Shown here: one piece after another, positions 1-43,214 of the stretch
How the letters are laid out: every line of letters begins with the position of its first letter
Numbering within the stretch: the first letter of the stretch is position 1
Source of the DNA: a virus
Virus record (IMG/VR): IMGVR_UViG_3300036766_001458
Span: 1-43,214 of that record
Length of the DNA: 43,214 bases
Reading direction: 5' to 3' (one strand)
Position numbers and translations under genes: made by a program
The notes under the pieces: generated by a model
What the model was told of the DNA's origin: nothing
The model's input: only the letters and a program-made list of their open reading frames with translations
Database searches by the model: none

Positions 1-1682
1 GGGGTTATATCGTCAGCTATTTTTTCTCCACTTTCTACTTTTGTACTGCTCTTTAATTTAGAAACTATTTCTTGTAACCTTGTATTGACATATGTTCCAG
101 ACTCTAACGCAGACCTTGATGCTTCTCCTAATGTTGGGAAAAAGGCACTAAGACCAAGTTTATCTAACATCAAATCTACAATACCTAACTCTTTCGATAT
201 AGTTCTGTTATTAAATAACCCTATTAAATTTTCAAGTTTTTGTATTACGTCTGCTATGTTTACACTACTCAAAGCTTGTTCTAAGGCAACATCTACTCGG
301 TTCTCTTGCTTTGCGGCTTGTGGAGCGGCAGAAGCTTCATCTTCTGGCTCTTGTACCTCAATTGGGGCTTCTTCTTGTGGTATAGTCGGCATTGGTTCTG
401 CCTGAGCATAAACCGTTATAAGCGCGGTTTCATCAGCAGCTTCTACGTCTATAGGCATGCCAGTACGTAATCTTTTGAAAAATTCATCAAAAGCTTGTTG
501 AGTCTCACTCTCAGGAGGTGTGACTGGTTGAGCTGCTGGCGATGCTACTGCTTCCGTAGGAAGAGCTGCCGGAGTACCTTCTGGCAGGGCTGCTGGAGCT
601 GGGGAGGCTGGTGTAGCTGCTAAATCGGCCAATAAGTCAGGAGCTTCTGCTATTTTATAGAAAAACGCCGATGCTTTTTTCTTACCGTTTGAATTAAGAA
701 AATTAGCAGCTCTATAAATATAATCCTCAAATAAAGATGACTTAATAGTTATTTTGTTAGATGTCTGAACTTTACGCTTCAAATCTTGTAAAAGCTGAAG
801 CATAAACTCTTGGTCATCACCGGCAAAAAACTGACCCTCAAGAGACGCTAATAATTTTTCGGCAGAATTTAAACGACTAATAATTCTAGATCTTTGAGTT
901 TCAATTTTGTCTCTAACTTCATTTTGGTCTGGTTTTTTAGGAATTTCGGGTTGTGGATTTAATTCTTCTTTTACTTCTTCTTTAAGAGCATCTTTACGAG
1001 GGCTGGGTAGCTGAGATTTAATGTTTGTATAATCAATAGGAGATTGAAGCCAAGAATCTTCTGACCAATCCGCAGCGGCAGTTTTGTATTTATCCGCCAT
1101 GCCTTCTTGATAGAATCTGAGCCAATGTTTGTAATCTATTTGTTCCATTTTATCCCAATTTGCAGTGATGACATTAAAGGCCTTATTAGAATCCTCTCCA
1201 GATCTTACCCTTGTATATATGTCTCCCGTTGCCTGCATCCATTTAGATATATCATAAGGCTGATATATTTGTTGTATCCCGGTACCAATTGGATACGCTA
1301 ATTTCATTGGGGTTTGCTGCGGTCTAACCTTCATACCTAACTTACTGGCGGCTACAGCAACGGCTTTAAAGAAATTCAATAAATTATCTATTGGATACTT
1401 GTCTTGATTTGAATATATTTCTGCGTATAAATCTGGCAGCAAATCCATACGCATTCCACCAGGCACAACAACTTCATGCAATATATCCGGGGCCAAATGC
1501 ATAATATGATAAAAAACTCTTTGTTCGTCGGCAGAGTTAATATTCTGCTGAGACATAATTTGAGCATGCTCTACATATTCTTCTTGCAAATGCTTGGGTA
1601 AACTTAAAAAATTAGGCCTTGATAATTGTCTATAAAAATAATTATTAATTTCGCCGGCTTGAAACAATTCTTCTAAATTCAT
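1..1682 (-). CDS. Large helical protein of unknown function, probable virion or packaging related (C-terminus off the left edge)
   Basis: The frame is open from the ATG at 1682 to the window edge, giving 560 complete codons. Its ATG overlaps the stop of the upstream gene in an ATGA junction, so the two are probably translationally coupled. The first ~210 residues are mixed helical with many aromatic residues. A Pro/Lys/Glu-rich hinge follows, then a helical segment, then an Ala/Pro-rich flexible linker at about residues 340-430, then another helical region at the edge. No ATPase, protease or nuclease motif is visible. The linker-and-helix architecture and the large unknown neighbours suggest a phage structural or accessory virion protein. 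That is inference; the coding call itself is firm. Confidence 0.8.
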   Translation of the reverse strand, partial: MNLEELFQAGEINNYFYRQLSRPNFLSLPKHLQEEYVEHAQIMSQQNINSADEQRVFYHIMHLAPDILHEVVVPGGMRMDLLPDLYAEIYSNQDKYPIDNLLNFFKAVAVAASKLGMKVRPQQTPMKLAYPIGTGIQQIYQPYDISKWMQATGDIYTRVRSGEDSNKAFNVITANWDKMEQIDYKHWLRFYQEGMADKYKTAAADWSEDSWLQSPIDYTNIKSQLPSPRKDALKEEVKEELNPQPEIPKKPDQNEVRDKIETQRSRIISRLNSAEKLLASLEGQFFAGDDQEFMLQLLQDLKRKVQTSNKITIKSSLFEDYIYRAANFLNSNGKKKASAFFYKIAEAPDLLADLAATPASPAPAALPEGTPAALPTEAVASPAAQPVTPPESETQQAFDEFFKRLRTGMPIDVEAADETALITVYAQAEPMPTIPQEEAPIEVQEPEDEASAAPQAAKQENRVDVALEQALSSVNIADVIQKLENLIGLFNNRTISKELGIVDLMLDKLGLSAFFPTLGEASRSALESGTYVNTRLQEIVSKLKSSTKVESGEKIADDIT

Positions 1683-2446
1683 GTTTCTACCTCAAAACTA
1701 TAATCATCACTTTCAATTGGCTCAAACAAGGCAATTGGAACAATATTATCAACAGCCTCTCCCCTAGCTTCAATAGTCTTATATTTAGTAACCGGCATGT
1801 CAGGGCTTAATTTACTAAGTTTAGCTGTTAGTAACTCCATAAACCTTGAAGAAACATCTGGGCTAAGTTCTAATAAAAGTTCTCTAATGGTATCCTGAAT
1901 CAATACCGAGTTCTGCTCAACCATACTTATGCTAATATTGTGTTCTATTAATGTATCAGGGCGCTCATTAATTACTTTATCAGCCGTAGATAACAAAGCG
2001 GTTAATGCGTCAAAGTATTTCAAAAGCACATAGTCACCTTTAAAATTACCCGGGTTTTCCTGAATCTTATCGAATACTTGCTCGGCTCTAGCTTCAAGCC
2101 GGACGATAAGATCAGAAATTCTCTTTTTTAAATCAATTTCTCCATCGGCAATATCAGCAATACGCTCTTTCCAAGCTTTATTGTTTAATAGAGATTCGTA
2201 TACAATTTTATCAGTCTTGTTTGACTTCTCATCCTCAACGACTTTATTTAGAAATTTATACTGATCGAAATATTTATCAATAAACTCTTGCAATAATGCA
2301 GCACCAACTCTTAAATGGGCTTCTTCTTTTTTATTGAATTTAAGCTTTAGATATTGAGCTACATCCTTTGGAGTTTCGCCATTAACCAATTTTGATATGA
2401 TTTTATCGCGCTCTACATGTTCGAGTATTTTTTTAAAGTCTGGCAT
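1679..2446 (-). CDS. Helical protein, possible small terminase subunit
   Basis: This 255-residue protein is almost entirely alpha-helical by composition. The N-terminus (about residues 15-60, containing NGETPKDVAQYL) reads like a helix-turn-helix of the kind found in phage small terminases. It is followed by a long charged helical region around RISDLIVRLEARAEQVFDKI and a more hydrophobic C-terminal third. That outline would fit an oligomerising small terminase that recognises phage DNA and feeds the large subunit. No large terminase with a Walker A motif is seen beside it, so the function is a tentative guess. It overlaps the next gene by 4 bases and follows the 395-residue gene closely. Confidence 0.7.
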   Translation of the reverse strand: MPDFKKILEHVERDKIISKLVNGETPKDVAQYLKLKFNKKEEAHLRVGAALLQEFIDKYFDQYKFLNKVVEDEKSNKTDKIVYESLLNNKAWKERIADIADGEIDLKKRISDLIVRLEARAEQVFDKIQENPGNFKGDYVLLKYFDALTALLSTADKVINERPDTLIEHNISISMVEQNSVLIQDTIRELLLELSPDVSSRFMELLTAKLSKLSPDMPVTKYKTIEARGEAVDNIVPIALFEPIESDDYSFEVET

Positions 2447-2456
2447 GTCATTTTAA

Positions 2457-3644
2457 TTATTTAACCTGATCATCAAAAACAACTTCATAATCAGCGTATG
2501 TATTGCCGTATGATGAGGTAATGTTGTCTTTCGCTTGTTGTTTTTGTTGATCTGTCATTCCTGGGGTAGCTGGCACAATTATTTTCTTGTTCACTTTGTC
2601 TAGCTTGAAATTACTAACCTGAGCTTGTTTATAAGAAGCTACAGCGGCCAAACCTTCAATTTCAGGAAGCTCGTCTTCTCTCCACAAAAGACTTGCTTCA
2701 TCAAAGTACTCGCCAGGGCCAACTGATACTAACCAGCCATATAATTCATTTTCTAAGTCGGTTCCTTCTGCCGGCCAAAAAACAGATTCAGCCCCTTCAA
2801 GATTTCCTTCCGCTATATAATCATCAGCGCTTTGTTTGGTTTCAAAGTAATACGGACCATCAGATCTCATCATTTCTATTGCTGCTAGTTCTTGTGGAGA
2901 TTGAGCCATTTTAACAGATGCATAACGGCTCATTACTGATTCGCGGCTATCAAATACCGTATGCCCTTCTCCTCTTACTCCCCAGTCCTTATTCTGATAC
3001 TCTACTCCGCCGCCAGGAATTTTGTTTCCCTTCACCGTAGTAAAGCCAGCCTCCCAATTATAAATTTTCTTATCTAAAGAACACTGGTAGGTTCTGTCGG
3101 CAATACGAATCACTCCCGCCCCAGGATGATCCGGACAATAACGAGTCATCAAAGGAGCCTCTAATGGTCTGTATTCCTTAACTTGATCTTTAAAAGCTTT
3201 AGCAATTTCGGCCTTTTTAGCCTGTTCATCTAGTTTATCAGCATTGCCATTATATTTTTTCTCAATGGTTTCTGATCGATACTTTGCTCTTAATTTATTT
3301 ATTTCGTCTTCGCTTTTTGCTTGAGATTGAGCCATGGCACTCTTAGGAGCAGATATCGTTATCAAAAGCTCATCCAATAAAGATGCCTTCTTAACAAGGA
3401 TATCATCACCAGTTTCGTCAAGAGACTGAGCTAACCCAGCAATTGTTTCTAATATTTCATTAGTATTGACAGGCTCTTTGCCATCAAGGTCAGAGGCAGC
3501 TTTCTCAAGCGTGTGTGAAGCGGCAGCAATCGTCTCTATTACATAATTAAATAAAGACGGATTATGCTCTGATTCTGCTATAATAGAATCTGCGTTTTCT
3601 TGAAGCTTTTTTGCTAAATCTTTTAATCCATTAGAAACAGTCAT
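2457..3644 (-). CDS. Phage protein of unknown function with an N-terminal helical bundle and a Cys/His-containing centre
   Basis: This is a 395-residue protein. Residues 1 to ~110 form a helical segment. The centre has a possible metal site, YCPDHPG followed about 20 residues later by YQCSLDKK, giving a CxxH...CxxD-like arrangement. A Gly-rich segment and an acidic, aromatic domain follow. It ends with a short basic region and an acidic tail. The start ATG lies just after the stop of the 543-residue gene. The helical N-terminus resembles in style the N-termini of its two neighbours, which suggests a shared virion role. I do not recognise the family. Confidence 0.75.
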   Translation of the reverse strand: MTVSNGLKDLAKKLQENADSIIAESEHNPSLFNYVIETIAAASHTLEKAASDLDGKEPVNTNEILETIAGLAQSLDETGDDILVKKASLLDELLITISAPKSAMAQSQAKSEDEINKLRAKYRSETIEKKYNGNADKLDEQAKKAEIAKAFKDQVKEYRPLEAPLMTRYCPDHPGAGVIRIADRTYQCSLDKKIYNWEAGFTTVKGNKIPGGGVEYQNKDWGVRGEGHTVFDSRESVMSRYASVKMAQSPQELAAIEMMRSDGPYYFETKQSADDYIAEGNLEGAESVFWPAEGTDLENELYGWLVSVGPGEYFDEASLLWREDELPEIEGLAAVASYKQAQVSNFKLDKVNKKIIVPATPGMTDQQKQQAKDNITSSYGNTYADYEVVFDDQVK

Positions 3645-3651
3645 TTAAGCC

Positions 3652-5283
3652 TCACTGAAATATTTTGTAAGCTAGGAAAGTTGCTCCACCCTCATTAGTC
3701 TCTTCAATTCCTTTTCGATAAGCCGGCTGACAATCACCATTCTTATCCTGATATACCTTATGAATTGGCATATTTAAATGACCACAAAGTGCATGTTTAC
3801 TCGAAGAACTCTTTACAATCATTGAACATCCACGTTGCTCACTAGCCACTTTCTTTAGCGTCTCAGGGCTAAAGCTTTCCATTAACATAGCCAACGCTTG
3901 CTTCTGCGCTTGAGGATCTACTTCGCCAAGCACATCAATCGCATCTTCAGCTTTGGCATAGTTCCTTTCTCCAATAGCAGCACGAACCATAGCCATAAGC
4001 TCACTCGGCTTCATTCCATATGACGGTGAAGCTTGAACAAGGGCTTTCTTATCCAGCTCATTTTCGCTTAATAGTCTAGAAATTCCAATCTTAGAGAAAT
4101 CAGCCATTGAACCGGAAGCAATTGCAATCGTTGGGGGCATTACAAACCCGCCCTTAACTTTAACCGGAACCTTAAATCCAGCAGAACGATCTATTGATAC
4201 TGCGTAGTTAATAACATCTTTTTGTACATCAGATACTGCAATTTGAGCGCCTCTATATCCAAATGAACTAAGATTACGAGAAAGCATATTAATTCCAGCA
4301 TTTACAACTCGCTCTCCAAAAACATGATTTGCCATTCCTTTTGCAGAATTTAATCGTTCAGCAAAACGAACATGCTCTTCAGTTTGTGGCATTATCTCAT
4401 CGGCAATTGGCTCTCTAGGAGAATCAACTTCCTGATAAAGAATTCCGTTGGCAGCGAAAGCCGGTGTTTCTTTATTCGCTCTAATTTTGATAGCAGCAAG
4501 CTCTACGTCCCCTATAACCTCTACCGGGCCATTCTTAACGGTAGATAGAACCTCTAGAAGCTTATCTCCATCAACTTTGAAAGACTTGCCAGCAGTAGAA
4601 GTGATATGCCTCTGTAGCTTATCAGTTTCAAGCTCAGTAAAACCACCTTGAGTTAAGAATAGACCAGGAAGCAACGCATGCCCTTCCTTTATTTCTACTG
4701 GTACTAATACATGACTTGGCCCTTTTGGAGTCTCGTATGTAGCTTGGCAGATTATAATATCTTGTTGTCCGGCAAATACATTAATTTTCTTCGGAGCTAA
4801 CCCAAGACCAGTAAGTTCTCTTAAACATGATTTCTCTGCTTTAAGAGCGATTTCATTAGAATAAAGTTTAGATTCTCTTGATCCGTCTAATGCCGCAGCC
4901 AAAGCGTTTGATAAAATAGGATCTGCAACTCTTAGATAATCCTGTTCCAAATTAGTATTTTCATACTCAGAACGCTGCATCATCTTCGGACCACTAACCG
5001 AATCGCGACCAAGCTCTTCGGCAAAAAGATCAGCAAGTTTTGTGTTTGTAGTATGGAGCTTATCATACAAACCATTCAATTCTGCACGAGAAATGAAAGT
5101 TTGAGTGCTAGCCATCTTTTTAAGGACGTTAGACATTGTTACCAAGGCTACGTCATGAGGATATTCTTGCGCCGCTTTTGAAGCCCTTACAGCTAAAACT
5201 GGCACTGCAAATTTCTCATTTACATGAATAACTTTTGCGGCCTTTTGTAATACTTCAGCAATGTTTCTGCTATCTAAAGTCAT
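3652..5283 (-). CDS. 543-residue phage protein of unknown function, probable virion associated
   Basis: The product starts with a ~100-residue helical domain (motif ISRAELNGLYDKLHTTN near residue 65). A long mixed alpha/beta region follows, rich in Val, Ile and Gly, containing short beta-like stretches such as SHVLVPVEIKEGHALLPG. A Cys-containing C-terminal tail near residues 480-515 (CSMIVKS, ALCGHLN, GDCQPAYRK) could hold a metal. No enzyme signature is visible. It is tightly packed between the 163- and 395-residue genes, with gaps of 3 and 7 bases. The block of large unknown proteins without enzyme motifs is typical of phage structural regions; that assignment is inference. Confidence 0.75.
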   Translation of the reverse strand: MTLDSRNIAEVLQKAAKVIHVNEKFAVPVLAVRASKAAQEYPHDVALVTMSNVLKKMASTQTFISRAELNGLYDKLHTTNTKLADLFAEELGRDSVSGPKMMQRSEYENTNLEQDYLRVADPILSNALAAALDGSRESKLYSNEIALKAEKSCLRELTGLGLAPKKINVFAGQQDIIICQATYETPKGPSHVLVPVEIKEGHALLPGLFLTQGGFTELETDKLQRHITSTAGKSFKVDGDKLLEVLSTVKNGPVEVIGDVELAAIKIRANKETPAFAANGILYQEVDSPREPIADEIMPQTEEHVRFAERLNSAKGMANHVFGERVVNAGINMLSRNLSSFGYRGAQIAVSDVQKDVINYAVSIDRSAGFKVPVKVKGGFVMPPTIAIASGSMADFSKIGISRLLSENELDKKALVQASPSYGMKPSELMAMVRAAIGERNYAKAEDAIDVLGEVDPQAQKQALAMLMESFSPETLKKVASEQRGCSMIVKSSSSKHALCGHLNMPIHKVYQDKNGDCQPAYRKGIEETNEGGATFLAYKIFQ

Positions 5284-5286
5284 TAA

Positions 5287-5778
5287 TTATCCTTTTAATT
5301 CTGGATATTTAGAGTAAAGTTCGCTTCTATTTTGTACACTTAATGAAGATAACATTGAGGATACAAAACTTTTATCTGACGCTAATTTATTTGGTAGCGA
5401 ACGACTAACCAAAGCATTATCTTCTTTAGGAATTCCCATTTGTTCTACGGCAATCTTAGTAATAGGGTCTCCTTTATAGAACACATTGACGTTGCCGGTT
5501 TTATCAGGAATAGCTGCCCAAGATGCCTTTACAGTAATCTCTTTATTACTGTCATCTTCGTACATTGCAACTAATACCTTATCACCGTTCTCTTCTCTTA
5601 TAATCCATAATTTGTCAAGATCTTCTGAGTCGGTAAAACGAACAACGTCAAAAGCTACCTTTTCAATTCGGCTTTTAACGTCTGCTAATCTGTAAAATTT
5701 CTTTTGATTAACGGTCTGATCTAACCCTACATAATCAGAATCGATAAATCCGTTAGGAAGTTTTGTTTTTGAATCCAT
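5287..5778 (-). CDS. Conserved-looking phage protein of unknown function
   Basis: A 163-residue protein with a GGAG ribosome-binding site six bases before the ATG at 5778. It alternates charged and hydrophobic beta-like segments (DKLWIIREENGDKVLVAMYE, then VNVFYKGDPITKIAV) and ends in a helical, Ser-rich tail. It precedes the 543-residue gene by three bases, so both are probably made from the same message. No domain is recognised. Confidence 0.7.
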   Translation of the reverse strand: MDSKTKLPNGFIDSDYVGLDQTVNQKKFYRLADVKSRIEKVAFDVVRFTDSEDLDKLWIIREENGDKVLVAMYEDDSNKEITVKASWAAIPDKTGNVNVFYKGDPITKIAVEQMGIPKEDNALVSRSLPNKLASDKSFVSSMLSSLSVQNRSELYSKYPELKG

Positions 5779-5829
5779 ATTTTTACTCCAGAGATTAATT
5801 CAAGAAGATACAAAACTATGCCTATTCTT

Positions 5830-6153
5830 TTAAATCGAATACTTATCAGCCATTACTTTAGGGTTTATTACGCCAATCTCTGCTCGGTAAATCATGTCTG
5901 ATTTCATCCTTTGATACATACCTTGCTCATATCGCCTAATACCCCCACTACCTTCCCAACCATACTCATCAATCCTACGCTGAGCTTCTAACACATCAAA
6001 TCTAAACCTATAATCTCTCTCAAATGCCAATGAAACAAAATATGGAGTAAATATATGGGCGTACTGATCGAATATGCCGCCGCCCTCCCACGCTCTGTCC
6101 CAACCTTTATAATAAAAATATTCGTTCGTATATCTTTGAATTTCCGATATCAT
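5830..6153 (-). CDS. C-terminal part of an apparently frameshifted gene, unknown function
   Basis: From the first ATG this reads as 107 residues, rich in aromatic residues (YFYYKGWDRAWEGGG, FDQYAHIFTPYFVSLAFERD). The same frame stays open and protein-like upstream to about 6252 (for example GIVRVCKDFICEC and FTPLLERR) but has no usable start there. The ATG at 6296, coupled to the GIY-YIG gene by ATGA, lies in another frame and stops at 6210. A -1 shift between 6252 and 6210 would join them into one protein of about 150 residues. Either the gene carries a real or sequencing frameshift, or translation starts at the internal ATG at 6153. The family is unknown. Confidence 0.55.
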   Translation of the reverse strand: MISEIQRYTNEYFYYKGWDRAWEGGGIFDQYAHIFTPYFVSLAFERDYRFRFDVLEAQRRIDEYGWEGSGGIRRYEQGMYQRMKSDMIYRAEIGVINPKVMADKYSI

Positions 6154-6209
6154 GCGTCTTTCAAGTAGAGGGGTAAAGCACTCGCAGATAAAATCTTTAC
6201 AAACTCTAA

Positions 6210-6296
6210 CTATACCATCCGTAAATATTTCATTTTCAGGCTTAGGATTTGTTCATAAATTTTAATATTTATTGGGTTTAGTATATCTATTGTCAT
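6210..6296 (-). other. Orphan N-terminal reading frame upstream of the frameshift
   Basis: An ATG at 6296 overlaps the TGA of the GIY-YIG gene (ATGA) and opens a 28-codon frame, MTIDILNPINIKIYE..., that ends at TAG 6212-6210. The downstream protein-coding frame is offset by -1 and is open from 6252. Nothing else explains this start, so I read it as the true 5' end of the gene continued at 6153. No strong slippery heptamer is visible in the 6252-6210 overlap. Confidence 0.45.
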
Positions 6297-7300
6297 TTTA
6301 TGCTTTTTTGTACCTTATTACTATATTTATCTTCCATAGCGCCTTTAACTGGCACATAATTTTCATCAATCCAAGTTCTATTTTTAAGTATTAACATAGC
6401 AGATACTCGTCCCATATTATATTTCTCTCCAAGCTTCGTATAACTAATAGACGGATCTGTATCACTCTCTGCTCTGAGCGCCTTAATTTCTTCCCATGTG
6501 TGTTTGCACTGAGAATTACGCTCTCCAGATGGTATTTTGTTTATTTCTTTTATTTTTTCGGCCTGAGAGCAATCATAATTAGGATCAATCCAAATAGTAT
6601 TATCAATTATAGAGAGAATATTTGCCGAATTATATTTTTCAGACAGTTCACCTATTGATGTATTTCCGCCTGCATATTCCTCTCTAATGGCTCTAACTTG
6701 TTCCCATGTAAGTTTAGCAGTTGAGCTGTTTTCACCGCTTCTAACAAGCGACATATTCTTTTTATGCTCTTCTGAAAATTTAATACCAGTCCTACCAGTA
6801 GATATGGCCTCACAATGTTCGGCTGATAATGGCCTACCCTTTCTGACCGCTGACATTTTGGCCTTGCATTGTTCAGTAAGTTTTTTGCCAGTATGCGCTA
6901 AGGATAATTTTTTCTTATGCTCATCTGTGAGAATTTTGCCAGTATTTGCTATTCTAAGCTTTTCCTTTGTTTCCTCTGTATGTTTACCTCTGCTGCCAGG
7001 CTCTCTAGTATTATACCCCTTCTCTCTATTCATTGAATCATAAAAGTTTACATAGTAAATTTCCCAATATGTTAAATCATCTTCGTCTGTACATTCTCCT
7101 TTTATAATTTCAAACGTAAAATTTTCTGAGCCATATTTTTTTATCGCCCGCCCAAAATAATAAAGTTCATCTGTGCTTTTACATTTAGCTTTTGATATGT
7201 GTTTGTCCCATCTGTCCTCTGGGACATTTTCAGTAGTTTGCCCAACATATACCTTTCCATTAATTTTGTTTGTTATTAGATAAATAACGCCATACCCCAT
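6293..7300 (-). CDS. GIY-YIG homing endonuclease with NUMOD-type repeats
   Basis: A 335-residue site-specific endonuclease of the GIY-YIG family, which makes breaks that mobilise its own gene. The N-terminal catalytic domain shows the GVIY motif (residues 4-7), YVG (18-20), the likely catalytic Arg30 and a Glu in YWEIYYVNFYD. Residues ~100-190 hold repeated HTEETKEKLR / SEEHKKNMS type segments, the NUMOD3 DNA-binding repeats. The C-terminal half has two repeats beginning LTWEQVRAIREEY and HTWEEIKALRAES, which resemble helix-turn-helix modules. It sits between two genes without intron-like flanks, so it looks free-standing. Its stop overlaps the start of the frameshifted gene. Confidence 0.92.
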   Translation of the reverse strand: MGYGVIYLITNKINGKVYVGQTTENVPEDRWDKHISKAKCKSTDELYYFGRAIKKYGSENFTFEIIKGECTDEDDLTYWEIYYVNFYDSMNREKGYNTREPGSRGKHTEETKEKLRIANTGKILTDEHKKKLSLAHTGKKLTEQCKAKMSAVRKGRPLSAEHCEAISTGRTGIKFSEEHKKNMSLVRSGENSSTAKLTWEQVRAIREEYAGGNTSIGELSEKYNSANILSIIDNTIWIDPNYDCSQAEKIKEINKIPSGERNSQCKHTWEEIKALRAESDTDPSISYTKLGEKYNMGRVSAMLILKNRTWIDENYVPVKGAMEDKYSNKVQKSIK

Positions 7301-7309
7301 ATATTTCCT

Positions 7310-8182
7310 TTAAAATATTCCTTCTTCCTCTTGCAACTCATATATTCTGGCAACTATCGCTATTATACGCTCATCCTTTTCTGCTAATTTACGAAGTTTT
7401 TTGCGCGCTCCCCCATAAATTTTGCGACCATTTCTGTAGTCACAATTATGCGCAACCAAACTATCAACTATAAAATTATGATTGTCTTTTACCTCAATAT
7501 CATAAACCTCCTTCGCCACTAATACAACTTCATTTTTTTCAACTGCCACAAAATCTCCACTTATTGCCCCAGTTGTTGTTTTAATATAATTTTCACTATT
7601 TAATTCGTGGGCTGCCAACCACCCCGTATTTGTTAGAAATTTATGATCAGAAGTGCATTCTATAGTACTATTTCCACAAGTAATTTTTATCACTTCTTTT
7701 TTTCCACGATTCCAAGCATATGTTATTTCTTTATATTCAAATTGTTCAGTTTTTTCATTGTATGTTTTTACTAGTGGTAATTTTTCTTTAGCCGCCCATA
7801 TATCATAAAGCTTCCCAATTTTAATTTGGCCTATTTCTGTATCTATATTTTGACTGTAAATTATGCAATTACCGTTTATGGATTTTGTAATTGACGATTG
7901 ATTAACTCCCAACTGTTTAGCAATCTCTATTTGAGTAAACCCTTGAGAATACAAATTAATCACTTCTTTCTGTCTATCAGTAAGTTCACTATTAACTAAT
8001 CTCCAGAACTCTTTCTTGAGTTGATCTTTTAAATCATGAAGCTCATCATTATATTTAGCCGAAGTGACAGTAGAAGTCATTCCTTCTGCCTCGGCGTGTT
8101 CTGCTAACATTTCAGGAGAGCACGATAGCTCAGCGAAATAATGTTGGTAATGATTGCTACGGTTATTAGTTCTATCAGCCAT
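7310..8182 (-). CDS. Sigma-70 region 4-like DNA-binding protein interrupted by an intein
   Basis: I place the start at ATG 8182 (MADRTNNRS), which has AGGAG four bases upstream. An in-frame upstream start at 8212 lies inside the previous gene. Residues 65-105 form a helix-turn-helix of sigma region 4 type (LTDRQKEVINLYSQG, then IAKQLGVNQSSITKSINGN). Residues 106-246 are an intein. The C-extein resumes at Cys247 with DYRNGRKIYGG and a basic helix. Splicing would give a 149-residue protein, probably a transcription regulator or sigma-like factor. The intein sits just after the recognition helix, so the unspliced precursor is likely inactive. Which promoters it controls cannot be told from here. 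Confidence 0.88.
   Translation of the reverse strand: MADRTNNRSNHYQHYFAELSCSPEMLAEHAEAEGMTSTVTSAKYNDELHDLKDQLKKEFWRLVNSELTDRQKEVINLYSQGFTQIEIAKQLGVNQSSITKSINGNCIIYSQNIDTEIGQIKIGKLYDIWAAKEKLPLVKTYNEKTEQFEYKEITYAWNRGKKEVIKITCGNSTIECTSDHKFLTNTGWLAAHELNSENYIKTTTGAISGDFVAVEKNEVVLVAKEVYDIEVKDNHNFIVDSLVAHNCDYRNGRKIYGGARKKLRKLAEKDERIIAIVARIYELQEEEGIF
7445..7867 (-). mobile_element. Mini-intein (about 141 residues, no internal endonuclease)
   Basis: The Hint splicing domain is complete but lacks a homing-endonuclease insert. Block A begins at Cys106 (CIIYSQNIDTEIG). Block B is TIECTSDHKFLT, with the TxxH signature at Thr177-His180. Blocks F/G read YDIEVKDNHNFIV ... VAHN, ending in His245-Asn246. The first C-extein residue is Cys247. 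All residues used in class 1 splicing are present: Cys1, the block B His, His-Asn and Cys+1. A LAGLIDADG endonuclease gene lies immediately upstream in the operon. The reading frame is continuous through both junctions. Confidence 0.93.
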
Positions 8183-9185
8183 TTTTCTCCTGTTGTAACG
8201 CTCCTGGCACACCTCTATTTAAAGTGCGGCCATTAAACAAATTATTTACACCAAACTTCTTAGCAGACAAATACACCGTAGACAAAGAGCACTTATATTT
8301 ATTAGCTATTAGTTGTGGACTTTTTAGTGTCAATATTTCATTTATAAGTATTTCCTTTGTGAATCCTGTTTTTACACTAATTTTTCTTTTATTATACTTG
8401 TAAATATCTGTAATTCCAAATTTTTTAATTAACAAAGAGACACTTGAGTGATTATATCCAAGTTCTTTACCGACAGCTTCACAAGAGCCTAGTCGCTTAT
8501 AAGAATCTATTAATTTTTCCTTTGTTATTTTATCTGGATATGCAACTAAAGACAACAGCTGTAAATGTTGTTTATATTTTCTTTCTAACCAAATTGTAGA
8601 ATTGTCGTATAAAAACGTTGACAGTTTTAAATTTTGTACATTTCCAGAATAATTTAAAGCCCCTTGCCCATTATACATATATGACTTTGGCGTTTTAGAT
8701 ATTTTATTATTAATTAATATATTGCGGTATGTATTTAAAAAACTTATTGTGCCGCAAATTCTAGAGGTCATTTGGTGAGTATAGCCTCCTGTGCTTAAAT
8801 AAAACCCGCCATCACCATCAAAATAACCACGCATAAAATGATTTACTAACTTATGATTAGCTAGCCACTCAGGAAATTTATGAGTGTGTGTTTTTCGCGG
8901 GCCAATACCAAATTTAGCTAAATCATCAAACATTATTTTGGAACATACGCTTATTCTTGAGTGTGTTTTTGTTTTTATTACTGGGTTTTCGGCAAATATT
9001 GATTTTTTAAATTTTTCAACATGAGCGTGATCTTTTACTGATAAATTAATAATTACCTGATATGAGTTACGCTTGCTAATATGAAGGCACCCATCAGCAG
9101 CAATAAACCCGGCCCAATAAAAAGCCTCTTCAGATTCTTGTTTAAAAAAATGATCATCACAATTATATTTTCTGTACCCGGTCAT
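8175..9185 (-). CDS. LAGLIDADG homing endonuclease with C-terminal helix-turn-helix repeats
   Basis: A 336-residue protein with two LAGLIDADG helices, AGFIAADG at residues 25-32 and RGYFDGDG at 119-126. The Asp in each (31 and 125) is the expected metal ligand, so it should be catalytic as a monomer. The C-terminal ~110 residues carry helix-turn-helix segments (GSCEAVGKELGYNHSSVS, then SPQLIANKYKCSLSTVY). The start has TAGGAG overlapping the primase stop. Its end overlaps the next gene by 8 bases. The sequences at its two ends, AGGAGAAAATG at 9193 and AGGAGAAAAATG at 8191, are near-identical. That suggests insertion at the ribosome-binding site of the intein-bearing gene. Confidence 0.93.
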   Translation of the reverse strand: MTGYRKYNCDDHFFKQESEEAFYWAGFIAADGCLHISKRNSYQVIINLSVKDHAHVEKFKKSIFAENPVIKTKTHSRISVCSKIMFDDLAKFGIGPRKTHTHKFPEWLANHKLVNHFMRGYFDGDGGFYLSTGGYTHQMTSRICGTISFLNTYRNILINNKISKTPKSYMYNGQGALNYSGNVQNLKLSTFLYDNSTIWLERKYKQHLQLLSLVAYPDKITKEKLIDSYKRLGSCEAVGKELGYNHSSVSLLIKKFGITDIYKYNKRKISVKTGFTKEILINEILTLKSPQLIANKYKCSLSTVYLSAKKFGVNNLFNGRTLNRGVPGALQQEKNG

Positions 9186-9191
9186 TTTCTC

Positions 9192-9992
9192 CTACAGCTT
9201 TAAGTTATTCAAATTATTTATAAAATGATTACGTCTAGATATATCAGCTTCTTTGATAAGAAAGTCATCAATATCCTTAAATTCGCTGGGAGGTTGACTA
9301 ATTATAATTCTTGCATAATCTCCAAAATTTCTCTTAATGTTTTTTGAAGCACGCCTGCCAGATTCATCACTATCTAATAAGAGGACGAAATTATTAGTAT
9401 ATCTTCGTAATTTAAAAAACTGATACCGTGATAATGCGGCCCCTCCCAAAGCAACAACATTATCTATTCCTGCACATTTACAAGAATAATAATCAAACTG
9501 CCCTTCAACCAAAATAACATAATCTTTTTCAATTATACTTTGGCGCGACGAATCAAGCCCAAACAAATACAACTCTTTATTTAAACCATAAGAATATTTG
9601 TACTTAGGTATTTCTAGCGCGTCTTGCTTTTGCTTATCAAATAATGTTCTGCCTACTAGAGCTATAATATTTCCATACATATCTGAAAATGGAAATATTA
9701 AATTATGATGTGTAAAATGTCCGTTATGAGTAACTCCGCCCGACAAATACTTAGGATATATTAGGCCTAGTTTTTTCAATACATCTTTGTCCACAAGAGA
9801 ACTAATAAAACTAAGTTGATCATTAGCCGGAAAATAACCGAATTTAAATTTGTCTTGGAAACTTTTTGGAATTCTGGAGTCTAAATATTCCCTAGCGGAC
9901 GCAGCAATAGCATCGTTTTTCAAAATATATTGACATGAACTAACTACATCCTCGAAGAGCTTTGACTGTTCTTCGATTTGTATTGATTTCAT
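9192..9992 (-). CDS. DNA primase catalytic (TOPRIM) subunit, lacking the zinc-binding domain
   Basis: A 266-residue protein corresponding to the RNA-polymerase core of DnaG, which makes RNA primers for the lagging strand. The N-terminal part (YLDSRIPKSFQDKFKFGYFP) matches the DnaG core, as does LIFPFSDMYGNIIALVGR. The TOPRIM metal residues are visible: Glu163 in VEGQFDYY, and Asp207 and Asp209 in LLLDSDESGRRAS. There is no CHC2 zinc finger and no helicase-binding domain. The missing zinc domain is encoded separately at 31707-32336. The start overlaps the 118-residue zinc-ribbon gene by four bases. Confidence 0.9.
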   Translation of the reverse strand: MKSIQIEEQSKLFEDVVSSCQYILKNDAIAASAREYLDSRIPKSFQDKFKFGYFPANDQLSFISSLVDKDVLKKLGLIYPKYLSGGVTHNGHFTHHNLIFPFSDMYGNIIALVGRTLFDKQKQDALEIPKYKYSYGLNKELYLFGLDSSRQSIIEKDYVILVEGQFDYYSCKCAGIDNVVALGGAALSRYQFFKLRRYTNNFVLLLDSDESGRRASKNIKRNFGDYARIIISQPPSEFKDIDDFLIKEADISRRNHFINNLNNLKL

Positions 9993-10345
9993 GACCGCTG
10001 ATTAGCCTTACCTAAAGATATAAGGTTCTGCTTGATCATATCGGCAAATGGTCTGGCTAATTTAGTTAACTCTTTTGCACAACCACCACAAACCAGCTTA
10101 TTATCTTTACTTAGCTTAGGAGGTGTCTCTTTAAGACACGCCTCGCACTTAACAGACCAGGCTTGCTTAGTTTTTTCAGCCTTTCTAACCTGCCCAAGAG
10201 AAATCATTTGCGTCTTGGTAAAGCTGGTGATGTTTTTAATTTCCTTCCCGCAATCGATACAAATTACTTGGTTCGTTGTTTTATCTACAACATGCTCGCC
10301 TTGTTTGTAGCACCCTTTATTGTCACAGTATAATTGAAATCCCAT
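9989..10345 (-). CDS. Small double zinc-ribbon protein
   Basis: This 118-residue protein has two Cys pairs forming a first ribbon (Cys7/Cys12 and Cys29/Cys32) and a second set (Cys67/Cys70 and Cys86/Cys89). The order suggests two zinc ribbons joined by a helix, TQMISLGQVRKAEK. Such proteins usually bind nucleic acid or bridge proteins. It sits between the resolvase and the primase core, overlapping the latter by four bases, so a replication role is plausible but not shown. Confidence 0.75.
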   Translation of the reverse strand: MGFQLYCDNKGCYKQGEHVVDKTTNQVICIDCGKEIKNITSFTKTQMISLGQVRKAEKTKQAWSVKCEACLKETPPKLSKDNKLVCGGCAKELTKLARPFADMIKQNLISLGKANQRS

Positions 10346-10355
10346 GTTATCTCCT

Positions 10356-10937
10356 TTACTTACATTGCTTACTTGCTTTCTCTTTCTCGACCAAAATATA
10401 AGCTAATCCAACAGCAATTGAATCCGCTACGTCAAAATTTTCTATCATAACTTTATTTTTCCCGGTTTTTTTATCTAATTTAGCGTTTCCTTTTTTATCT
10501 TGCGCGTAATAATATGGGAAGTCGATATTTAAATGTTTTGCTACTATCTCCGGCATATCTTCTTTAGCGGGGAATTTTTTATCAAATTTAAGCTTATGTC
10601 TTATCCTCATCACGTTCATCATAATTGGCTCTTTACCTAAATACTCATAACAAGTAAGTCCAACCGTCCTGTTAAATACGGCTAATAGAATAATAGTTTT
10701 AGCGCCGGAACCGCCTTTTAGAAACTGAATAATTTCTTCTATTACTATTTCATCTGGTTTTAATTGTTCTAGTTTTTGTTTTATGAAGGATTTGGTAGCT
10801 GACAGTCTTTCAAATATAGATCCCTCTTTTGGCGGCTTATAAAACTCTTGATGTTCTAAAGTTACTTTGCCGTCTTTTGTTGATAAAAGAGATATTCCAA
10901 TAGTTGTTGAAGAGGCATCCAATCCCAATATTCTCAT
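10356..10937 (-). CDS. RuvC-like Holliday junction resolvase
   Basis: A 193-residue RNase H-fold nuclease that cuts four-way junctions formed in recombination and replication. The acidic catalytic residues are recognisable: Asp7 in RILGLDASSTTIG, Glu67 in DEIVIEEII, and Asp169/Asp172 in FDVADSIAVGLAY. The length is a little above that of bacterial RuvC (~173). The insert lies around a Lys-rich loop, KKGNAKLDKKTGKNK. In phages such enzymes also resolve branched DNA before packaging. It lies just downstream of an HNH endonuclease gene and upstream of the zinc-ribbon gene. Confidence 0.9.
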   Translation of the reverse strand: MRILGLDASSTTIGISLLSTKDGKVTLEHQEFYKPPKEGSIFERLSATKSFIKQKLEQLKPDEIVIEEIIQFLKGGSGAKTIILLAVFNRTVGLTCYEYLGKEPIMMNVMRIRHKLKFDKKFPAKEDMPEIVAKHLNIDFPYYYAQDKKGNAKLDKKTGKNKVMIENFDVADSIAVGLAYILVEKEKASKQCK

Positions 10938-10958
10938 AAACGGTATATATCATCTGTT

Positions 10959-11951
10959 TTATTTCTTTTTATGTCTTGTCCTTCTGGCTCCGTCTAATAC
11001 ATTTTGTTTGGCACTTAACGGTCTTAAATTAGATAGCGCCCAGGCTTTCTGAAAATTACTATTAGGATCATGTGACATTTCAGTATACGGAAGATCTGAT
11101 TGTGGTATTATATGATCTATCTGCCACGTCCAAGTAGATGAATCGTTATCATCCCAGGTTTTAGCATTATACACACCTTGATTATCATCAATCATCCACC
11201 ATTCGTATTTAGAAATTAAATATTCTTTTATTGATTTTAAATTCAAATATTCTGTAATAGATGATTTGCTTTTAGATCCTCCGTTTTCTTTTAAAGATAT
11301 ATTAATTGTGCGACTTATATTTTTCCTAAGCCTATAGTTGGCGTCATTTTTCCTACGATCTCTATCTCTTGTTCTAATTTTTTCTTTACTACTTTCTTTG
11401 CTTTTATATTTTTTATCATATTGTTTTTGACACTGCCTTTTGCGCTCTATATTTTCTTCATAATATTTCTTGCGTTTTTTAGATATCTCTTCTTTGTTTG
11501 CTTCATAATAATTATTGTGTTTCTCTCTAATTTTGTCTTTGTTGGTTTCGTAATAATTTTTTTGCAAATTATTTATTTCTTCTTTTTTGTCTTTATAGCG
11601 TTCTGCATGATATTCTCTAATTTTTTCTTTATTATTTTCGCGGTAAGCCTTTCTTTGTTCCGCAATGCTTTTTTTATTTTTGCCTTCATACTCTTTGTGC
11701 TTTTTTGTTATTTCTTCTTTATTGTTTTTATAACGCTCCGCGTGATATTTTTTATTTTTTTCTTTATTATTTTCACGATATAATTTACTACTAATTTTCT
11801 TTTTGTTTTTTATACAATTTTTATCATTATACCAACTGCTAATGTCATTACGCCAAACAAAGTTATCTTTATTTAATTCTTTTGTCTCTGTGCATGGCCC
11901 TGAGCATTTTTTAAATTCAATGCCATTTACAATTATTATGTTTTTACTCAT
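10959..11951 (-). CDS. HNH homing endonuclease with long Lys/Glu repeat linker (copy 1)
   Basis: I choose ATG 11951 (MSKNIIIVN) because AGGTGG lies four bases upstream; an in-frame TTG at 11966 has no such site. The N-terminus has a Cys-containing treble-clef-like segment (KKCSGPCTE ... NWRND-like). About 180 residues of repeated YRENNKEKI / ERYKNNKEEI units follow, forming a charged helical arm. The C-terminal HNH nuclease has WQIDHIIPQSDLPY and NLRPLSAKQN. It is paralogous to the genes at 14224-15018 and 15528-16187 and has the longest repeat arm. It lies right behind the terminator of the single-strand-binding gene, so it may be expressed at a low level. Confidence 0.9.
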   Translation of the reverse strand: MSKNIIIVNGIEFKKCSGPCTETKELNKDNFVWRNDISSWYNDKNCIKNKKKISSKLYRENNKEKNKKYHAERYKNNKEEITKKHKEYEGKNKKSIAEQRKAYRENNKEKIREYHAERYKDKKEEINNLQKNYYETNKDKIREKHNNYYEANKEEISKKRKKYYEENIERKRQCQKQYDKKYKSKESSKEKIRTRDRDRRKNDANYRLRKNISRTINISLKENGGSKSKSSITEYLNLKSIKEYLISKYEWWMIDDNQGVYNAKTWDDNDSSTWTWQIDHIIPQSDLPYTEMSHDPNSNFQKAWALSNLRPLSAKQNVLDGARRTRHKKK

Positions 11952-11961
11952 TAACCACCTA

Positions 11962-11995
11962 AACAAAAAGGGCGGCCCGTTTAAGACCGCCCTTT
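11962..11995 (-). terminator. Rho-independent terminator behind the SSB-like gene
   Basis: Read on the minus strand, AAAGGGCGG (11995-11987) pairs perfectly with CCGCCCTTT (11975-11967) around an 11-base loop. The hairpin runs into a T-rich tract, TTTTTGTTT. It starts about 20 bases after the stop of the 234-residue gene. It is by far the most GC-rich hairpin in this AT-rich window, so it probably ends a highly expressed transcript. Confidence 0.88.
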
Positions 11996-12013
11996 AACTC
12001 AAACATTTACTTT

Positions 12014-12718
12014 TTAAGCTTGTGCGGACGGTCTGTCAAAATTATAATCTTCGCTAGACGCCTCCGCTAGCTCTGCTTTACCATTAGACTTAGCGTACTT
12101 GGGAGTTACAACAAGTCCTCCCTTATAACCAGCCTCTTGCATCTTGGCTAGAACTTTTTCTGCGCTTGGCGGGGTTGTAAGTCTGGCTAAAGTCTCATTA
12201 AGTTTATCTATATTTGCATCCCTTAGAGCAATATCTGAGGGTGATAACGGACTTTTACCACGGGGCATTATGCTGTAAAATGACGCAGGAGGTGCTTTAC
12301 TGTTCTTTCTAATGGTCACGTCATAACCAATTGGGCTTTGCCACTCCAAATCGTCGTTCAAGTTGTTCAAAGGCTCATATATTAGAACGCTAAAATCATA
12401 AATCGCTACTTGACTTTCTGCGCGATCAATAATTCCAACTAACCAGCGGGCCTTAGGTGAATATCCGGCTTTCTTGAGTGGACAAGCATCAGTTGGCTCG
12501 CTAAAGTTAATACGAGTGCCGAACCCTTTCTCATCTTCATCTGCCTTAAATCGGGCCATGTAATACTTATAAGGCTCGGTGATGATGCGGATTACGTTAT
12601 TTCCCTCTTTTAGCTTAATGAAGGGAATGCGCGGTCCATCAGAACGGTCTTGTTTCTGACCAAATGAAGGGGCCTTTTCTGAGAATGATGAGAGTCCGAA
12701 TTTATACTGTGTTGTCAT
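12014..12718 (-). CDS. Single-stranded DNA-binding protein-like
   Basis: A 234-residue protein. After a basic N-terminus (EKAPSFGQKQDR) it has IPFIKLKEGNNVIRII, the usual opening strand of phage gp32-like single-strand-binding folds. Beta-rich segments follow (RWLVGIIDRAESQVAIYDFS, YDVTIRKN), then a helix, and a C-terminal tail containing acidic residues (EASSEDYNFD) as in SSBs. There is no clear zinc site. It lies in the recombination block with RecA and is followed by a strong terminator, which fits an abundant protein. The SSB function is inferred from motif style and position. Confidence 0.68.
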   Translation of the reverse strand: MTTQYKFGLSSFSEKAPSFGQKQDRSDGPRIPFIKLKEGNNVIRIITEPYKYYMARFKADEDEKGFGTRINFSEPTDACPLKKAGYSPKARWLVGIIDRAESQVAIYDFSVLIYEPLNNLNDDLEWQSPIGYDVTIRKNSKAPPASFYSIMPRGKSPLSPSDIALRDANIDKLNETLARLTTPPSAEKVLAKMQEAGYKGGLVVTPKYAKSNGKAELAEASSEDYNFDRPSAQA

Positions 12719-13038
12719 TTTGTTTCTCCTGTTTGCGCTAACTTATACGTTAGGTTTTCTATGCTAATTACTCTGTGCCATGGGATTTCAATATTGATTT
12801 CCCTTCCGGCTATACTTACGTGTGCATTTTCTTTTACTTGTTTTACTTGCGCTTTTGAAAGCTCTATTCCTTTTATTGAGATGTAGTCTCCAAAACGATC
12901 TATAGAAGATACTTTATATAAGACTACTTTTTCTTTAACTGTTGGGTCTTCGGCCTTCAACAGATATACCGGTTTATTAGCTGATCTGTTGGCTGGTTTC
13001 GGCATATTTCCAGCCATAAATGGTCCTTGGTCTGTCAT
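12715..13038 (-). CDS. Small phage protein of unknown function in the recombination block
   Basis: This 107-residue protein overlaps the SSB-like gene by four bases (ATGA). It has a Pro/Asn-rich start, then beta-like segments (KEKVVLYKVSSIDRFGDY, HVSIAGREINIEIPW). An OB-like or SH3-like fold is possible. Its position between RecA and the SSB-like gene suggests an accessory role in replication or recombination. No motif proves this. Confidence 0.68.
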   Translation of the reverse strand: MTDQGPFMAGNMPKPANRSANKPVYLLKAEDPTVKEKVVLYKVSSIDRFGDYISIKGIELSKAQVKQVKENAHVSIAGREINIEIPWHRVISIENLTYKLAQTGETK

Positions 13039-13044
13039 TATTTG

Positions 13045-14214
13045 TCACTCCTCTTTTGACTTTTTAGGTCTGCCTCTAACTGCTTTTTCCGCTACTTGAA
13101 CTGAACGTTGTTCTGCTTCTTCTTTTTGTTTAGAGAAGTTGCCTTTGCGAGCCTCGACAATTTCTTTTTTAAGCTCTTCAGCAAGCTCTGGACTCTCTTC
13201 AATTGCGGCACAAAAATTGTTATAACCTACCCATTTATAATCTTTGTATTCATGAGTTACTGAAGTTAGTTTCTTTACAACTTCATACTTTACTGCCAGC
13301 TGAGCTATTTCCTTATGAACATTAATAACGCCCACATTAAAATCTACAGTAAATTCACACTTGCGTGGCCAACTTCCGAACTTACTCTTTTCAACACTGC
13401 CCCTAATTAAAGTGCCTATAACATCTTCGTTTTTATCTAGAACGGCAGAATCTTTGCGATTAATGCGCTCAAAATAAACGTTGGCACTTAATGAATGGGC
13501 ATAAGTGTTCCCTCCGCTAAAAGTATGATCGAGGCCATACTTCTCCATATTGTCTCTTTTATGGTTAATACAAATAAACGGAACATTTGCTCTAGTAACT
13601 GCCAAAGATAATTTACGGAAAGTAGTGGTTAAAAATCTAGCAAGAAGAGACATATTCATTTTTCCAATTGCAGATGTGTCTTCTCCGGGTGGAATGCACG
13701 CGCCAATTGAATCATAAATAATAAGATTACAATTAATAGTGCCGGCAGCAATCTCGTCTAAAAACCCCAATTTAGATTGACCAACATATTCGTGCGTTTT
13801 TGCATCAGCTTTCGGAACACCTAAAAGCATTTCAAAGCAATCTCTTCCATAAACAGCAGTATCTCCATCAACAACTAATATTCTTGATGGATCACAACCT
13901 AATTTTTGAGCCCAGCTAGCAGAAAACGTTTGCTCAACATCGATAAACATTTGAATTGATTCAGGGTCATCTGCTTGAGCATTTTTAATAGCAAGCATAG
14001 ATAAAAGAGTTTTGCCGCTACCTGTTGGACCGTAGTATTGAATTATTCTTCCTTTGGGTAATCCGCCACAGGACAGAGCATCATCTAACAAAGGAGATCC
14101 TGTTGAAATTGCAGGAACTACTTTGTCAATATTTTCATGAGCCATACGAAAACTAATTTGTTCATCGGCCGCAGCAAATGATTCAAAAAACTCTTTTATC
14201 TTATCTTTAGCCAT
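13045..14214 (-). CDS. recA: RecA/UvsX-family recombinase
   Basis: A 389-residue ATP-dependent strand-exchange protein. The start ATG 14214 has AAGGA six bases before it. Walker A is GPTGSGKT at residues 62-69, the strand after it carries FIDVEQTFSASWA (the RecA YIDAEHA position), and Walker B is NLIIYDSIG. The C-terminal third holds a long charged helix and a basic tail, RGRPKKSKEE. In this phage it would load on single-stranded DNA with the SSB-like protein and possibly the 158-residue coiled-coil protein. It is closer in layout to phage UvsX/RecA hybrids than to bacterial RecA. An HNH gene lies 9 bases upstream. Confidence 0.92.
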   Translation of the reverse strand: MAKDKIKEFFESFAAADEQISFRMAHENIDKVVPAISTGSPLLDDALSCGGLPKGRIIQYYGPTGSGKTLLSMLAIKNAQADDPESIQMFIDVEQTFSASWAQKLGCDPSRILVVDGDTAVYGRDCFEMLLGVPKADAKTHEYVGQSKLGFLDEIAAGTINCNLIIYDSIGACIPPGEDTSAIGKMNMSLLARFLTTTFRKLSLAVTRANVPFICINHKRDNMEKYGLDHTFSGGNTYAHSLSANVYFERINRKDSAVLDKNEDVIGTLIRGSVEKSKFGSWPRKCEFTVDFNVGVINVHKEIAQLAVKYEVVKKLTSVTHEYKDYKWVGYNNFCAAIEESPELAEELKKEIVEARKGNFSKQKEEAEQRSVQVAEKAVRGRPKKSKEE

Positions 14215-14223
14215 ATATTCCTT

Positions 14224-15018
14224 TTATTTTCTTGCGCCTTCTGAGATATTTTTAACAGCCTCTAGTGGTCTAAGGTTTTCTAAAGCCCAACATTTTTGAA
14301 AATTACTATTTGGATCAAATGACATTTCTTTGTATGGCAATTGAGATTGGGATATAATATGATCTATATGCCACTTCTTTTCTCCGCCTCGTTTATATTT
14401 ACCATGATTATCCCAATTCATCCACGGCTCAAAAAGAAATTCTAAATGTTGCTTTAACTCAATAATTGAATATGATAAATATTCCATTATAGATTGCCCG
14501 TTTTTTGAGCCGCCGTTATCTTTTAATTGTGCTAAAATAACAGTACTAACATTACGTCTAATCCTAAACTCAGGATCTTTTATCCATTTTTCTTTTATTT
14601 TTGAATTTCCTTTTTCAATCATATGTTTTTTATGATTCTCAGCTATTCTAGTTTTATTATTTTCTCTATATTTTTTTGTAGCTTTTTTATTTGACTCAGC
14701 CACCTTTATGTAATTATTTTCTGACCATAGTTTATGTGAGCGCGCTATTTTTTCTTTATTGTTTTCTCTATATTTTTTATTTGATTTTTTCCGAGATGCA
14801 GCTATTTTTTCTTTATTGTTTTCTCTATATTTCTTATTTGCTTTTTTATTTATAGATGCTGCTTTTTCCGGATTTTCTTTTTTGTAAATTTTGGCTTTTA
14901 TAGCCTGGCACGCACCACACAAATAATAACTCGTTTTCCTTAAACCATTTGTCCAGTTAACGCCAATAATTAACTCATCACCACATTTATTACAGTTTCT
15001 TGCTTTATCAGACACCAT
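14224..15018 (-). CDS. HNH homing endonuclease with tandem repeat linker (copy 2)
   Basis: A 264-residue paralogue of the genes at 10959 and 15528. The N-terminus has a zinc-ribbon pair of CxxC motifs (CNKCGDE, CGACQ). The middle is made of 19-residue units beginning KKYRENNKEKIAAS. The C-terminus is the HNH nuclease, WHIDHIISQSQLPY and ALENLRPLEAVKN. It starts inside the last codons of the 158-residue gene (11-base overlap) and ends just before the RecA gene, leaving both intact. That position is typical of a free-standing homing gene between essential genes. Confidence 0.9.
   Translation of the reverse strand: MVSDKARNCNKCGDELIIGVNWTNGLRKTSYYLCGACQAIKAKIYKKENPEKAASINKKANKKYRENNKEKIAASRKKSNKKYRENNKEKIARSHKLWSENNYIKVAESNKKATKKYRENNKTRIAENHKKHMIEKGNSKIKEKWIKDPEFRIRRNVSTVILAQLKDNGGSKNGQSIMEYLSYSIIELKQHLEFLFEPWMNWDNHGKYKRGGEKKWHIDHIISQSQLPYKEMSFDPNSNFQKCWALENLRPLEAVKNISEGARK
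14744..14857 (-). repeat. 57-base tandem repeat inside the HNH linker
   Basis: Two adjacent 57-base units, 14744-14800 and 14801-14857, differ at only about two positions over their first ~47 bases. They then diverge at the end of each unit. Each encodes one 19-residue KKYRENNKEKI unit. More diverged copies flank them. The high similarity points to recent unequal duplication of the linker. Confidence 0.85.
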
Positions 15019-15484
15019 CTCTGTAACCTAGTATTGTTTTTCTTAGACTTCCCGCCATATCTTTAAAATGATGGTGTGATTTAATTGCGATATCAAATTT
15101 TTTCTCTACCAATGATTTACTGCCCTTAGCTTTGGCTATTTTTAATTGTAATTCTTCAACCTCAGGACTTAGTTCTCCAGCCATTTTGCGCATTTCCGCT
15201 GTAGTTTTGCCTTTTGGATTTTCGTAATTAAGCGATTCTTTGTTTCTTGCGGAATTTAGTTTTGACTCTAAATATCCGACTGTTTTTGCTAATTTTGCCA
15301 AATATTCACAAAGTATATCAGCACAACGTAAAGAATTTTGTGCCAATTTTTCCGCTTGCGGAAGGTCTATACCCTCCATCATCTGGAGGGCGTCTGATAA
15401 ATTTCTGATTTCCGACAAATCAAAATTTAAAAAATCATCTTCAGCATCATCCCCAATAACATCTCTTATTAACCATGATCCCAT
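15008..15484 (-). CDS. Coiled-coil protein, possible UvsY-like recombination mediator
   Basis: This 158-residue protein has an acidic N-terminus (IGDDAEDDFLNFDL). A helical body follows, with AEKLAQNSLRCADILCEYLAKLAKTVGYLES, then a linker, then ELSPEVEELQLKIAKAKGSKSLVEKK and a basic C-terminal helix, HHHFKDMAGSLRKTILGY. That order resembles phage UvsY-type mediators that load the recombinase on SSB-coated DNA. Its place next to RecA and SSB genes supports this. Sequence motifs alone cannot prove it, and a general coiled-coil protein is the alternative. Confidence 0.65.
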   Translation of the reverse strand: MGSWLIRDVIGDDAEDDFLNFDLSEIRNLSDALQMMEGIDLPQAEKLAQNSLRCADILCEYLAKLAKTVGYLESKLNSARNKESLNYENPKGKTTAEMRKMAGELSPEVEELQLKIAKAKGSKSLVEKKFDIAIKSHHHFKDMAGSLRKTILGYRDGV

Positions 15485-15527
15485 ACTTTATTATAGTAAA
15501 GGGGTAGCTCAAACTCGACACAAAATA

Positions 15528-16187
15528 TTAAATTTTACAACCCTTTGATATATTTTGAGCGGCATCTAACGGCCTCAAATTTGATAATGCCCAACATTTC
15601 TGAAAATTAGACTCAGGATCATGCGACATCTCTGCATATGGCAGCTGTGATTGTGGCGTAATATGATCTATATGCCACTTTCTACCTTCTCCGCGTCTAT
15701 AAGTTCCGTGATTATCCCAATTCATCCAGGGCTCCCAAAGAGACTCTAAATACAATCTTAATTCCTCTATAGTATATTTTAAATAAAATAATATGGAATC
15801 CCCGTTTTTCCCGGCAATGGTGCGTTTTAACCCTCCCAATATAGCCCTGCTAACATTGCGCCTTAATTTATAATTAGGATCATTTTTTATTTTATTTCTT
15901 CTATACTCGTTTCTGTAATTATCTATTTTATTTTTGTTATTTGCGTAATACGTTTTTACATCATCTATTATTTTTTCTTTATTATTGTTATATCTTAATT
16001 TTTGTTTTTCTGATATTCTGTTTATATTATTTTGTCTATATATTTCATTGCTTAACAAAACGCATTTTTTACATTTCTTTTGTAATTTACTTCGATCATT
16101 TCTCCAATAAAAATTATCTGTATTAGCCTCTTTTTCTAAATAGCAACTTGAACATACAATGGTATTTTTATCGCTATTTGTTTCCAA
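15528..16187 (-). CDS. HNH homing endonuclease (copy 3, short linker)
   Basis: A 219-residue paralogue of the two other HNH genes. It starts at a TTG (16187) with AAGGA four bases upstream, inside the 3' end of the 119-residue gene. A treble-clef-like N-terminus (CSSCYLEKE, WRNDRSKLQKKCKKC) precedes a short charged arm with few repeats (NNNKEKIIDD). The nuclease end has WHIDHITPQSQLPY and ALSNLRPLDAAQN. It is the shortest of the three because the repeat arm is reduced. Both neighbours remain complete. Confidence 0.9.
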   Translation of the reverse strand: METNSDKNTIVCSSCYLEKEANTDNFYWRNDRSKLQKKCKKCVLLSNEIYRQNNINRISEKQKLRYNNNKEKIIDDVKTYYANNKNKIDNYRNEYRRNKIKNDPNYKLRRNVSRAILGGLKRTIAGKNGDSILFYLKYTIEELRLYLESLWEPWMNWDNHGTYRRGEGRKWHIDHITPQSQLPYAEMSHDPESNFQKCWALSNLRPLDAAQNISKGCKI

Positions 16188-16533
16188 TTAATCCTTCAAC
16201 TTGAGTCTTTAAATCAGAACACTCCTTTATTAGGGAGTTAATTTTAACCGAGGCCTCGTTCAAAAGAGACTTGTTTTGTTCGTACATAATTCTAATATGT
16301 TGGTTTTGCATAATGCTTACCAAGAAACAATAAACCTCTAAACTTGAATATCTTTTGGTTGGAGGTTTGACGAAAATAATTATACCATCTCCGTTAACCT
16401 CAAAATGATCTACAAAAAGATCTTCGCCTTTTCTATTTACTTTAACATCATCATACGAACGACAAATATTATCATACATTGTAAATTCGTCATTCGTCAT
16501 TTCAACTTTTTTATGATCTATTATTCTAATCAT
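16174..16533 (-). CDS. Conserved phage protein of unknown function
   Basis: A 119-residue protein beginning MIRIIDHKKVEMTNDEF. A beta-like centre (GEDLFVDHFEVNGDGIIIFV), a hydrophobic helical stretch (EVYCFLVSIMQNQHIRIMY) and a coiled-coil tail follow. I recall this general layout from other large phages, always without a function. It is directly coupled to the zinc-ribbon gene upstream (one-base overlap). Confidence 0.75.
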   Translation of the reverse strand: MIRIIDHKKVEMTNDEFTMYDNICRSYDDVKVNRKGEDLFVDHFEVNGDGIIIFVKPPTKRYSSLEVYCFLVSIMQNQHIRIMYEQNKSLLNEASVKINSLIKECSDLKTQVEGLIGNK

Positions 16534-17231
16534 TATCCGCGCCTAATTGGACCGCCACCTAATACGCTTTGTTGGGCCTTAACTCGTTTGAATCTTTGCA
16601 GTTTCAGTATTTCTTCTGTATTATCAACTTGATTCCCAATAGTTCCGGCCAATGCAGCTAATTCTCCAGGTGTAAGGGGCGCGGCATTAGAATCTACCAA
16701 ATCAGTCCCGGTAAGTAGCGCCCTGCTTCGTTTAGGGCCGCGTTCAACAGGTGGCTCGTCATCATACTCATCTTGGTCATATTGTTCCGGGTCGTCTGCT
16801 TGCTGTTCTTCAACTTCTAAATCAGCAATACTACGAGCCATCTGAGCTATTTTGCTATTTGCGCTTATTTTACTTTCATTTTCTTGAACGCTCTTAAAAG
16901 AGTCTGTTCGCTTCAAAAATTGGTGCATGGGATTTTCTGCTATTTTTATTGGGCGATCTTGTCCGGCACTAATAGCTTTAGGATCTGGTTTGGTATGAAA
17001 TTTATCAACGGGCTGAGCATCACCAATTTTACTGAACCGATAATTAGATAATAGCCAGCCCGCTACGCCCTTAGAATTGTTTGGCATTCTTTCCATAGCA
17101 TCAGCGAGTTCATCCATTAATACCTTGGCGTCATCAGTCATAATTGGGCCGCCACAACCAGCACATTCATTTTTGGCTATAGCATTAACAAACGCCGGAG
17201 GAATATCTGCTTCACATGTCATACAACGCAT
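16533..17231 (-). CDS. Zinc-ribbon phage protein of unknown function
   Basis: A 232-residue protein with an N-terminal zinc ribbon (CMTCEAD at residue 3, CAGCGGP at residue 23), a helix, a long low-complexity charged region with an acidic run (QADDPEQYDQDEYDDE) and a C-terminal Gly/Arg end (LGGGPIRRG). It directly follows the polymerase gene by 18 bases. A regulatory or DNA-binding role is plausible. The family is not recognised. Confidence 0.72.
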   Translation of the reverse strand: MRCMTCEADIPPAFVNAIAKNECAGCGGPIMTDDAKVLMDELADAMERMPNNSKGVAGWLLSNYRFSKIGDAQPVDKFHTKPDPKAISAGQDRPIKIAENPMHQFLKRTDSFKSVQENESKISANSKIAQMARSIADLEVEEQQADDPEQYDQDEYDDEPPVERGPKRSRALLTGTDLVDSNAAPLTPGELAALAGTIGNQVDNTEEILKLQRFKRVKAQQSVLGGGPIRRG

Positions 17232-17249
17232 TTTATCACCTTTAGTCTA

Positions 17250-20200
17250 TTATATATCACCATCTTCTTCCAAATTAGAAAACCCATCTTCTACTAACTC
17301 ATCCTCTAATTCTTGGGCCAATTTTTTCTTATCTATTTTTTTAAGATCTTTTTTAACACTTTTAGCTCTGGCAATTTTTACTTTTTTGCTCTTTAAATCT
17401 TTGGGTAATTCCGGGGCCGCTTTATAACCACCCACTTCACCAATAATAAATTGACAAGAATGTTCGCTTTCTCTGTAGAACGAACCTGCGAAATTAATTG
17501 CTATTCCTGGAGCTACCTTGTTTTTACCAGACGAAAGATTATTAATTACTTCTTGCATAGCATCCCAATCAGACGGAAACGCCACAGCTGATATTTCCAT
17601 ACCATAAGCATCTCGAATCATTAGCTTGGCCATGGTTTTGCCTATAAGCTTGCTTCCTTCTTTTTTTACTTTAAATGAAAAAACACTAGTAATCACACCG
17701 GTAATGTCAGATTCTGGATAGGTATTTCTCATTCTTTTTCGTTTATCAAATGCTTCTTTTTTCTCTTTAGTATTTAGGTCACTAGGATGCGGCCTTGGAA
17801 GTTCTACATATTCATATTTATCTATATATTTTTGAAAAGTAGTGCTTCTAACAAAAAAATATTCATAGCGTTCATTCATTGTTCCAGACATACCTTCGCC
17901 GCAATAAAACTCTTCTAAAGCAAACATCTCTCTAGGTGTCCATTCAGACTCATTTTCTGGCCAGGGATATTTGAACTCTCCTCTTTTTTCAGGATCTTTT
18001 TTCAAATATACCTGTAATTTCTTTCTAAAATCCGCCGCGTAAAAAAACATTAACTTACGCGAAATGCCAAACGAATCTAAAGATCCGCTTGCCGCTAAAG
18101 CTTGAATTGCCCTTGAACCCAATTTTTGGCCATTTATCTTGACTAAGAAATCTTCAAAGCTAGTATACGGACGATTTGCTAGTAATTCAGGAATAGCGTC
18201 ATCGTTCATATATTTAAGAGAATTAAGCCCGGTCATTAATGTTTTGTCATTAATAATCTTATAAGAAATGCTTGACGTATTAATATCTGGAGGGACTATA
18301 TTAATACCAAGTCTCCTAATTTCATCTTTAATTTTAATAATATTTTCTTTAGCTATTTTGGCGCCAGAATTAACTTCCGACATTAAGCTGGCTGTTAAAA
18401 ACTCTAAAGGATAATAAGCTTTAAGATAGGCGGTATGATACCCTAATAAAGAATAGAATATAGCATGGGACCTATTAAATGCATAACCACCGAATTTGGC
18501 AATAATATTATCCCAAATATCGGTAGCATCTTTTTCTGTTAAATTTCTTTTAGTTTGGGCGTCAGAAATAAATTCTTCACGCCATTGCTTTACCTTCTCG
18601 GGATGTTTGCCTTTATCTTTTGTAAGCTTTCGCAATCTATCTGCTGTATTTAAATCCCAGCCTGCAACATCAAGCCCTACCCAAAGAAGACACTCTTCAT
18701 AAATAGGGAATCCGTATGTAGGTTTAAACGCGCGTTCTAGTGACGGATATTCAATTTTTACAGATAATATACCCTCTCTAGTCTTAATAAAATCATCCCT
18801 AATATCTGCTGCGGCCGGTCTTGTTAACGTATTAATAATAGCCAGATCATCAATGCTTTTTGGCTTAATCTTCTTGCATAATTCTATTGTTCCGCCGCTT
18901 GTACCCAATTGAAATACACAAAAGGTATTACCAGCAGTAATCATATCATACACTTTAGGATCGTATTCATCAAAATCAGGAGGGTCTGGTGGAGCAGGTT
19001 TGTTTAATGATTTAATTATTTTATATGTATTAGATATAACGTCTAACGCTTCTACTCCTAATATGTCCATCTTGACGAGACCGTTCTCTTCAGCCCGCTC
19101 TTTCTCATACTCAATTGCCACGTTCCCATCTTTATCTTTACGCAGAGGAATTAATCCAGTAAGAGGACGTTTGCCAATTACAACTCCGGCAGCATGAGTG
19201 GACCAAGCTCTATAACTACCCCCAATAGTGTCTGCAAATTCAGTGAGTTCAGGATATTGCTCCGCCCACGCCGCAAACAAAGGAATATTTTCAATAGCGG
19301 ACTTAACTGTTTTTATGTCTGCCGGAATTGTATCAGCCACATCATTTGCTATTTTTACAGTTTCGGTTCTAGTTGAATCTCCGAAGCCAAATGTTCTAGC
19401 TATATCACGAGCGTATACTTTAGGGGTAATGGTATTAATATTGCTAACATGCGCAACGTAATCTTCTCCATATTTTTTGCTTATATAATTTTGAACCTGT
19501 TTTCTTCCGGATGTCGCAACATCATTATCCAGATCTGGAAAGCTAGATTTTTCTTTGTTGTGGAATCTTGCAAAAATAAGATTATACTTTATAGGATCCG
19601 CAATATGTATTTTTAATAAATATCCTATTAAACTGCCGCCCGCGCTCCCACGCCCAACTCCAAGTCTTATCTTGTTGTTTCTTGCGTACTCCAGAATATC
19701 CGCAACAATTAACATATACGAACTAAATCCGTGAAACTCTAGTACGTCTAACTCTTCTTTTAATCTCGCTCTATATTCAGCCTCTTGCCCTACCGGAACC
19801 ATATCATTGAAGGCTAACTCACAGCGATAACGCATATAAGCGGCGTCTTCTGGCAAACCGTTGCAACTTGGACTTGATTTTAGCCACCCCTTAAAATCAT
19901 CATAGTCCGCTTGATTTCTAACAGGAAACTCTGGCAACTCTTTTCCTGACGGATTTGTGTGTTTAGGGTCAATCCACACAGGATCTTCACATTGATCCGC
20001 AAAATAAATAGTGTTTTCAAATAGGCTGGTAACAAAATCACTATTCCACAAAGACTTTAAAGGTTCAATCTTATTTAGTCTAAGAAAATAATTTGCTACT
20101 TCAATGCCACTCTTAACGTGAAATTCAGAAACATTATAACTCAATCTAGCGCCAGAATTAAATGGCTGGCCAGATCCAATAGCCAACAATGTGTTAAGAG

Positions 20201-20873
20201 CCCTGTTATGTTCCTTTTCTAAATAATGAGCGTCAGTAGTAACAATGCAACGAATATTTAATTTTTGAGCAAGTTTAGACAATTCAATGTTAATATGATT
20301 TTGATCAACCTCCCCAGAATATGCTGAAGATTTTCTTTTCAATGAGTGTGGTTGAAGTTCAATTGCTAAATTATCTCCAAATATATTTTGCAATCTCTTA
20401 ATTTGATCTTCGGCGGAAATAAAATCTCTCTTCATAATCAGTTGAGAAATAATACCGTTACCACCAGAAGTCGTACAAATCAAACCTTCACTATGTTTTT
20501 CTAGCAATTTCCAATCAATTCTTGGAATAGCCTTTTTAAACATAATAATATTGTTATCATAACCCTTTTTGCTTAATAAGAGTAAATTTCTATACCCTAC
20601 AGCATTTTTGGCTAATAAAACAACGTGTCTTAATGAGGCTTCGGTATCTGCTACGTCATTAACAAAATAGAAATCACACCCCGCAATAAGTTTTACCCCG
20701 GTCTTTTTGGACGCTTTAAGGCTATCCCAAATGCCCGCGCAAGAACCCATATCACTAACTACGACCGCCTTCTGACCAAGCTCAGCGGCCCGTTTAAACA
20801 AATCAGCCGGACTAATAAGAGCATTCATTAACGAAAATGAAGTCTTATTATTTAATGATACATAGTCAATCAT
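17250..20873 (-). CDS. dnaE: DNA polymerase III alpha subunit (DnaE-type replicative polymerase)
   Basis: A 1207-residue C-family polymerase, near the ~1160 of E. coli DnaE. The palm Asp residues are in FPDLDNDVA (~residues 443-448), with a third in VKMDILG (~600). GRGSAGGSLIGYLL precedes them, and FNRSHAIFYSLLGYHTAYLKAYYP marks the fingers. The N-terminal PHP domain is degenerate: the usual HxH is replaced by VSLNNKTSF and the usual TDH by SDMGS, though TTDAHYL is kept. Proofreading from this domain is therefore unlikely. A C-terminal OB fold (DITGVITSVFSF) and a Lys-rich tail follow. No epsilon, clamp or tau gene is in the window, so these come from elsewhere or from the host. Confidence 0.96.
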   Translation of the reverse strand: MIDYVSLNNKTSFSLMNALISPADLFKRAAELGQKAVVVSDMGSCAGIWDSLKASKKTGVKLIAGCDFYFVNDVADTEASLRHVVLLAKNAVGYRNLLLLSKKGYDNNIIMFKKAIPRIDWKLLEKHSEGLICTTSGGNGIISQLIMKRDFISAEDQIKRLQNIFGDNLAIELQPHSLKRKSSAYSGEVDQNHINIELSKLAQKLNIRCIVTTDAHYLEKEHNRALNTLLAIGSGQPFNSGARLSYNVSEFHVKSGIEVANYFLRLNKIEPLKSLWNSDFVTSLFENTIYFADQCEDPVWIDPKHTNPSGKELPEFPVRNQADYDDFKGWLKSSPSCNGLPEDAAYMRYRCELAFNDMVPVGQEAEYRARLKEELDVLEFHGFSSYMLIVADILEYARNNKIRLGVGRGSAGGSLIGYLLKIHIADPIKYNLIFARFHNKEKSSFPDLDNDVATSGRKQVQNYISKKYGEDYVAHVSNINTITPKVYARDIARTFGFGDSTRTETVKIANDVADTIPADIKTVKSAIENIPLFAAWAEQYPELTEFADTIGGSYRAWSTHAAGVVIGKRPLTGLIPLRKDKDGNVAIEYEKERAEENGLVKMDILGVEALDVISNTYKIIKSLNKPAPPDPPDFDEYDPKVYDMITAGNTFCVFQLGTSGGTIELCKKIKPKSIDDLAIINTLTRPAAADIRDDFIKTREGILSVKIEYPSLERAFKPTYGFPIYEECLLWVGLDVAGWDLNTADRLRKLTKDKGKHPEKVKQWREEFISDAQTKRNLTEKDATDIWDNIIAKFGGYAFNRSHAIFYSLLGYHTAYLKAYYPLEFLTASLMSEVNSGAKIAKENIIKIKDEIRRLGINIVPPDINTSSISYKIINDKTLMTGLNSLKYMNDDAIPELLANRPYTSFEDFLVKINGQKLGSRAIQALAASGSLDSFGISRKLMFFYAADFRKKLQVYLKKDPEKRGEFKYPWPENESEWTPREMFALEEFYCGEGMSGTMNERYEYFFVRSTTFQKYIDKYEYVELPRPHPSDLNTKEKKEAFDKRKRMRNTYPESDITGVITSVFSFKVKKEGSKLIGKTMAKLMIRDAYGMEISAVAFPSDWDAMQEVINNLSSGKNKVAPGIAINFAGSFYRESEHSCQFIIGEVGGYKAAPELPKDLKSKKVKIARAKSVKKDLKKIDKKKLAQELEDELVEDGFSNLEEDGDI

Positions 20874-21250
20874 TTAGATAGTTCCTGCTTTAATAGTCCG
20901 CTGGTTACAATTTTATTAGCCCAAAATAAATTCTTAGCATTAGATATTTTTTTACCTAATGCATCAGAAATAGACGGATCAGCCTCAGAAGCTATCATAA
21001 ACAAAAATGTAATATACAAATCGTAAGGGTTTGAGTAATTTGAATCTATTTCTCTGCTGGTATAATCGTCTAAACTTTTTACTATTTGTTTTAACGCCGC
21101 CTTACTATTTTTCGCACAAAGTAGCAAGGTTGCAGAAGCATTAGTTGAGTTCAGATATTTTACAACACTATATAGGCTTGAAAACGCACTAGCACTATTT
21201 AAATCTTTGTTTTGCTCTAGCGAATCTAATATTATTGAAACGGCTTTCAT
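20870..21250 (-). CDS. Small helical protein of unknown function
   Basis: This 126-residue, Ser/Ala/Leu-rich helical protein overlaps the polymerase gene by four bases and the upstream gene by four. Motifs such as AFSSLYSVVKYLNSTNAS show no recognisable domain. The tight coupling suggests co-expression with the polymerase. Confidence 0.65.
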   Translation of the reverse strand: MKAVSIILDSLEQNKDLNSASAFSSLYSVVKYLNSTNASATLLLCAKNSKAALKQIVKSLDDYTSREIDSNYSNPYDLYITFLFMIASEADPSISDALGKKISNAKNLFWANKIVTSGLLKQELSK

Positions 21251-21534
21251 AAGTTTTTAAGCACCTCATCAAGCAGCAACTCGAATTTTTTCAAAAGCTC
21301 TTCGCAATTATTACCACTACATCTAACTTGCACTCGCGTACTTCCAAATGAGGCTGTGGCAATAAGACCGCTATTTTGAACATAGAATAACCCAACGTTA
21401 CTAAATTGTTTTGGGATTATATAGCCAGCTTTTTCAAAAGAGTCTAAATGATTCTTTTTAACTGGCTTCTGTGATTCAAAAATGAATGCCTTATTGCCAC
21501 AACACGAACGCACATTTATTTTATTTATCATCAC
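21247..21534 (-). CDS. Small Cys-containing phage protein of unknown function
   Basis: A 95-residue protein with a beta-rich core (GLFYVQNSGLIATASFGSTRVQVRC), Cys residues at 11-12 and near 72-77, and a C-terminal helix (CEELLKKFELLLDEVL). I recall similar short proteins in other large phages but no function. It overlaps both neighbours by four bases. Confidence 0.68.
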   Translation of the reverse strand: MMINKINVRSCCGNKAFIFESQKPVKKNHLDSFEKAGYIIPKQFSNVGLFYVQNSGLIATASFGSTRVQVRCSGNNCEELLKKFELLLDEVLKNL

Positions 21535-22469
21535 GCCACTAATTTACATAATAATAATTTATTTAAATATTTTTTTATTTTTGTACCAACATAAATTCGC
21601 CCGTCAATTTCTAACAAATTAATATTATTTTCTTCGCAATGTTGCCTTAATAAGGTGTCTCTTAATTTTTGCTTTATTAGATTTTCTTTTGCCATTTCTT
21701 GCGTCATATTCCCGAATGGGACCTCAACAAAATGTTGTCTTCCATGATATTCTATATATAAATTTAAATCATGTATATAAAAATCTGGATATAATCTTTT
21801 TTTGCCTATCATCAATTTTGGGTGTCTGATGTAATTTATTTTTGCCTCTGTTAAAAATTCAGCAACTATTTGTTCGTTTTTATATAGGCATGAAGGGCAT
21901 CCTTGACCGCTCAAATGATTATTCGGCTGTTGTAAAAACTCACCATGTAATTTGCAAATAATTATTCCTTTTGTTTTATGATGTTTATAAATAAATTTAG
22001 AGTAATCATATAAAAACAAATGAACTATATTGGCCTTCATAATAAAATCTTCAGTATTTGATTTTAAAGTGCCTCCACATACCGGACACCCGTGCCCGGC
22101 CAGATGATGATCTGGAATTTGTAAAAAATCACCATGAACAACACATGTTATGGTAACTTTTATACCAGAAGTAAAATAATTTGTTTTACTATAAACCCAC
22201 CTGTTATTATGGATAACATTTGACTTATCGATAAACTCTTGTGTGTTTGATGAAATTAATTTTGCTCTAAATAATATTGCGCATTTATTACAGCCCTTGC
22301 CGGACAAATGATCATTTGGCCTTTGAAAGAAAATGCCATGCTCGGGACAAACGAACATGACTTTTTCACTTACCAAATTATAAATCGTTAATTTATAAAA
22401 TTCATCTGAGTTACACGGATGAACTAATTTGGCCTTTTTAATGAATTCACTTGTGGTTAATTTCCGCAC
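21531..22469 (-). CDS. Homing-type endonuclease with three zinc-ribbon repeats (DUF723-like) and a PD-(D/E)xK-like nuclease end
   Basis: A 312-residue protein with a GTG start directly after an in-frame stop. Three repeats of ~65 residues each end in a Cys/His pattern like CPEHGIFFQRPNDHLSGKGC, CVVHGDFLQIPDHHLAGHGC and CKLHGEFLQQPNNHLSGQGC. The C-terminal domain has LYPDFYIHDLNLYIEYHGRQ, an Asp...Glu-x-His pattern of Vsr/PD-(D/E)xK-type nucleases, then NNINLLEIDGR. It is a shorter paralogue of 26074-27192. It overlaps the next gene by four bases. DUF723 is named from memory. Confidence 0.85.
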   Translation of the reverse strand: MRKLTTSEFIKKAKLVHPCNSDEFYKLTIYNLVSEKVMFVCPEHGIFFQRPNDHLSGKGCNKCAILFRAKLISSNTQEFIDKSNVIHNNRWVYSKTNYFTSGIKVTITCVVHGDFLQIPDHHLAGHGCPVCGGTLKSNTEDFIMKANIVHLFLYDYSKFIYKHHKTKGIIICKLHGEFLQQPNNHLSGQGCPSCLYKNEQIVAEFLTEAKINYIRHPKLMIGKKRLYPDFYIHDLNLYIEYHGRQHFVEVPFGNMTQEMAKENLIKQKLRDTLLRQHCEENNINLLEIDGRIYVGTKIKKYLNKLLLCKLVA

Positions 22470-22486
22470 GTATTAATGCTTAGTTA

Positions 22487-22771
22487 TCACCTAATTCCGC
22501 GTTGACGCATTACGAACAAGCAATAATTTACCTTAGCTTTTTCGGTAGCTAACTCATCTTTATACCCTCCGGACAGAGCTTTTAAATCTTCCTTCAGAGC
22601 CGTCAACTTTGCGTCGTTCTCCATATCTAATTCCAGATCAACTATAACACCTGATGCTTTTAATATCTCTTGCTTAAGCTCATCAGTGTTTTTAGTCTCC
22701 ATATTTTCTTTATAGTTTTCTGGTAACTTTTTATCATACTTCTTCGGAAACACAGGCTCATCTTTTGACAT
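22487..22771 (-). CDS. Conserved phage protein of unknown function, coiled coil
   Basis: A 94-residue charged helical protein beginning MSKDEPVFPKKYDKKLPENY. The repeated acidic/basic heptads (LKQEILKASGVIVDLELDME, KLTALKEDLKAL) indicate a short coiled coil, ending RQRGIR. It follows the trigger factor gene by 13 bases. Similar small proteins occur in many phages without a known role. Confidence 0.72.
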   Translation of the reverse strand: MSKDEPVFPKKYDKKLPENYKENMETKNTDELKQEILKASGVIVDLELDMENDAKLTALKEDLKALSGGYKDELATEKAKVNYCLFVMRQRGIR

Positions 22772-22784
22772 TTTTACTTTCTCC

Positions 22785-24014
22785 TTATTCTAGAATCTTA
22801 CTGTTATCCATTGACCACTGAAGCACATATTCATCCTTCAGTTGTGCCAGGATCCCAAAGAGCTGACCGTTTTGCTGCGCCTCGACCACAAATTTATTTG
22901 CGTCCATACCTCTCAAAGTAATCTGGTTCTTTAATACCTCAATTAACTCTGCCTCGGATAAAACAGCGTCAACCTCTGCATCTCTAATAGAGTCAAGTAT
23001 TAAAGATAACTTTACTTGCTTTATTGCGCGGTCTAAATAAACCTGCTTCTCTTCGTCGTTTAATAGACTCCATGTGGCTGCACCTTGCGAATTTTCTGTA
23101 GAAGCAATATGCTGGGCTTCCATATTGACTAGCCACTGAGGAACAACAAAATCATGAGCCTCTAATAGTCGTACAATTATTTGTTGCTTGACCATTTGAT
23201 TTTCTTGATTTCTAACCCTCTCTCCAGCAATAACTGCTAATTTCTGCCTAACTTCCCCAAAATTCTGGAGCCCTACTTTCTGAGCTAATTCATCATTCAT
23301 TGGGCACGGAATACGTTTCATACCCATGTGGATCTTAACGGCAAACTTAACTACTGTTGAAGGTAATAGTGTAAGATCGAATTTGCGGTCCTCTCCTGGC
23401 GACATTCCCAGTAGATTATCATCAAATCCTGGCCACTTATTCTCGCCAATTGTATATAATATGCCCTCTTCTCCAACCTTGTAATTACCCGACTCATTAG
23501 CGCCCGAATAATCCATTGTAACCTGATCCCCACGCTCAACAAACTCACCATCTTTATACGGTGCGACTTCGCCAAAACGCATGCGCAAATCTTGAATAGT
23601 GGCCTCAACTTGAGCGTCTATATCACGGTCAAAATGAGGTTTCGGTATTTCAAAGTCTTTATGTTGCTTAAGTTCAAAGTCAGGCTTTTTAAGAACCGTC
23701 ATTTTGCATGAAAAATTATTACCATCTAGCCTTACATCATTATATTGTGGGTATCCAATTGTTTTAATTTTTGTCTCGAATACAATATCCTCATAAGCCT
23801 GGGTTGTCATCTCATGTTTGACGAATACGTTTATCTTATCTTTACATTTTGACTTGATAGCGTAGTCTGGAGCTTTGCCGGCTCTAAAGCCAGGAATTGC
23901 TATTTTCCTTAGTTTATTAACAGCCTCGTCTCGTTTATTTTTAACAGTATCAATATCTGCCTGGTATTGAACCTCAAGTTTGCAGTATTCTATTTCTTTG
24001 CTTTCGATATTCAT
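22785..24014 (-). CDS. tig: Trigger factor (ribosome-associated chaperone, peptidyl-prolyl isomerase)
   Basis: At 409 residues this is close to bacterial trigger factor (~430). The ribosome-binding signature GFRAGKAP lies at residues 42-49, the same spacing as in E. coli (GFRKGKVP), so docking on L23 at the tunnel exit is expected. A PPIase (FKBP-like) domain follows at ~160-245 (GDQVTMDYSG ... WPGFDDNLLGMSPGED), then the long helical C-terminal arms (VPQWLVNMEAQHIAS). It would assist folding of phage proteins as they leave the ribosome. It sits beside a Cas4-like nuclease and small unknown genes, overlapping the 65-residue gene by four bases. Confidence 0.95.
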   Translation of the reverse strand: MNIESKEIEYCKLEVQYQADIDTVKNKRDEAVNKLRKIAIPGFRAGKAPDYAIKSKCKDKINVFVKHEMTTQAYEDIVFETKIKTIGYPQYNDVRLDGNNFSCKMTVLKKPDFELKQHKDFEIPKPHFDRDIDAQVEATIQDLRMRFGEVAPYKDGEFVERGDQVTMDYSGANESGNYKVGEEGILYTIGENKWPGFDDNLLGMSPGEDRKFDLTLLPSTVVKFAVKIHMGMKRIPCPMNDELAQKVGLQNFGEVRQKLAVIAGERVRNQENQMVKQQIIVRLLEAHDFVVPQWLVNMEAQHIASTENSQGAATWSLLNDEEKQVYLDRAIKQVKLSLILDSIRDAEVDAVLSEAELIEVLKNQITLRGMDANKFVVEAQQNGQLFGILAQLKDEYVLQWSMDNSKILE

Positions 24015-24208
24015 TTTTTTGCCCTTTTTCTTAATTTCTTTAAACGTTCAGAGTATTCATCTATCATATCTTCTGCGTATGAAATCTGTTTTTCTGGTTC
24101 TATTGTGTTATTTTGAATTGCTTTAAGCGCATCTATAAAGCCTTTCCAATAACTAATAGCCTCATAAACAACTTTTAATTCGCGCTCTTCGTCATTCATT
24201 CTGCTCAT
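24011..24208 (-). CDS. Small charged helical protein of unknown function
   Basis: A 65-residue protein, mostly helix, with a very basic end (RLKKLRKRAKK). It overlaps the trigger factor start by four bases (ATGA) and follows the Cas4-like gene stop by one base. The coupling suggests co-expression with trigger factor. No function can be assigned. Confidence 0.62.
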   Translation of the reverse strand: MSRMNDEERELKVVYEAISYWKGFIDALKAIQNNTIEPEKQISYAEDMIDEYSERLKKLRKRAKK

Positions 24209-24209
24209 T

Positions 24210-25052
24210 TTACCAGCCCTTTAGTCCATAGTCAGATTTTTTTTCATTTGAAGTTTTTAGCATTCCGCGTTTTTTTAGGAATGCTTGTCCGGCAGAGCAA
24301 TGTTCCATGAAATCACAGTAGCCACAAAGCGGAGTTGGATTTGGCCTAAAAATTTTCTCCTCATTAATATCGTCTAATTTTTGAATGAATTTATCGGCAA
24401 TAACTTTAGTATCTTCTCTAGTAAATTCTTTTGTTAGATATTCAAAGTCGTGTCTCAATAATATGTATGATGCACGGACCTTGTTAATCGACGGATCTTC
24501 TAACATTAATACAAAAGCATATGTTAATAGCTGAAAGTAGTCTTTTAGATATTTTTTGTTTTTAGTAGTCTTATAATCTGAGACATGAATAATTCCGTCT
24601 TCATCTAATTCGACTCGATCAATAAATCCGTTCAATAATATTTTGCCGCCAATATCTACATAAAATTGTTTTTCCACACCTATCATTTTTGATTTGGGTG
24701 GATTTTTGAAAAGCTTGTTTAAGTAACTATTAACAGTTTCAAATGCTTCTTTTTTTTGCTCCGTAGTAATTTTGTCTTTAAAACTTTCTGACGCCTGTTT
24801 AAAAGCCTCTGTCATCGCTATAGTCAGATCTTGCTCCGACAACTCTAATAATGATTTGTGAAACGTTTCTAATATTTCGTGCAAATAAGAACCGTAGCTT
24901 AAATGTTCCCAATCTTTCTTTGGAAGCTTTTCGATATAAGAGTATTTGTATTTGGCTTTACAATCTTCAAAAGTTTTAACCTTCGACACGCTCAATGAGA
25001 ATAGTTCTTTTGATTCGGGTTTTTTAGGAAGTATTGACGAGATAATATGCAT
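24210..25052 (-). CDS. Cas4/RecB-like PD-(D/E)xK nuclease with iron-sulfur cysteines
   Basis: A 280-residue nuclease of the RecB/AddB/Cas4 group. Residues 20-40 (SVSKVKTFEDCKAKYKYSYI) carry the first cluster Cys31. GSYLHEILETFH has the HE of motif I. NGFIDRVE ... VSDYKTTKN supplies the D...E/DxK catalytic residues. LCGYCDFMEHC gives the three C-terminal Cys, so a 4Fe-4S cluster is expected. It probably processes DNA ends in recombination. No Cas1/Cas2 or CRISPR repeats are near, so a CRISPR role is unlikely. No clear ribosome-binding site precedes the ATG. Confidence 0.88.
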   Translation of the reverse strand: MHIISSILPKKPESKELFSLSVSKVKTFEDCKAKYKYSYIEKLPKKDWEHLSYGSYLHEILETFHKSLLELSEQDLTIAMTEAFKQASESFKDKITTEQKKEAFETVNSYLNKLFKNPPKSKMIGVEKQFYVDIGGKILLNGFIDRVELDEDGIIHVSDYKTTKNKKYLKDYFQLLTYAFVLMLEDPSINKVRASYILLRHDFEYLTKEFTREDTKVIADKFIQKLDDINEEKIFRPNPTPLCGYCDFMEHCSAGQAFLKKRGMLKTSNEKKSDYGLKGW

Positions 25053-25090
25053 AAATTATAAAGAAAGCAATTTTAGCAAGCTCGACGTTC

Positions 25091-26074
25091 TTATATTAGT
25101 GTACGGTATCTTCCTGGCAGCCATTTGAACACACCGGGCGTTCTTCCAAATACAATCTTCCCATAATTTCCAATATCTGCTGAGTTTGCTTGGAACGGCA
25201 CTTTTGATATTATCCAGCGGTTAGTATCTGAATCAAAGTAATAATAATTCATTGTATTATCACGAGGATTATACTGGCTCTTTAATGCGGTTCCTCTAGG
25301 GCCAGGACCATCTAAAGCGCTAGTGAATAATAGAGCACCATATCTAGCCCTAGTAGGATCTTCTAAACTAAAGGAAGACCTATTAGTTCTTGGTATTGTT
25401 GGGTCGTAAGGAGACTGCGTAGAGTCATCAAATATAACAAGCGCTTTAGGGTTGAAAAAAGGAGAATTAGTATTATTAGAGCCCTTTGGAACTGAACCCG
25501 GGGTATTTGGCTGAGGCACTATAACTGTAACTTGAGCCGGTAACGTACCAATACCTTTGCCGGCCTCCCCAATGCTATTAGTTTCAGAAAATACAAAAGA
25601 ATATTCATTTAGTGGGAGATTAGTATAATTAGAAATACCACCTGAACCGTCATATCCGTCTGGAATTTGGGTTAACTCGGGATTATCAACAGTAGTTCCG
25701 CCTATATTACCATACCTTGGGTCCATTCCTGGATCTTGACTTCCAAAAGGATAAGTCGGACCAATAACATTTTGATTCAAATTAGAGATGGTATCGCGCG
25801 GCATCCTATTACCAACGGTGGTACTTCCGTATTGCTTTGTAATAATTGCCGAGTTATTGATACCATCAGTAGCAAATAAACTTAAAATAAATGAACCAAT
25901 ATCTGAAGGAAGAAATAATTGGCCAGTAATAATAGAATTTGCGGTGGTTGGAGTTGTTCCGTCCAAAGTATAAAACACAGTAGATGGAATATTTGTAGTA
26001 ACATTAATAGAATTAGGTATTCCCGCAACCTTTTGTAATACAGACTCTGATATTGTAATGCTGATTACCGACAT
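25091..26074 (-). CDS. Probable virion or appendage protein with a chitobiase-like (CHB_HEX_C) domain
   Basis: A 327-residue, Ser/Thr/Gly/Pro-rich protein. Residues ~25-50 hold VFYTLDGTTPTTAN, the signature of the immunoglobulin-like C-terminal domain of chitobiases, which is common in phage decorations and fibres. Beta-type sequence follows (EYSFVFSETNSIG, AQVTVIVPQPNTPG), then a C-terminal domain containing DPTRARYGALLFT and GNYGKIVFGRTPG. It has no signal peptide. The start overlaps the stop of the endonuclease gene by one base. It is the only structural-looking gene inside the replication and repair block. Confidence 0.75.
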   Translation of the reverse strand: MSVISITISESVLQKVAGIPNSINVTTNIPSTVFYTLDGTTPTTANSIITGQLFLPSDIGSFILSLFATDGINNSAIITKQYGSTTVGNRMPRDTISNLNQNVIGPTYPFGSQDPGMDPRYGNIGGTTVDNPELTQIPDGYDGSGGISNYTNLPLNEYSFVFSETNSIGEAGKGIGTLPAQVTVIVPQPNTPGSVPKGSNNTNSPFFNPKALVIFDDSTQSPYDPTIPRTNRSSFSLEDPTRARYGALLFTSALDGPGPRGTALKSQYNPRDNTMNYYYFDSDTNRWIISKVPFQANSADIGNYGKIVFGRTPGVFKWLPGRYRTLI

Positions 26075-27192
26075 TACGCCGCCGCCCTAAAGTAATTTTG
26101 TAAAAACTCCTTTAGCATTTCTCCACGATATAATCTGCCATCAATTTCTAATAAATTTATATTATTTTCCTTACAATAACCCCTTAACAAATCATCTCTT
26201 ATTAATTGGTTTAAAAATTTTTTATTCGCCTTTTCTTTAGAAATATTATTAAAACAAATTGGTTCATAATGCTGAGCCCCATTATATTCAATTATCAAAT
26301 TAAATAGAGGTATAAAGAAGTCTGGGTAGAATTTTTTGCCATTTATAATTAGCTTATTATCTTTACAACGTAAATAGTGTATTTTAAGATCCGCTAATAC
26401 TTCTGATACTAATTGCTCGTTTTTGTTTAAACACATTGAGCAGCCATGTCCGCCTAAATGATTGTTTGGAGTTTGCCAAAAAGATCCATGTTCAACGCAA
26501 ATTATTTCTACTTTAGAATTTGATTCTTTATAGTTTGTTTTAGAATAATTATATTTAAATTTATGTATTTCGTTTGCTTTTTTAACAAAATCTTCCAAAC
26601 AATAAACTCTACTGCATCTACGACACCCAAATCCTCGCAAATGACTATCTGGTGATTGCCAAAATGAACCGTGTACGGAGCAAACTATTTCTACATCATC
26701 ATGCATATTTTTATAATTTGTTGAAAAATATGCATATAATTTACCGTGTTTTTTTATTGCTCTTTTTATGAACTCAGCAGTATCTATTTGCTTACCGCCA
26801 TAACAAGAGGGGCATCCCTGTTCATAATTTGTGTGGTTGTTTGGTGTCTGCTTAAACTCACCATGTTTTTTACAAATAATAATTACGTCTGTTTTATTAT
26901 TTTTATAGTCAACTGAATCATAAATATACTCATCTGTATGAATAGCTTTTGCTTTTTTAACAAATTCTTCTGCGTTTGAAGATAATGATTTTATTCTTTC
27001 TAATTGGGCGCAAACATGACACCCACGGCCACCTAAATGATTTCTTGGCAGTTGTTCAAAATAGCCATGCAAACTACATTTGATTATAACTTTTTTATTG
27101 TTTGTTTTATAATTAATTAAGTCATATTCATAAATGTTACCGTGAATCAGCACAGCTTTAGCAATAAATGTTTCCGTAGTAAGCAATTTCAT
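26074..27192 (-). CDS. Homing-type endonuclease with four zinc-ribbon repeats (DUF723-like) and a PD-(D/E)xK-like nuclease end
   Basis: A 372-residue paralogue of 21531-22469 with one more repeat. The four repeats end in CSLHGYFEQLPRNHLGGRGC, CKKHGEFKQTPNNHT, CSVHGSFWQSPDSHLRGFGC and CVEHGSFWQTPNNHLGGHGC. The nuclease domain has FYPDFFIPLFNLIIEYNG and NINLLEIDGRLY. The start follows the 103-residue gene by two bases and the stop overlaps the virion gene (TAATG). It leaves both neighbours intact, as expected of a free-standing homing gene. Confidence 0.87.
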   Translation of the reverse strand: MKLLTTETFIAKAVLIHGNIYEYDLINYKTNNKKVIIKCSLHGYFEQLPRNHLGGRGCHVCAQLERIKSLSSNAEEFVKKAKAIHTDEYIYDSVDYKNNKTDVIIICKKHGEFKQTPNNHTNYEQGCPSCYGGKQIDTAEFIKRAIKKHGKLYAYFSTNYKNMHDDVEIVCSVHGSFWQSPDSHLRGFGCRRCSRVYCLEDFVKKANEIHKFKYNYSKTNYKESNSKVEIICVEHGSFWQTPNNHLGGHGCSMCLNKNEQLVSEVLADLKIHYLRCKDNKLIINGKKFYPDFFIPLFNLIIEYNGAQHYEPICFNNISKEKANKKFLNQLIRDDLLRGYCKENNINLLEIDGRLYRGEMLKEFLQNYFRAAA

Positions 27193-27194
27193 AA

Positions 27195-27506
27195 TTACTT
27201 CACAATATTTAAAAATCTTCCATTTTTCGGATAATTCTTATTAATTTTTTGCAACTGCCTATATAATTTATGAGCGGCGCGTCTTAAAACTTTTGCAATA
27301 GTAAAATAAACTACCCCGCCGTCTTTTCTATATAAAGAGAAAAATGCCTCTGATTTATCCAGAATAATTACTTCCGGATGAACATCTTTAGGCCTATTAG
27401 TAATAGATTGGCCGACAACATAACTAAAAAGTGCATCTGGCCCGCCAACTTTCAATAAACTTTCAAATTTGTCCTTGTCTTTTTTTTCTAATCTAAGCGA
27501 AGGCAT
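27195..27506 (-). CDS. Small phage protein of unknown function
   Basis: A 103-residue basic protein with a charged start (MPSLRLEKKDKDKFES), a beta-like centre (HPEVIILDKSEAFFSLY, GGVVYFTIAKVL) and a basic helix (RRAAHKLYRQLQKINK). No motif is recognised. It lies 33 bases after the deoxynucleotide kinase gene. Confidence 0.65.
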   Translation of the reverse strand: MPSLRLEKKDKDKFESLLKVGGPDALFSYVVGQSITNRPKDVHPEVIILDKSEAFFSLYRKDGGVVYFTIAKVLRRAAHKLYRQLQKINKNYPKNGRFLNIVK

Positions 27507-27539
27507 TTGTAATCCTATTTAAATCTCCTTTACTATATA

Positions 27540-28172
27540 TCAGCTAATGCACAGTGTTTTGTAGCAATTATTAACAGCTATTTCTAAATCTTCTAAAGTG
27601 CCGCTGTTATCGATAATATAATCAAAATCTGAATCCGATATTTCTAACTGCTCACTTTCGCTAATGTGGTTGTCAGTTTTATTTATTTTGCCACGTTTAA
27701 TTCTAATAGTTTTGCCACCTGCTTTTTTAACGACTTCAAGCTCATTGCGCATTCTCAGATCACTTATGATAACTGTAACGCTTGGATAGCTCAGTCGCTC
27801 AAAATCAGGAAAATAATAACCCAAATCTGGTTTATAATAATATTTTTCATATATAATTTTTTTTGCTGCATTCAAAGTATAATCGGCCCAAACATTTAAA
27901 TAAATTTTCCTACCAGCATCACCAAATTCTTTTAATACGTCTCTAGGAATAATGCCCGTCTTTTTATCTGGAATACTTCTTAGTTCACTAGGCCCCCATA
28001 ATTGCTCATAAGTAAAACCAAATATTTCTTGCGCTTGTCTTTTTATAATATCCGCAAACGCAATTTTAACAATAACGTTATCACAATTAGGATTTGGCCA
28101 AGATTTATCTACAAACATATCTGATGCAGTATCTTTACCACTTCCTTTTTGACCGCTAATGGCTAATAACAT
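27540..28172 (-). CDS. Deoxynucleoside monophosphate kinase
   Basis: A 210-residue P-loop kinase like T4 gp1, which turns dNMPs, including those from degraded host DNA, into dNDPs. The P-loop is SGQKGSGKDT (residues 6-15). Other matching parts are IAFADIIKRQAQEIFG, the PRDVLKEFGDAGRK segment, TVIISDLRMRNELEVVKKAGG and the C-terminal RIKR region. T4 gp1 is ~241 residues, so this is a compact version. The start overlaps the small membrane gene by 17 bases. Confidence 0.88.
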   Translation of the reverse strand: MLLAISGQKGSGKDTASDMFVDKSWPNPNCDNVIVKIAFADIIKRQAQEIFGFTYEQLWGPSELRSIPDKKTGIIPRDVLKEFGDAGRKIYLNVWADYTLNAAKKIIYEKYYYKPDLGYYFPDFERLSYPSVTVIISDLRMRNELEVVKKAGGKTIRIKRGKINKTDNHISESEQLEISDSDFDYIIDNSGTLEDLEIAVNNCYKTLCIS

Positions 28173-28350
28173 TGATTACTCCAGACATGAATATAGCCAC
28201 AACCGCAAGTACACACAGAAAAACAATAGCTAATAATACTTCTTTTACAGAATTGTGTTTTGTTCCGCAATGATAGCATATTTCTGAATCGTTAGTTAAA
28301 ACTCTACAGCTGCCACAATTCGAACAAGATTTATCGCCATAAGCTCCCAT
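28156..28350 (-). CDS. Small membrane protein with N-terminal zinc ribbon
   Basis: This 64-residue protein has Cys pairs at residues 9/12/15 and 25/28 (CSNCGSC, CYHCG), then one transmembrane helix at ~41-61 (LLAIVFLCVLAVVAIFMSG). The zinc ribbon would face the cytoplasm if the helix inserts N-in. Its role is unknown. It lies between SbcC and the nucleotide kinase and is probably part of their transcript. Confidence 0.7.
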   Translation of the reverse strand: MGAYGDKSCSNCGSCRVLTNDSEICYHCGTKHNSVKEVLLAIVFLCVLAVVAIFMSGVINVISH

Positions 28351-28361
28351 AAATTATCCTT

Positions 28362-30506
28362 TTACTGCCAGTTATTAACAACTCTTGCGGTAGCGCCATC
28401 GTTACCGCCTTCAACTAATATAACATTAGAAAATTTCTCTCTAAGATCTTTATTATGAGTAATGACAAATATTTTAAATTCTGATTCTAGCTTATGAATT
28501 ACTGAAGAATAAACATCCACCCCTTCTTGATCAAGAGCGGAATCTACTTCATCTAATAATAGAAATTTAATATCTATTCCTAATTTCTTTTGAATGATAC
28601 GAGAAAGAGAAAGCTTCATGGCCAGAGCTAAATATACATGTTGTCCAATAGATAGCTGATCATAATCTCTCGGCATATTATCTACAAAGAAAAACATATC
28701 TACATCTTTATTAAACTCAACCCTTAATTCCGGCCTAAGCTTAAGTAGCCAAGCATTTGATTCTAATTGTAGTTCGTCTAATATGGTGTGAATAATAAAT
28801 GTGGGAATTCCATCTGGAGAAAATGTATTTATAACTAGCTGATGTATTTTTAGTTTGTTTTTCAGGGTTAGAAGTTCTTTTTTCAAATCAGATATTTTGG
28901 CCAAGTTTTCATTTGCTTTTTTTAATTTTTCTTGGGCGGCACCTTTACGGTTTTGCATATTTGATAATTCCGCCCTAACATTTTTCAAAGAGCGTTCAAA
29001 CACCTTTATATCATTATCTAGTGCGAAAATCTTATTATTTATATCTGCAACAGAAGAGTTTTTGGCGCTTTCTTTCCACCCTTCTAAGCGACTATACAGA
29101 TCATCATATTCGGATTGAGCCGTCTGCATTTCATTTGCGGCCTCTGACAAACGCACCTCAGCCTCTTTATTATGTTTAGTGCGAATATCAATTTCGGCCT
29201 GAGCCTTCTCTTTACGTTGAGACAAAGAAATTACCAACTTATCTCGTTCGTTTGTTTCTTGATATTCAGATTGCAGTTTTTTCTTTTTATTGCCACATTT
29301 TATTAAGTTGGCATTAGTTGTTTTAATTTGTTCGGCCTTTTCAGCTAGAACCTTTGACATTTCTTCTTGACATTGCTTTCTGTGTTCAGCGGTAATAGAC
29401 TGAAAACAATGCGGGCATATATTTCCGTTTGGCACATTCTTATTTGCCTGATCATATTCAACTTCTAATTTGGCCAGTAATTTATTTCCGTAAAGCTCAT
29501 CGGTGTTAACTTTTTCTATTTCGGCAGCAACAACAGTTCCAATTCTTAATTTTTTATCCTCACATTCCTGTTCTTTATTAGCTATGTCCGTAAGTACATT
29601 TCTTAATTCAACAACTTTTAATTTATCATCATTTATTGCTTTATCACTATCTTGAACGCGCTCATTTGCTTTTGTTATTATTATTTTTAAATCCTTGGCC
29701 CTCTTATTTAGTTGTGCTATTTTTTCATGCACCTCAGAGTCCGAAGAATTTAACGTCTTTTTTATATCGTCAACTTCTTTGTGTTTTTCTGCCACTGACG
29801 CAACCAGCCTGTCTATATGACCATTTTTTGATTGTATTTCGGACTCACACACCTGTAATTCTGATTCAGCGGCCTTTATATCAGAATCAGGGTCCCCAAG
29901 CATTTGTATGGACGTTTCAGTTTTTTCAATCTCTTTACGTACAGGTTTCGCTTTTTCAGTAGCGATTCGTTCAAGCTTTGTATATTCACTAAGCTGAAGA
30001 GGCTCTTTTAGAATTGCTTTACGTTTCTCCGGGTCGGCGGCAGATGATAACCCAGCCAAATCTGATTGCGCAAATTTAATAGAATGAGAAAATGCCTTAT
30101 GACTTAGCTTAATTAGTTCGGCTATTTTCTTTTCAGTCTCTGGCATTCCGCGTTGAGTAATGGCTTCCCACTTATCACCAATTGATTCATATAATTTTAA
30201 TTCTGATCTGCCCTTTGACGATCTGCCTCTTAAAATCCTAAATGTCCCATCGTTCGTTTTAAAATCAAACATAACAATACACTTATCACAGCCATCTCTA
30301 ATAACTTTATCTAGAGTGCTAGTAGGAACCTCGCCAAACAAAGCATATTCAATGGCGCTAAATATTGTAGTTTTACCTATTCCGTTTGACTGCCGCTCGT
30401 TATCTTTGTTTTTGGCAACAATCAAGGCGCTATTGAATGAGCTACAATCAATATCACTCAAGCGGTGATTCATAAAATTTTCCAAATAAATTCTAACTGG
30501 AATCAT
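28362..30506 (-). CDS. sbcC: SbcC/Rad50-like recombination ATPase (T4 gp46 type)
   Basis: A 714-residue SMC-like ATPase that with the SbcD partner trims DNA ends for recombination and host DNA breakdown. The N-terminal Walker A is SNGIGKTT (~40-47). A long coiled coil follows, broken by a zinc hook CPHC at residues 364-367. The C-terminal lobe has the signature LSIGQHVYLALAMK and Walker B FLLLDEVDSALD. The size suits phage gp46-type proteins (E. coli SbcC is ~1050). It overlaps the SbcD gene by four bases, so the complex is co-translated. Confidence 0.94.
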   Translation of the reverse strand: MIPVRIYLENFMNHRLSDIDCSSFNSALIVAKNKDNERQSNGIGKTTIFSAIEYALFGEVPTSTLDKVIRDGCDKCIVMFDFKTNDGTFRILRGRSSKGRSELKLYESIGDKWEAITQRGMPETEKKIAELIKLSHKAFSHSIKFAQSDLAGLSSAADPEKRKAILKEPLQLSEYTKLERIATEKAKPVRKEIEKTETSIQMLGDPDSDIKAAESELQVCESEIQSKNGHIDRLVASVAEKHKEVDDIKKTLNSSDSEVHEKIAQLNKRAKDLKIIITKANERVQDSDKAINDDKLKVVELRNVLTDIANKEQECEDKKLRIGTVVAAEIEKVNTDELYGNKLLAKLEVEYDQANKNVPNGNICPHCFQSITAEHRKQCQEEMSKVLAEKAEQIKTTNANLIKCGNKKKKLQSEYQETNERDKLVISLSQRKEKAQAEIDIRTKHNKEAEVRLSEAANEMQTAQSEYDDLYSRLEGWKESAKNSSVADINNKIFALDNDIKVFERSLKNVRAELSNMQNRKGAAQEKLKKANENLAKISDLKKELLTLKNKLKIHQLVINTFSPDGIPTFIIHTILDELQLESNAWLLKLRPELRVEFNKDVDMFFFVDNMPRDYDQLSIGQHVYLALAMKLSLSRIIQKKLGIDIKFLLLDEVDSALDQEGVDVYSSVIHKLESEFKIFVITHNKDLREKFSNVILVEGGNDGATARVVNNWQ

Positions 30507-31714
30507 TTTTTGGCCTTAAGGTCTTCATAGCACTCATTTGCTAATTTTTTTATTTCAGCCTTGTCTTCATCAGGCTCTGTTATAATAGAGCTGACAAAAC
30601 TATCTATTGCACTCGGTATAGCCATATTATTATCAAATATAGTCTGAGGGCTAATCCCCACAACAGAAATAGTTCTAGACTCAGAAAAGTTACAAACATA
30701 ATGAGCTTTTAATTGCGAATAAATAAATTTTAATACCTTGTCCCGATCTACATTTGGAGTTTCTTGCCCGTCCAACTCAATTTCGAGCCTAACAACCGCG
30801 TCCTTCAAACTGTTTTCGTTATTATAATCGTGCAAATAATTTATAACAAAATCAGTTGTGTCTTTATCTGAGGTTACTGATATCTCTATTTTTCGCAACG
30901 GTCTTGTTGGAATAATAATTTCTTTATAAAAATTAGGATCGTTAGTATCTAGCACAACAATTATTTTATCGTGATCTAACTCTGATTTTGAAAAGTCAGA
31001 GCGATCCATACTTCCAATATGAGCCAAAAAAGGCTTTGATTGATTTAAAACTTGTGGCTTATGAATATGACCCATCCATACATAATCAAAGTCATTAAAC
31101 ATCTCTGGCGGACAAAATAATTCATTAAGCATCTCATCAATTTCGTCGCCTACATAAATTGAGCCGGCATGAGATAAATGTCCAACTAAAACTTTTGTGT
31201 GTGTTTTAGGTATTTTGGCAACTTGAGCGTCAATTTCTGATTGAAGTAATGCTAGAGCTTTTTCCGGAGAGTCAGCGTCATACATCCTTCTGTCTCGAAA
31301 GGGAACAAAAACAAAAGCTAAGCCAGGATAATTAACAGTTGCGACGTCTTTGTAAGCAATAGTCCCTGGAAACTCTACGGCGTTAACAAGGTTTAGAGCG
31401 CTAGTAATAACACTGCCAGTACGGATGATATCATGGTTTCCAAATATTACATGAACATTAATGCCAGACTTTTCACATTGCTTTAGCCAAGATATAAAAA
31501 TATGAATTAACATCGGGTGCGGCCGAGAATCTTCAAACACATCTCCGGTAATTATTATACTTGCCGCTTTCTGATTAATAGCCTGCTCCAGCGTCCAATT
31601 AAGTAAATTCTGCTGGTCTTGGATTCTACTATTTAAATTAGCAGCAGAACCAGGCTTGCCTATGTTTTGAGATTTGCCTAAATGAACATCACCTAAAATA
31701 ATATGTTTACTCAC
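30503..31714 (-). CDS. sbcD: SbcD/Mre11-like nuclease (T4 gp47 type)
   Basis: A 403-residue metallophosphoesterase nuclease. The metal ligands are visible: Asp9 and His11 in LGDVHLGK, Asp58 in ITGDVFEDSRP, Asn93-His94 in FGNHD, and the later LVGHLSHAG and VWMGHIHKPQ. It partners with the SbcC-like ATPase encoded just downstream. The C-terminal capping region is degenerate in motif but of normal length. The start overlaps the CHC2 gene by 8 bases. Confidence 0.94.
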   Translation of the reverse strand: MSKHIILGDVHLGKSQNIGKPGSAANLNSRIQDQQNLLNWTLEQAINQKAASIIITGDVFEDSRPHPMLIHIFISWLKQCEKSGINVHVIFGNHDIIRTGSVITSALNLVNAVEFPGTIAYKDVATVNYPGLAFVFVPFRDRRMYDADSPEKALALLQSEIDAQVAKIPKTHTKVLVGHLSHAGSIYVGDEIDEMLNELFCPPEMFNDFDYVWMGHIHKPQVLNQSKPFLAHIGSMDRSDFSKSELDHDKIIVVLDTNDPNFYKEIIIPTRPLRKIEISVTSDKDTTDFVINYLHDYNNENSLKDAVVRLEIELDGQETPNVDRDKVLKFIYSQLKAHYVCNFSESRTISVVGISPQTIFDNNMAIPSAIDSFVSSIITEPDEDKAEIKKLANECYEDLKAKK

Positions 31715-32336
31715 CTAGTACCTCTTTAGCTTTTGAGAGACGCGCACTTAGCTCCTCGACAACAACCTTTCTTTGGGGCACTACAGAGATAATGTAATCA
31801 TCTATCCACCATGTCACCTTGTCTATATCCTCAACCGATAATGGATCGCTTAACAATTTTGCATTTATGTATTTTGAAAAATCAAATAATAACCGATCTA
31901 TTTGCGGATCTATATCTTCTTCCACCACAACATTATTTGGAAGATAGCCAATTCTTTCTCTAACAAGCCGCTCAGCAATAATTAAACGCGGAATTCCCTC
32001 TTTAAATGAAATAAATTCAACTGTTTGGCCGGATTTACCACAGCCAAAACAATGAAATCTATCTGTGTTAAAATTGTACCCAAAGCTGCCAGTTCGTTCC
32101 TTTCCTGCTTTATGAAAAGGAAAGGGGCAAACTATACCGGAACACCACTCGGTAAACTGATGTTCCTTCTCGACAATAATACTATATTCTCTAAGTGTAT
32201 CGATTAGTTTTACATGCTTATTAGCTTGCTGAATAACTAATCGTTCATGTGCGCTATCAAGTCCTTCAGCAAACTTATCTTGTTCGCAGATACTATCTTT
32301 ACTATTGGGTTGGGTGGAATTTGATATCTGCCGCAT
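31707..32336 (-). CDS. Primase zinc-binding (CHC2) subunit, stand-alone
   Basis: A 209-residue protein with the DnaG-type CHC2 zinc finger: Cys70, His75, Cys96 and Cys99 (CPFPFH, FHCFGCG). The spacing of the first pair is wider than the usual CPFH. VEFISFKEGIP and IIAERLV match the zinc-domain continuation. No TOPRIM part follows; that half is at 9192-9992. The protein probably reads the priming sequence and joins the catalytic subunit in trans. ATG 32336 is the only usual start in this frame, but a possible 58-residue gene overlaps its first ~100 bases, so the N-terminal ~34 residues are uncertain. Confidence 0.82.
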   Translation of the reverse strand: MRQISNSTQPNSKDSICEQDKFAEGLDSAHERLVIQQANKHVKLIDTLREYSIIVEKEHQFTEWCSGIVCPFPFHKAGKERTGSFGYNFNTDRFHCFGCGKSGQTVEFISFKEGIPRLIIAERLVRERIGYLPNNVVVEEDIDPQIDRLLFDFSKYINAKLLSDPLSVEDIDKVTWWIDDYIISVVPQRKVVVEELSARLSKAKEVLGE

Positions 32337-32413
32337 AATCTTTCATAAGCAGAAAAAGCCTCTATCTCATCTGAAATTAGATTAAGAATGTACTCTTTAA
32401 AGCCCTGAGACAC
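32237..32413 (-). CDS. Possible small protein overlapping the CHC2 gene
   Basis: A GTG at 32413, with AAGGA eight bases upstream, opens a 58-residue frame, SQGFKEYILNLISDEIEAF ... DLIAHMND. It fills the unusually long gap before the CHC2 gene and looks protein-like (amphipathic helix, few rare residues). It overlaps the CHC2 frame by ~100 bases, which is out of keeping with the rest of the window. Either this is a real small gene or the CHC2 start is misread. Confidence 0.4.
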   Translation of the reverse strand: MSQGFKEYILNLISDEIEAFSAYERLCGRYQIPPNPIVKIVSANKISLLKDLIAHMND

Positions 32414-32446
32414 TTATTCAATTCCTTTCAAAAGCTCGACATCATT

Positions 32447-32716
32447 CTATTTACCGCTGTCATGCGCAGATGACATACAGCCCATTCCAAGATCTACTCC
32501 GCACGGACCATTAGCCGTAATGCAACAGCCCTTCCCTACCCCGCTAGAAGGGCAATAAACGGGGTTACAGCTTCCAGTAGTGGCGGCTGGCGTTGCGCTT
32601 GCGCCTCCGGTAGAAACAGAAATACCGCCTTCATCAGAAGAAGGAAATGCAACATCACTCTCGCTAGCACAGCCTATCAAACAAAGAGCTATAACAACAA
32701 TTCTTTTGTATATCAT
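32447..32716 (-). CDS. Cys-rich lipoprotein
   Basis: An 89-residue protein with a basic start, a hydrophobic stretch and a lipobox, VIALCLIGC, so Cys16 would be lipidated and the protein anchored in a membrane facing the periplasm or outside. The mature part has a Ser/Gly/Ala-rich spacer, then a Cys-dense end: CNPVYCPSSGVGKGCC and CGVDLGMGC. That pattern resembles lipoproteins common in Myxococcota, from memory. Possible roles are superinfection exclusion or envelope change in infected cells. It overlaps the upstream gene by four bases and has AAGGA before the ATG. Confidence 0.78.
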   Translation of the reverse strand: MIYKRIVVIALCLIGCASESDVAFPSSDEGGISVSTGGASATPAATTGSCNPVYCPSSGVGKGCCITANGPCGVDLGMGCMSSAHDSGK

Positions 32717-33153
32717 TTTTCCTTAAACTGCTTTTCTAATTTAAATACTTTATAATCTAAATCATTAATAATATCTCTTTGTAGAAGAGTTGTTTTTAGC
32801 AGCAAGTTAATTAGCGCCGTATTACCCATGCCATCTAATTCAGACTCATCCATATTAATCTCTAAACAAAGATTAATTAATTTAGAACATATCTCTCTTT
32901 CTACATCTTTGGCAATAACAGTTTTATTATCAGTGATTGTTTTATCTTTAACAATACTAATAAATTGCGAAACTAATTCGGCAGCTCTTTTATTTCTGAT
33001 TTTTTTATCAGTCATCAAATCATCTGCGCGCTCATTAAAAGAGGCTTTGTCTTCTGCTATTTTTGTATACTTTGAATTGTTATTAGATATTTTTAAGCCC
33101 TTGGTATTTGTAACTTCTTTTTGCTCATCAAAAGCTTGTCTTTCTCCGGCCAT
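32713..33153 (-). CDS. Helical protein of unknown function
   Basis: A 146-residue, highly charged helical protein with an unstructured, Lys/Asn-rich N-terminus and helices such as RAAELVSQFISIVKDK. It ends with a coiled coil (LLKTTLLQRDIINDLDYKVF). It is tightly packed between the lipoprotein and the 130-residue gene. No family is recognised. Confidence 0.65.
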   Translation of the reverse strand: MAGERQAFDEQKEVTNTKGLKISNNNSKYTKIAEDKASFNERADDLMTDKKIRNKRAAELVSQFISIVKDKTITDNKTVIAKDVEREICSKLINLCLEINMDESELDGMGNTALINLLLKTTLLQRDIINDLDYKVFKLEKQFKEK

Positions 33154-33155
33154 AA

Positions 33156-33548
33156 TTATTCCTTTATTTCAATCGCGATATGTTCTCTGACCTCACCTGG
33201 AACAGTAGATTCATAAGCCCCTACACCATGACTAACCCCGGCATCTTTTTTAAACTCTTCAATTAAAGATTCTGACATTTTTTCTACAGTGCTTTGAATA
33301 ACATCGGCATCAAAATTAGCACCATAAAAATCAGCAACACGAACTATAGCGTCCCATAAATGTTTTTGAACATCTGATTCTACATCTTTGCTTGCATATG
33401 AATAAAAACTATCATCGGCGCGAGTATTTTTTTCATAAGCATTAACTTCACGCTCCAAATTAGAAGCTGTTTTTACAAGGCCTAAAACCTTAGCTTCTTT
33501 TGTCTGCATCTTCAGGCGTTCTAGCATTGTATCAGTAATTGTTCTCAT
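33156..33548 (-). CDS. Phage protein of unknown function
   Basis: This 130-residue protein is mostly helical and acidic, beginning MRTITDTMLERLKMQTKEAK. It contains KHLWDAIVRVADFYGANFDA and the tail VPGEVREHIAIEIKE. No motif points to a function. It sits 2 bases upstream of the 146-residue gene. Confidence 0.65.
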   Translation of the reverse strand: MRTITDTMLERLKMQTKEAKVLGLVKTASNLEREVNAYEKNTRADDSFYSYASKDVESDVQKHLWDAIVRVADFYGANFDADVIQSTVEKMSESLIEEFKKDAGVSHGVGAYESTVPGEVREHIAIEIKE

Positions 33549-33556
33549 TGGTACCT

Positions 33557-33757
33557 TTACATCTCTGTAGTTGTCATATATCCGTAATTATATGAACTTC
33601 GATCTTTTGGACTAATATACTCTTTTCTTGCTCCTAAATAGTTACTAAACAACTCACTTAATACAGAATCTTCATACTCACCACTTTCTATTTTGTTTAA
33701 CAACTCTAATAGCTGTAAGCGGTGCTTTTTTTGTTGTTGATTAGCAGCTTCGGGCAT
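33557..33757 (-). CDS. Small phage protein of unknown function
   Basis: A 66-residue protein, Gln/Lys-rich at the start (NQQQKKHRLQLLELLNKIES), then Tyr-rich toward the end (YISPKDRSSYNYGYMTT). It follows the pattern of short coupled genes in this region. No function is visible. Confidence 0.58.
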   Translation of the reverse strand: MPEAANQQQKKHRLQLLELLNKIESGEYEDSVLSELFSNYLGARKEYISPKDRSSYNYGYMTTTEM

Positions 33758-33779
33758 TATTCAAATACAAAAATATTGG

Positions 33780-34085
33780 TTAGTCATCAGAGCGCTTAAA
33801 CATCGGGCTGCCAATATTGCCGTCTTTTGTATTATTTAAGCTCTGTTTTGCCTCTTTTAATTTTATATTTATGAAATCTGATACAATGCCAATTATATAA
33901 TCAGAAATTATATCCGCATGATATTCCGGAATTTTTGCGTGCTTAACCAGTTTTTTATTAATAGCCTGCGATAATATAAAAGTTTCTTCTTTAGTCAATG
34001 AAATATCAGCAATAACAGTCTTAGACTCATCTCTACTAGATAACATTTTTTGTATTCGTATATACGCATCTTCTGTATCAGTCAT
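33780..34085 (-). CDS. Small phage protein of unknown function
   Basis: A 101-residue helical protein. KEETFILSQAINKKLVKHAK and ADIISDYIIGIVSDFINIKL form two amphipathic helices. Its last residues, PMFKRSDD, resemble the start of the IF-3 protein (VKRSDDN), possibly by chance. The family is unknown. Confidence 0.62.
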   Translation of the reverse strand: MTDTEDAYIRIQKMLSSRDESKTVIADISLTKEETFILSQAINKKLVKHAKIPEYHADIISDYIIGIVSDFINIKLKEAKQSLNNTKDGNIGSPMFKRSDD

Positions 34086-34109
34086 GTTTTAATGCTAAAC
34101 AATGCCCAA

Positions 34110-34490
34110 TCACTCAACCTCAAAATCAAGCTCTAAATAATATCCTGACGGTTTTAGCGCCCATATTTTGCTAGTATCTGTAATAATTTCACACAATACA
34201 TCTTTGAATTTTGGGCAAGTTTCATTTAGCCAATTAGTAATATAATCATGATCGCAGCCATCTTCATACATTAACCAAACCATTCTAGCTAAATGTTTTG
34301 GAGGCATAGTTAAATTAATCTTAAAAACACCATCGCTGCCGCCGGTAACACTTTTAACTTTAATTTCAGGCTCAAGTACGTTTTTTATATTACTTACCAA
34401 GTCATCATAACTAGGCATTTCCCCTATAAAACTTTTTAATCCGCTTTTAAGTTCTTCAGCAATTTGGCTTATTAACTCTTCAGTTTTCAT
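34110..34490 (-). CDS. Phage protein of unknown function
   Basis: A 126-residue protein with a helical N-terminus (EELISQIAEELKSGLKSFIG) and a mixed C-terminal half with VFKINLTMPPKHLARMVW and GYYLELDFEVE. Its start overlaps the 152-residue gene by four bases. Not recognised. Confidence 0.63.
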   Translation of the reverse strand: MKTEELISQIAEELKSGLKSFIGEMPSYDDLVSNIKNVLEPEIKVKSVTGGSDGVFKINLTMPPKHLARMVWLMYEDGCDHDYITNWLNETCPKFKDVLCEIITDTSKIWALKPSGYYLELDFEVE

Positions 34491-34945
34491 GTGTTTCTTC
34501 CTCTTATTACCCTTAACTTGGTAGGCGTTTCATTTGCATGATTAGTTTCTGGCATACCCTTTACTGGTATTTTTATTTCAGGTAATGGCTCATCTTTAAT
34601 ATCTGCATCGACATTAACCAAAATTAACTTAATATAAACTCCGCAGCTTTTATGCGCTATAATAAACTTCTCAAATAAATGAAATTGTTTTTCTACCCAA
34701 AGCCTTTTAATTTTCTGATCATAACGCTCCTGCATATTAAATATGAAGTGCCTAATAGCATTCTGATCAAATAATGGTCTATCAAAAAGCCTTATACTTT
34801 CAAAATAAACCATTATATCATCGTAATATACAAGTGACTCATCGATTTTAAGGATACGATTTTCTACACCTCTGCAACTGATGAACGAATCATCACACCG
34901 TCCAAAACAGCCCATTACGAGATATAAATTTTCGGAACCCGACAT
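34487..34945 (-). CDS. Phage protein of unknown function
   Basis: A 152-residue protein with an early Cys pair (MGCFGRCDDSFISCRG), aromatic-rich helices (YDDIMVYFESIRLFDRP) and a Pro-rich basic tail (KLRVIRGRNT). It overlaps the downstream gene by four bases. No function is assigned. Confidence 0.63.
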   Translation of the reverse strand: MSGSENLYLVMGCFGRCDDSFISCRGVENRILKIDESLVYYDDIMVYFESIRLFDRPLFDQNAIRHFIFNMQERYDQKIKRLWVEKQFHLFEKFIIAHKSCGVYIKLILVNVDADIKDEPLPEIKIPVKGMPETNHANETPTKLRVIRGRNT

Positions 34946-34951
34946 TCATTC

Positions 34952-35233
34952 TTATCTTGCTGCAAATGTTGCGCTAATAACTATATAATCTTTTTCTGGA
35001 GCAAATTCTAATCTTTCTCCACTTGGAAGTTTAATATTTTGAATTGCCTCTTCTATCAATGGAAGAGACGCGGAAGTTTTTAATCTCAAATAAACTAAAT
35101 CATCTACAACAACAAGTCTTTGAGACTGACTTTCTATAGTTACTCCGCCTAATGCATAAAGATTAATTGGCAAACCTTTTATCTTGTTCCAAATCTCATC
35201 TGACTTGGTTAGTTTTTCTTTCTTTTCAGCCAT
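34952..35233 (-). CDS. Small phage protein of unknown function
   Basis: A 93-residue protein with a Lys/Glu-rich start and alternating beta-like strands (LVVVDDLVYLRLK, ERLEFAPEKDYIVISATF). It resembles short uncharacterised proteins seen in other phages. It lies between the thioredoxin and the 152-residue gene. Confidence 0.65.
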   Translation of the reverse strand: MAEKKEKLTKSDEIWNKIKGLPINLYALGGVTIESQSQRLVVVDDLVYLRLKTSASLPLIEEAIQNIKLPSGERLEFAPEKDYIVISATFAAR

Positions 35234-35247
35234 ATCTTTTCTCCAAA

Positions 35248-35541
35248 TTAAGCCGCGTGTTGTGTGTTTATAAAATCGCGAAAAGCTTTTCTTAATGGCT
35301 CTATTAAAACAGCTCCGGTGATACGATTTACTTCCTGACCACTCAGTACTAATATAACAGTTGGTACGGACATTATCTTATATTTTTTACATAACTCAGG
35401 CTCATCATCAACATTTACTGAATGAATATGCACATTTGGGAATTCTTCCGCCATTTTTTTTATTGACGGTTCCATTAATTTGCACGGCGAGCACCAATCC
35501 GCGCCAAATTTCAACGCACAATATCCTTTAGAAATATCCAT
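35248..35541 (-). CDS. Thioredoxin
   Basis: I choose ATG 35541 (MDISKG), with GGAG five bases upstream, giving a 97-residue thioredoxin. A longer frame from 35604 would run into the upstream gene. The redox motif is WCSPC (residues 16-20), a Ser variant of the usual WCGPC. The cis-proline segment is MSVPTVIL, followed by VNRITGAV. It probably reduces disulfides, such as those in a ribonucleotide reductase elsewhere in the genome. The adjoining ribbon-helix-helix gene ends 11 bases before it. Confidence 0.93.
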   Translation of the reverse strand: MDISKGYCALKFGADWCSPCKLMEPSIKKMAEEFPNVHIHSVNVDDEPELCKKYKIMSVPTVILVLSGQEVNRITGAVLIEPLRKAFRDFINTQHAA

Positions 35542-35552
35542 TGCCTCTCCGT

Positions 35553-35921
35553 TTAGCTTGATGTGTTGTTGTACGAAATGCCGTTTATAGTCGGGACCGA
35601 ACAATTAGTAACTGTTAAGTCCTTTATCCCCATAACAGATTCCTCGCCAATTGCTATTGAACCGGTGGTAGCGGAACACCACGTTATGCCGGGCCATGGC
35701 TGAATCTGAGGCGCAACATATGGGTTTAGCGGAACCGGGACTGGATAAGGAATAAACTGTAAAGGCTGAGGCTGAGTTTTACACAATTCGTCTCGTAATT
35801 TACTTATAGCCAATTTTAAAATTTCACTATCATTCATGCCCGTTCTAGTTTTAAGCTCTTCTATATATTCTTGCTCAAGTTTGCTCAGATTAAGTGATAT
35901 TTTTTTACGTGCTTTTTTCAT
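35553..35921 (-). CDS. Ribbon-helix-helix-like protein with a Pro-rich linker
   Basis: The likely start is ATG 35921 (MKKARKKISLNL), with GAGG six bases upstream. Residues 1-45 (SLNLSKLEQEYIEELKTR, GMNDSEILKLAISKLRDEL) read as a ribbon-helix-helix DNA-binding domain. A Pro-rich linker (QPQPLQFIPYPVPVPLNPY) follows, then a Ser/Thr/Asn-rich C-terminal part. It may be a transcription repressor or a structural protein with a DNA-binding end. The stop lies 11 bases before thioredoxin. Confidence 0.68.
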   Translation of the reverse strand: MKKARKKISLNLSKLEQEYIEELKTRTGMNDSEILKLAISKLRDELCKTQPQPLQFIPYPVPVPLNPYVAPQIQPWPGITWCSATTGSIAIGEESVMGIKDLTVTNCSVPTINGISYNNTSS

Positions 35922-36117
35922 TTTGTGCCTCAAGCGTCTTAGAAACTAGTTCCATTAATTCTTTTTGGACTTCATTGATAGAAGATATTAATTCTTCGTC
36001 AGTTACTATATTCTTTTTAATTAATAGACGCTCCAAAGAAGTTAGTCGAATTGTTAAGTCCATCACAATTTCGCCTTGTTTTTGCAAATATTCGTCTCTA
36101 TTATTTTCGTTTTCCAT
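35905..36117 (-). CDS. Small coiled-coil protein
   Basis: A 70-residue acidic helical protein with clear heptads (LTIRLTSLERLLIKKNI, ELISSINEVQKELMELVSK). It follows the deformylase gene by three bases and overlaps the ribbon-helix-helix gene by 17. Its partner is unknown. Confidence 0.6.
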   Translation of the reverse strand: MENENNRDEYLQKQGEIVMDLTIRLTSLERLLIKKNIVTDEELISSINEVQKELMELVSKTLEAQNEKST

Positions 36118-36120
36118 TAT

Positions 36121-36636
36121 TTATTCCTTTCCGCAACACTTTTTATATTTTTTCCCGCTTTTACAGGAACACAAATCATTAGGTCTTAATTTATTTTGCT
36201 TTGTTTTAATGGCAACATCTGGCAACAAAATCCCATTAAGATGATCAATTTCATGCTGGATCGCCACGGCAAATAAACCAGTGGCAATAAATCTATTAGG
36301 TTCTACATCATTACCTTCAACATATATCTCATTATAACGAAGTGTTTTTTCAAACATTCCAGGAAAGCTTAAACACCCTTCGTTTTCAAACACATACTGA
36401 TCATACTTTGCCACTATCTTACAATTAACTAAATCAATTTTCAAATGATCGCTTATTCTTATTATGGCTATATTTTTGTGTATTCCGCATTGTGGTGCCG
36501 CCAATCCGATTCCAGGACGCCCTAAACTAGTTTCATGTAATAATTCATTATCAAGCTGTTCTATAATAGAGACAACTTCTCCAGGTAACGCATCCACGCA
36601 TTTAACACGCAGAGATTTTTCGTCTGTAATAATCAC
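36121..36636 (-). CDS. def: Peptide deformylase with C-terminal SEC-C zinc motif
   Basis: A 171-residue metalloenzyme that removes the formyl group from new N-termini. All three motifs are present: GIGLAAPQ (42-49), EGCLS (86-90, metal ligand Cys88) and HEIDH (128-132, ligands His128 and His132, catalytic Glu129). Residues 151-171 add RPNDLCSCKSGKKYKKCC, a SEC-C zinc motif (Cys156, Cys158, Cys167, Cys168) of the kind SecA uses to bind ribosomes and SecB. This tail could hold the enzyme at the tunnel exit. The start overlaps the IF-3 stop by four bases. Confidence 0.95.
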   Translation of the reverse strand: MIITDEKSLRVKCVDALPGEVVSIIEQLDNELLHETSLGRPGIGLAAPQCGIHKNIAIIRISDHLKIDLVNCKIVAKYDQYVFENEGCLSFPGMFEKTLRYNEIYVEGNDVEPNRFIATGLFAVAIQHEIDHLNGILLPDVAIKTKQNKLRPNDLCSCKSGKKYKKCCGKE

Positions 36637-37202
36637 GCCGATTTTGCTTTATCAGAAGAAGATGATCTTTTCTCAATTATTACAATTAAATCTTTTCCGT
36701 TTAATGATGCAGGGGAAACTATTTGTGCCTCAGGAATTAAGCTGAGAAATATTTGCAATGTATTATCCGCAACTTCTTTATGCGATAACTCTCGGCCATG
36801 GAAAACTATACTTATTTTTACTTTATTGCCTTCCTCTAAAAACCCCTGCGCTTGACGTGCTTTGGTTCTTAAATCATTTTCCGCAGTTGATGGGCGGAAT
36901 TTTATCTCTTTTATTTCGATGGCACTCTCACGTTGTTTCTTCTTAGAGAGTTTGTCTTTTTTAGCCTGCTCATATTTGAATTTACTATAATCTAATATTT
37001 TGGCCGTTGGAACTTGTCCTGGCTGAGCTGATATTTGAACAAGATCAAGACCTTTTGATTCTGCTAGCCTTAATGCGTCTTGTAGAGAAATGATGCCATG
37101 ATTAACTTCATCGTCAATACATAATACTTTTGGCGCTCTAATTTGGTGATTTAAAAAATATTTGCTCGAATTATCATCTGAGCGCTTTACGAATGGCTTC
37201 AT
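36633..37202 (-). CDS. infC: Translation initiation factor IF-3
   Basis: This 189-residue protein is full length for bacterial IF-3 (~180). The N-domain has ESKGLDLVQISAQPGQVPTA and AKILDYSKFKYEQ. The linker is Lys-rich. The C-domain shows IEIKEIKFRPSTAENDLRTK, GFLEEGNKVKISIVFHGREL and a Ser-rich end. IF-3 binds the 30S subunit, checks the start codon and keeps subunits apart. A phage copy could favour phage messages or free 30S during infection. It starts with ATG, unlike the AUU of E. coli infC, so the usual autoregulation through the start codon is absent. Confidence 0.96.
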   Translation of the reverse strand: MKPFVKRSDDNSSKYFLNHQIRAPKVLCIDDEVNHGIISLQDALRLAESKGLDLVQISAQPGQVPTAKILDYSKFKYEQAKKDKLSKKKQRESAIEIKEIKFRPSTAENDLRTKARQAQGFLEEGNKVKISIVFHGRELSHKEVADNTLQIFLSLIPEAQIVSPASLNGKDLIVIIEKRSSSSDKAKSA

Positions 37203-37366
37203 TTATTTTTGATCGTCCTTGGTTTAGATCTTACTTCCGACACATTAATCCCTGCACGCTTCCAATCTGACCAAGCGTCTACAATAGCTGCGTTTTGCTC
37301 TGCTTCTTCCCAAAATTTTTTACTTTCTGGAGTAAATATATTTCGTATAATTTTAGTAGAATTCAA
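37199..37366 (-). CDS. Small Trp-containing protein (TTG start)
   Basis: A frame from TTG 37366, directly after an in-frame TAA, encodes 55 residues, including PESKKFWEEAEQNAAIVDAW and SDWKRAGINVSEV. It ends in an ATGA overlap with IF-3, as other coupled genes here do. The protein-like composition and coupling support it. The start codon is uncertain because only a weak GGGA lies upstream. Confidence 0.55.
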   Translation of the reverse strand: MNSTKIIRNIFTPESKKFWEEAEQNAAIVDAWSDWKRAGINVSEVRSKPRTIKNK

Positions 37367-37514
37367 TTATTGTTATCCCGCGTTCTTCTTGCGAATCTGT
37401 TTTCTCTTTCTTCTCTTGAGGCATCATCGGAATATCTTCTTCTATATACAGATATTCTTGAATGAAATTATCTTTCTTTTTTTTCTTCCCGCCGATCAAT
37501 GGAACTGAACGCAT
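37353..37514 (-). CDS. Small basic protein of unknown function
   Basis: ATG 37514 has GGAGG five bases upstream, one of the best ribosome-binding sites here. It encodes 53 residues: a Lys run (IGGKKKKKDNF), then an acidic stretch with tyrosines (QEYLYIEEDIPMMPQ), then charged residues. It overlaps the next small gene by 14 bases. It fills the gap before the membrane-anchored protein. No family is recognised. Confidence 0.65.
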   Translation of the reverse strand: MRSVPLIGGKKKKKDNFIQEYLYIEEDIPMMPQEKKEKTDSQEERGITIIEFY

Positions 37515-37551
37515 CTAGCCTCCATGTTTGCAGAACTACATATATGTCAGA

Positions 37552-38562
37552 TTATAACCCAACTCTTATTCCCCCAAGCACTAAAATATTTCCACCAGCA
37601 TCAATTCCAACGGTAGGCCCAACAAACAAATTACTAGTAAACGGTATATACTGCCCAATATTAAAATTAGCAGGAGATATCACTAAATTAATTCCTTTGT
37701 GTTCTGCTTCGTATCCAAGCCCAACCCCAAGAAATGTCCACACCGGTAATAGCTTTGTTTTCCCATAAGAAAAAATGGCAAGCTGTAAATTTGGCACGGC
37801 AGCAAAACTAATAGGAGGATTTGCATACAAACCGAAATCAGCGCCAAGATACAGACGGGGACTAAACGAAAAACTTTCACTTGGATAAACTTCTGCAAAT
37901 TCATTGTGGTCTATAGGTATTGTATACGTTTTACCATCAGACTTAATCGACAACTGATTATGCACAAAATGACGACCATCAGCATTTACGCTTAATACTG
38001 TTGTCGCCGAATATTCTCTTGGCAAAACAACCAAATCCCAGGGTTTTTCACGAGAGGCCGAGAAGCTAACCATCCCCCACGGAATTGGTTTGGCATTAGT
38101 TACAGGCTCGTCTAATTTAAGCTCTTGTGTATTATGTAGATATCCAAATGTATCGGGACAAGTTACAGTAGAACCATCTGAGCACTTAACTTTTTCATCA
38201 GGTATCGGTTGTTTATTAGGAACTACGGTTGTTGACTGTATATTGGTTACATTTTCGCCGGGAGTTTTAGCAACCACAACCGCGATTCCGTCAATGGTTG
38301 CTCCTAATTTTTTTAAATCTTCTCTAATTGGGCCTAAATCAATAGCATTTTGTTTTGCAAATGTATCTAAATCTTTCTTGCTAACATATTCACCCTGAGC
38401 CCGTGCGATATTATCTTGCAGTTGTTTCATTTGCACAACTGACTGTTCCATAAACTGTTGACGCTGAATCATGTCATGCTGGTACTTTAACATGAACCCC
38501 ATAGCGGCAAGTACAACTATTACCGCTACAATTATTGCCGCCTTCCATTGGGTTGGGATCAT
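37552..38562 (-). CDS. Membrane-anchored protein with coiled coil and beta-rich C-terminus
   Basis: A 336-residue protein with one N-terminal transmembrane helix (~8-25, AAIIVAVIVVLAAMGFM) and a coiled coil (~28-90, MIQRQQFMEQSVVQMKQLQ). A linker with a Cys pair (KCSDGSTVTCPD) follows, then a C-terminal half of alternating strands (RLYLGADFGLYA, WTFLGVGLGYEA, LFVGPTVGIDAGGNILVLGG). The layout places the bulk outside the cytoplasm. The strand pattern resembles outer-membrane or phage surface proteins. It could be a spanin-like or envelope protein. Neither role is shown by a motif. Confidence 0.75.
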   Translation of the reverse strand: MIPTQWKAAIIVAVIVVLAAMGFMLKYQHDMIQRQQFMEQSVVQMKQLQDNIARAQGEYVSKKDLDTFAKQNAIDLGPIREDLKKLGATIDGIAVVVAKTPGENVTNIQSTTVVPNKQPIPDEKVKCSDGSTVTCPDTFGYLHNTQELKLDEPVTNAKPIPWGMVSFSASREKPWDLVVLPREYSATTVLSVNADGRHFVHNQLSIKSDGKTYTIPIDHNEFAEVYPSESFSFSPRLYLGADFGLYANPPISFAAVPNLQLAIFSYGKTKLLPVWTFLGVGLGYEAEHKGINLVISPANFNIGQYIPFTSNLFVGPTVGIDAGGNILVLGGIRVGL

Positions 38563-38563
38563 T

Positions 38564-38878
38564 TTAACTCGCCAAAAGTTCGTTGTGAATATCTCTGTCT
38601 ATAGTATATATCAGACTTTTAGCTGCTGATAAAACTTCATAATATTGTTCCATATTATTTTTAAGTATAAATGTAATATGTCCGTAATCTTGTCTTATTT
38701 CTTTTATAGAATCAATATTATTCTGTAGCTTGAATAACATCATATCTATCGGATAAATCCACGCCAAAGGAATATTATAGAACTTTATACTTGGCCAATT
38801 AGATCTAAGTATATTAGTCTCGTCTTCATCAAAATCATGACGATAATCGAATGTATTTTTAAATTGGTATAAATTCAT
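38564..38878 (-). CDS. Small phage protein of unknown function
   Basis: A 104-residue acidic protein with many Asp/Tyr/Ile residues (YRHDFDEDETNILRSNWPS, YGHITFILKNNMEQYYEVL). It overlaps the RNA ligase gene by four bases. Nothing points to a function. Confidence 0.64.
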   Translation of the reverse strand: MNLYQFKNTFDYRHDFDEDETNILRSNWPSIKFYNIPLAWIYPIDMMLFKLQNNIDSIKEIRQDYGHITFILKNNMEQYYEVLSAAKSLIYTIDRDIHNELLAS

Positions 38879-39966
38879 TTTTGTAAATTATATTCTTCTC
38901 CGATCATTTTGATTATAAGCCTGGAGTCAAGCCTTGGTTCATAACGCTCTTTTACTGTGCGCAATACGAACCCCTCTCTAATGTGTTTTCCGCCCAATGT
39001 AGTCATACCATTAGCGTACGGATACATTGTTTCTTTACCCATCCATTTCCCTCGATATAATTCTGGAACAGCATCTAGACCCAAATCTTTTATCATTTCT
39101 AAAAACGGATCATAATCTAAGTATCTTTTTTTAGATGCATCATAAATATCAAAGAATCTAATTTTTGAATTCATTGCGCCGTTTATAATTTCGCAGTCAT
39201 ATCTGAAGCCTTTTACATTTCCATAAAGCTCAGAAAAGAATACCATCATTGGGTATTTAGATAGTTTCTTTTCTAATTCATAACGAATAGCAACATCCCA
39301 CCAAGGATCATCACTATCCATTTTTTTATAATAATTTCTTGATTTAACCCAAAGCTTTTCTCCATCGAAGCAAAAAGAAGCATTGCTGCCATGAATTTTC
39401 TCACTTAATACAATTTCTTCGTCTTCATTTAAACAACTTATATACTTGCGAAGTCCTTCAATATCATAATACGGAATTGACCAACCTTGAGGCGGACTAG
39501 CTTGATTTGCGCCTCTTGCTTTCTTAGCATTAGGTATGTTATCTTCTTCAACCTCTTCCCACTTCTCTAAACCAATCACATCAACAATTGAATCCCCAAC
39601 CTTTAATCCTTCGGGCGCTTTAATTAACATGCCCTGGCTGTACACATTGCGGATTTTTTTTGCCTTGATTATCCTATATTTCTCCGGTACGTTACCCACA
39701 GTATATTTATTTCCAATTTGTCTTTGTTTTATTTCCCCGTCTTCTTCATACTTCTCATATGATTTGGGGCATAAGAAATAAAAATCCTCAGTACTAGGGC
39801 AAACTGAATCTATTGGAATATAACCAACTATCTCCCCAACTGTATATTGGCCAAGCTTAGTAATAACCGGATAATCTCCTAACACTGTTGCCACCTCTAA
39901 AGCATCAGCATTTGGATGTTTTTCCAACTTTTCTATTGTTACTATTTCTGGTTTCCAGTCCGACAT
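38875..39966 (-). CDS. RNA ligase of the DraRnl (Deinococcus Rnl5) type
   Basis: A 363-residue ATP-dependent ligase. An N-terminal OB-like domain (~1-135) precedes the nucleotidyltransferase core, an order typical of DraRnl rather than T4 Rnl1/Rnl2. The nucleophile is Lys190 in LSEKIHGSN (KxxG). Other motifs are VFFSELYGN, KIRFFDIYD, IREGFVLR and the C-terminal LIIKMIGEEY. DraRnl seals nicks that have an RNA 3'-OH end. In a phage it may repair cut RNAs from host defence. It overlaps the 162-residue gene upstream. Confidence 0.88.
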   Translation of the reverse strand: MSDWKPEIVTIEKLEKHPNADALEVATVLGDYPVITKLGQYTVGEIVGYIPIDSVCPSTEDFYFLCPKSYEKYEEDGEIKQRQIGNKYTVGNVPEKYRIIKAKKIRNVYSQGMLIKAPEGLKVGDSIVDVIGLEKWEEVEEDNIPNAKKARGANQASPPQGWSIPYYDIEGLRKYISCLNEDEEIVLSEKIHGSNASFCFDGEKLWVKSRNYYKKMDSDDPWWDVAIRYELEKKLSKYPMMVFFSELYGNVKGFRYDCEIINGAMNSKIRFFDIYDASKKRYLDYDPFLEMIKDLGLDAVPELYRGKWMGKETMYPYANGMTTLGGKHIREGFVLRTVKERYEPRLDSRLIIKMIGEEYNLQK

Positions 39967-40430
39967 CGAAATTTCTTCATTTTCTTTTCAAAAATATCAA
40001 AGCCCATTACCAGTTTCCACATATCTCCCATAGCACAACACTCTTCAATAAAATTGCCACCACCAATAGCTATTATCTCTTTTTCTTCTTCGGTCAAATT
40101 TTTTCTAGGAATAATAAATTTTTTACCAGTATTAGTTTCTACCTCTATATTATCATTAATTATATCGGCATGAAAAAATCTGTCATTATATTTAAATTTA
40201 TACGAATAATCATGGGCTGCATCAAAAAAAGAAGTTAACGTTTGATATGTTCCGTCTTGTCCGGGCCCTTCTGATATCCAGGCGCCCAGATCAGTTGCGT
40301 GCAAATTAAAACTAGTGCCATCATCAATTACAAATCTACAAATAGCTTCTAACATAAAAGGAGCCTCAATAGCAATTATTGTTTTGCCAATTAGACGCTC
40401 TTTTAAATTTTGTACAATATCGTCGCTCAT
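39942..40430 (-). CDS. Phage protein of unknown function
   Basis: About 162 residues from ATG 40430 (MSDDIVQNLKERL); a GTG nine bases upstream is the alternative start. It has a beta-rich N-terminal half (KTIIAIEAPFMLEAICRFVI), an aromatic centre and a basic C-terminus (KKMKKFRCRTGNQK). It overlaps the RNA ligase start by 25 bases. No family is recognised. Confidence 0.65.
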   Translation of the reverse strand: MSDDIVQNLKERLIGKTIIAIEAPFMLEAICRFVIDDGTSFNLHATDLGAWISEGPGQDGTYQTLTSFFDAAHDYSYKFKYNDRFFHADIINDNIEVETNTGKKFIIPRKNLTEEEKEIIAIGGGNFIEECCAMGDMWKLVMGFDIFEKKMKKFRCRTGNQK

Positions 40431-40472
40431 GCCGGACACCCTGATATATCCCCAAGTATAATTTCTTTTATT

Positions 40473-40820
40473 CTACTTATTAGTTTTCGAATTTTCTTTT
40501 TCATTATTTATACCGGTTATTAATCCTATATATTGGTATTTTTGTATTGCCGCTGAAATTTGATCGTAGCACATTCTTAGGTTTAGCACATCCTGATAAG
40601 CCGCGGACCACCCATAATCACCTTTATTCGCAACCTGAGCCTCAGATGTTCCGCCCAAAGCAGCAACTCCACAGCCGGCTAATTGCGTTTGAAGCTGCTC
40701 TATTTGTCGCTTTAAATCTTCTGTATAACTGTCTTTTATTACTTTATCTATTTCTTTTAGCACATCCGCATCTGTTTGTTCCATAATTTCTTTTGTCGCC
40801 TGTTTGTAAATATTTTTCAT
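40473..40820 (-). CDS. Small helical phage protein of unknown function
   Basis: A 115-residue protein with a charged N-terminal helix and coiled coil (LKRQIEQLQTQLAGCGVAA), a Gly-containing turn, then a second helix (YQDVLNLRMCYDQISAAIQK). It lies just downstream of dUTPase. The function is unknown. Confidence 0.66.
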   Translation of the reverse strand: MKNIYKQATKEIMEQTDADVLKEIDKVIKDSYTEDLKRQIEQLQTQLAGCGVAALGGTSEAQVANKGDYGWSAAYQDVLNLRMCYDQISAAIQKYQYIGLITGINNEKENSKTNK

Positions 40821-40834
40821 TTGCTTTATTTACT

Positions 40835-41356
40835 TTATTTTTGGCCTGATGAACCGAATCCGCCACGCTCACCACGCTCTTTAAACGCCTTATCAATCTC
40901 TTCGTTTGATATTGAAGAAACAATCATCTCTTGTCTACGTACCGGAATTAATTGCCCAATACGATCTCCAAATTCAATTCTGTTATTCTTCTCCTCCCAA
41001 GGCTCAACTAGCAAATGACTTGGATGCTGCATTTGACAACAAAAAGAGACAATTCCACTGTATGTTTCATCAATCGTTCCGTATAGTGCGTGTAAATGTT
41101 TTTTAATAAACGTAGAACTTCTAGGAACTAATTTAAGCCAATATCCTGTAGGCGCTAATACACGAAAGCCAAGACTAATCATATGATAACTGTCTCGATA
41201 TAATATTGCTCCGTCTTTCTCAGCACATCTGACATCCCAACCTGTATCTGTAGGATTTGCTTTAGTTGGCAAAAACTCAGGGCGGTCTATTAAATCGTGA
41301 CGCAATGCAAATTTGAATTCCGGCGTTTTCGCATCATATAAGTGTACTGTTTCCAT
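40835..41356 (-). CDS. dut: dUTPase
   Basis: A 173-residue trimeric-type dUTP pyrophosphatase, which keeps uracil out of phage DNA and supplies dUMP. All five motifs are visible: TDTGWDVRC, PRSSTF, GTIDETYSGIV, GDRIGQLI and the C-terminal RGGFGSSGQ. There is an insertion between motifs 3 and 4 (CCQMQHPSHLLVEPWEE), which makes it longer than the usual ~150. It sits in the nucleotide and HNH part of the region. Confidence 0.94.
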   Translation of the reverse strand: METVHLYDAKTPEFKFALRHDLIDRPEFLPTKANPTDTGWDVRCAEKDGAILYRDSYHMISLGFRVLAPTGYWLKLVPRSSTFIKKHLHALYGTIDETYSGIVSFCCQMQHPSHLLVEPWEEKNNRIEFGDRIGQLIPVRRQEMIVSSISNEEIDKAFKERGERGGFGSSGQK

Positions 41357-41385
41357 AGTATGATTTGTAGACCGGTTGATGCGTC

Positions 41386-41790
41386 TTACTCGACAACTTC
41401 TTCATACCCGTCAAAAGAAGAATATCCGTCCGCCATAATAGAGTCACCAATAGCCTTCATCAATATTTCTTGCGCGATATTATTTTTATTTACAGTTAAC
41501 TCAGCCTCTTTTATTAAAGTTTCACACGTAATAACAAACTCATCAAATTGTTCTCTATTATTTTTACCATATCCATATATACCATGAAATGAATTATGAC
41601 ACCTGGCGCAAAGTGTTATTCCGCAGTCCATAGAGTATCTTTCTTCAGGATATGCGTCCCAAGACATTATATGATGACTATGTAATTCTACCCCGCGCCT
41701 GGAACACAATTGACAAGTATAAAAATCGCGCTGTTTAATAGCCTTTGCCCAACGAATAAATTCTAAGTCTTCTTTCCTGTCATATTTCAT
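41386..41790 (-). CDS. HNH endonuclease, small
   Basis: A 134-residue protein with a classic HNH fold: CQLCSRRGVELHSHHI (Cys26, Cys29, His37, His39-His40) and CARCHNSFHGIYG with the last HNH residues. No long arm is present, so it differs from the homing paralogues at 10959-16187. It may be a host-DNA nicking or packaging-related nuclease. It overlaps the metalloprotease-like gene by four bases. Confidence 0.85.
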   Translation of the reverse strand: MKYDRKEDLEFIRWAKAIKQRDFYTCQLCSRRGVELHSHHIMSWDAYPEERYSMDCGITLCARCHNSFHGIYGYGKNNREQFDEFVITCETLIKEAELTVNKNNIAQEILMKAIGDSIMADGYSSFDGYEEVVE

Positions 41791-42422
41791 TTATTTTGAT
41801 TATGTATTTTTTGTTCTTCTGCTAATGCTGGAGTTTCAGCTCCAACAAATCCTTTTTCAGGATCGTAGCTTTTTACATGCCCCGCTTCATGAGCCAAAAC
41901 CGATACTATATTATTAATTATTGCGTCGTCTATATCTTCTTTAGCAGAACCAGCAAGTTCTTTTTCAACTTCAGATTTTATTCTTGGAAAATTAATATGT
42001 ATTACCGTAGGATCTTTTCCTTTTCCGCTTTCCACATGTCCATAGTTTGCCTCAGGACCAGACACAATTTTCCTAACCCCAACAAAATAATTAGGCTGCA
42101 TTTGTTTTAACTTTTGAACGGCTTTATCAATTAAAGTTTCTTGCGGCTCAATTCTAACTTGTGGACTGGCCAATTCAGCGTCCACAGGTTCTTGCTGAGC
42201 GCGTTTGTTTAAAATCTTTATAACTTCTCTGTATTTTTGTAAAGGGTCAGAAAGCGCCGCAGAAACATAAATATAGTCTTCGAAAGTATTACTGTTCAAA
42301 CAAGCATTACATAGAGTTAAATCTCTTTTAAAAGAAGCAATTTTGACAGTATGAAGCTCAGGAGTTAAATATTCCAGTCCGCAAGCCTCACAATTGGCCG
42401 ATTTTGAGTATATTCTTGCCAT
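41787..42422 (-). CDS. HEAGH zinc metalloprotease-like protein with N-terminal zinc ribbon
   Basis: A 211-residue protein. The N-terminus has two CxxC pairs (CEACGLE, CNACLNS) forming a zinc ribbon. The C-terminal end has LAHEAGHVKSYD (His178, Glu179, His182), the HExxH core of zinc peptidases, and GFVGAETPALAEEQK, which could supply the third ligand. It may cleave a host or phage protein. It resembles the metallopeptidase logic of ImmA/IrrE-type proteins but the family is not established. It overlaps the HNH gene by four bases. Confidence 0.75.
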   Translation of the reverse strand: MARIYSKSANCEACGLEYLTPELHTVKIASFKRDLTLCNACLNSNTFEDYIYVSAALSDPLQKYREVIKILNKRAQQEPVDAELASPQVRIEPQETLIDKAVQKLKQMQPNYFVGVRKIVSGPEANYGHVESGKGKDPTVIHINFPRIKSEVEKELAGSAKEDIDDAIINNIVSVLAHEAGHVKSYDPEKGFVGAETPALAEEQKIHNQNK

Positions 42423-42449
42423 GGAATATATACAACAATATTCATAACG

Positions 42450-42995
42450 CTACTCGACCGGCAATATTATATGTGTTTTACGCTTAACCCTCTCAACATC
42501 AGAGAAATAATCAGCCCACGATGGATGTTGAGGCTGCATTAATATATATTCCGTTGTTAATGTTATTTCTGGTATTGTAGGCTTATGAAGTAATCTCATT
42601 CCGGCTTGTTCAGGAGTTTTATTTGCTTTTCTAGCGTTACAATCCGTACAAGCAGAAGCGGCATTTAGCCATGTAGATTCCCCGCCCAAACTAGTAGGAA
42701 GAATATGATCCAGAGTTATTTTAGACGGAGTGACAGCAATTCCGCAATATAAACACTGATACAAATCTCTTCTGAACACACCAACGCGATTAAATTTGCT
42801 TCTTATTCTGGCGCGAGGAACATAATAAGTCATACGAACAACTGCCGGAAGTTTTATTTTACCCGAAACCCAATTAATTTCCTCATCCCAAGTTGAAACA
42901 ATATCGACTTTTTGCTTGATAATTAATTTTATCAACTTTCGAAATCCAATAAAAGAAATGGTTTCATAAGAACTATTAAGCAGCAGAGTTTTCAT
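42450..42995 (-). CDS. HNH endonuclease (LLLNSSYE type)
   Basis: A 181-residue HNH nuclease beginning MKTLLLNSSYETISF, followed by a basic arm (YVPRARIRSKFNRVGVFRRD). The nuclease core is CLYCGIAV, ITLDHILPTSLGGE and CTDCNARKANKTPEQAGM. Proteins of this type are widespread in bacteria and phages, with roles from homing to DNA repair. The start overlaps the end of the methyltransferase gene by 20 bases. Confidence 0.88.
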   Translation of the reverse strand: MKTLLLNSSYETISFIGFRKLIKLIIKQKVDIVSTWDEEINWVSGKIKLPAVVRMTYYVPRARIRSKFNRVGVFRRDLYQCLYCGIAVTPSKITLDHILPTSLGGESTWLNAASACTDCNARKANKTPEQAGMRLLHKPTIPEITLTTEYILMQPQHPSWADYFSDVERVKRKTHIILPVE

Positions 42996-43214
42996 TTAAG
43001 GTATCTTTTATTGACTCTCTTATGTCTTTATTTATTGTTGCGGGCGCTTGATTACCAATACATACCCAACCTGGCCTATCTCTTCTTGCGAACATTTCAA
43101 TTTTTTTATTAGATTTGCCAGGAAACATCAAATCTAACATATCTTGTAGGCCTTCAGGTTTCTCTGAGTGCTTGCCTATCGGTGCTAAAAATACGGAGCG
43201 GCAGGACTTATTGC
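42976..43214 (-). CDS. MT-A70 family DNA adenine methyltransferase, C-terminal fragment
   Basis: The frame enters from the right edge and ends at TAA 42978-42976, giving 78 visible residues. APIGKHSEKPEGLQDMLDLM and IEMFARRDRPGWVCIGNQ match the conserved C-terminus of MT-A70-type N6-adenine methyltransferases (KP...ELFAR..RPGW..WGN). The catalytic DPPW lies outside the window. Such enzymes may protect phage DNA from restriction. It overlaps the HNH gene by 20 bases. Confidence 0.82.
   Translation of the reverse strand, partial: NKSCRSVFLAPIGKHSEKPEGLQDMLDLMFPGKSNKKIEMFARRDRPGWVCIGNQAPATINKDIRESIKDTLNENSAA

Follow-up and report, generated by a model that had tools for sequence, protein, structure and literature searches.

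The joining of splicing elements and homing endonucleases is an old question, and collaborative homing has been shown for introns. In cyanophage S-PM2, the free-standing gene for the Endo VII-type enzyme F-CphI adjoins the nuclease-free group I intron of psbA, the cleavage has been measured, and the intron, located at the presumed cut site, is described in passages of PMC6083498 as protecting the host copy. In phage T4, it was shown by experiment that the separate HNH enzyme encoded by mobE mobilizes the neighboring nrdB intron with its defunct I-TevIII (passages of PMC2988022). The terminase intron of phage ICP1 is adjoined by a T5orf172 gene, and several nuclease genes in this phage form islands that bracket essential genes at exchange tracts (passages of PMC10448857). 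The passages on collaborative homing in PMC2814812, PMC10448857, PMC2988022, and PMC3984707 concern introns. For inteins, cases are described in which mcm or dnaB carries a nuclease-free mini-intein next to a full intein, and these mini-inteins move only with the help of the nuclease in the second intein (passages of PMC10643990). How often the nuclease of a neighboring intein helps a nuclease-free intein to home was called an open question in passages of this 2023 paper. No described case of intein-based collaborative homing was found in a literature search whose scope comprised parts of articles and few of the subscription papers, and no published case of an intein inside a sigma-like regulator was found by paper titles.

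The locus described here belongs to an uncultured bacterial virus and is located in a stretch of 43,214 bases, which we refer to as the window. A tightly packed block of genes on the minus strand contained, in the order of transcription, a gene for a DnaG/Toprim-type primase (9192-9992), a LAGLIDADG endonuclease gene (8175-9185), a gene for a helix-turn-helix (HTH) protein (7310-8182) and a GIY-YIG endonuclease gene (6293-7300). The HTH gene encodes a precursor of 290 amino acids that starts with the ATG at position 8182, and a longer GTG start was not needed. It consists of an N-extein (7868-8182), an in-frame mini-intein of 141 amino acids without an endonuclease domain (7445-7867; residues 106 to 246 of the precursor) and a C-extein (7313-7444), all on the minus strand. 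The LAGLIDADG gene upstream encodes a free-standing, two-motif protein of 336 amino acids with an HTH-like C-terminal part. Its stop codon is located inside the HTH gene, the start codon of which is overlapped, and about 310 bp separate the end of the intein from the end of the LAGLIDADG gene. The GIY-YIG gene directly downstream, which encodes a protein of 335 amino acids with NUMOD3 repeats and was absent from the original prediction for this DNA, starts 10 nt past the stop codon of the HTH gene. The best reading of this arrangement is collaborative homing, in which the LAGLIDADG enzyme would act in trans for the mini-intein; we put it forward tentatively, from sequence comparisons, as falling a little short of probable.

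The segment at 7445-7867 is, by sequence and by model, a class 1 mini-intein that is predicted to be self-splicing. It matched the Pfam family Intein_splicing (8.1e-13) and, in PDB, the Spl DnaX mini-intein (9.4e-14), and the residues of a class 1 mini-intein were present: C1, T72 and H75 (the TxxH of block B), the F block, H140, N141, and the +1 Cys. The AlphaFold2 model (pLDDT 91.3) and the Foldseek search indicated a HINT fold without an endonuclease domain, which fits a class 1 mini-intein. There were 64 Foldseek matches at E ≤ 0.001, and the 50 matches listed were all inteins, intein-like domains or Hedgehog, including the archaeal TFIIB mini-intein (PDB 5o9i), which is a transcription-factor intein. 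The interval between blocks B and F is a short linker, whereas most of the aligned phage intein relatives hold a nuclease (LAGLIDADG_2 region) there, and this alignment bore out the claim that the splicing blocks are present and that the intein contains no endonuclease.

The nearest relatives found were inteins in the large subunit of the terminase (L099, L100, L101, and L127; 40% to 46% identity) and a helicase mini-intein (L103; 38% identity); these are the closest in the splicing domain, but they reside in other host genes. The three terminase inteins checked (L099, L100, and L127) have retained an in-frame LAGLIDADG_2 domain, whereas the free-standing neighbor in the window is of the LAGLIDADG_3/phrog_4645 type. 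We therefore rejected the possibility that the neighbor is the endonuclease once lost from the intein. A tblastn comparison of the neighbor with 32 intein loci outside the lineage of the window likewise gave no matches. It was also noted that a terminase frame of 1,337 amino acids at L127:2117-6127 apparently contains 2 inteins, one with LAGLIDADG_3 and the other with LAGLIDADG_2.

To place the intein in its host protein, we collected 66 viral loci, then the best 80 of 197 relatives (with an alignment) and 2 loci from metagenome-assembled genomes. In total, 147 loci were used, which reduced to 94 distinct ones when compared over 300 bases of the HTH gene, and the intein was limited to a single lineage among them (the window, L002, and L003). 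Among 50,697 named phage records, none matched the HTH protein, and GTDB contigs yielded 2 matches. The matching sequences were up to 458,729 bases long, and some of the carriers are therefore huge phages. The gene order primase, HTH gene, g5287 was retained in most relatives, the primase gene being the conserved upstream neighbor. All 46 aligned members of the HTH family matched sigma-factor PHROGs, and the structural model of an intein-free homolog (L005) aligned with sigma region 4 over 75 residues (VIA-align Z 9.5). The match of the HTH protein to Pfam Sigma70_r4_2 was below the cut-off, and Foldseek alone identified no match to the homolog model at E ≤ 0.001. By sequence and modeled fold taken together, the protein is similar to sigma-70 region 4, and its role as a regulator is predicted. 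Both the coordinates of the intein and the identity of its sigma-like host gene were as the original prediction had given them.

In the model of the intein-free homolog, a helix at residues 84 to 90 is followed by the recognition helix (95 to 103), a β-hairpin (105 to 107 and 113 to 115) and C-terminal helices. The intein is inserted at 105|106, between the recognition helix and the predicted β-hairpin and within the sequence NQSSITKSxNGN|xDYxNG, and the model hence agrees with the claim that it sits directly past the recognition helix. That splicing could switch on the regulator is plausible from this model. The motif at the insertion point is near-invariant (NGN|CDYRNG); the most conserved windows of 10 residues start at positions 91 to 96, and the window 101 to 110 ranks 23 of 140. 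Of the 93 proteins examined, 64 had Val at residue 106, 28 had Cys and 1 had Thr. Val is unable to act as the +1 nucleophile, and only a part of the HTH family could therefore host the intein.

The LAGLIDADG gene matched LAGLIDADG_3 (8.6e-6) in Pfam and phrog_4645 (9.9e-47), which bears out the claim that an intact two-motif gene of this kind lies immediately upstream of the intein-bearing gene. Both motifs are located in one chain, and the motif acids are kept in the sister protein of another locus, L159. The gene is a reading frame of its own, outside any intron or intein, and no group I intron was found at the Rfam gathering score in the whole window. It was intact in 2 phage populations with 4 mismatches in 1,011 bases. 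Judging from its sequence, it is a free-standing homing endonuclease gene, the product of which is predicted to cleave DNA. In the LAGLIDADG family, 3 of the 95 loci examined adjoin an HTH gene, and these represent 2 lineages; no further alleles adjoining an HTH gene were found in viral sequences among the best 80 of 153 relatives. Elsewhere in the family, the segment L082:3676-5687 contained 2 LAGLIDADG genes that appear to interrupt a gene that is intact in L085, and 2 group I introns were identified further on by Rfam.

Two near-identical sites had been reported to bound the LAGLIDADG gene, and both are real: AGGAGAAAATG (9183-9193, minus strand) is where the LAGLIDADG gene has its ribosome-binding site and its start, and overlaps the stop codon of the primase gene, while AGGAGAAAAATG (8180-8191, minus strand) contains the same two elements for the HTH gene and lies inside the LAGLIDADG gene at its 3' end. 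The pattern AGGAGA(2-6)ATG was seen at these 2 genes only among the 45 window genes checked. Although it is this rare in the window, the repeat has no counterpart at the sister gene of L159, and it was rejected as a conserved insertion boundary. The position fits the suggestion that the LAGLIDADG gene was inserted at the ribosome-binding site of the HTH gene, the HTH start being overlapped in both phages, but the shared motif is missing in L159. Free-standing endonucleases of the T4 type cut hundreds or thousands of bases away from their own genes (passages of PMC2988022), and an insertion at the ribosome-binding site is therefore compatible with an action in trans.

Nuclease genes are common around the HTH gene. 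Of the 77 distinct loci for which 900 bases were available on either side, 33 had a GIY-YIG, HNH or LAGLIDADG gene within 1.5 kb, and a nuclease adjoining the HTH gene is therefore ordinary. A LAGLIDADG neighbor, which was seen in 2 of the 77 loci, namely the window lineage and L159, is not. The GIY-YIG neighbors were identified by Pfam; the HNH-like neighbors had no match in Pfam (0 of 10), and all 8 that were compared with the PHROG endonucleases matched. One HTH gene, in L067, has GIY-YIG genes on both sides and is interrupted by 46 extra nt (L067:2987-3032) that include a hairpin of 13 perfectly paired bp (-34.5 kcal/mol on folding, z -5.9). The insert breaks the frame at NQSS|ITKS, which lies 8 codons upstream of the intein site, while the remaining gene is intact. 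We considered the insert as a translational-bypass element and rejected this, since the codon before resumption is TAG and the last-read codon is TCG, and the insert was seen in one contig only. With its broken frame, L067 was left out of the statistics on the 93 proteins.

This density of nucleases gives some weight to the reading that the LAGLIDADG gene and the intein are passengers that came independently to a hot spot. The enzyme would then cut elsewhere, in the 5' part of the HTH gene, the end of the primase gene or their junction, the intein would be an immobile, hitch-hiking relic, and the motif in L159 would be coincidental. With 3 nuclease families flanking the HTH gene, neighbors of this kind come as no surprise, the LAGLIDADG family is for the most part located elsewhere, and the enzyme in L159 is present without an intein, which is hence not needed. 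We consider this reading a real possibility that is somewhat doubtful, and the evidence that counts against it comes from L159.

The LAGLIDADG protein in L159 is 46% identical to that in the window over 211 amino acids, and the two are sisters with an SH-aLRT value of 96 in a quick tree of 78 rows. The 3' end of its gene overlaps the start of an intein-free HTH gene, in the same position as in the window. At the intein site, the HTH protein of L159 reads NGNVSYEDKTHKKSYGG in place of the usual NGN[CV]DY[RK]NGKK[IV]YGG, with changes in 3 of the 14 near-invariant columns of the site and the sole indel, which makes it the most deviant of the 93 proteins there. None of the 38 other near-invariant columns was changed. 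The chance that all 3 changes would lie no more than 6 residues from the insertion point was 0.0038, a value that applies to one independent allele, the odd motif of which was noticed prior to the testing. When the whole protein was scanned, the most deviant stretch of L159 was 105 to 116, and it ranked first of the 93 proteins at 104 to 113 (z 5.4), whereas its ten nearest relatives had a motif that was normal or nearly so. Since 11 other proteins deviate more in other regions, the strength of the signal is its place and not its size. The most deviant stretch in the window lineage was 34 to 43, a variable region nearer the enzyme gene, where L159 is normal. Any change of the site was seen in 3 of 34 genes beside other nucleases, as compared with 5 of 44 genes for which no nuclease was seen.

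If the LAGLIDADG gene and the intein were independent passengers, it would remain unexplained why the sole intein-free allele with the LAGLIDADG gene deviates most exactly at the intein site and is normal at all other near-invariant columns. A homing nuclease can be retained only in a genome that has no intact target for it. In both lineages that carry the LAGLIDADG gene the intact site is missing, being split by the intein in one and changed in the other, as would follow from cleavage by the enzyme at this site. L159 also carries an HNH gene downstream, which could be the cause of the changed site, and the motif could also be the scar of a lost element. The alignment of intein-free homologs, which the original prediction had suggested for locating the target of the endonuclease, hence points to the intein site through one independent allele, that of L159.

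The sequences show the anatomy of the locus, the two enzymes as sisters and an altered site in each of the two carrier lineages; for collaborative homing with the mini-intein, we infer cleavage at the intein site, splicing and the joint transfer of the intein and the enzyme gene. The free-standing LAGLIDADG enzyme would cut the HTH motif past the recognition helix (approximately NGN|CDYRNG) in co-infecting relatives with an intact motif, and repair from the window genome would copy a block spanning the intein together with the enzyme gene. The intein would split the site and shield its own genome from the enzyme, and its splicing out would keep the regulator usable. In L159, which contains the same enzyme lineage without the intein, the site would be shielded by codon changes instead. 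The suggestion that the endonuclease acts in trans for the intein thereby became the best-supported reading, although the support is comparative and does not amount to proof. The more specific claim that this is the first case of intein-based collaborative homing, in which the target of the LAGLIDADG enzyme is the site of the nuclease-free intein and protection is given by the intein or by recoded codons, is possible and, from the sequences compared, rather less than probable.

A second phage population, represented by L095 and L096, has the primase, LAGLIDADG, intein, HTH, and GIY-YIG genes in common with the window. The identity to the window was 97% to 100% per 100 bases over positions 5892 to 9800, and dropped to 56% to 81% at 10201-11300 (19% to 44% difference). 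Other tracts of 99% to 100% identity between the 2 phages were located at approximately 12.4 to 13.1, 17.5 to 19.7, 21 to 27, and 31.5 to 33.8 kb; such tracts therefore show frequent exchange and not homing in particular, and we rejected the tract across the locus as a proof of homing. Two window genes at 21531-22469 and 26074-27192 with treble-clef zinc repeats (Pfam DUF4379) resemble further nuclease genes, and both are in stretches of 99% to 100% identity with L094, of which the mismatch-free run 21488-22498 corresponds approximately to the first gene. Furthermore, HNH-like genes at 14224-15018 and 15528-16187 (identified by motif reading; no Pfam match), near recA and other genes, have no counterpart in L095, which is otherwise similar, as seen from alignment gaps.

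The longest run without any mismatch to L095 and L096, 5892-7650, spans the GIY-YIG gene and a part of the intein, which would agree with a mobilization of the intein and its surroundings by the downstream GIY-YIG enzyme instead of the LAGLIDADG enzyme. However, relatives of the GIY-YIG gene (55% to 61% identity) were identified in the same place in L007, L008, L009, L011, and L012, all with intein-free HTH genes. The intein-site motif is normal in L007 and L008, and the DNA of all 5 loci is identical there. Carrying the GIY-YIG gene therefore needs no altered site, and we regard this explanation as improbable.

Finally, the intein could be a kept regulatory switch, its mobility being over, such that conditional splicing sets the timing of the activity of the sigma-like regulator; the intein parts the recognition helix (95 to 103) from the predicted β-hairpin (105 to 115) and the C-terminal helices, the unspliced precursor is probably inactive, and conditional splicing has reportedly been published for other inteins. 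This is highly improbable, since the intein occurs in one lineage of the 94 distinct genes, there is no sign of a sensor, and inteins usually reside in conserved motifs (passages of PMC2814812).

The locus places an intein within a sigma-like regulator and offers a test with few and small parts: one enzyme and 3 natural target alleles, which are normal, intein-split, and recoded. If the collaborative homing reading is true, it would represent a present-day intermediate that links free-standing endonuclease genes with inteins that carry an endonuclease. As with F-CphI and psbA, a free nuclease gene adjoins a nuclease-free splicing element that is proposed to protect its genome by occupying the cut site, but the element in the window is an intein and not an RNA intron, the enzyme is of the LAGLIDADG and not the Endo VII type, and cleavage is deduced from sequence. 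The T4 system resembles the proposal in that a separate nuclease mobilizes a neighboring splicing element, and differs in the intron and the HNH enzyme, which take the places of the intein and the LAGLIDADG enzyme. As in ICP1, the nuclease gene lies next to and not inside the element, and several nuclease genes flank essential genes where exchange tracts occur, although ICP1 contains an intron and the passages on it describe no intein case. The mini-inteins of mcm or dnaB are nuclease-free and dependent on help, like the intein in the window, but whereas their helper is the nuclease of a second intein, the helper here would be a free-standing gene.

Follow-up and report, generated by a model that had tools for sequence, protein, structure and literature searches.

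Trigger factor and a SEC-C-tailed peptide deformylase, with a dispensable IF3, in a putative lineage of huge phages

Phages that encode translation factors of their own raise the question of which step of host protein synthesis these products serve. The stretch of DNA analysed here (the window), a 43,214-base IMG/VR virus record in which no tRNA genes were found, carries genes for translation initiation factor 3 (IF3), peptide deformylase (PDF), and trigger factor (TF) (Table 1). A sequence-only reading had regarded these three as a single set for taking over the host ribosome. Phage IF3, phage PDF, and a translation-interception model for huge phages that includes both are already known, the latter being itself a model (Al-Shayeb et al., 2020, PMC7162821). 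The lineage described below shares with those phages the two genes, the proposed redirection of host translation, and a very large genome, but it also has TF, whereas the text of that paper mentions neither trigger factor nor any chaperone. TF was likewise not found in three huge metagenomic phage records (LR756501, LR756504, and LR756511), the last of which carries IF3, PDF, and an aminopeptidase. No reports of a phage TF or of a PDF/SEC-C fusion were found in the open-access literature, with most subscription papers lying outside this scope.

Table 1. Features of the window discussed in the text.
Feature	Position	Strand	Evidence and remarks
infC, translation initiation factor IF-3, 189 aa	36633..37202	-	ATG start; Pfam, PHROG, and PDB matches
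infC stop/def start overlap, GTGA, four bases	36633..36636	-	Read from sequence
def, peptide deformylase (PDF) with C-terminal SEC-C tail, 171 aa	36121..36636	-	GTG start
SEC-C metal-binding tail of deformylase, residues 153-171, CxCx8CC	36124..36180	-	Pfam; conserved in relatives
Small ORF directly 3' of def, function not assigned	35905..36117	-	Conserved in 24 related loci
Thioredoxin	35248..35604	-	Pfam PF00085 3e-19; conserved def neighbour, 54 related loci (synteny)
tig, trigger factor (TF), 409 aa	22785..24014	-	ATG start; ribosome-binding, reduced PPIase, and C-terminal domains

The window, its viral lineage, and the three genes

Proteins encoded in the window include a DnaE-type polymerase, parts of a primase, an SbcC-like subunit, a UvsX-like recombinase, and an RNA ligase, and the window is read as a piece of the genome of an uncultivated huge-phage lineage. 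Contigs collinear with it measure 321-481 kb, and the order shared among relatives runs IF3, PDF, thioredoxin, primase, SbcD, SbcC, dNMP kinase, exonuclease, TF, and polymerase. In a synteny comparison of 75 loci, which form a partly overlapping set, PDF, TF, and most of the cluster neighbours were present in about 50-65. Phage hallmarks were scarce among the large proteins of a lineage contig of 458,729 bases (G003), but a baseplate protein and rIIA did turn up there; given these two and the size of the collinear contigs, the lineage is read as huge tailed phages.

Several other genes of the window deserve mention. Positions 41787-42422 encode a protein with an HEAGH motif, a possible metalloprotease without Pfam or PHROGs matches that occurs in three related loci, and positions 32447-32716 a small, cysteine-rich, lipoprotein-like ORF that has no match among the related loci. 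At 7310-9185, a sigma-factor-like helix-turn-helix protein contains intein-like sequence, and the ORF after it, which overlaps it, resembles a LAGLIDADG homing endonuclease. Three related HNH-like proteins (10959-11966, 14224-15018, and 15528-16187), two of them with YRENNKEK-type repeats, are scattered over the replication cluster and are probably homing endonucleases.

All three translation-related ORFs lie where the sequence-only reading had placed them, full length and with their Pfam domains, catalytic motifs, and GFRxGKxP motif intact. That reading did not mention the SEC-C tail of the PDF or the nearby thioredoxin gene. IF3 comprises both domains (IF3_N 1e-22 and IF3_C 1e-23, Pfam) and matches PHROG 9787, translation initiation factor (3e-50), as well as PDB entries of IF-3. 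Among the 30S-contacting arginines of the E. coli IF3 C-domain (R99, R112, R116, R147, and R168), R99 and R112 are kept in the alignment, R168 is replaced by lysine, and R116 and R147 are not kept. Homologous IF3 proteins, up to about 41% identical, occur in the jumbo phages Atu_ph07, Phosso, CBB, RaK2, and GAP32. The neighbours of the IF3 gene in Atu_ph07, Phosso, CBB, and XaC1 are Clp ATPase or ClpS-like genes instead of PDF, and no TF was found in these four.

The GTG start of def sits where relatives have ATG. Its product contains the PDF domain (PF01327 at 4e-28, Pfam) with all catalytic motifs kept (GIGLAAPQ, EGCLS, and QHEIDH; metal ligands Cys88, His128, and His132, together with Glu129), and its AF2 model (pLDDT 95) has solved deformylases as best matches, with a Foldseek E-value of 7e-13 to the E. 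coli enzyme. TF shows the domain order, fold, and GFRxGKxP signature of bacterial trigger factors (Trigger_N 4e-20; Trigger_C 4e-7, 30.7 bits against a cut-off of 22.7), and its model (pLDDT 87.8) matches the full-length trigger factors 1w26, 2vrh, and 3gty. It differs from the bacterial proteins in forming a viral group of its own, in sharing only some 20% of residues with E. coli trigger factor when the folds are aligned, and in its weak PPIase-like domain (FKBP_C 2e-4, 21.9 bits against a cut-off of 21.1). The ribosome-binding signature reads GFRAGKAP in the window, with FRA where the E. coli loop has FRK, and GFRxGK is exact in 45 of 52 lineage TFs. A second record (L002) carries a near-identical TF (99%). 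PHROGs lists the matching family only as 'unknown function'.

Other apparent phage trigger factors were discarded: the sole match from phage collections that was inspected is bacterial, and the remaining ones lack annotation and show 21-28% identity. The TF of 'Acinetobacter phage MD-2021a' adjoins clpP, clpX, and a tonB-dependent receptor, and thus belongs to a bacterial chromosome, and a Vibrio 'phage' IF3 stands in a thrS-infC-rpmI-rplT row near integrases, so that it is probably host flank. The phage-labelled records CAKLQH020000005 (L011) and MK672802 (L010) contain such stretches of bacterial chromosome (tig-clpP-clpX; thrS-infC-rpmI-rplT) and would yield false phage trigger factors or IF3s in surveys.

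Conserved and dispensable members of the set

Co-occurrence was followed in two samples. The first comprised 50 viral contigs picked mainly by PDF similarity; TF was present in 22 and IF3, above the cut-off, in 19, nearly the same contigs. For the second, viral contigs were searched with a TF alignment, to avoid picking by PDF, and 52 of the 56 loci fell into this TF family. Thirty lineage contigs were new by this route, with PDF in 20 and IF3 in only seven; the ten without PDF are fragments of 12-35 kb or, for one (G085), have TF near the contig end. Hence, PDF and TF recur together in contigs reached via either gene, and the co-occurrence in other phages that the sequence-only reading had proposed as a check is borne out. 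Thirteen lineage contigs measure 318 kb or more. All 13 encode PDF and methionine aminopeptidase, the latter elsewhere in these large genomes than in the 43-kb stretch covered by the window, and 12 encode TF, whereas a full IF3 is found in seven, a C-domain alone in one (G005), and none in five. Near-duplicates (e.g. G101 and G114) are included, so these counts refer to contigs, not species.

The five contigs lacking IF3 are 349-452 kb in size. A filter-free search with a phage-IF3 profile over about 40 kb upstream of PDF yielded nothing there, with a positive control at 281 bits, which speaks against a failure of detection. As a single query against viral contigs, the window IF3 retrieved no relatives; these were reached only via PDF and TF. 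In the IF3 tree, two groups are seen that do not form one group jointly: that of the window holds genes adjoining or near PDF, and in the other, of 17 sequences, IF3 is not adjacent to PDF. All trees are quick trees, and that of IF3 has a few badly placed rows. A truncated gene in G005 (L018, 7726-8001) retains the 92-residue C-terminal domain of IF3, still adjoining the deformylase start, and offers a natural test of whether this domain alone is sufficient.

Thus, PDF, TF, and methionine aminopeptidase are the conserved members, PDF and TF being the conserved pair within the cluster, and IF3 is a replaceable or dispensable one. Since the retained factors are those encountered by a chain on its way out of the ribosome, the stable core looks like a kit for nascent-chain maturation, not like an initiation switch. 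Of the three-gene set as originally proposed, joint presence and intactness hold, but its core is PDF, TF, and aminopeptidase, and tig lies 12 kb downstream of infC/def among replication genes, so that the three do not constitute one operon. The idea of one takeover set built around initiation finds no support, IF3 being absent from five contigs, truncated in one, and split into two tree groups.

In the PDF tree, computed with the tail left out, the lineage PDFs lie on one side of a branch with a support of 92, and 42 of them group at 97. The 52 lineage TFs form one group (support 100). In the distant relative G024, TF occupies the same place among the replication genes, but its sequence clusters with those of bacteria and has a long branch, which could reflect replacement or fast change. 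Close pairs of relatives give dN/dS values of 0.02-0.07 for PDF, IF3, and TF (0.05 for the window TF against L002), denoting purifying selection and therefore genes kept for their products; across the lineage, PDF and TF diverge to about 33-50% identity. With the factors co-occurring in a deep viral lineage and PDF and TF each forming one viral group, the possibility of unrelated recent single-gene captures that do not co-occur, named in the sequence-only reading as a refutation, falls away. The co-occurrence nevertheless seems to be largely vertical descent within one lineage, as the whole region is collinear, and is therefore no proof of joint action. Two distant relatives, and no other lineage contigs tested, carry a GroEL-type chaperonin gene upstream of IF3 and PDF, at a distance of 1-3 kb (L036 in G023, 4805-6457; L037 in G024, 2944-4584).

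The SEC-C tail of the deformylase

Bacterial PDFs dock on the ribosome through a C-terminal helix. This helix of type 1B enzymes is missing in the window PDF, whose model shows no long helix past residue 141; instead, the protein ends in NDLCSCKSGKKYKKCCGKE, in which Pfam recognizes SEC-C (PF02810; residues 153-170, 25.6 bits, cut-off 20.4). Its CxCx8CC motif is shared with the C-terminal domain of SecA, in which CxCx8CC/CH likewise forms the very end of a protein meeting nascent chains; the partner is a translocation ATPase in SecA and a deformylase here. The viral PDFs of Vp16 and S-SSM7 share catalytic motifs and fold with the window PDF and also lack the ribosome-binding helix, but they end early, whereas the window protein runs on into the tail; why viral PDFs are devoid of the ribosome-interacting C-terminal region is described as an open question (PMC5591237).

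PDFs of L020, L024, L036, and L043 also score above the Pfam cut-off for SEC-C, and a SEC-C or SEC-C-like tail was read in 19 of the 20 PDFs reached via TF, with a longer loop in three; the lineage PDF L348 is tailless. The linker ahead of the motif varies in length and sequence. The tail was absent from all 37 bacterial PDFs and from all 80 viral PDFs of the Phosso type, and two supposed bacterial fusions (L116 and L120) proved tailless on full reading. One search found the tail in 72 of 80 viral PDFs, but this was rejected as a true frequency, because its patterns had included the tail; the Phosso-centred scan gave 0 of 80. Since PDFs of other viral contigs without IF3 or TF carry it too, the tail is not unique to this lineage but marks particular viral groups. 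No such tail was seen on the aminopeptidase in the frames read. One deformylase gene (L352 in G088, about 1471-3087, plus strand) seems to be interrupted by an intein at the HExDH active-site motif; its frame picks up again as CDHLRGVLL and finishes in a SEC-C tail.

What the tail does can be approached by analogy to SecA, whose metal-binding domain interacts with 70S ribosomes and whose C-terminal tail cross-links to uL23 (PMC6620043). The simplest reading would be that the tail is a substitute ribosome dock replacing the C-terminal helix. The same SecA domain, however, binds SecB (PMC8076867), and for this reason the dock is rated at about an even chance. Binding of SecB or another protein by the tail, which would steer deformylation to secreted phage proteins, or a mere stabilization of the enzyme, is a real though lesser possibility; the variable linker suits such a role, but the tail-dependent ribosome link reported for SecA speaks against it, as does the lack of SecB in many bacteria that carry this SecA domain (PMC8076867).

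Probable supply of a maturation set to the host ribosome

Two further explanations concern the set as a whole. In an initiation takeover, the phage IF3 would alter which mRNAs start, with PDF and TF as helpers of the same programme. The four-base overlap of infC and def is exactly as the sequence-only reading had described it, and comparable short overlaps recur in L017, L018, L020, L036, and L037, distant members among them; together with the place of IF3 and PDF in the published interception model (PMC7162821), this favours such a programme. It is nevertheless improbable, given the large contigs in which IF3 is missing or truncated while PDF, aminopeptidase, and TF remain, and the 17-member group in which IF3 lies apart from PDF. 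Alternatively, unrelated host genes may have gathered in one old phage genome for separate housekeeping jobs, e.g. a PDF serving as a drug-insensitive spare, or a TF for folding virion proteins away from the ribosome. The spread over 12 kb among replication genes, a co-occurrence that tracks one lineage, and accessory bacterial PDFs that can protect from PDF inhibitors (PMC12690207) would fit, but the persistence of PDF, TF, and aminopeptidase across a deeply diverged lineage, together with strong purifying selection, makes this account rather unlikely.

The explanation that we consider somewhat probable is that a huge phage equips the host ribosome with a set of its own for the maturation of nascent chains. 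Beyond genes that are intact, conserved, and selected, we infer the following course. During phage protein synthesis, the phage proteins would act on host ribosomes translating phage mRNA: PDF would take the formyl group off the nascent chain, the aminopeptidase would clip the first methionine, and TF would shield the emerging chain. Where present, IF3 would add recycling of the 30S subunit and start-site selection, and in the subgroup of the window, coupled translation probably yields it immediately before PDF. PDF might reach the tunnel exit by its SEC-C tail, which would stand in for the bacterial C-terminal helix. The most likely purpose would be supply and independence, with N-terminal processing and folding keeping pace with the burst of phage protein as host expression fails. 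A stronger version, in which the lineage, a widespread one, seizes the exit site of the ribosome rather than initiation by means of the deformylase, aminopeptidase, and TF set, and a SecA-type dock holds PDF there and displaces the host enzyme, is put forward only tentatively.

The identification of TF allows an immediate improvement of phage annotations. For viral PDFs without a ribosome-binding region, the lineage offers one possible, concrete answer as to why, namely a borrowed docking domain. If this is true, the view of phage translation control would shift from initiation to the tunnel exit, the place at which chains are trimmed and folded.
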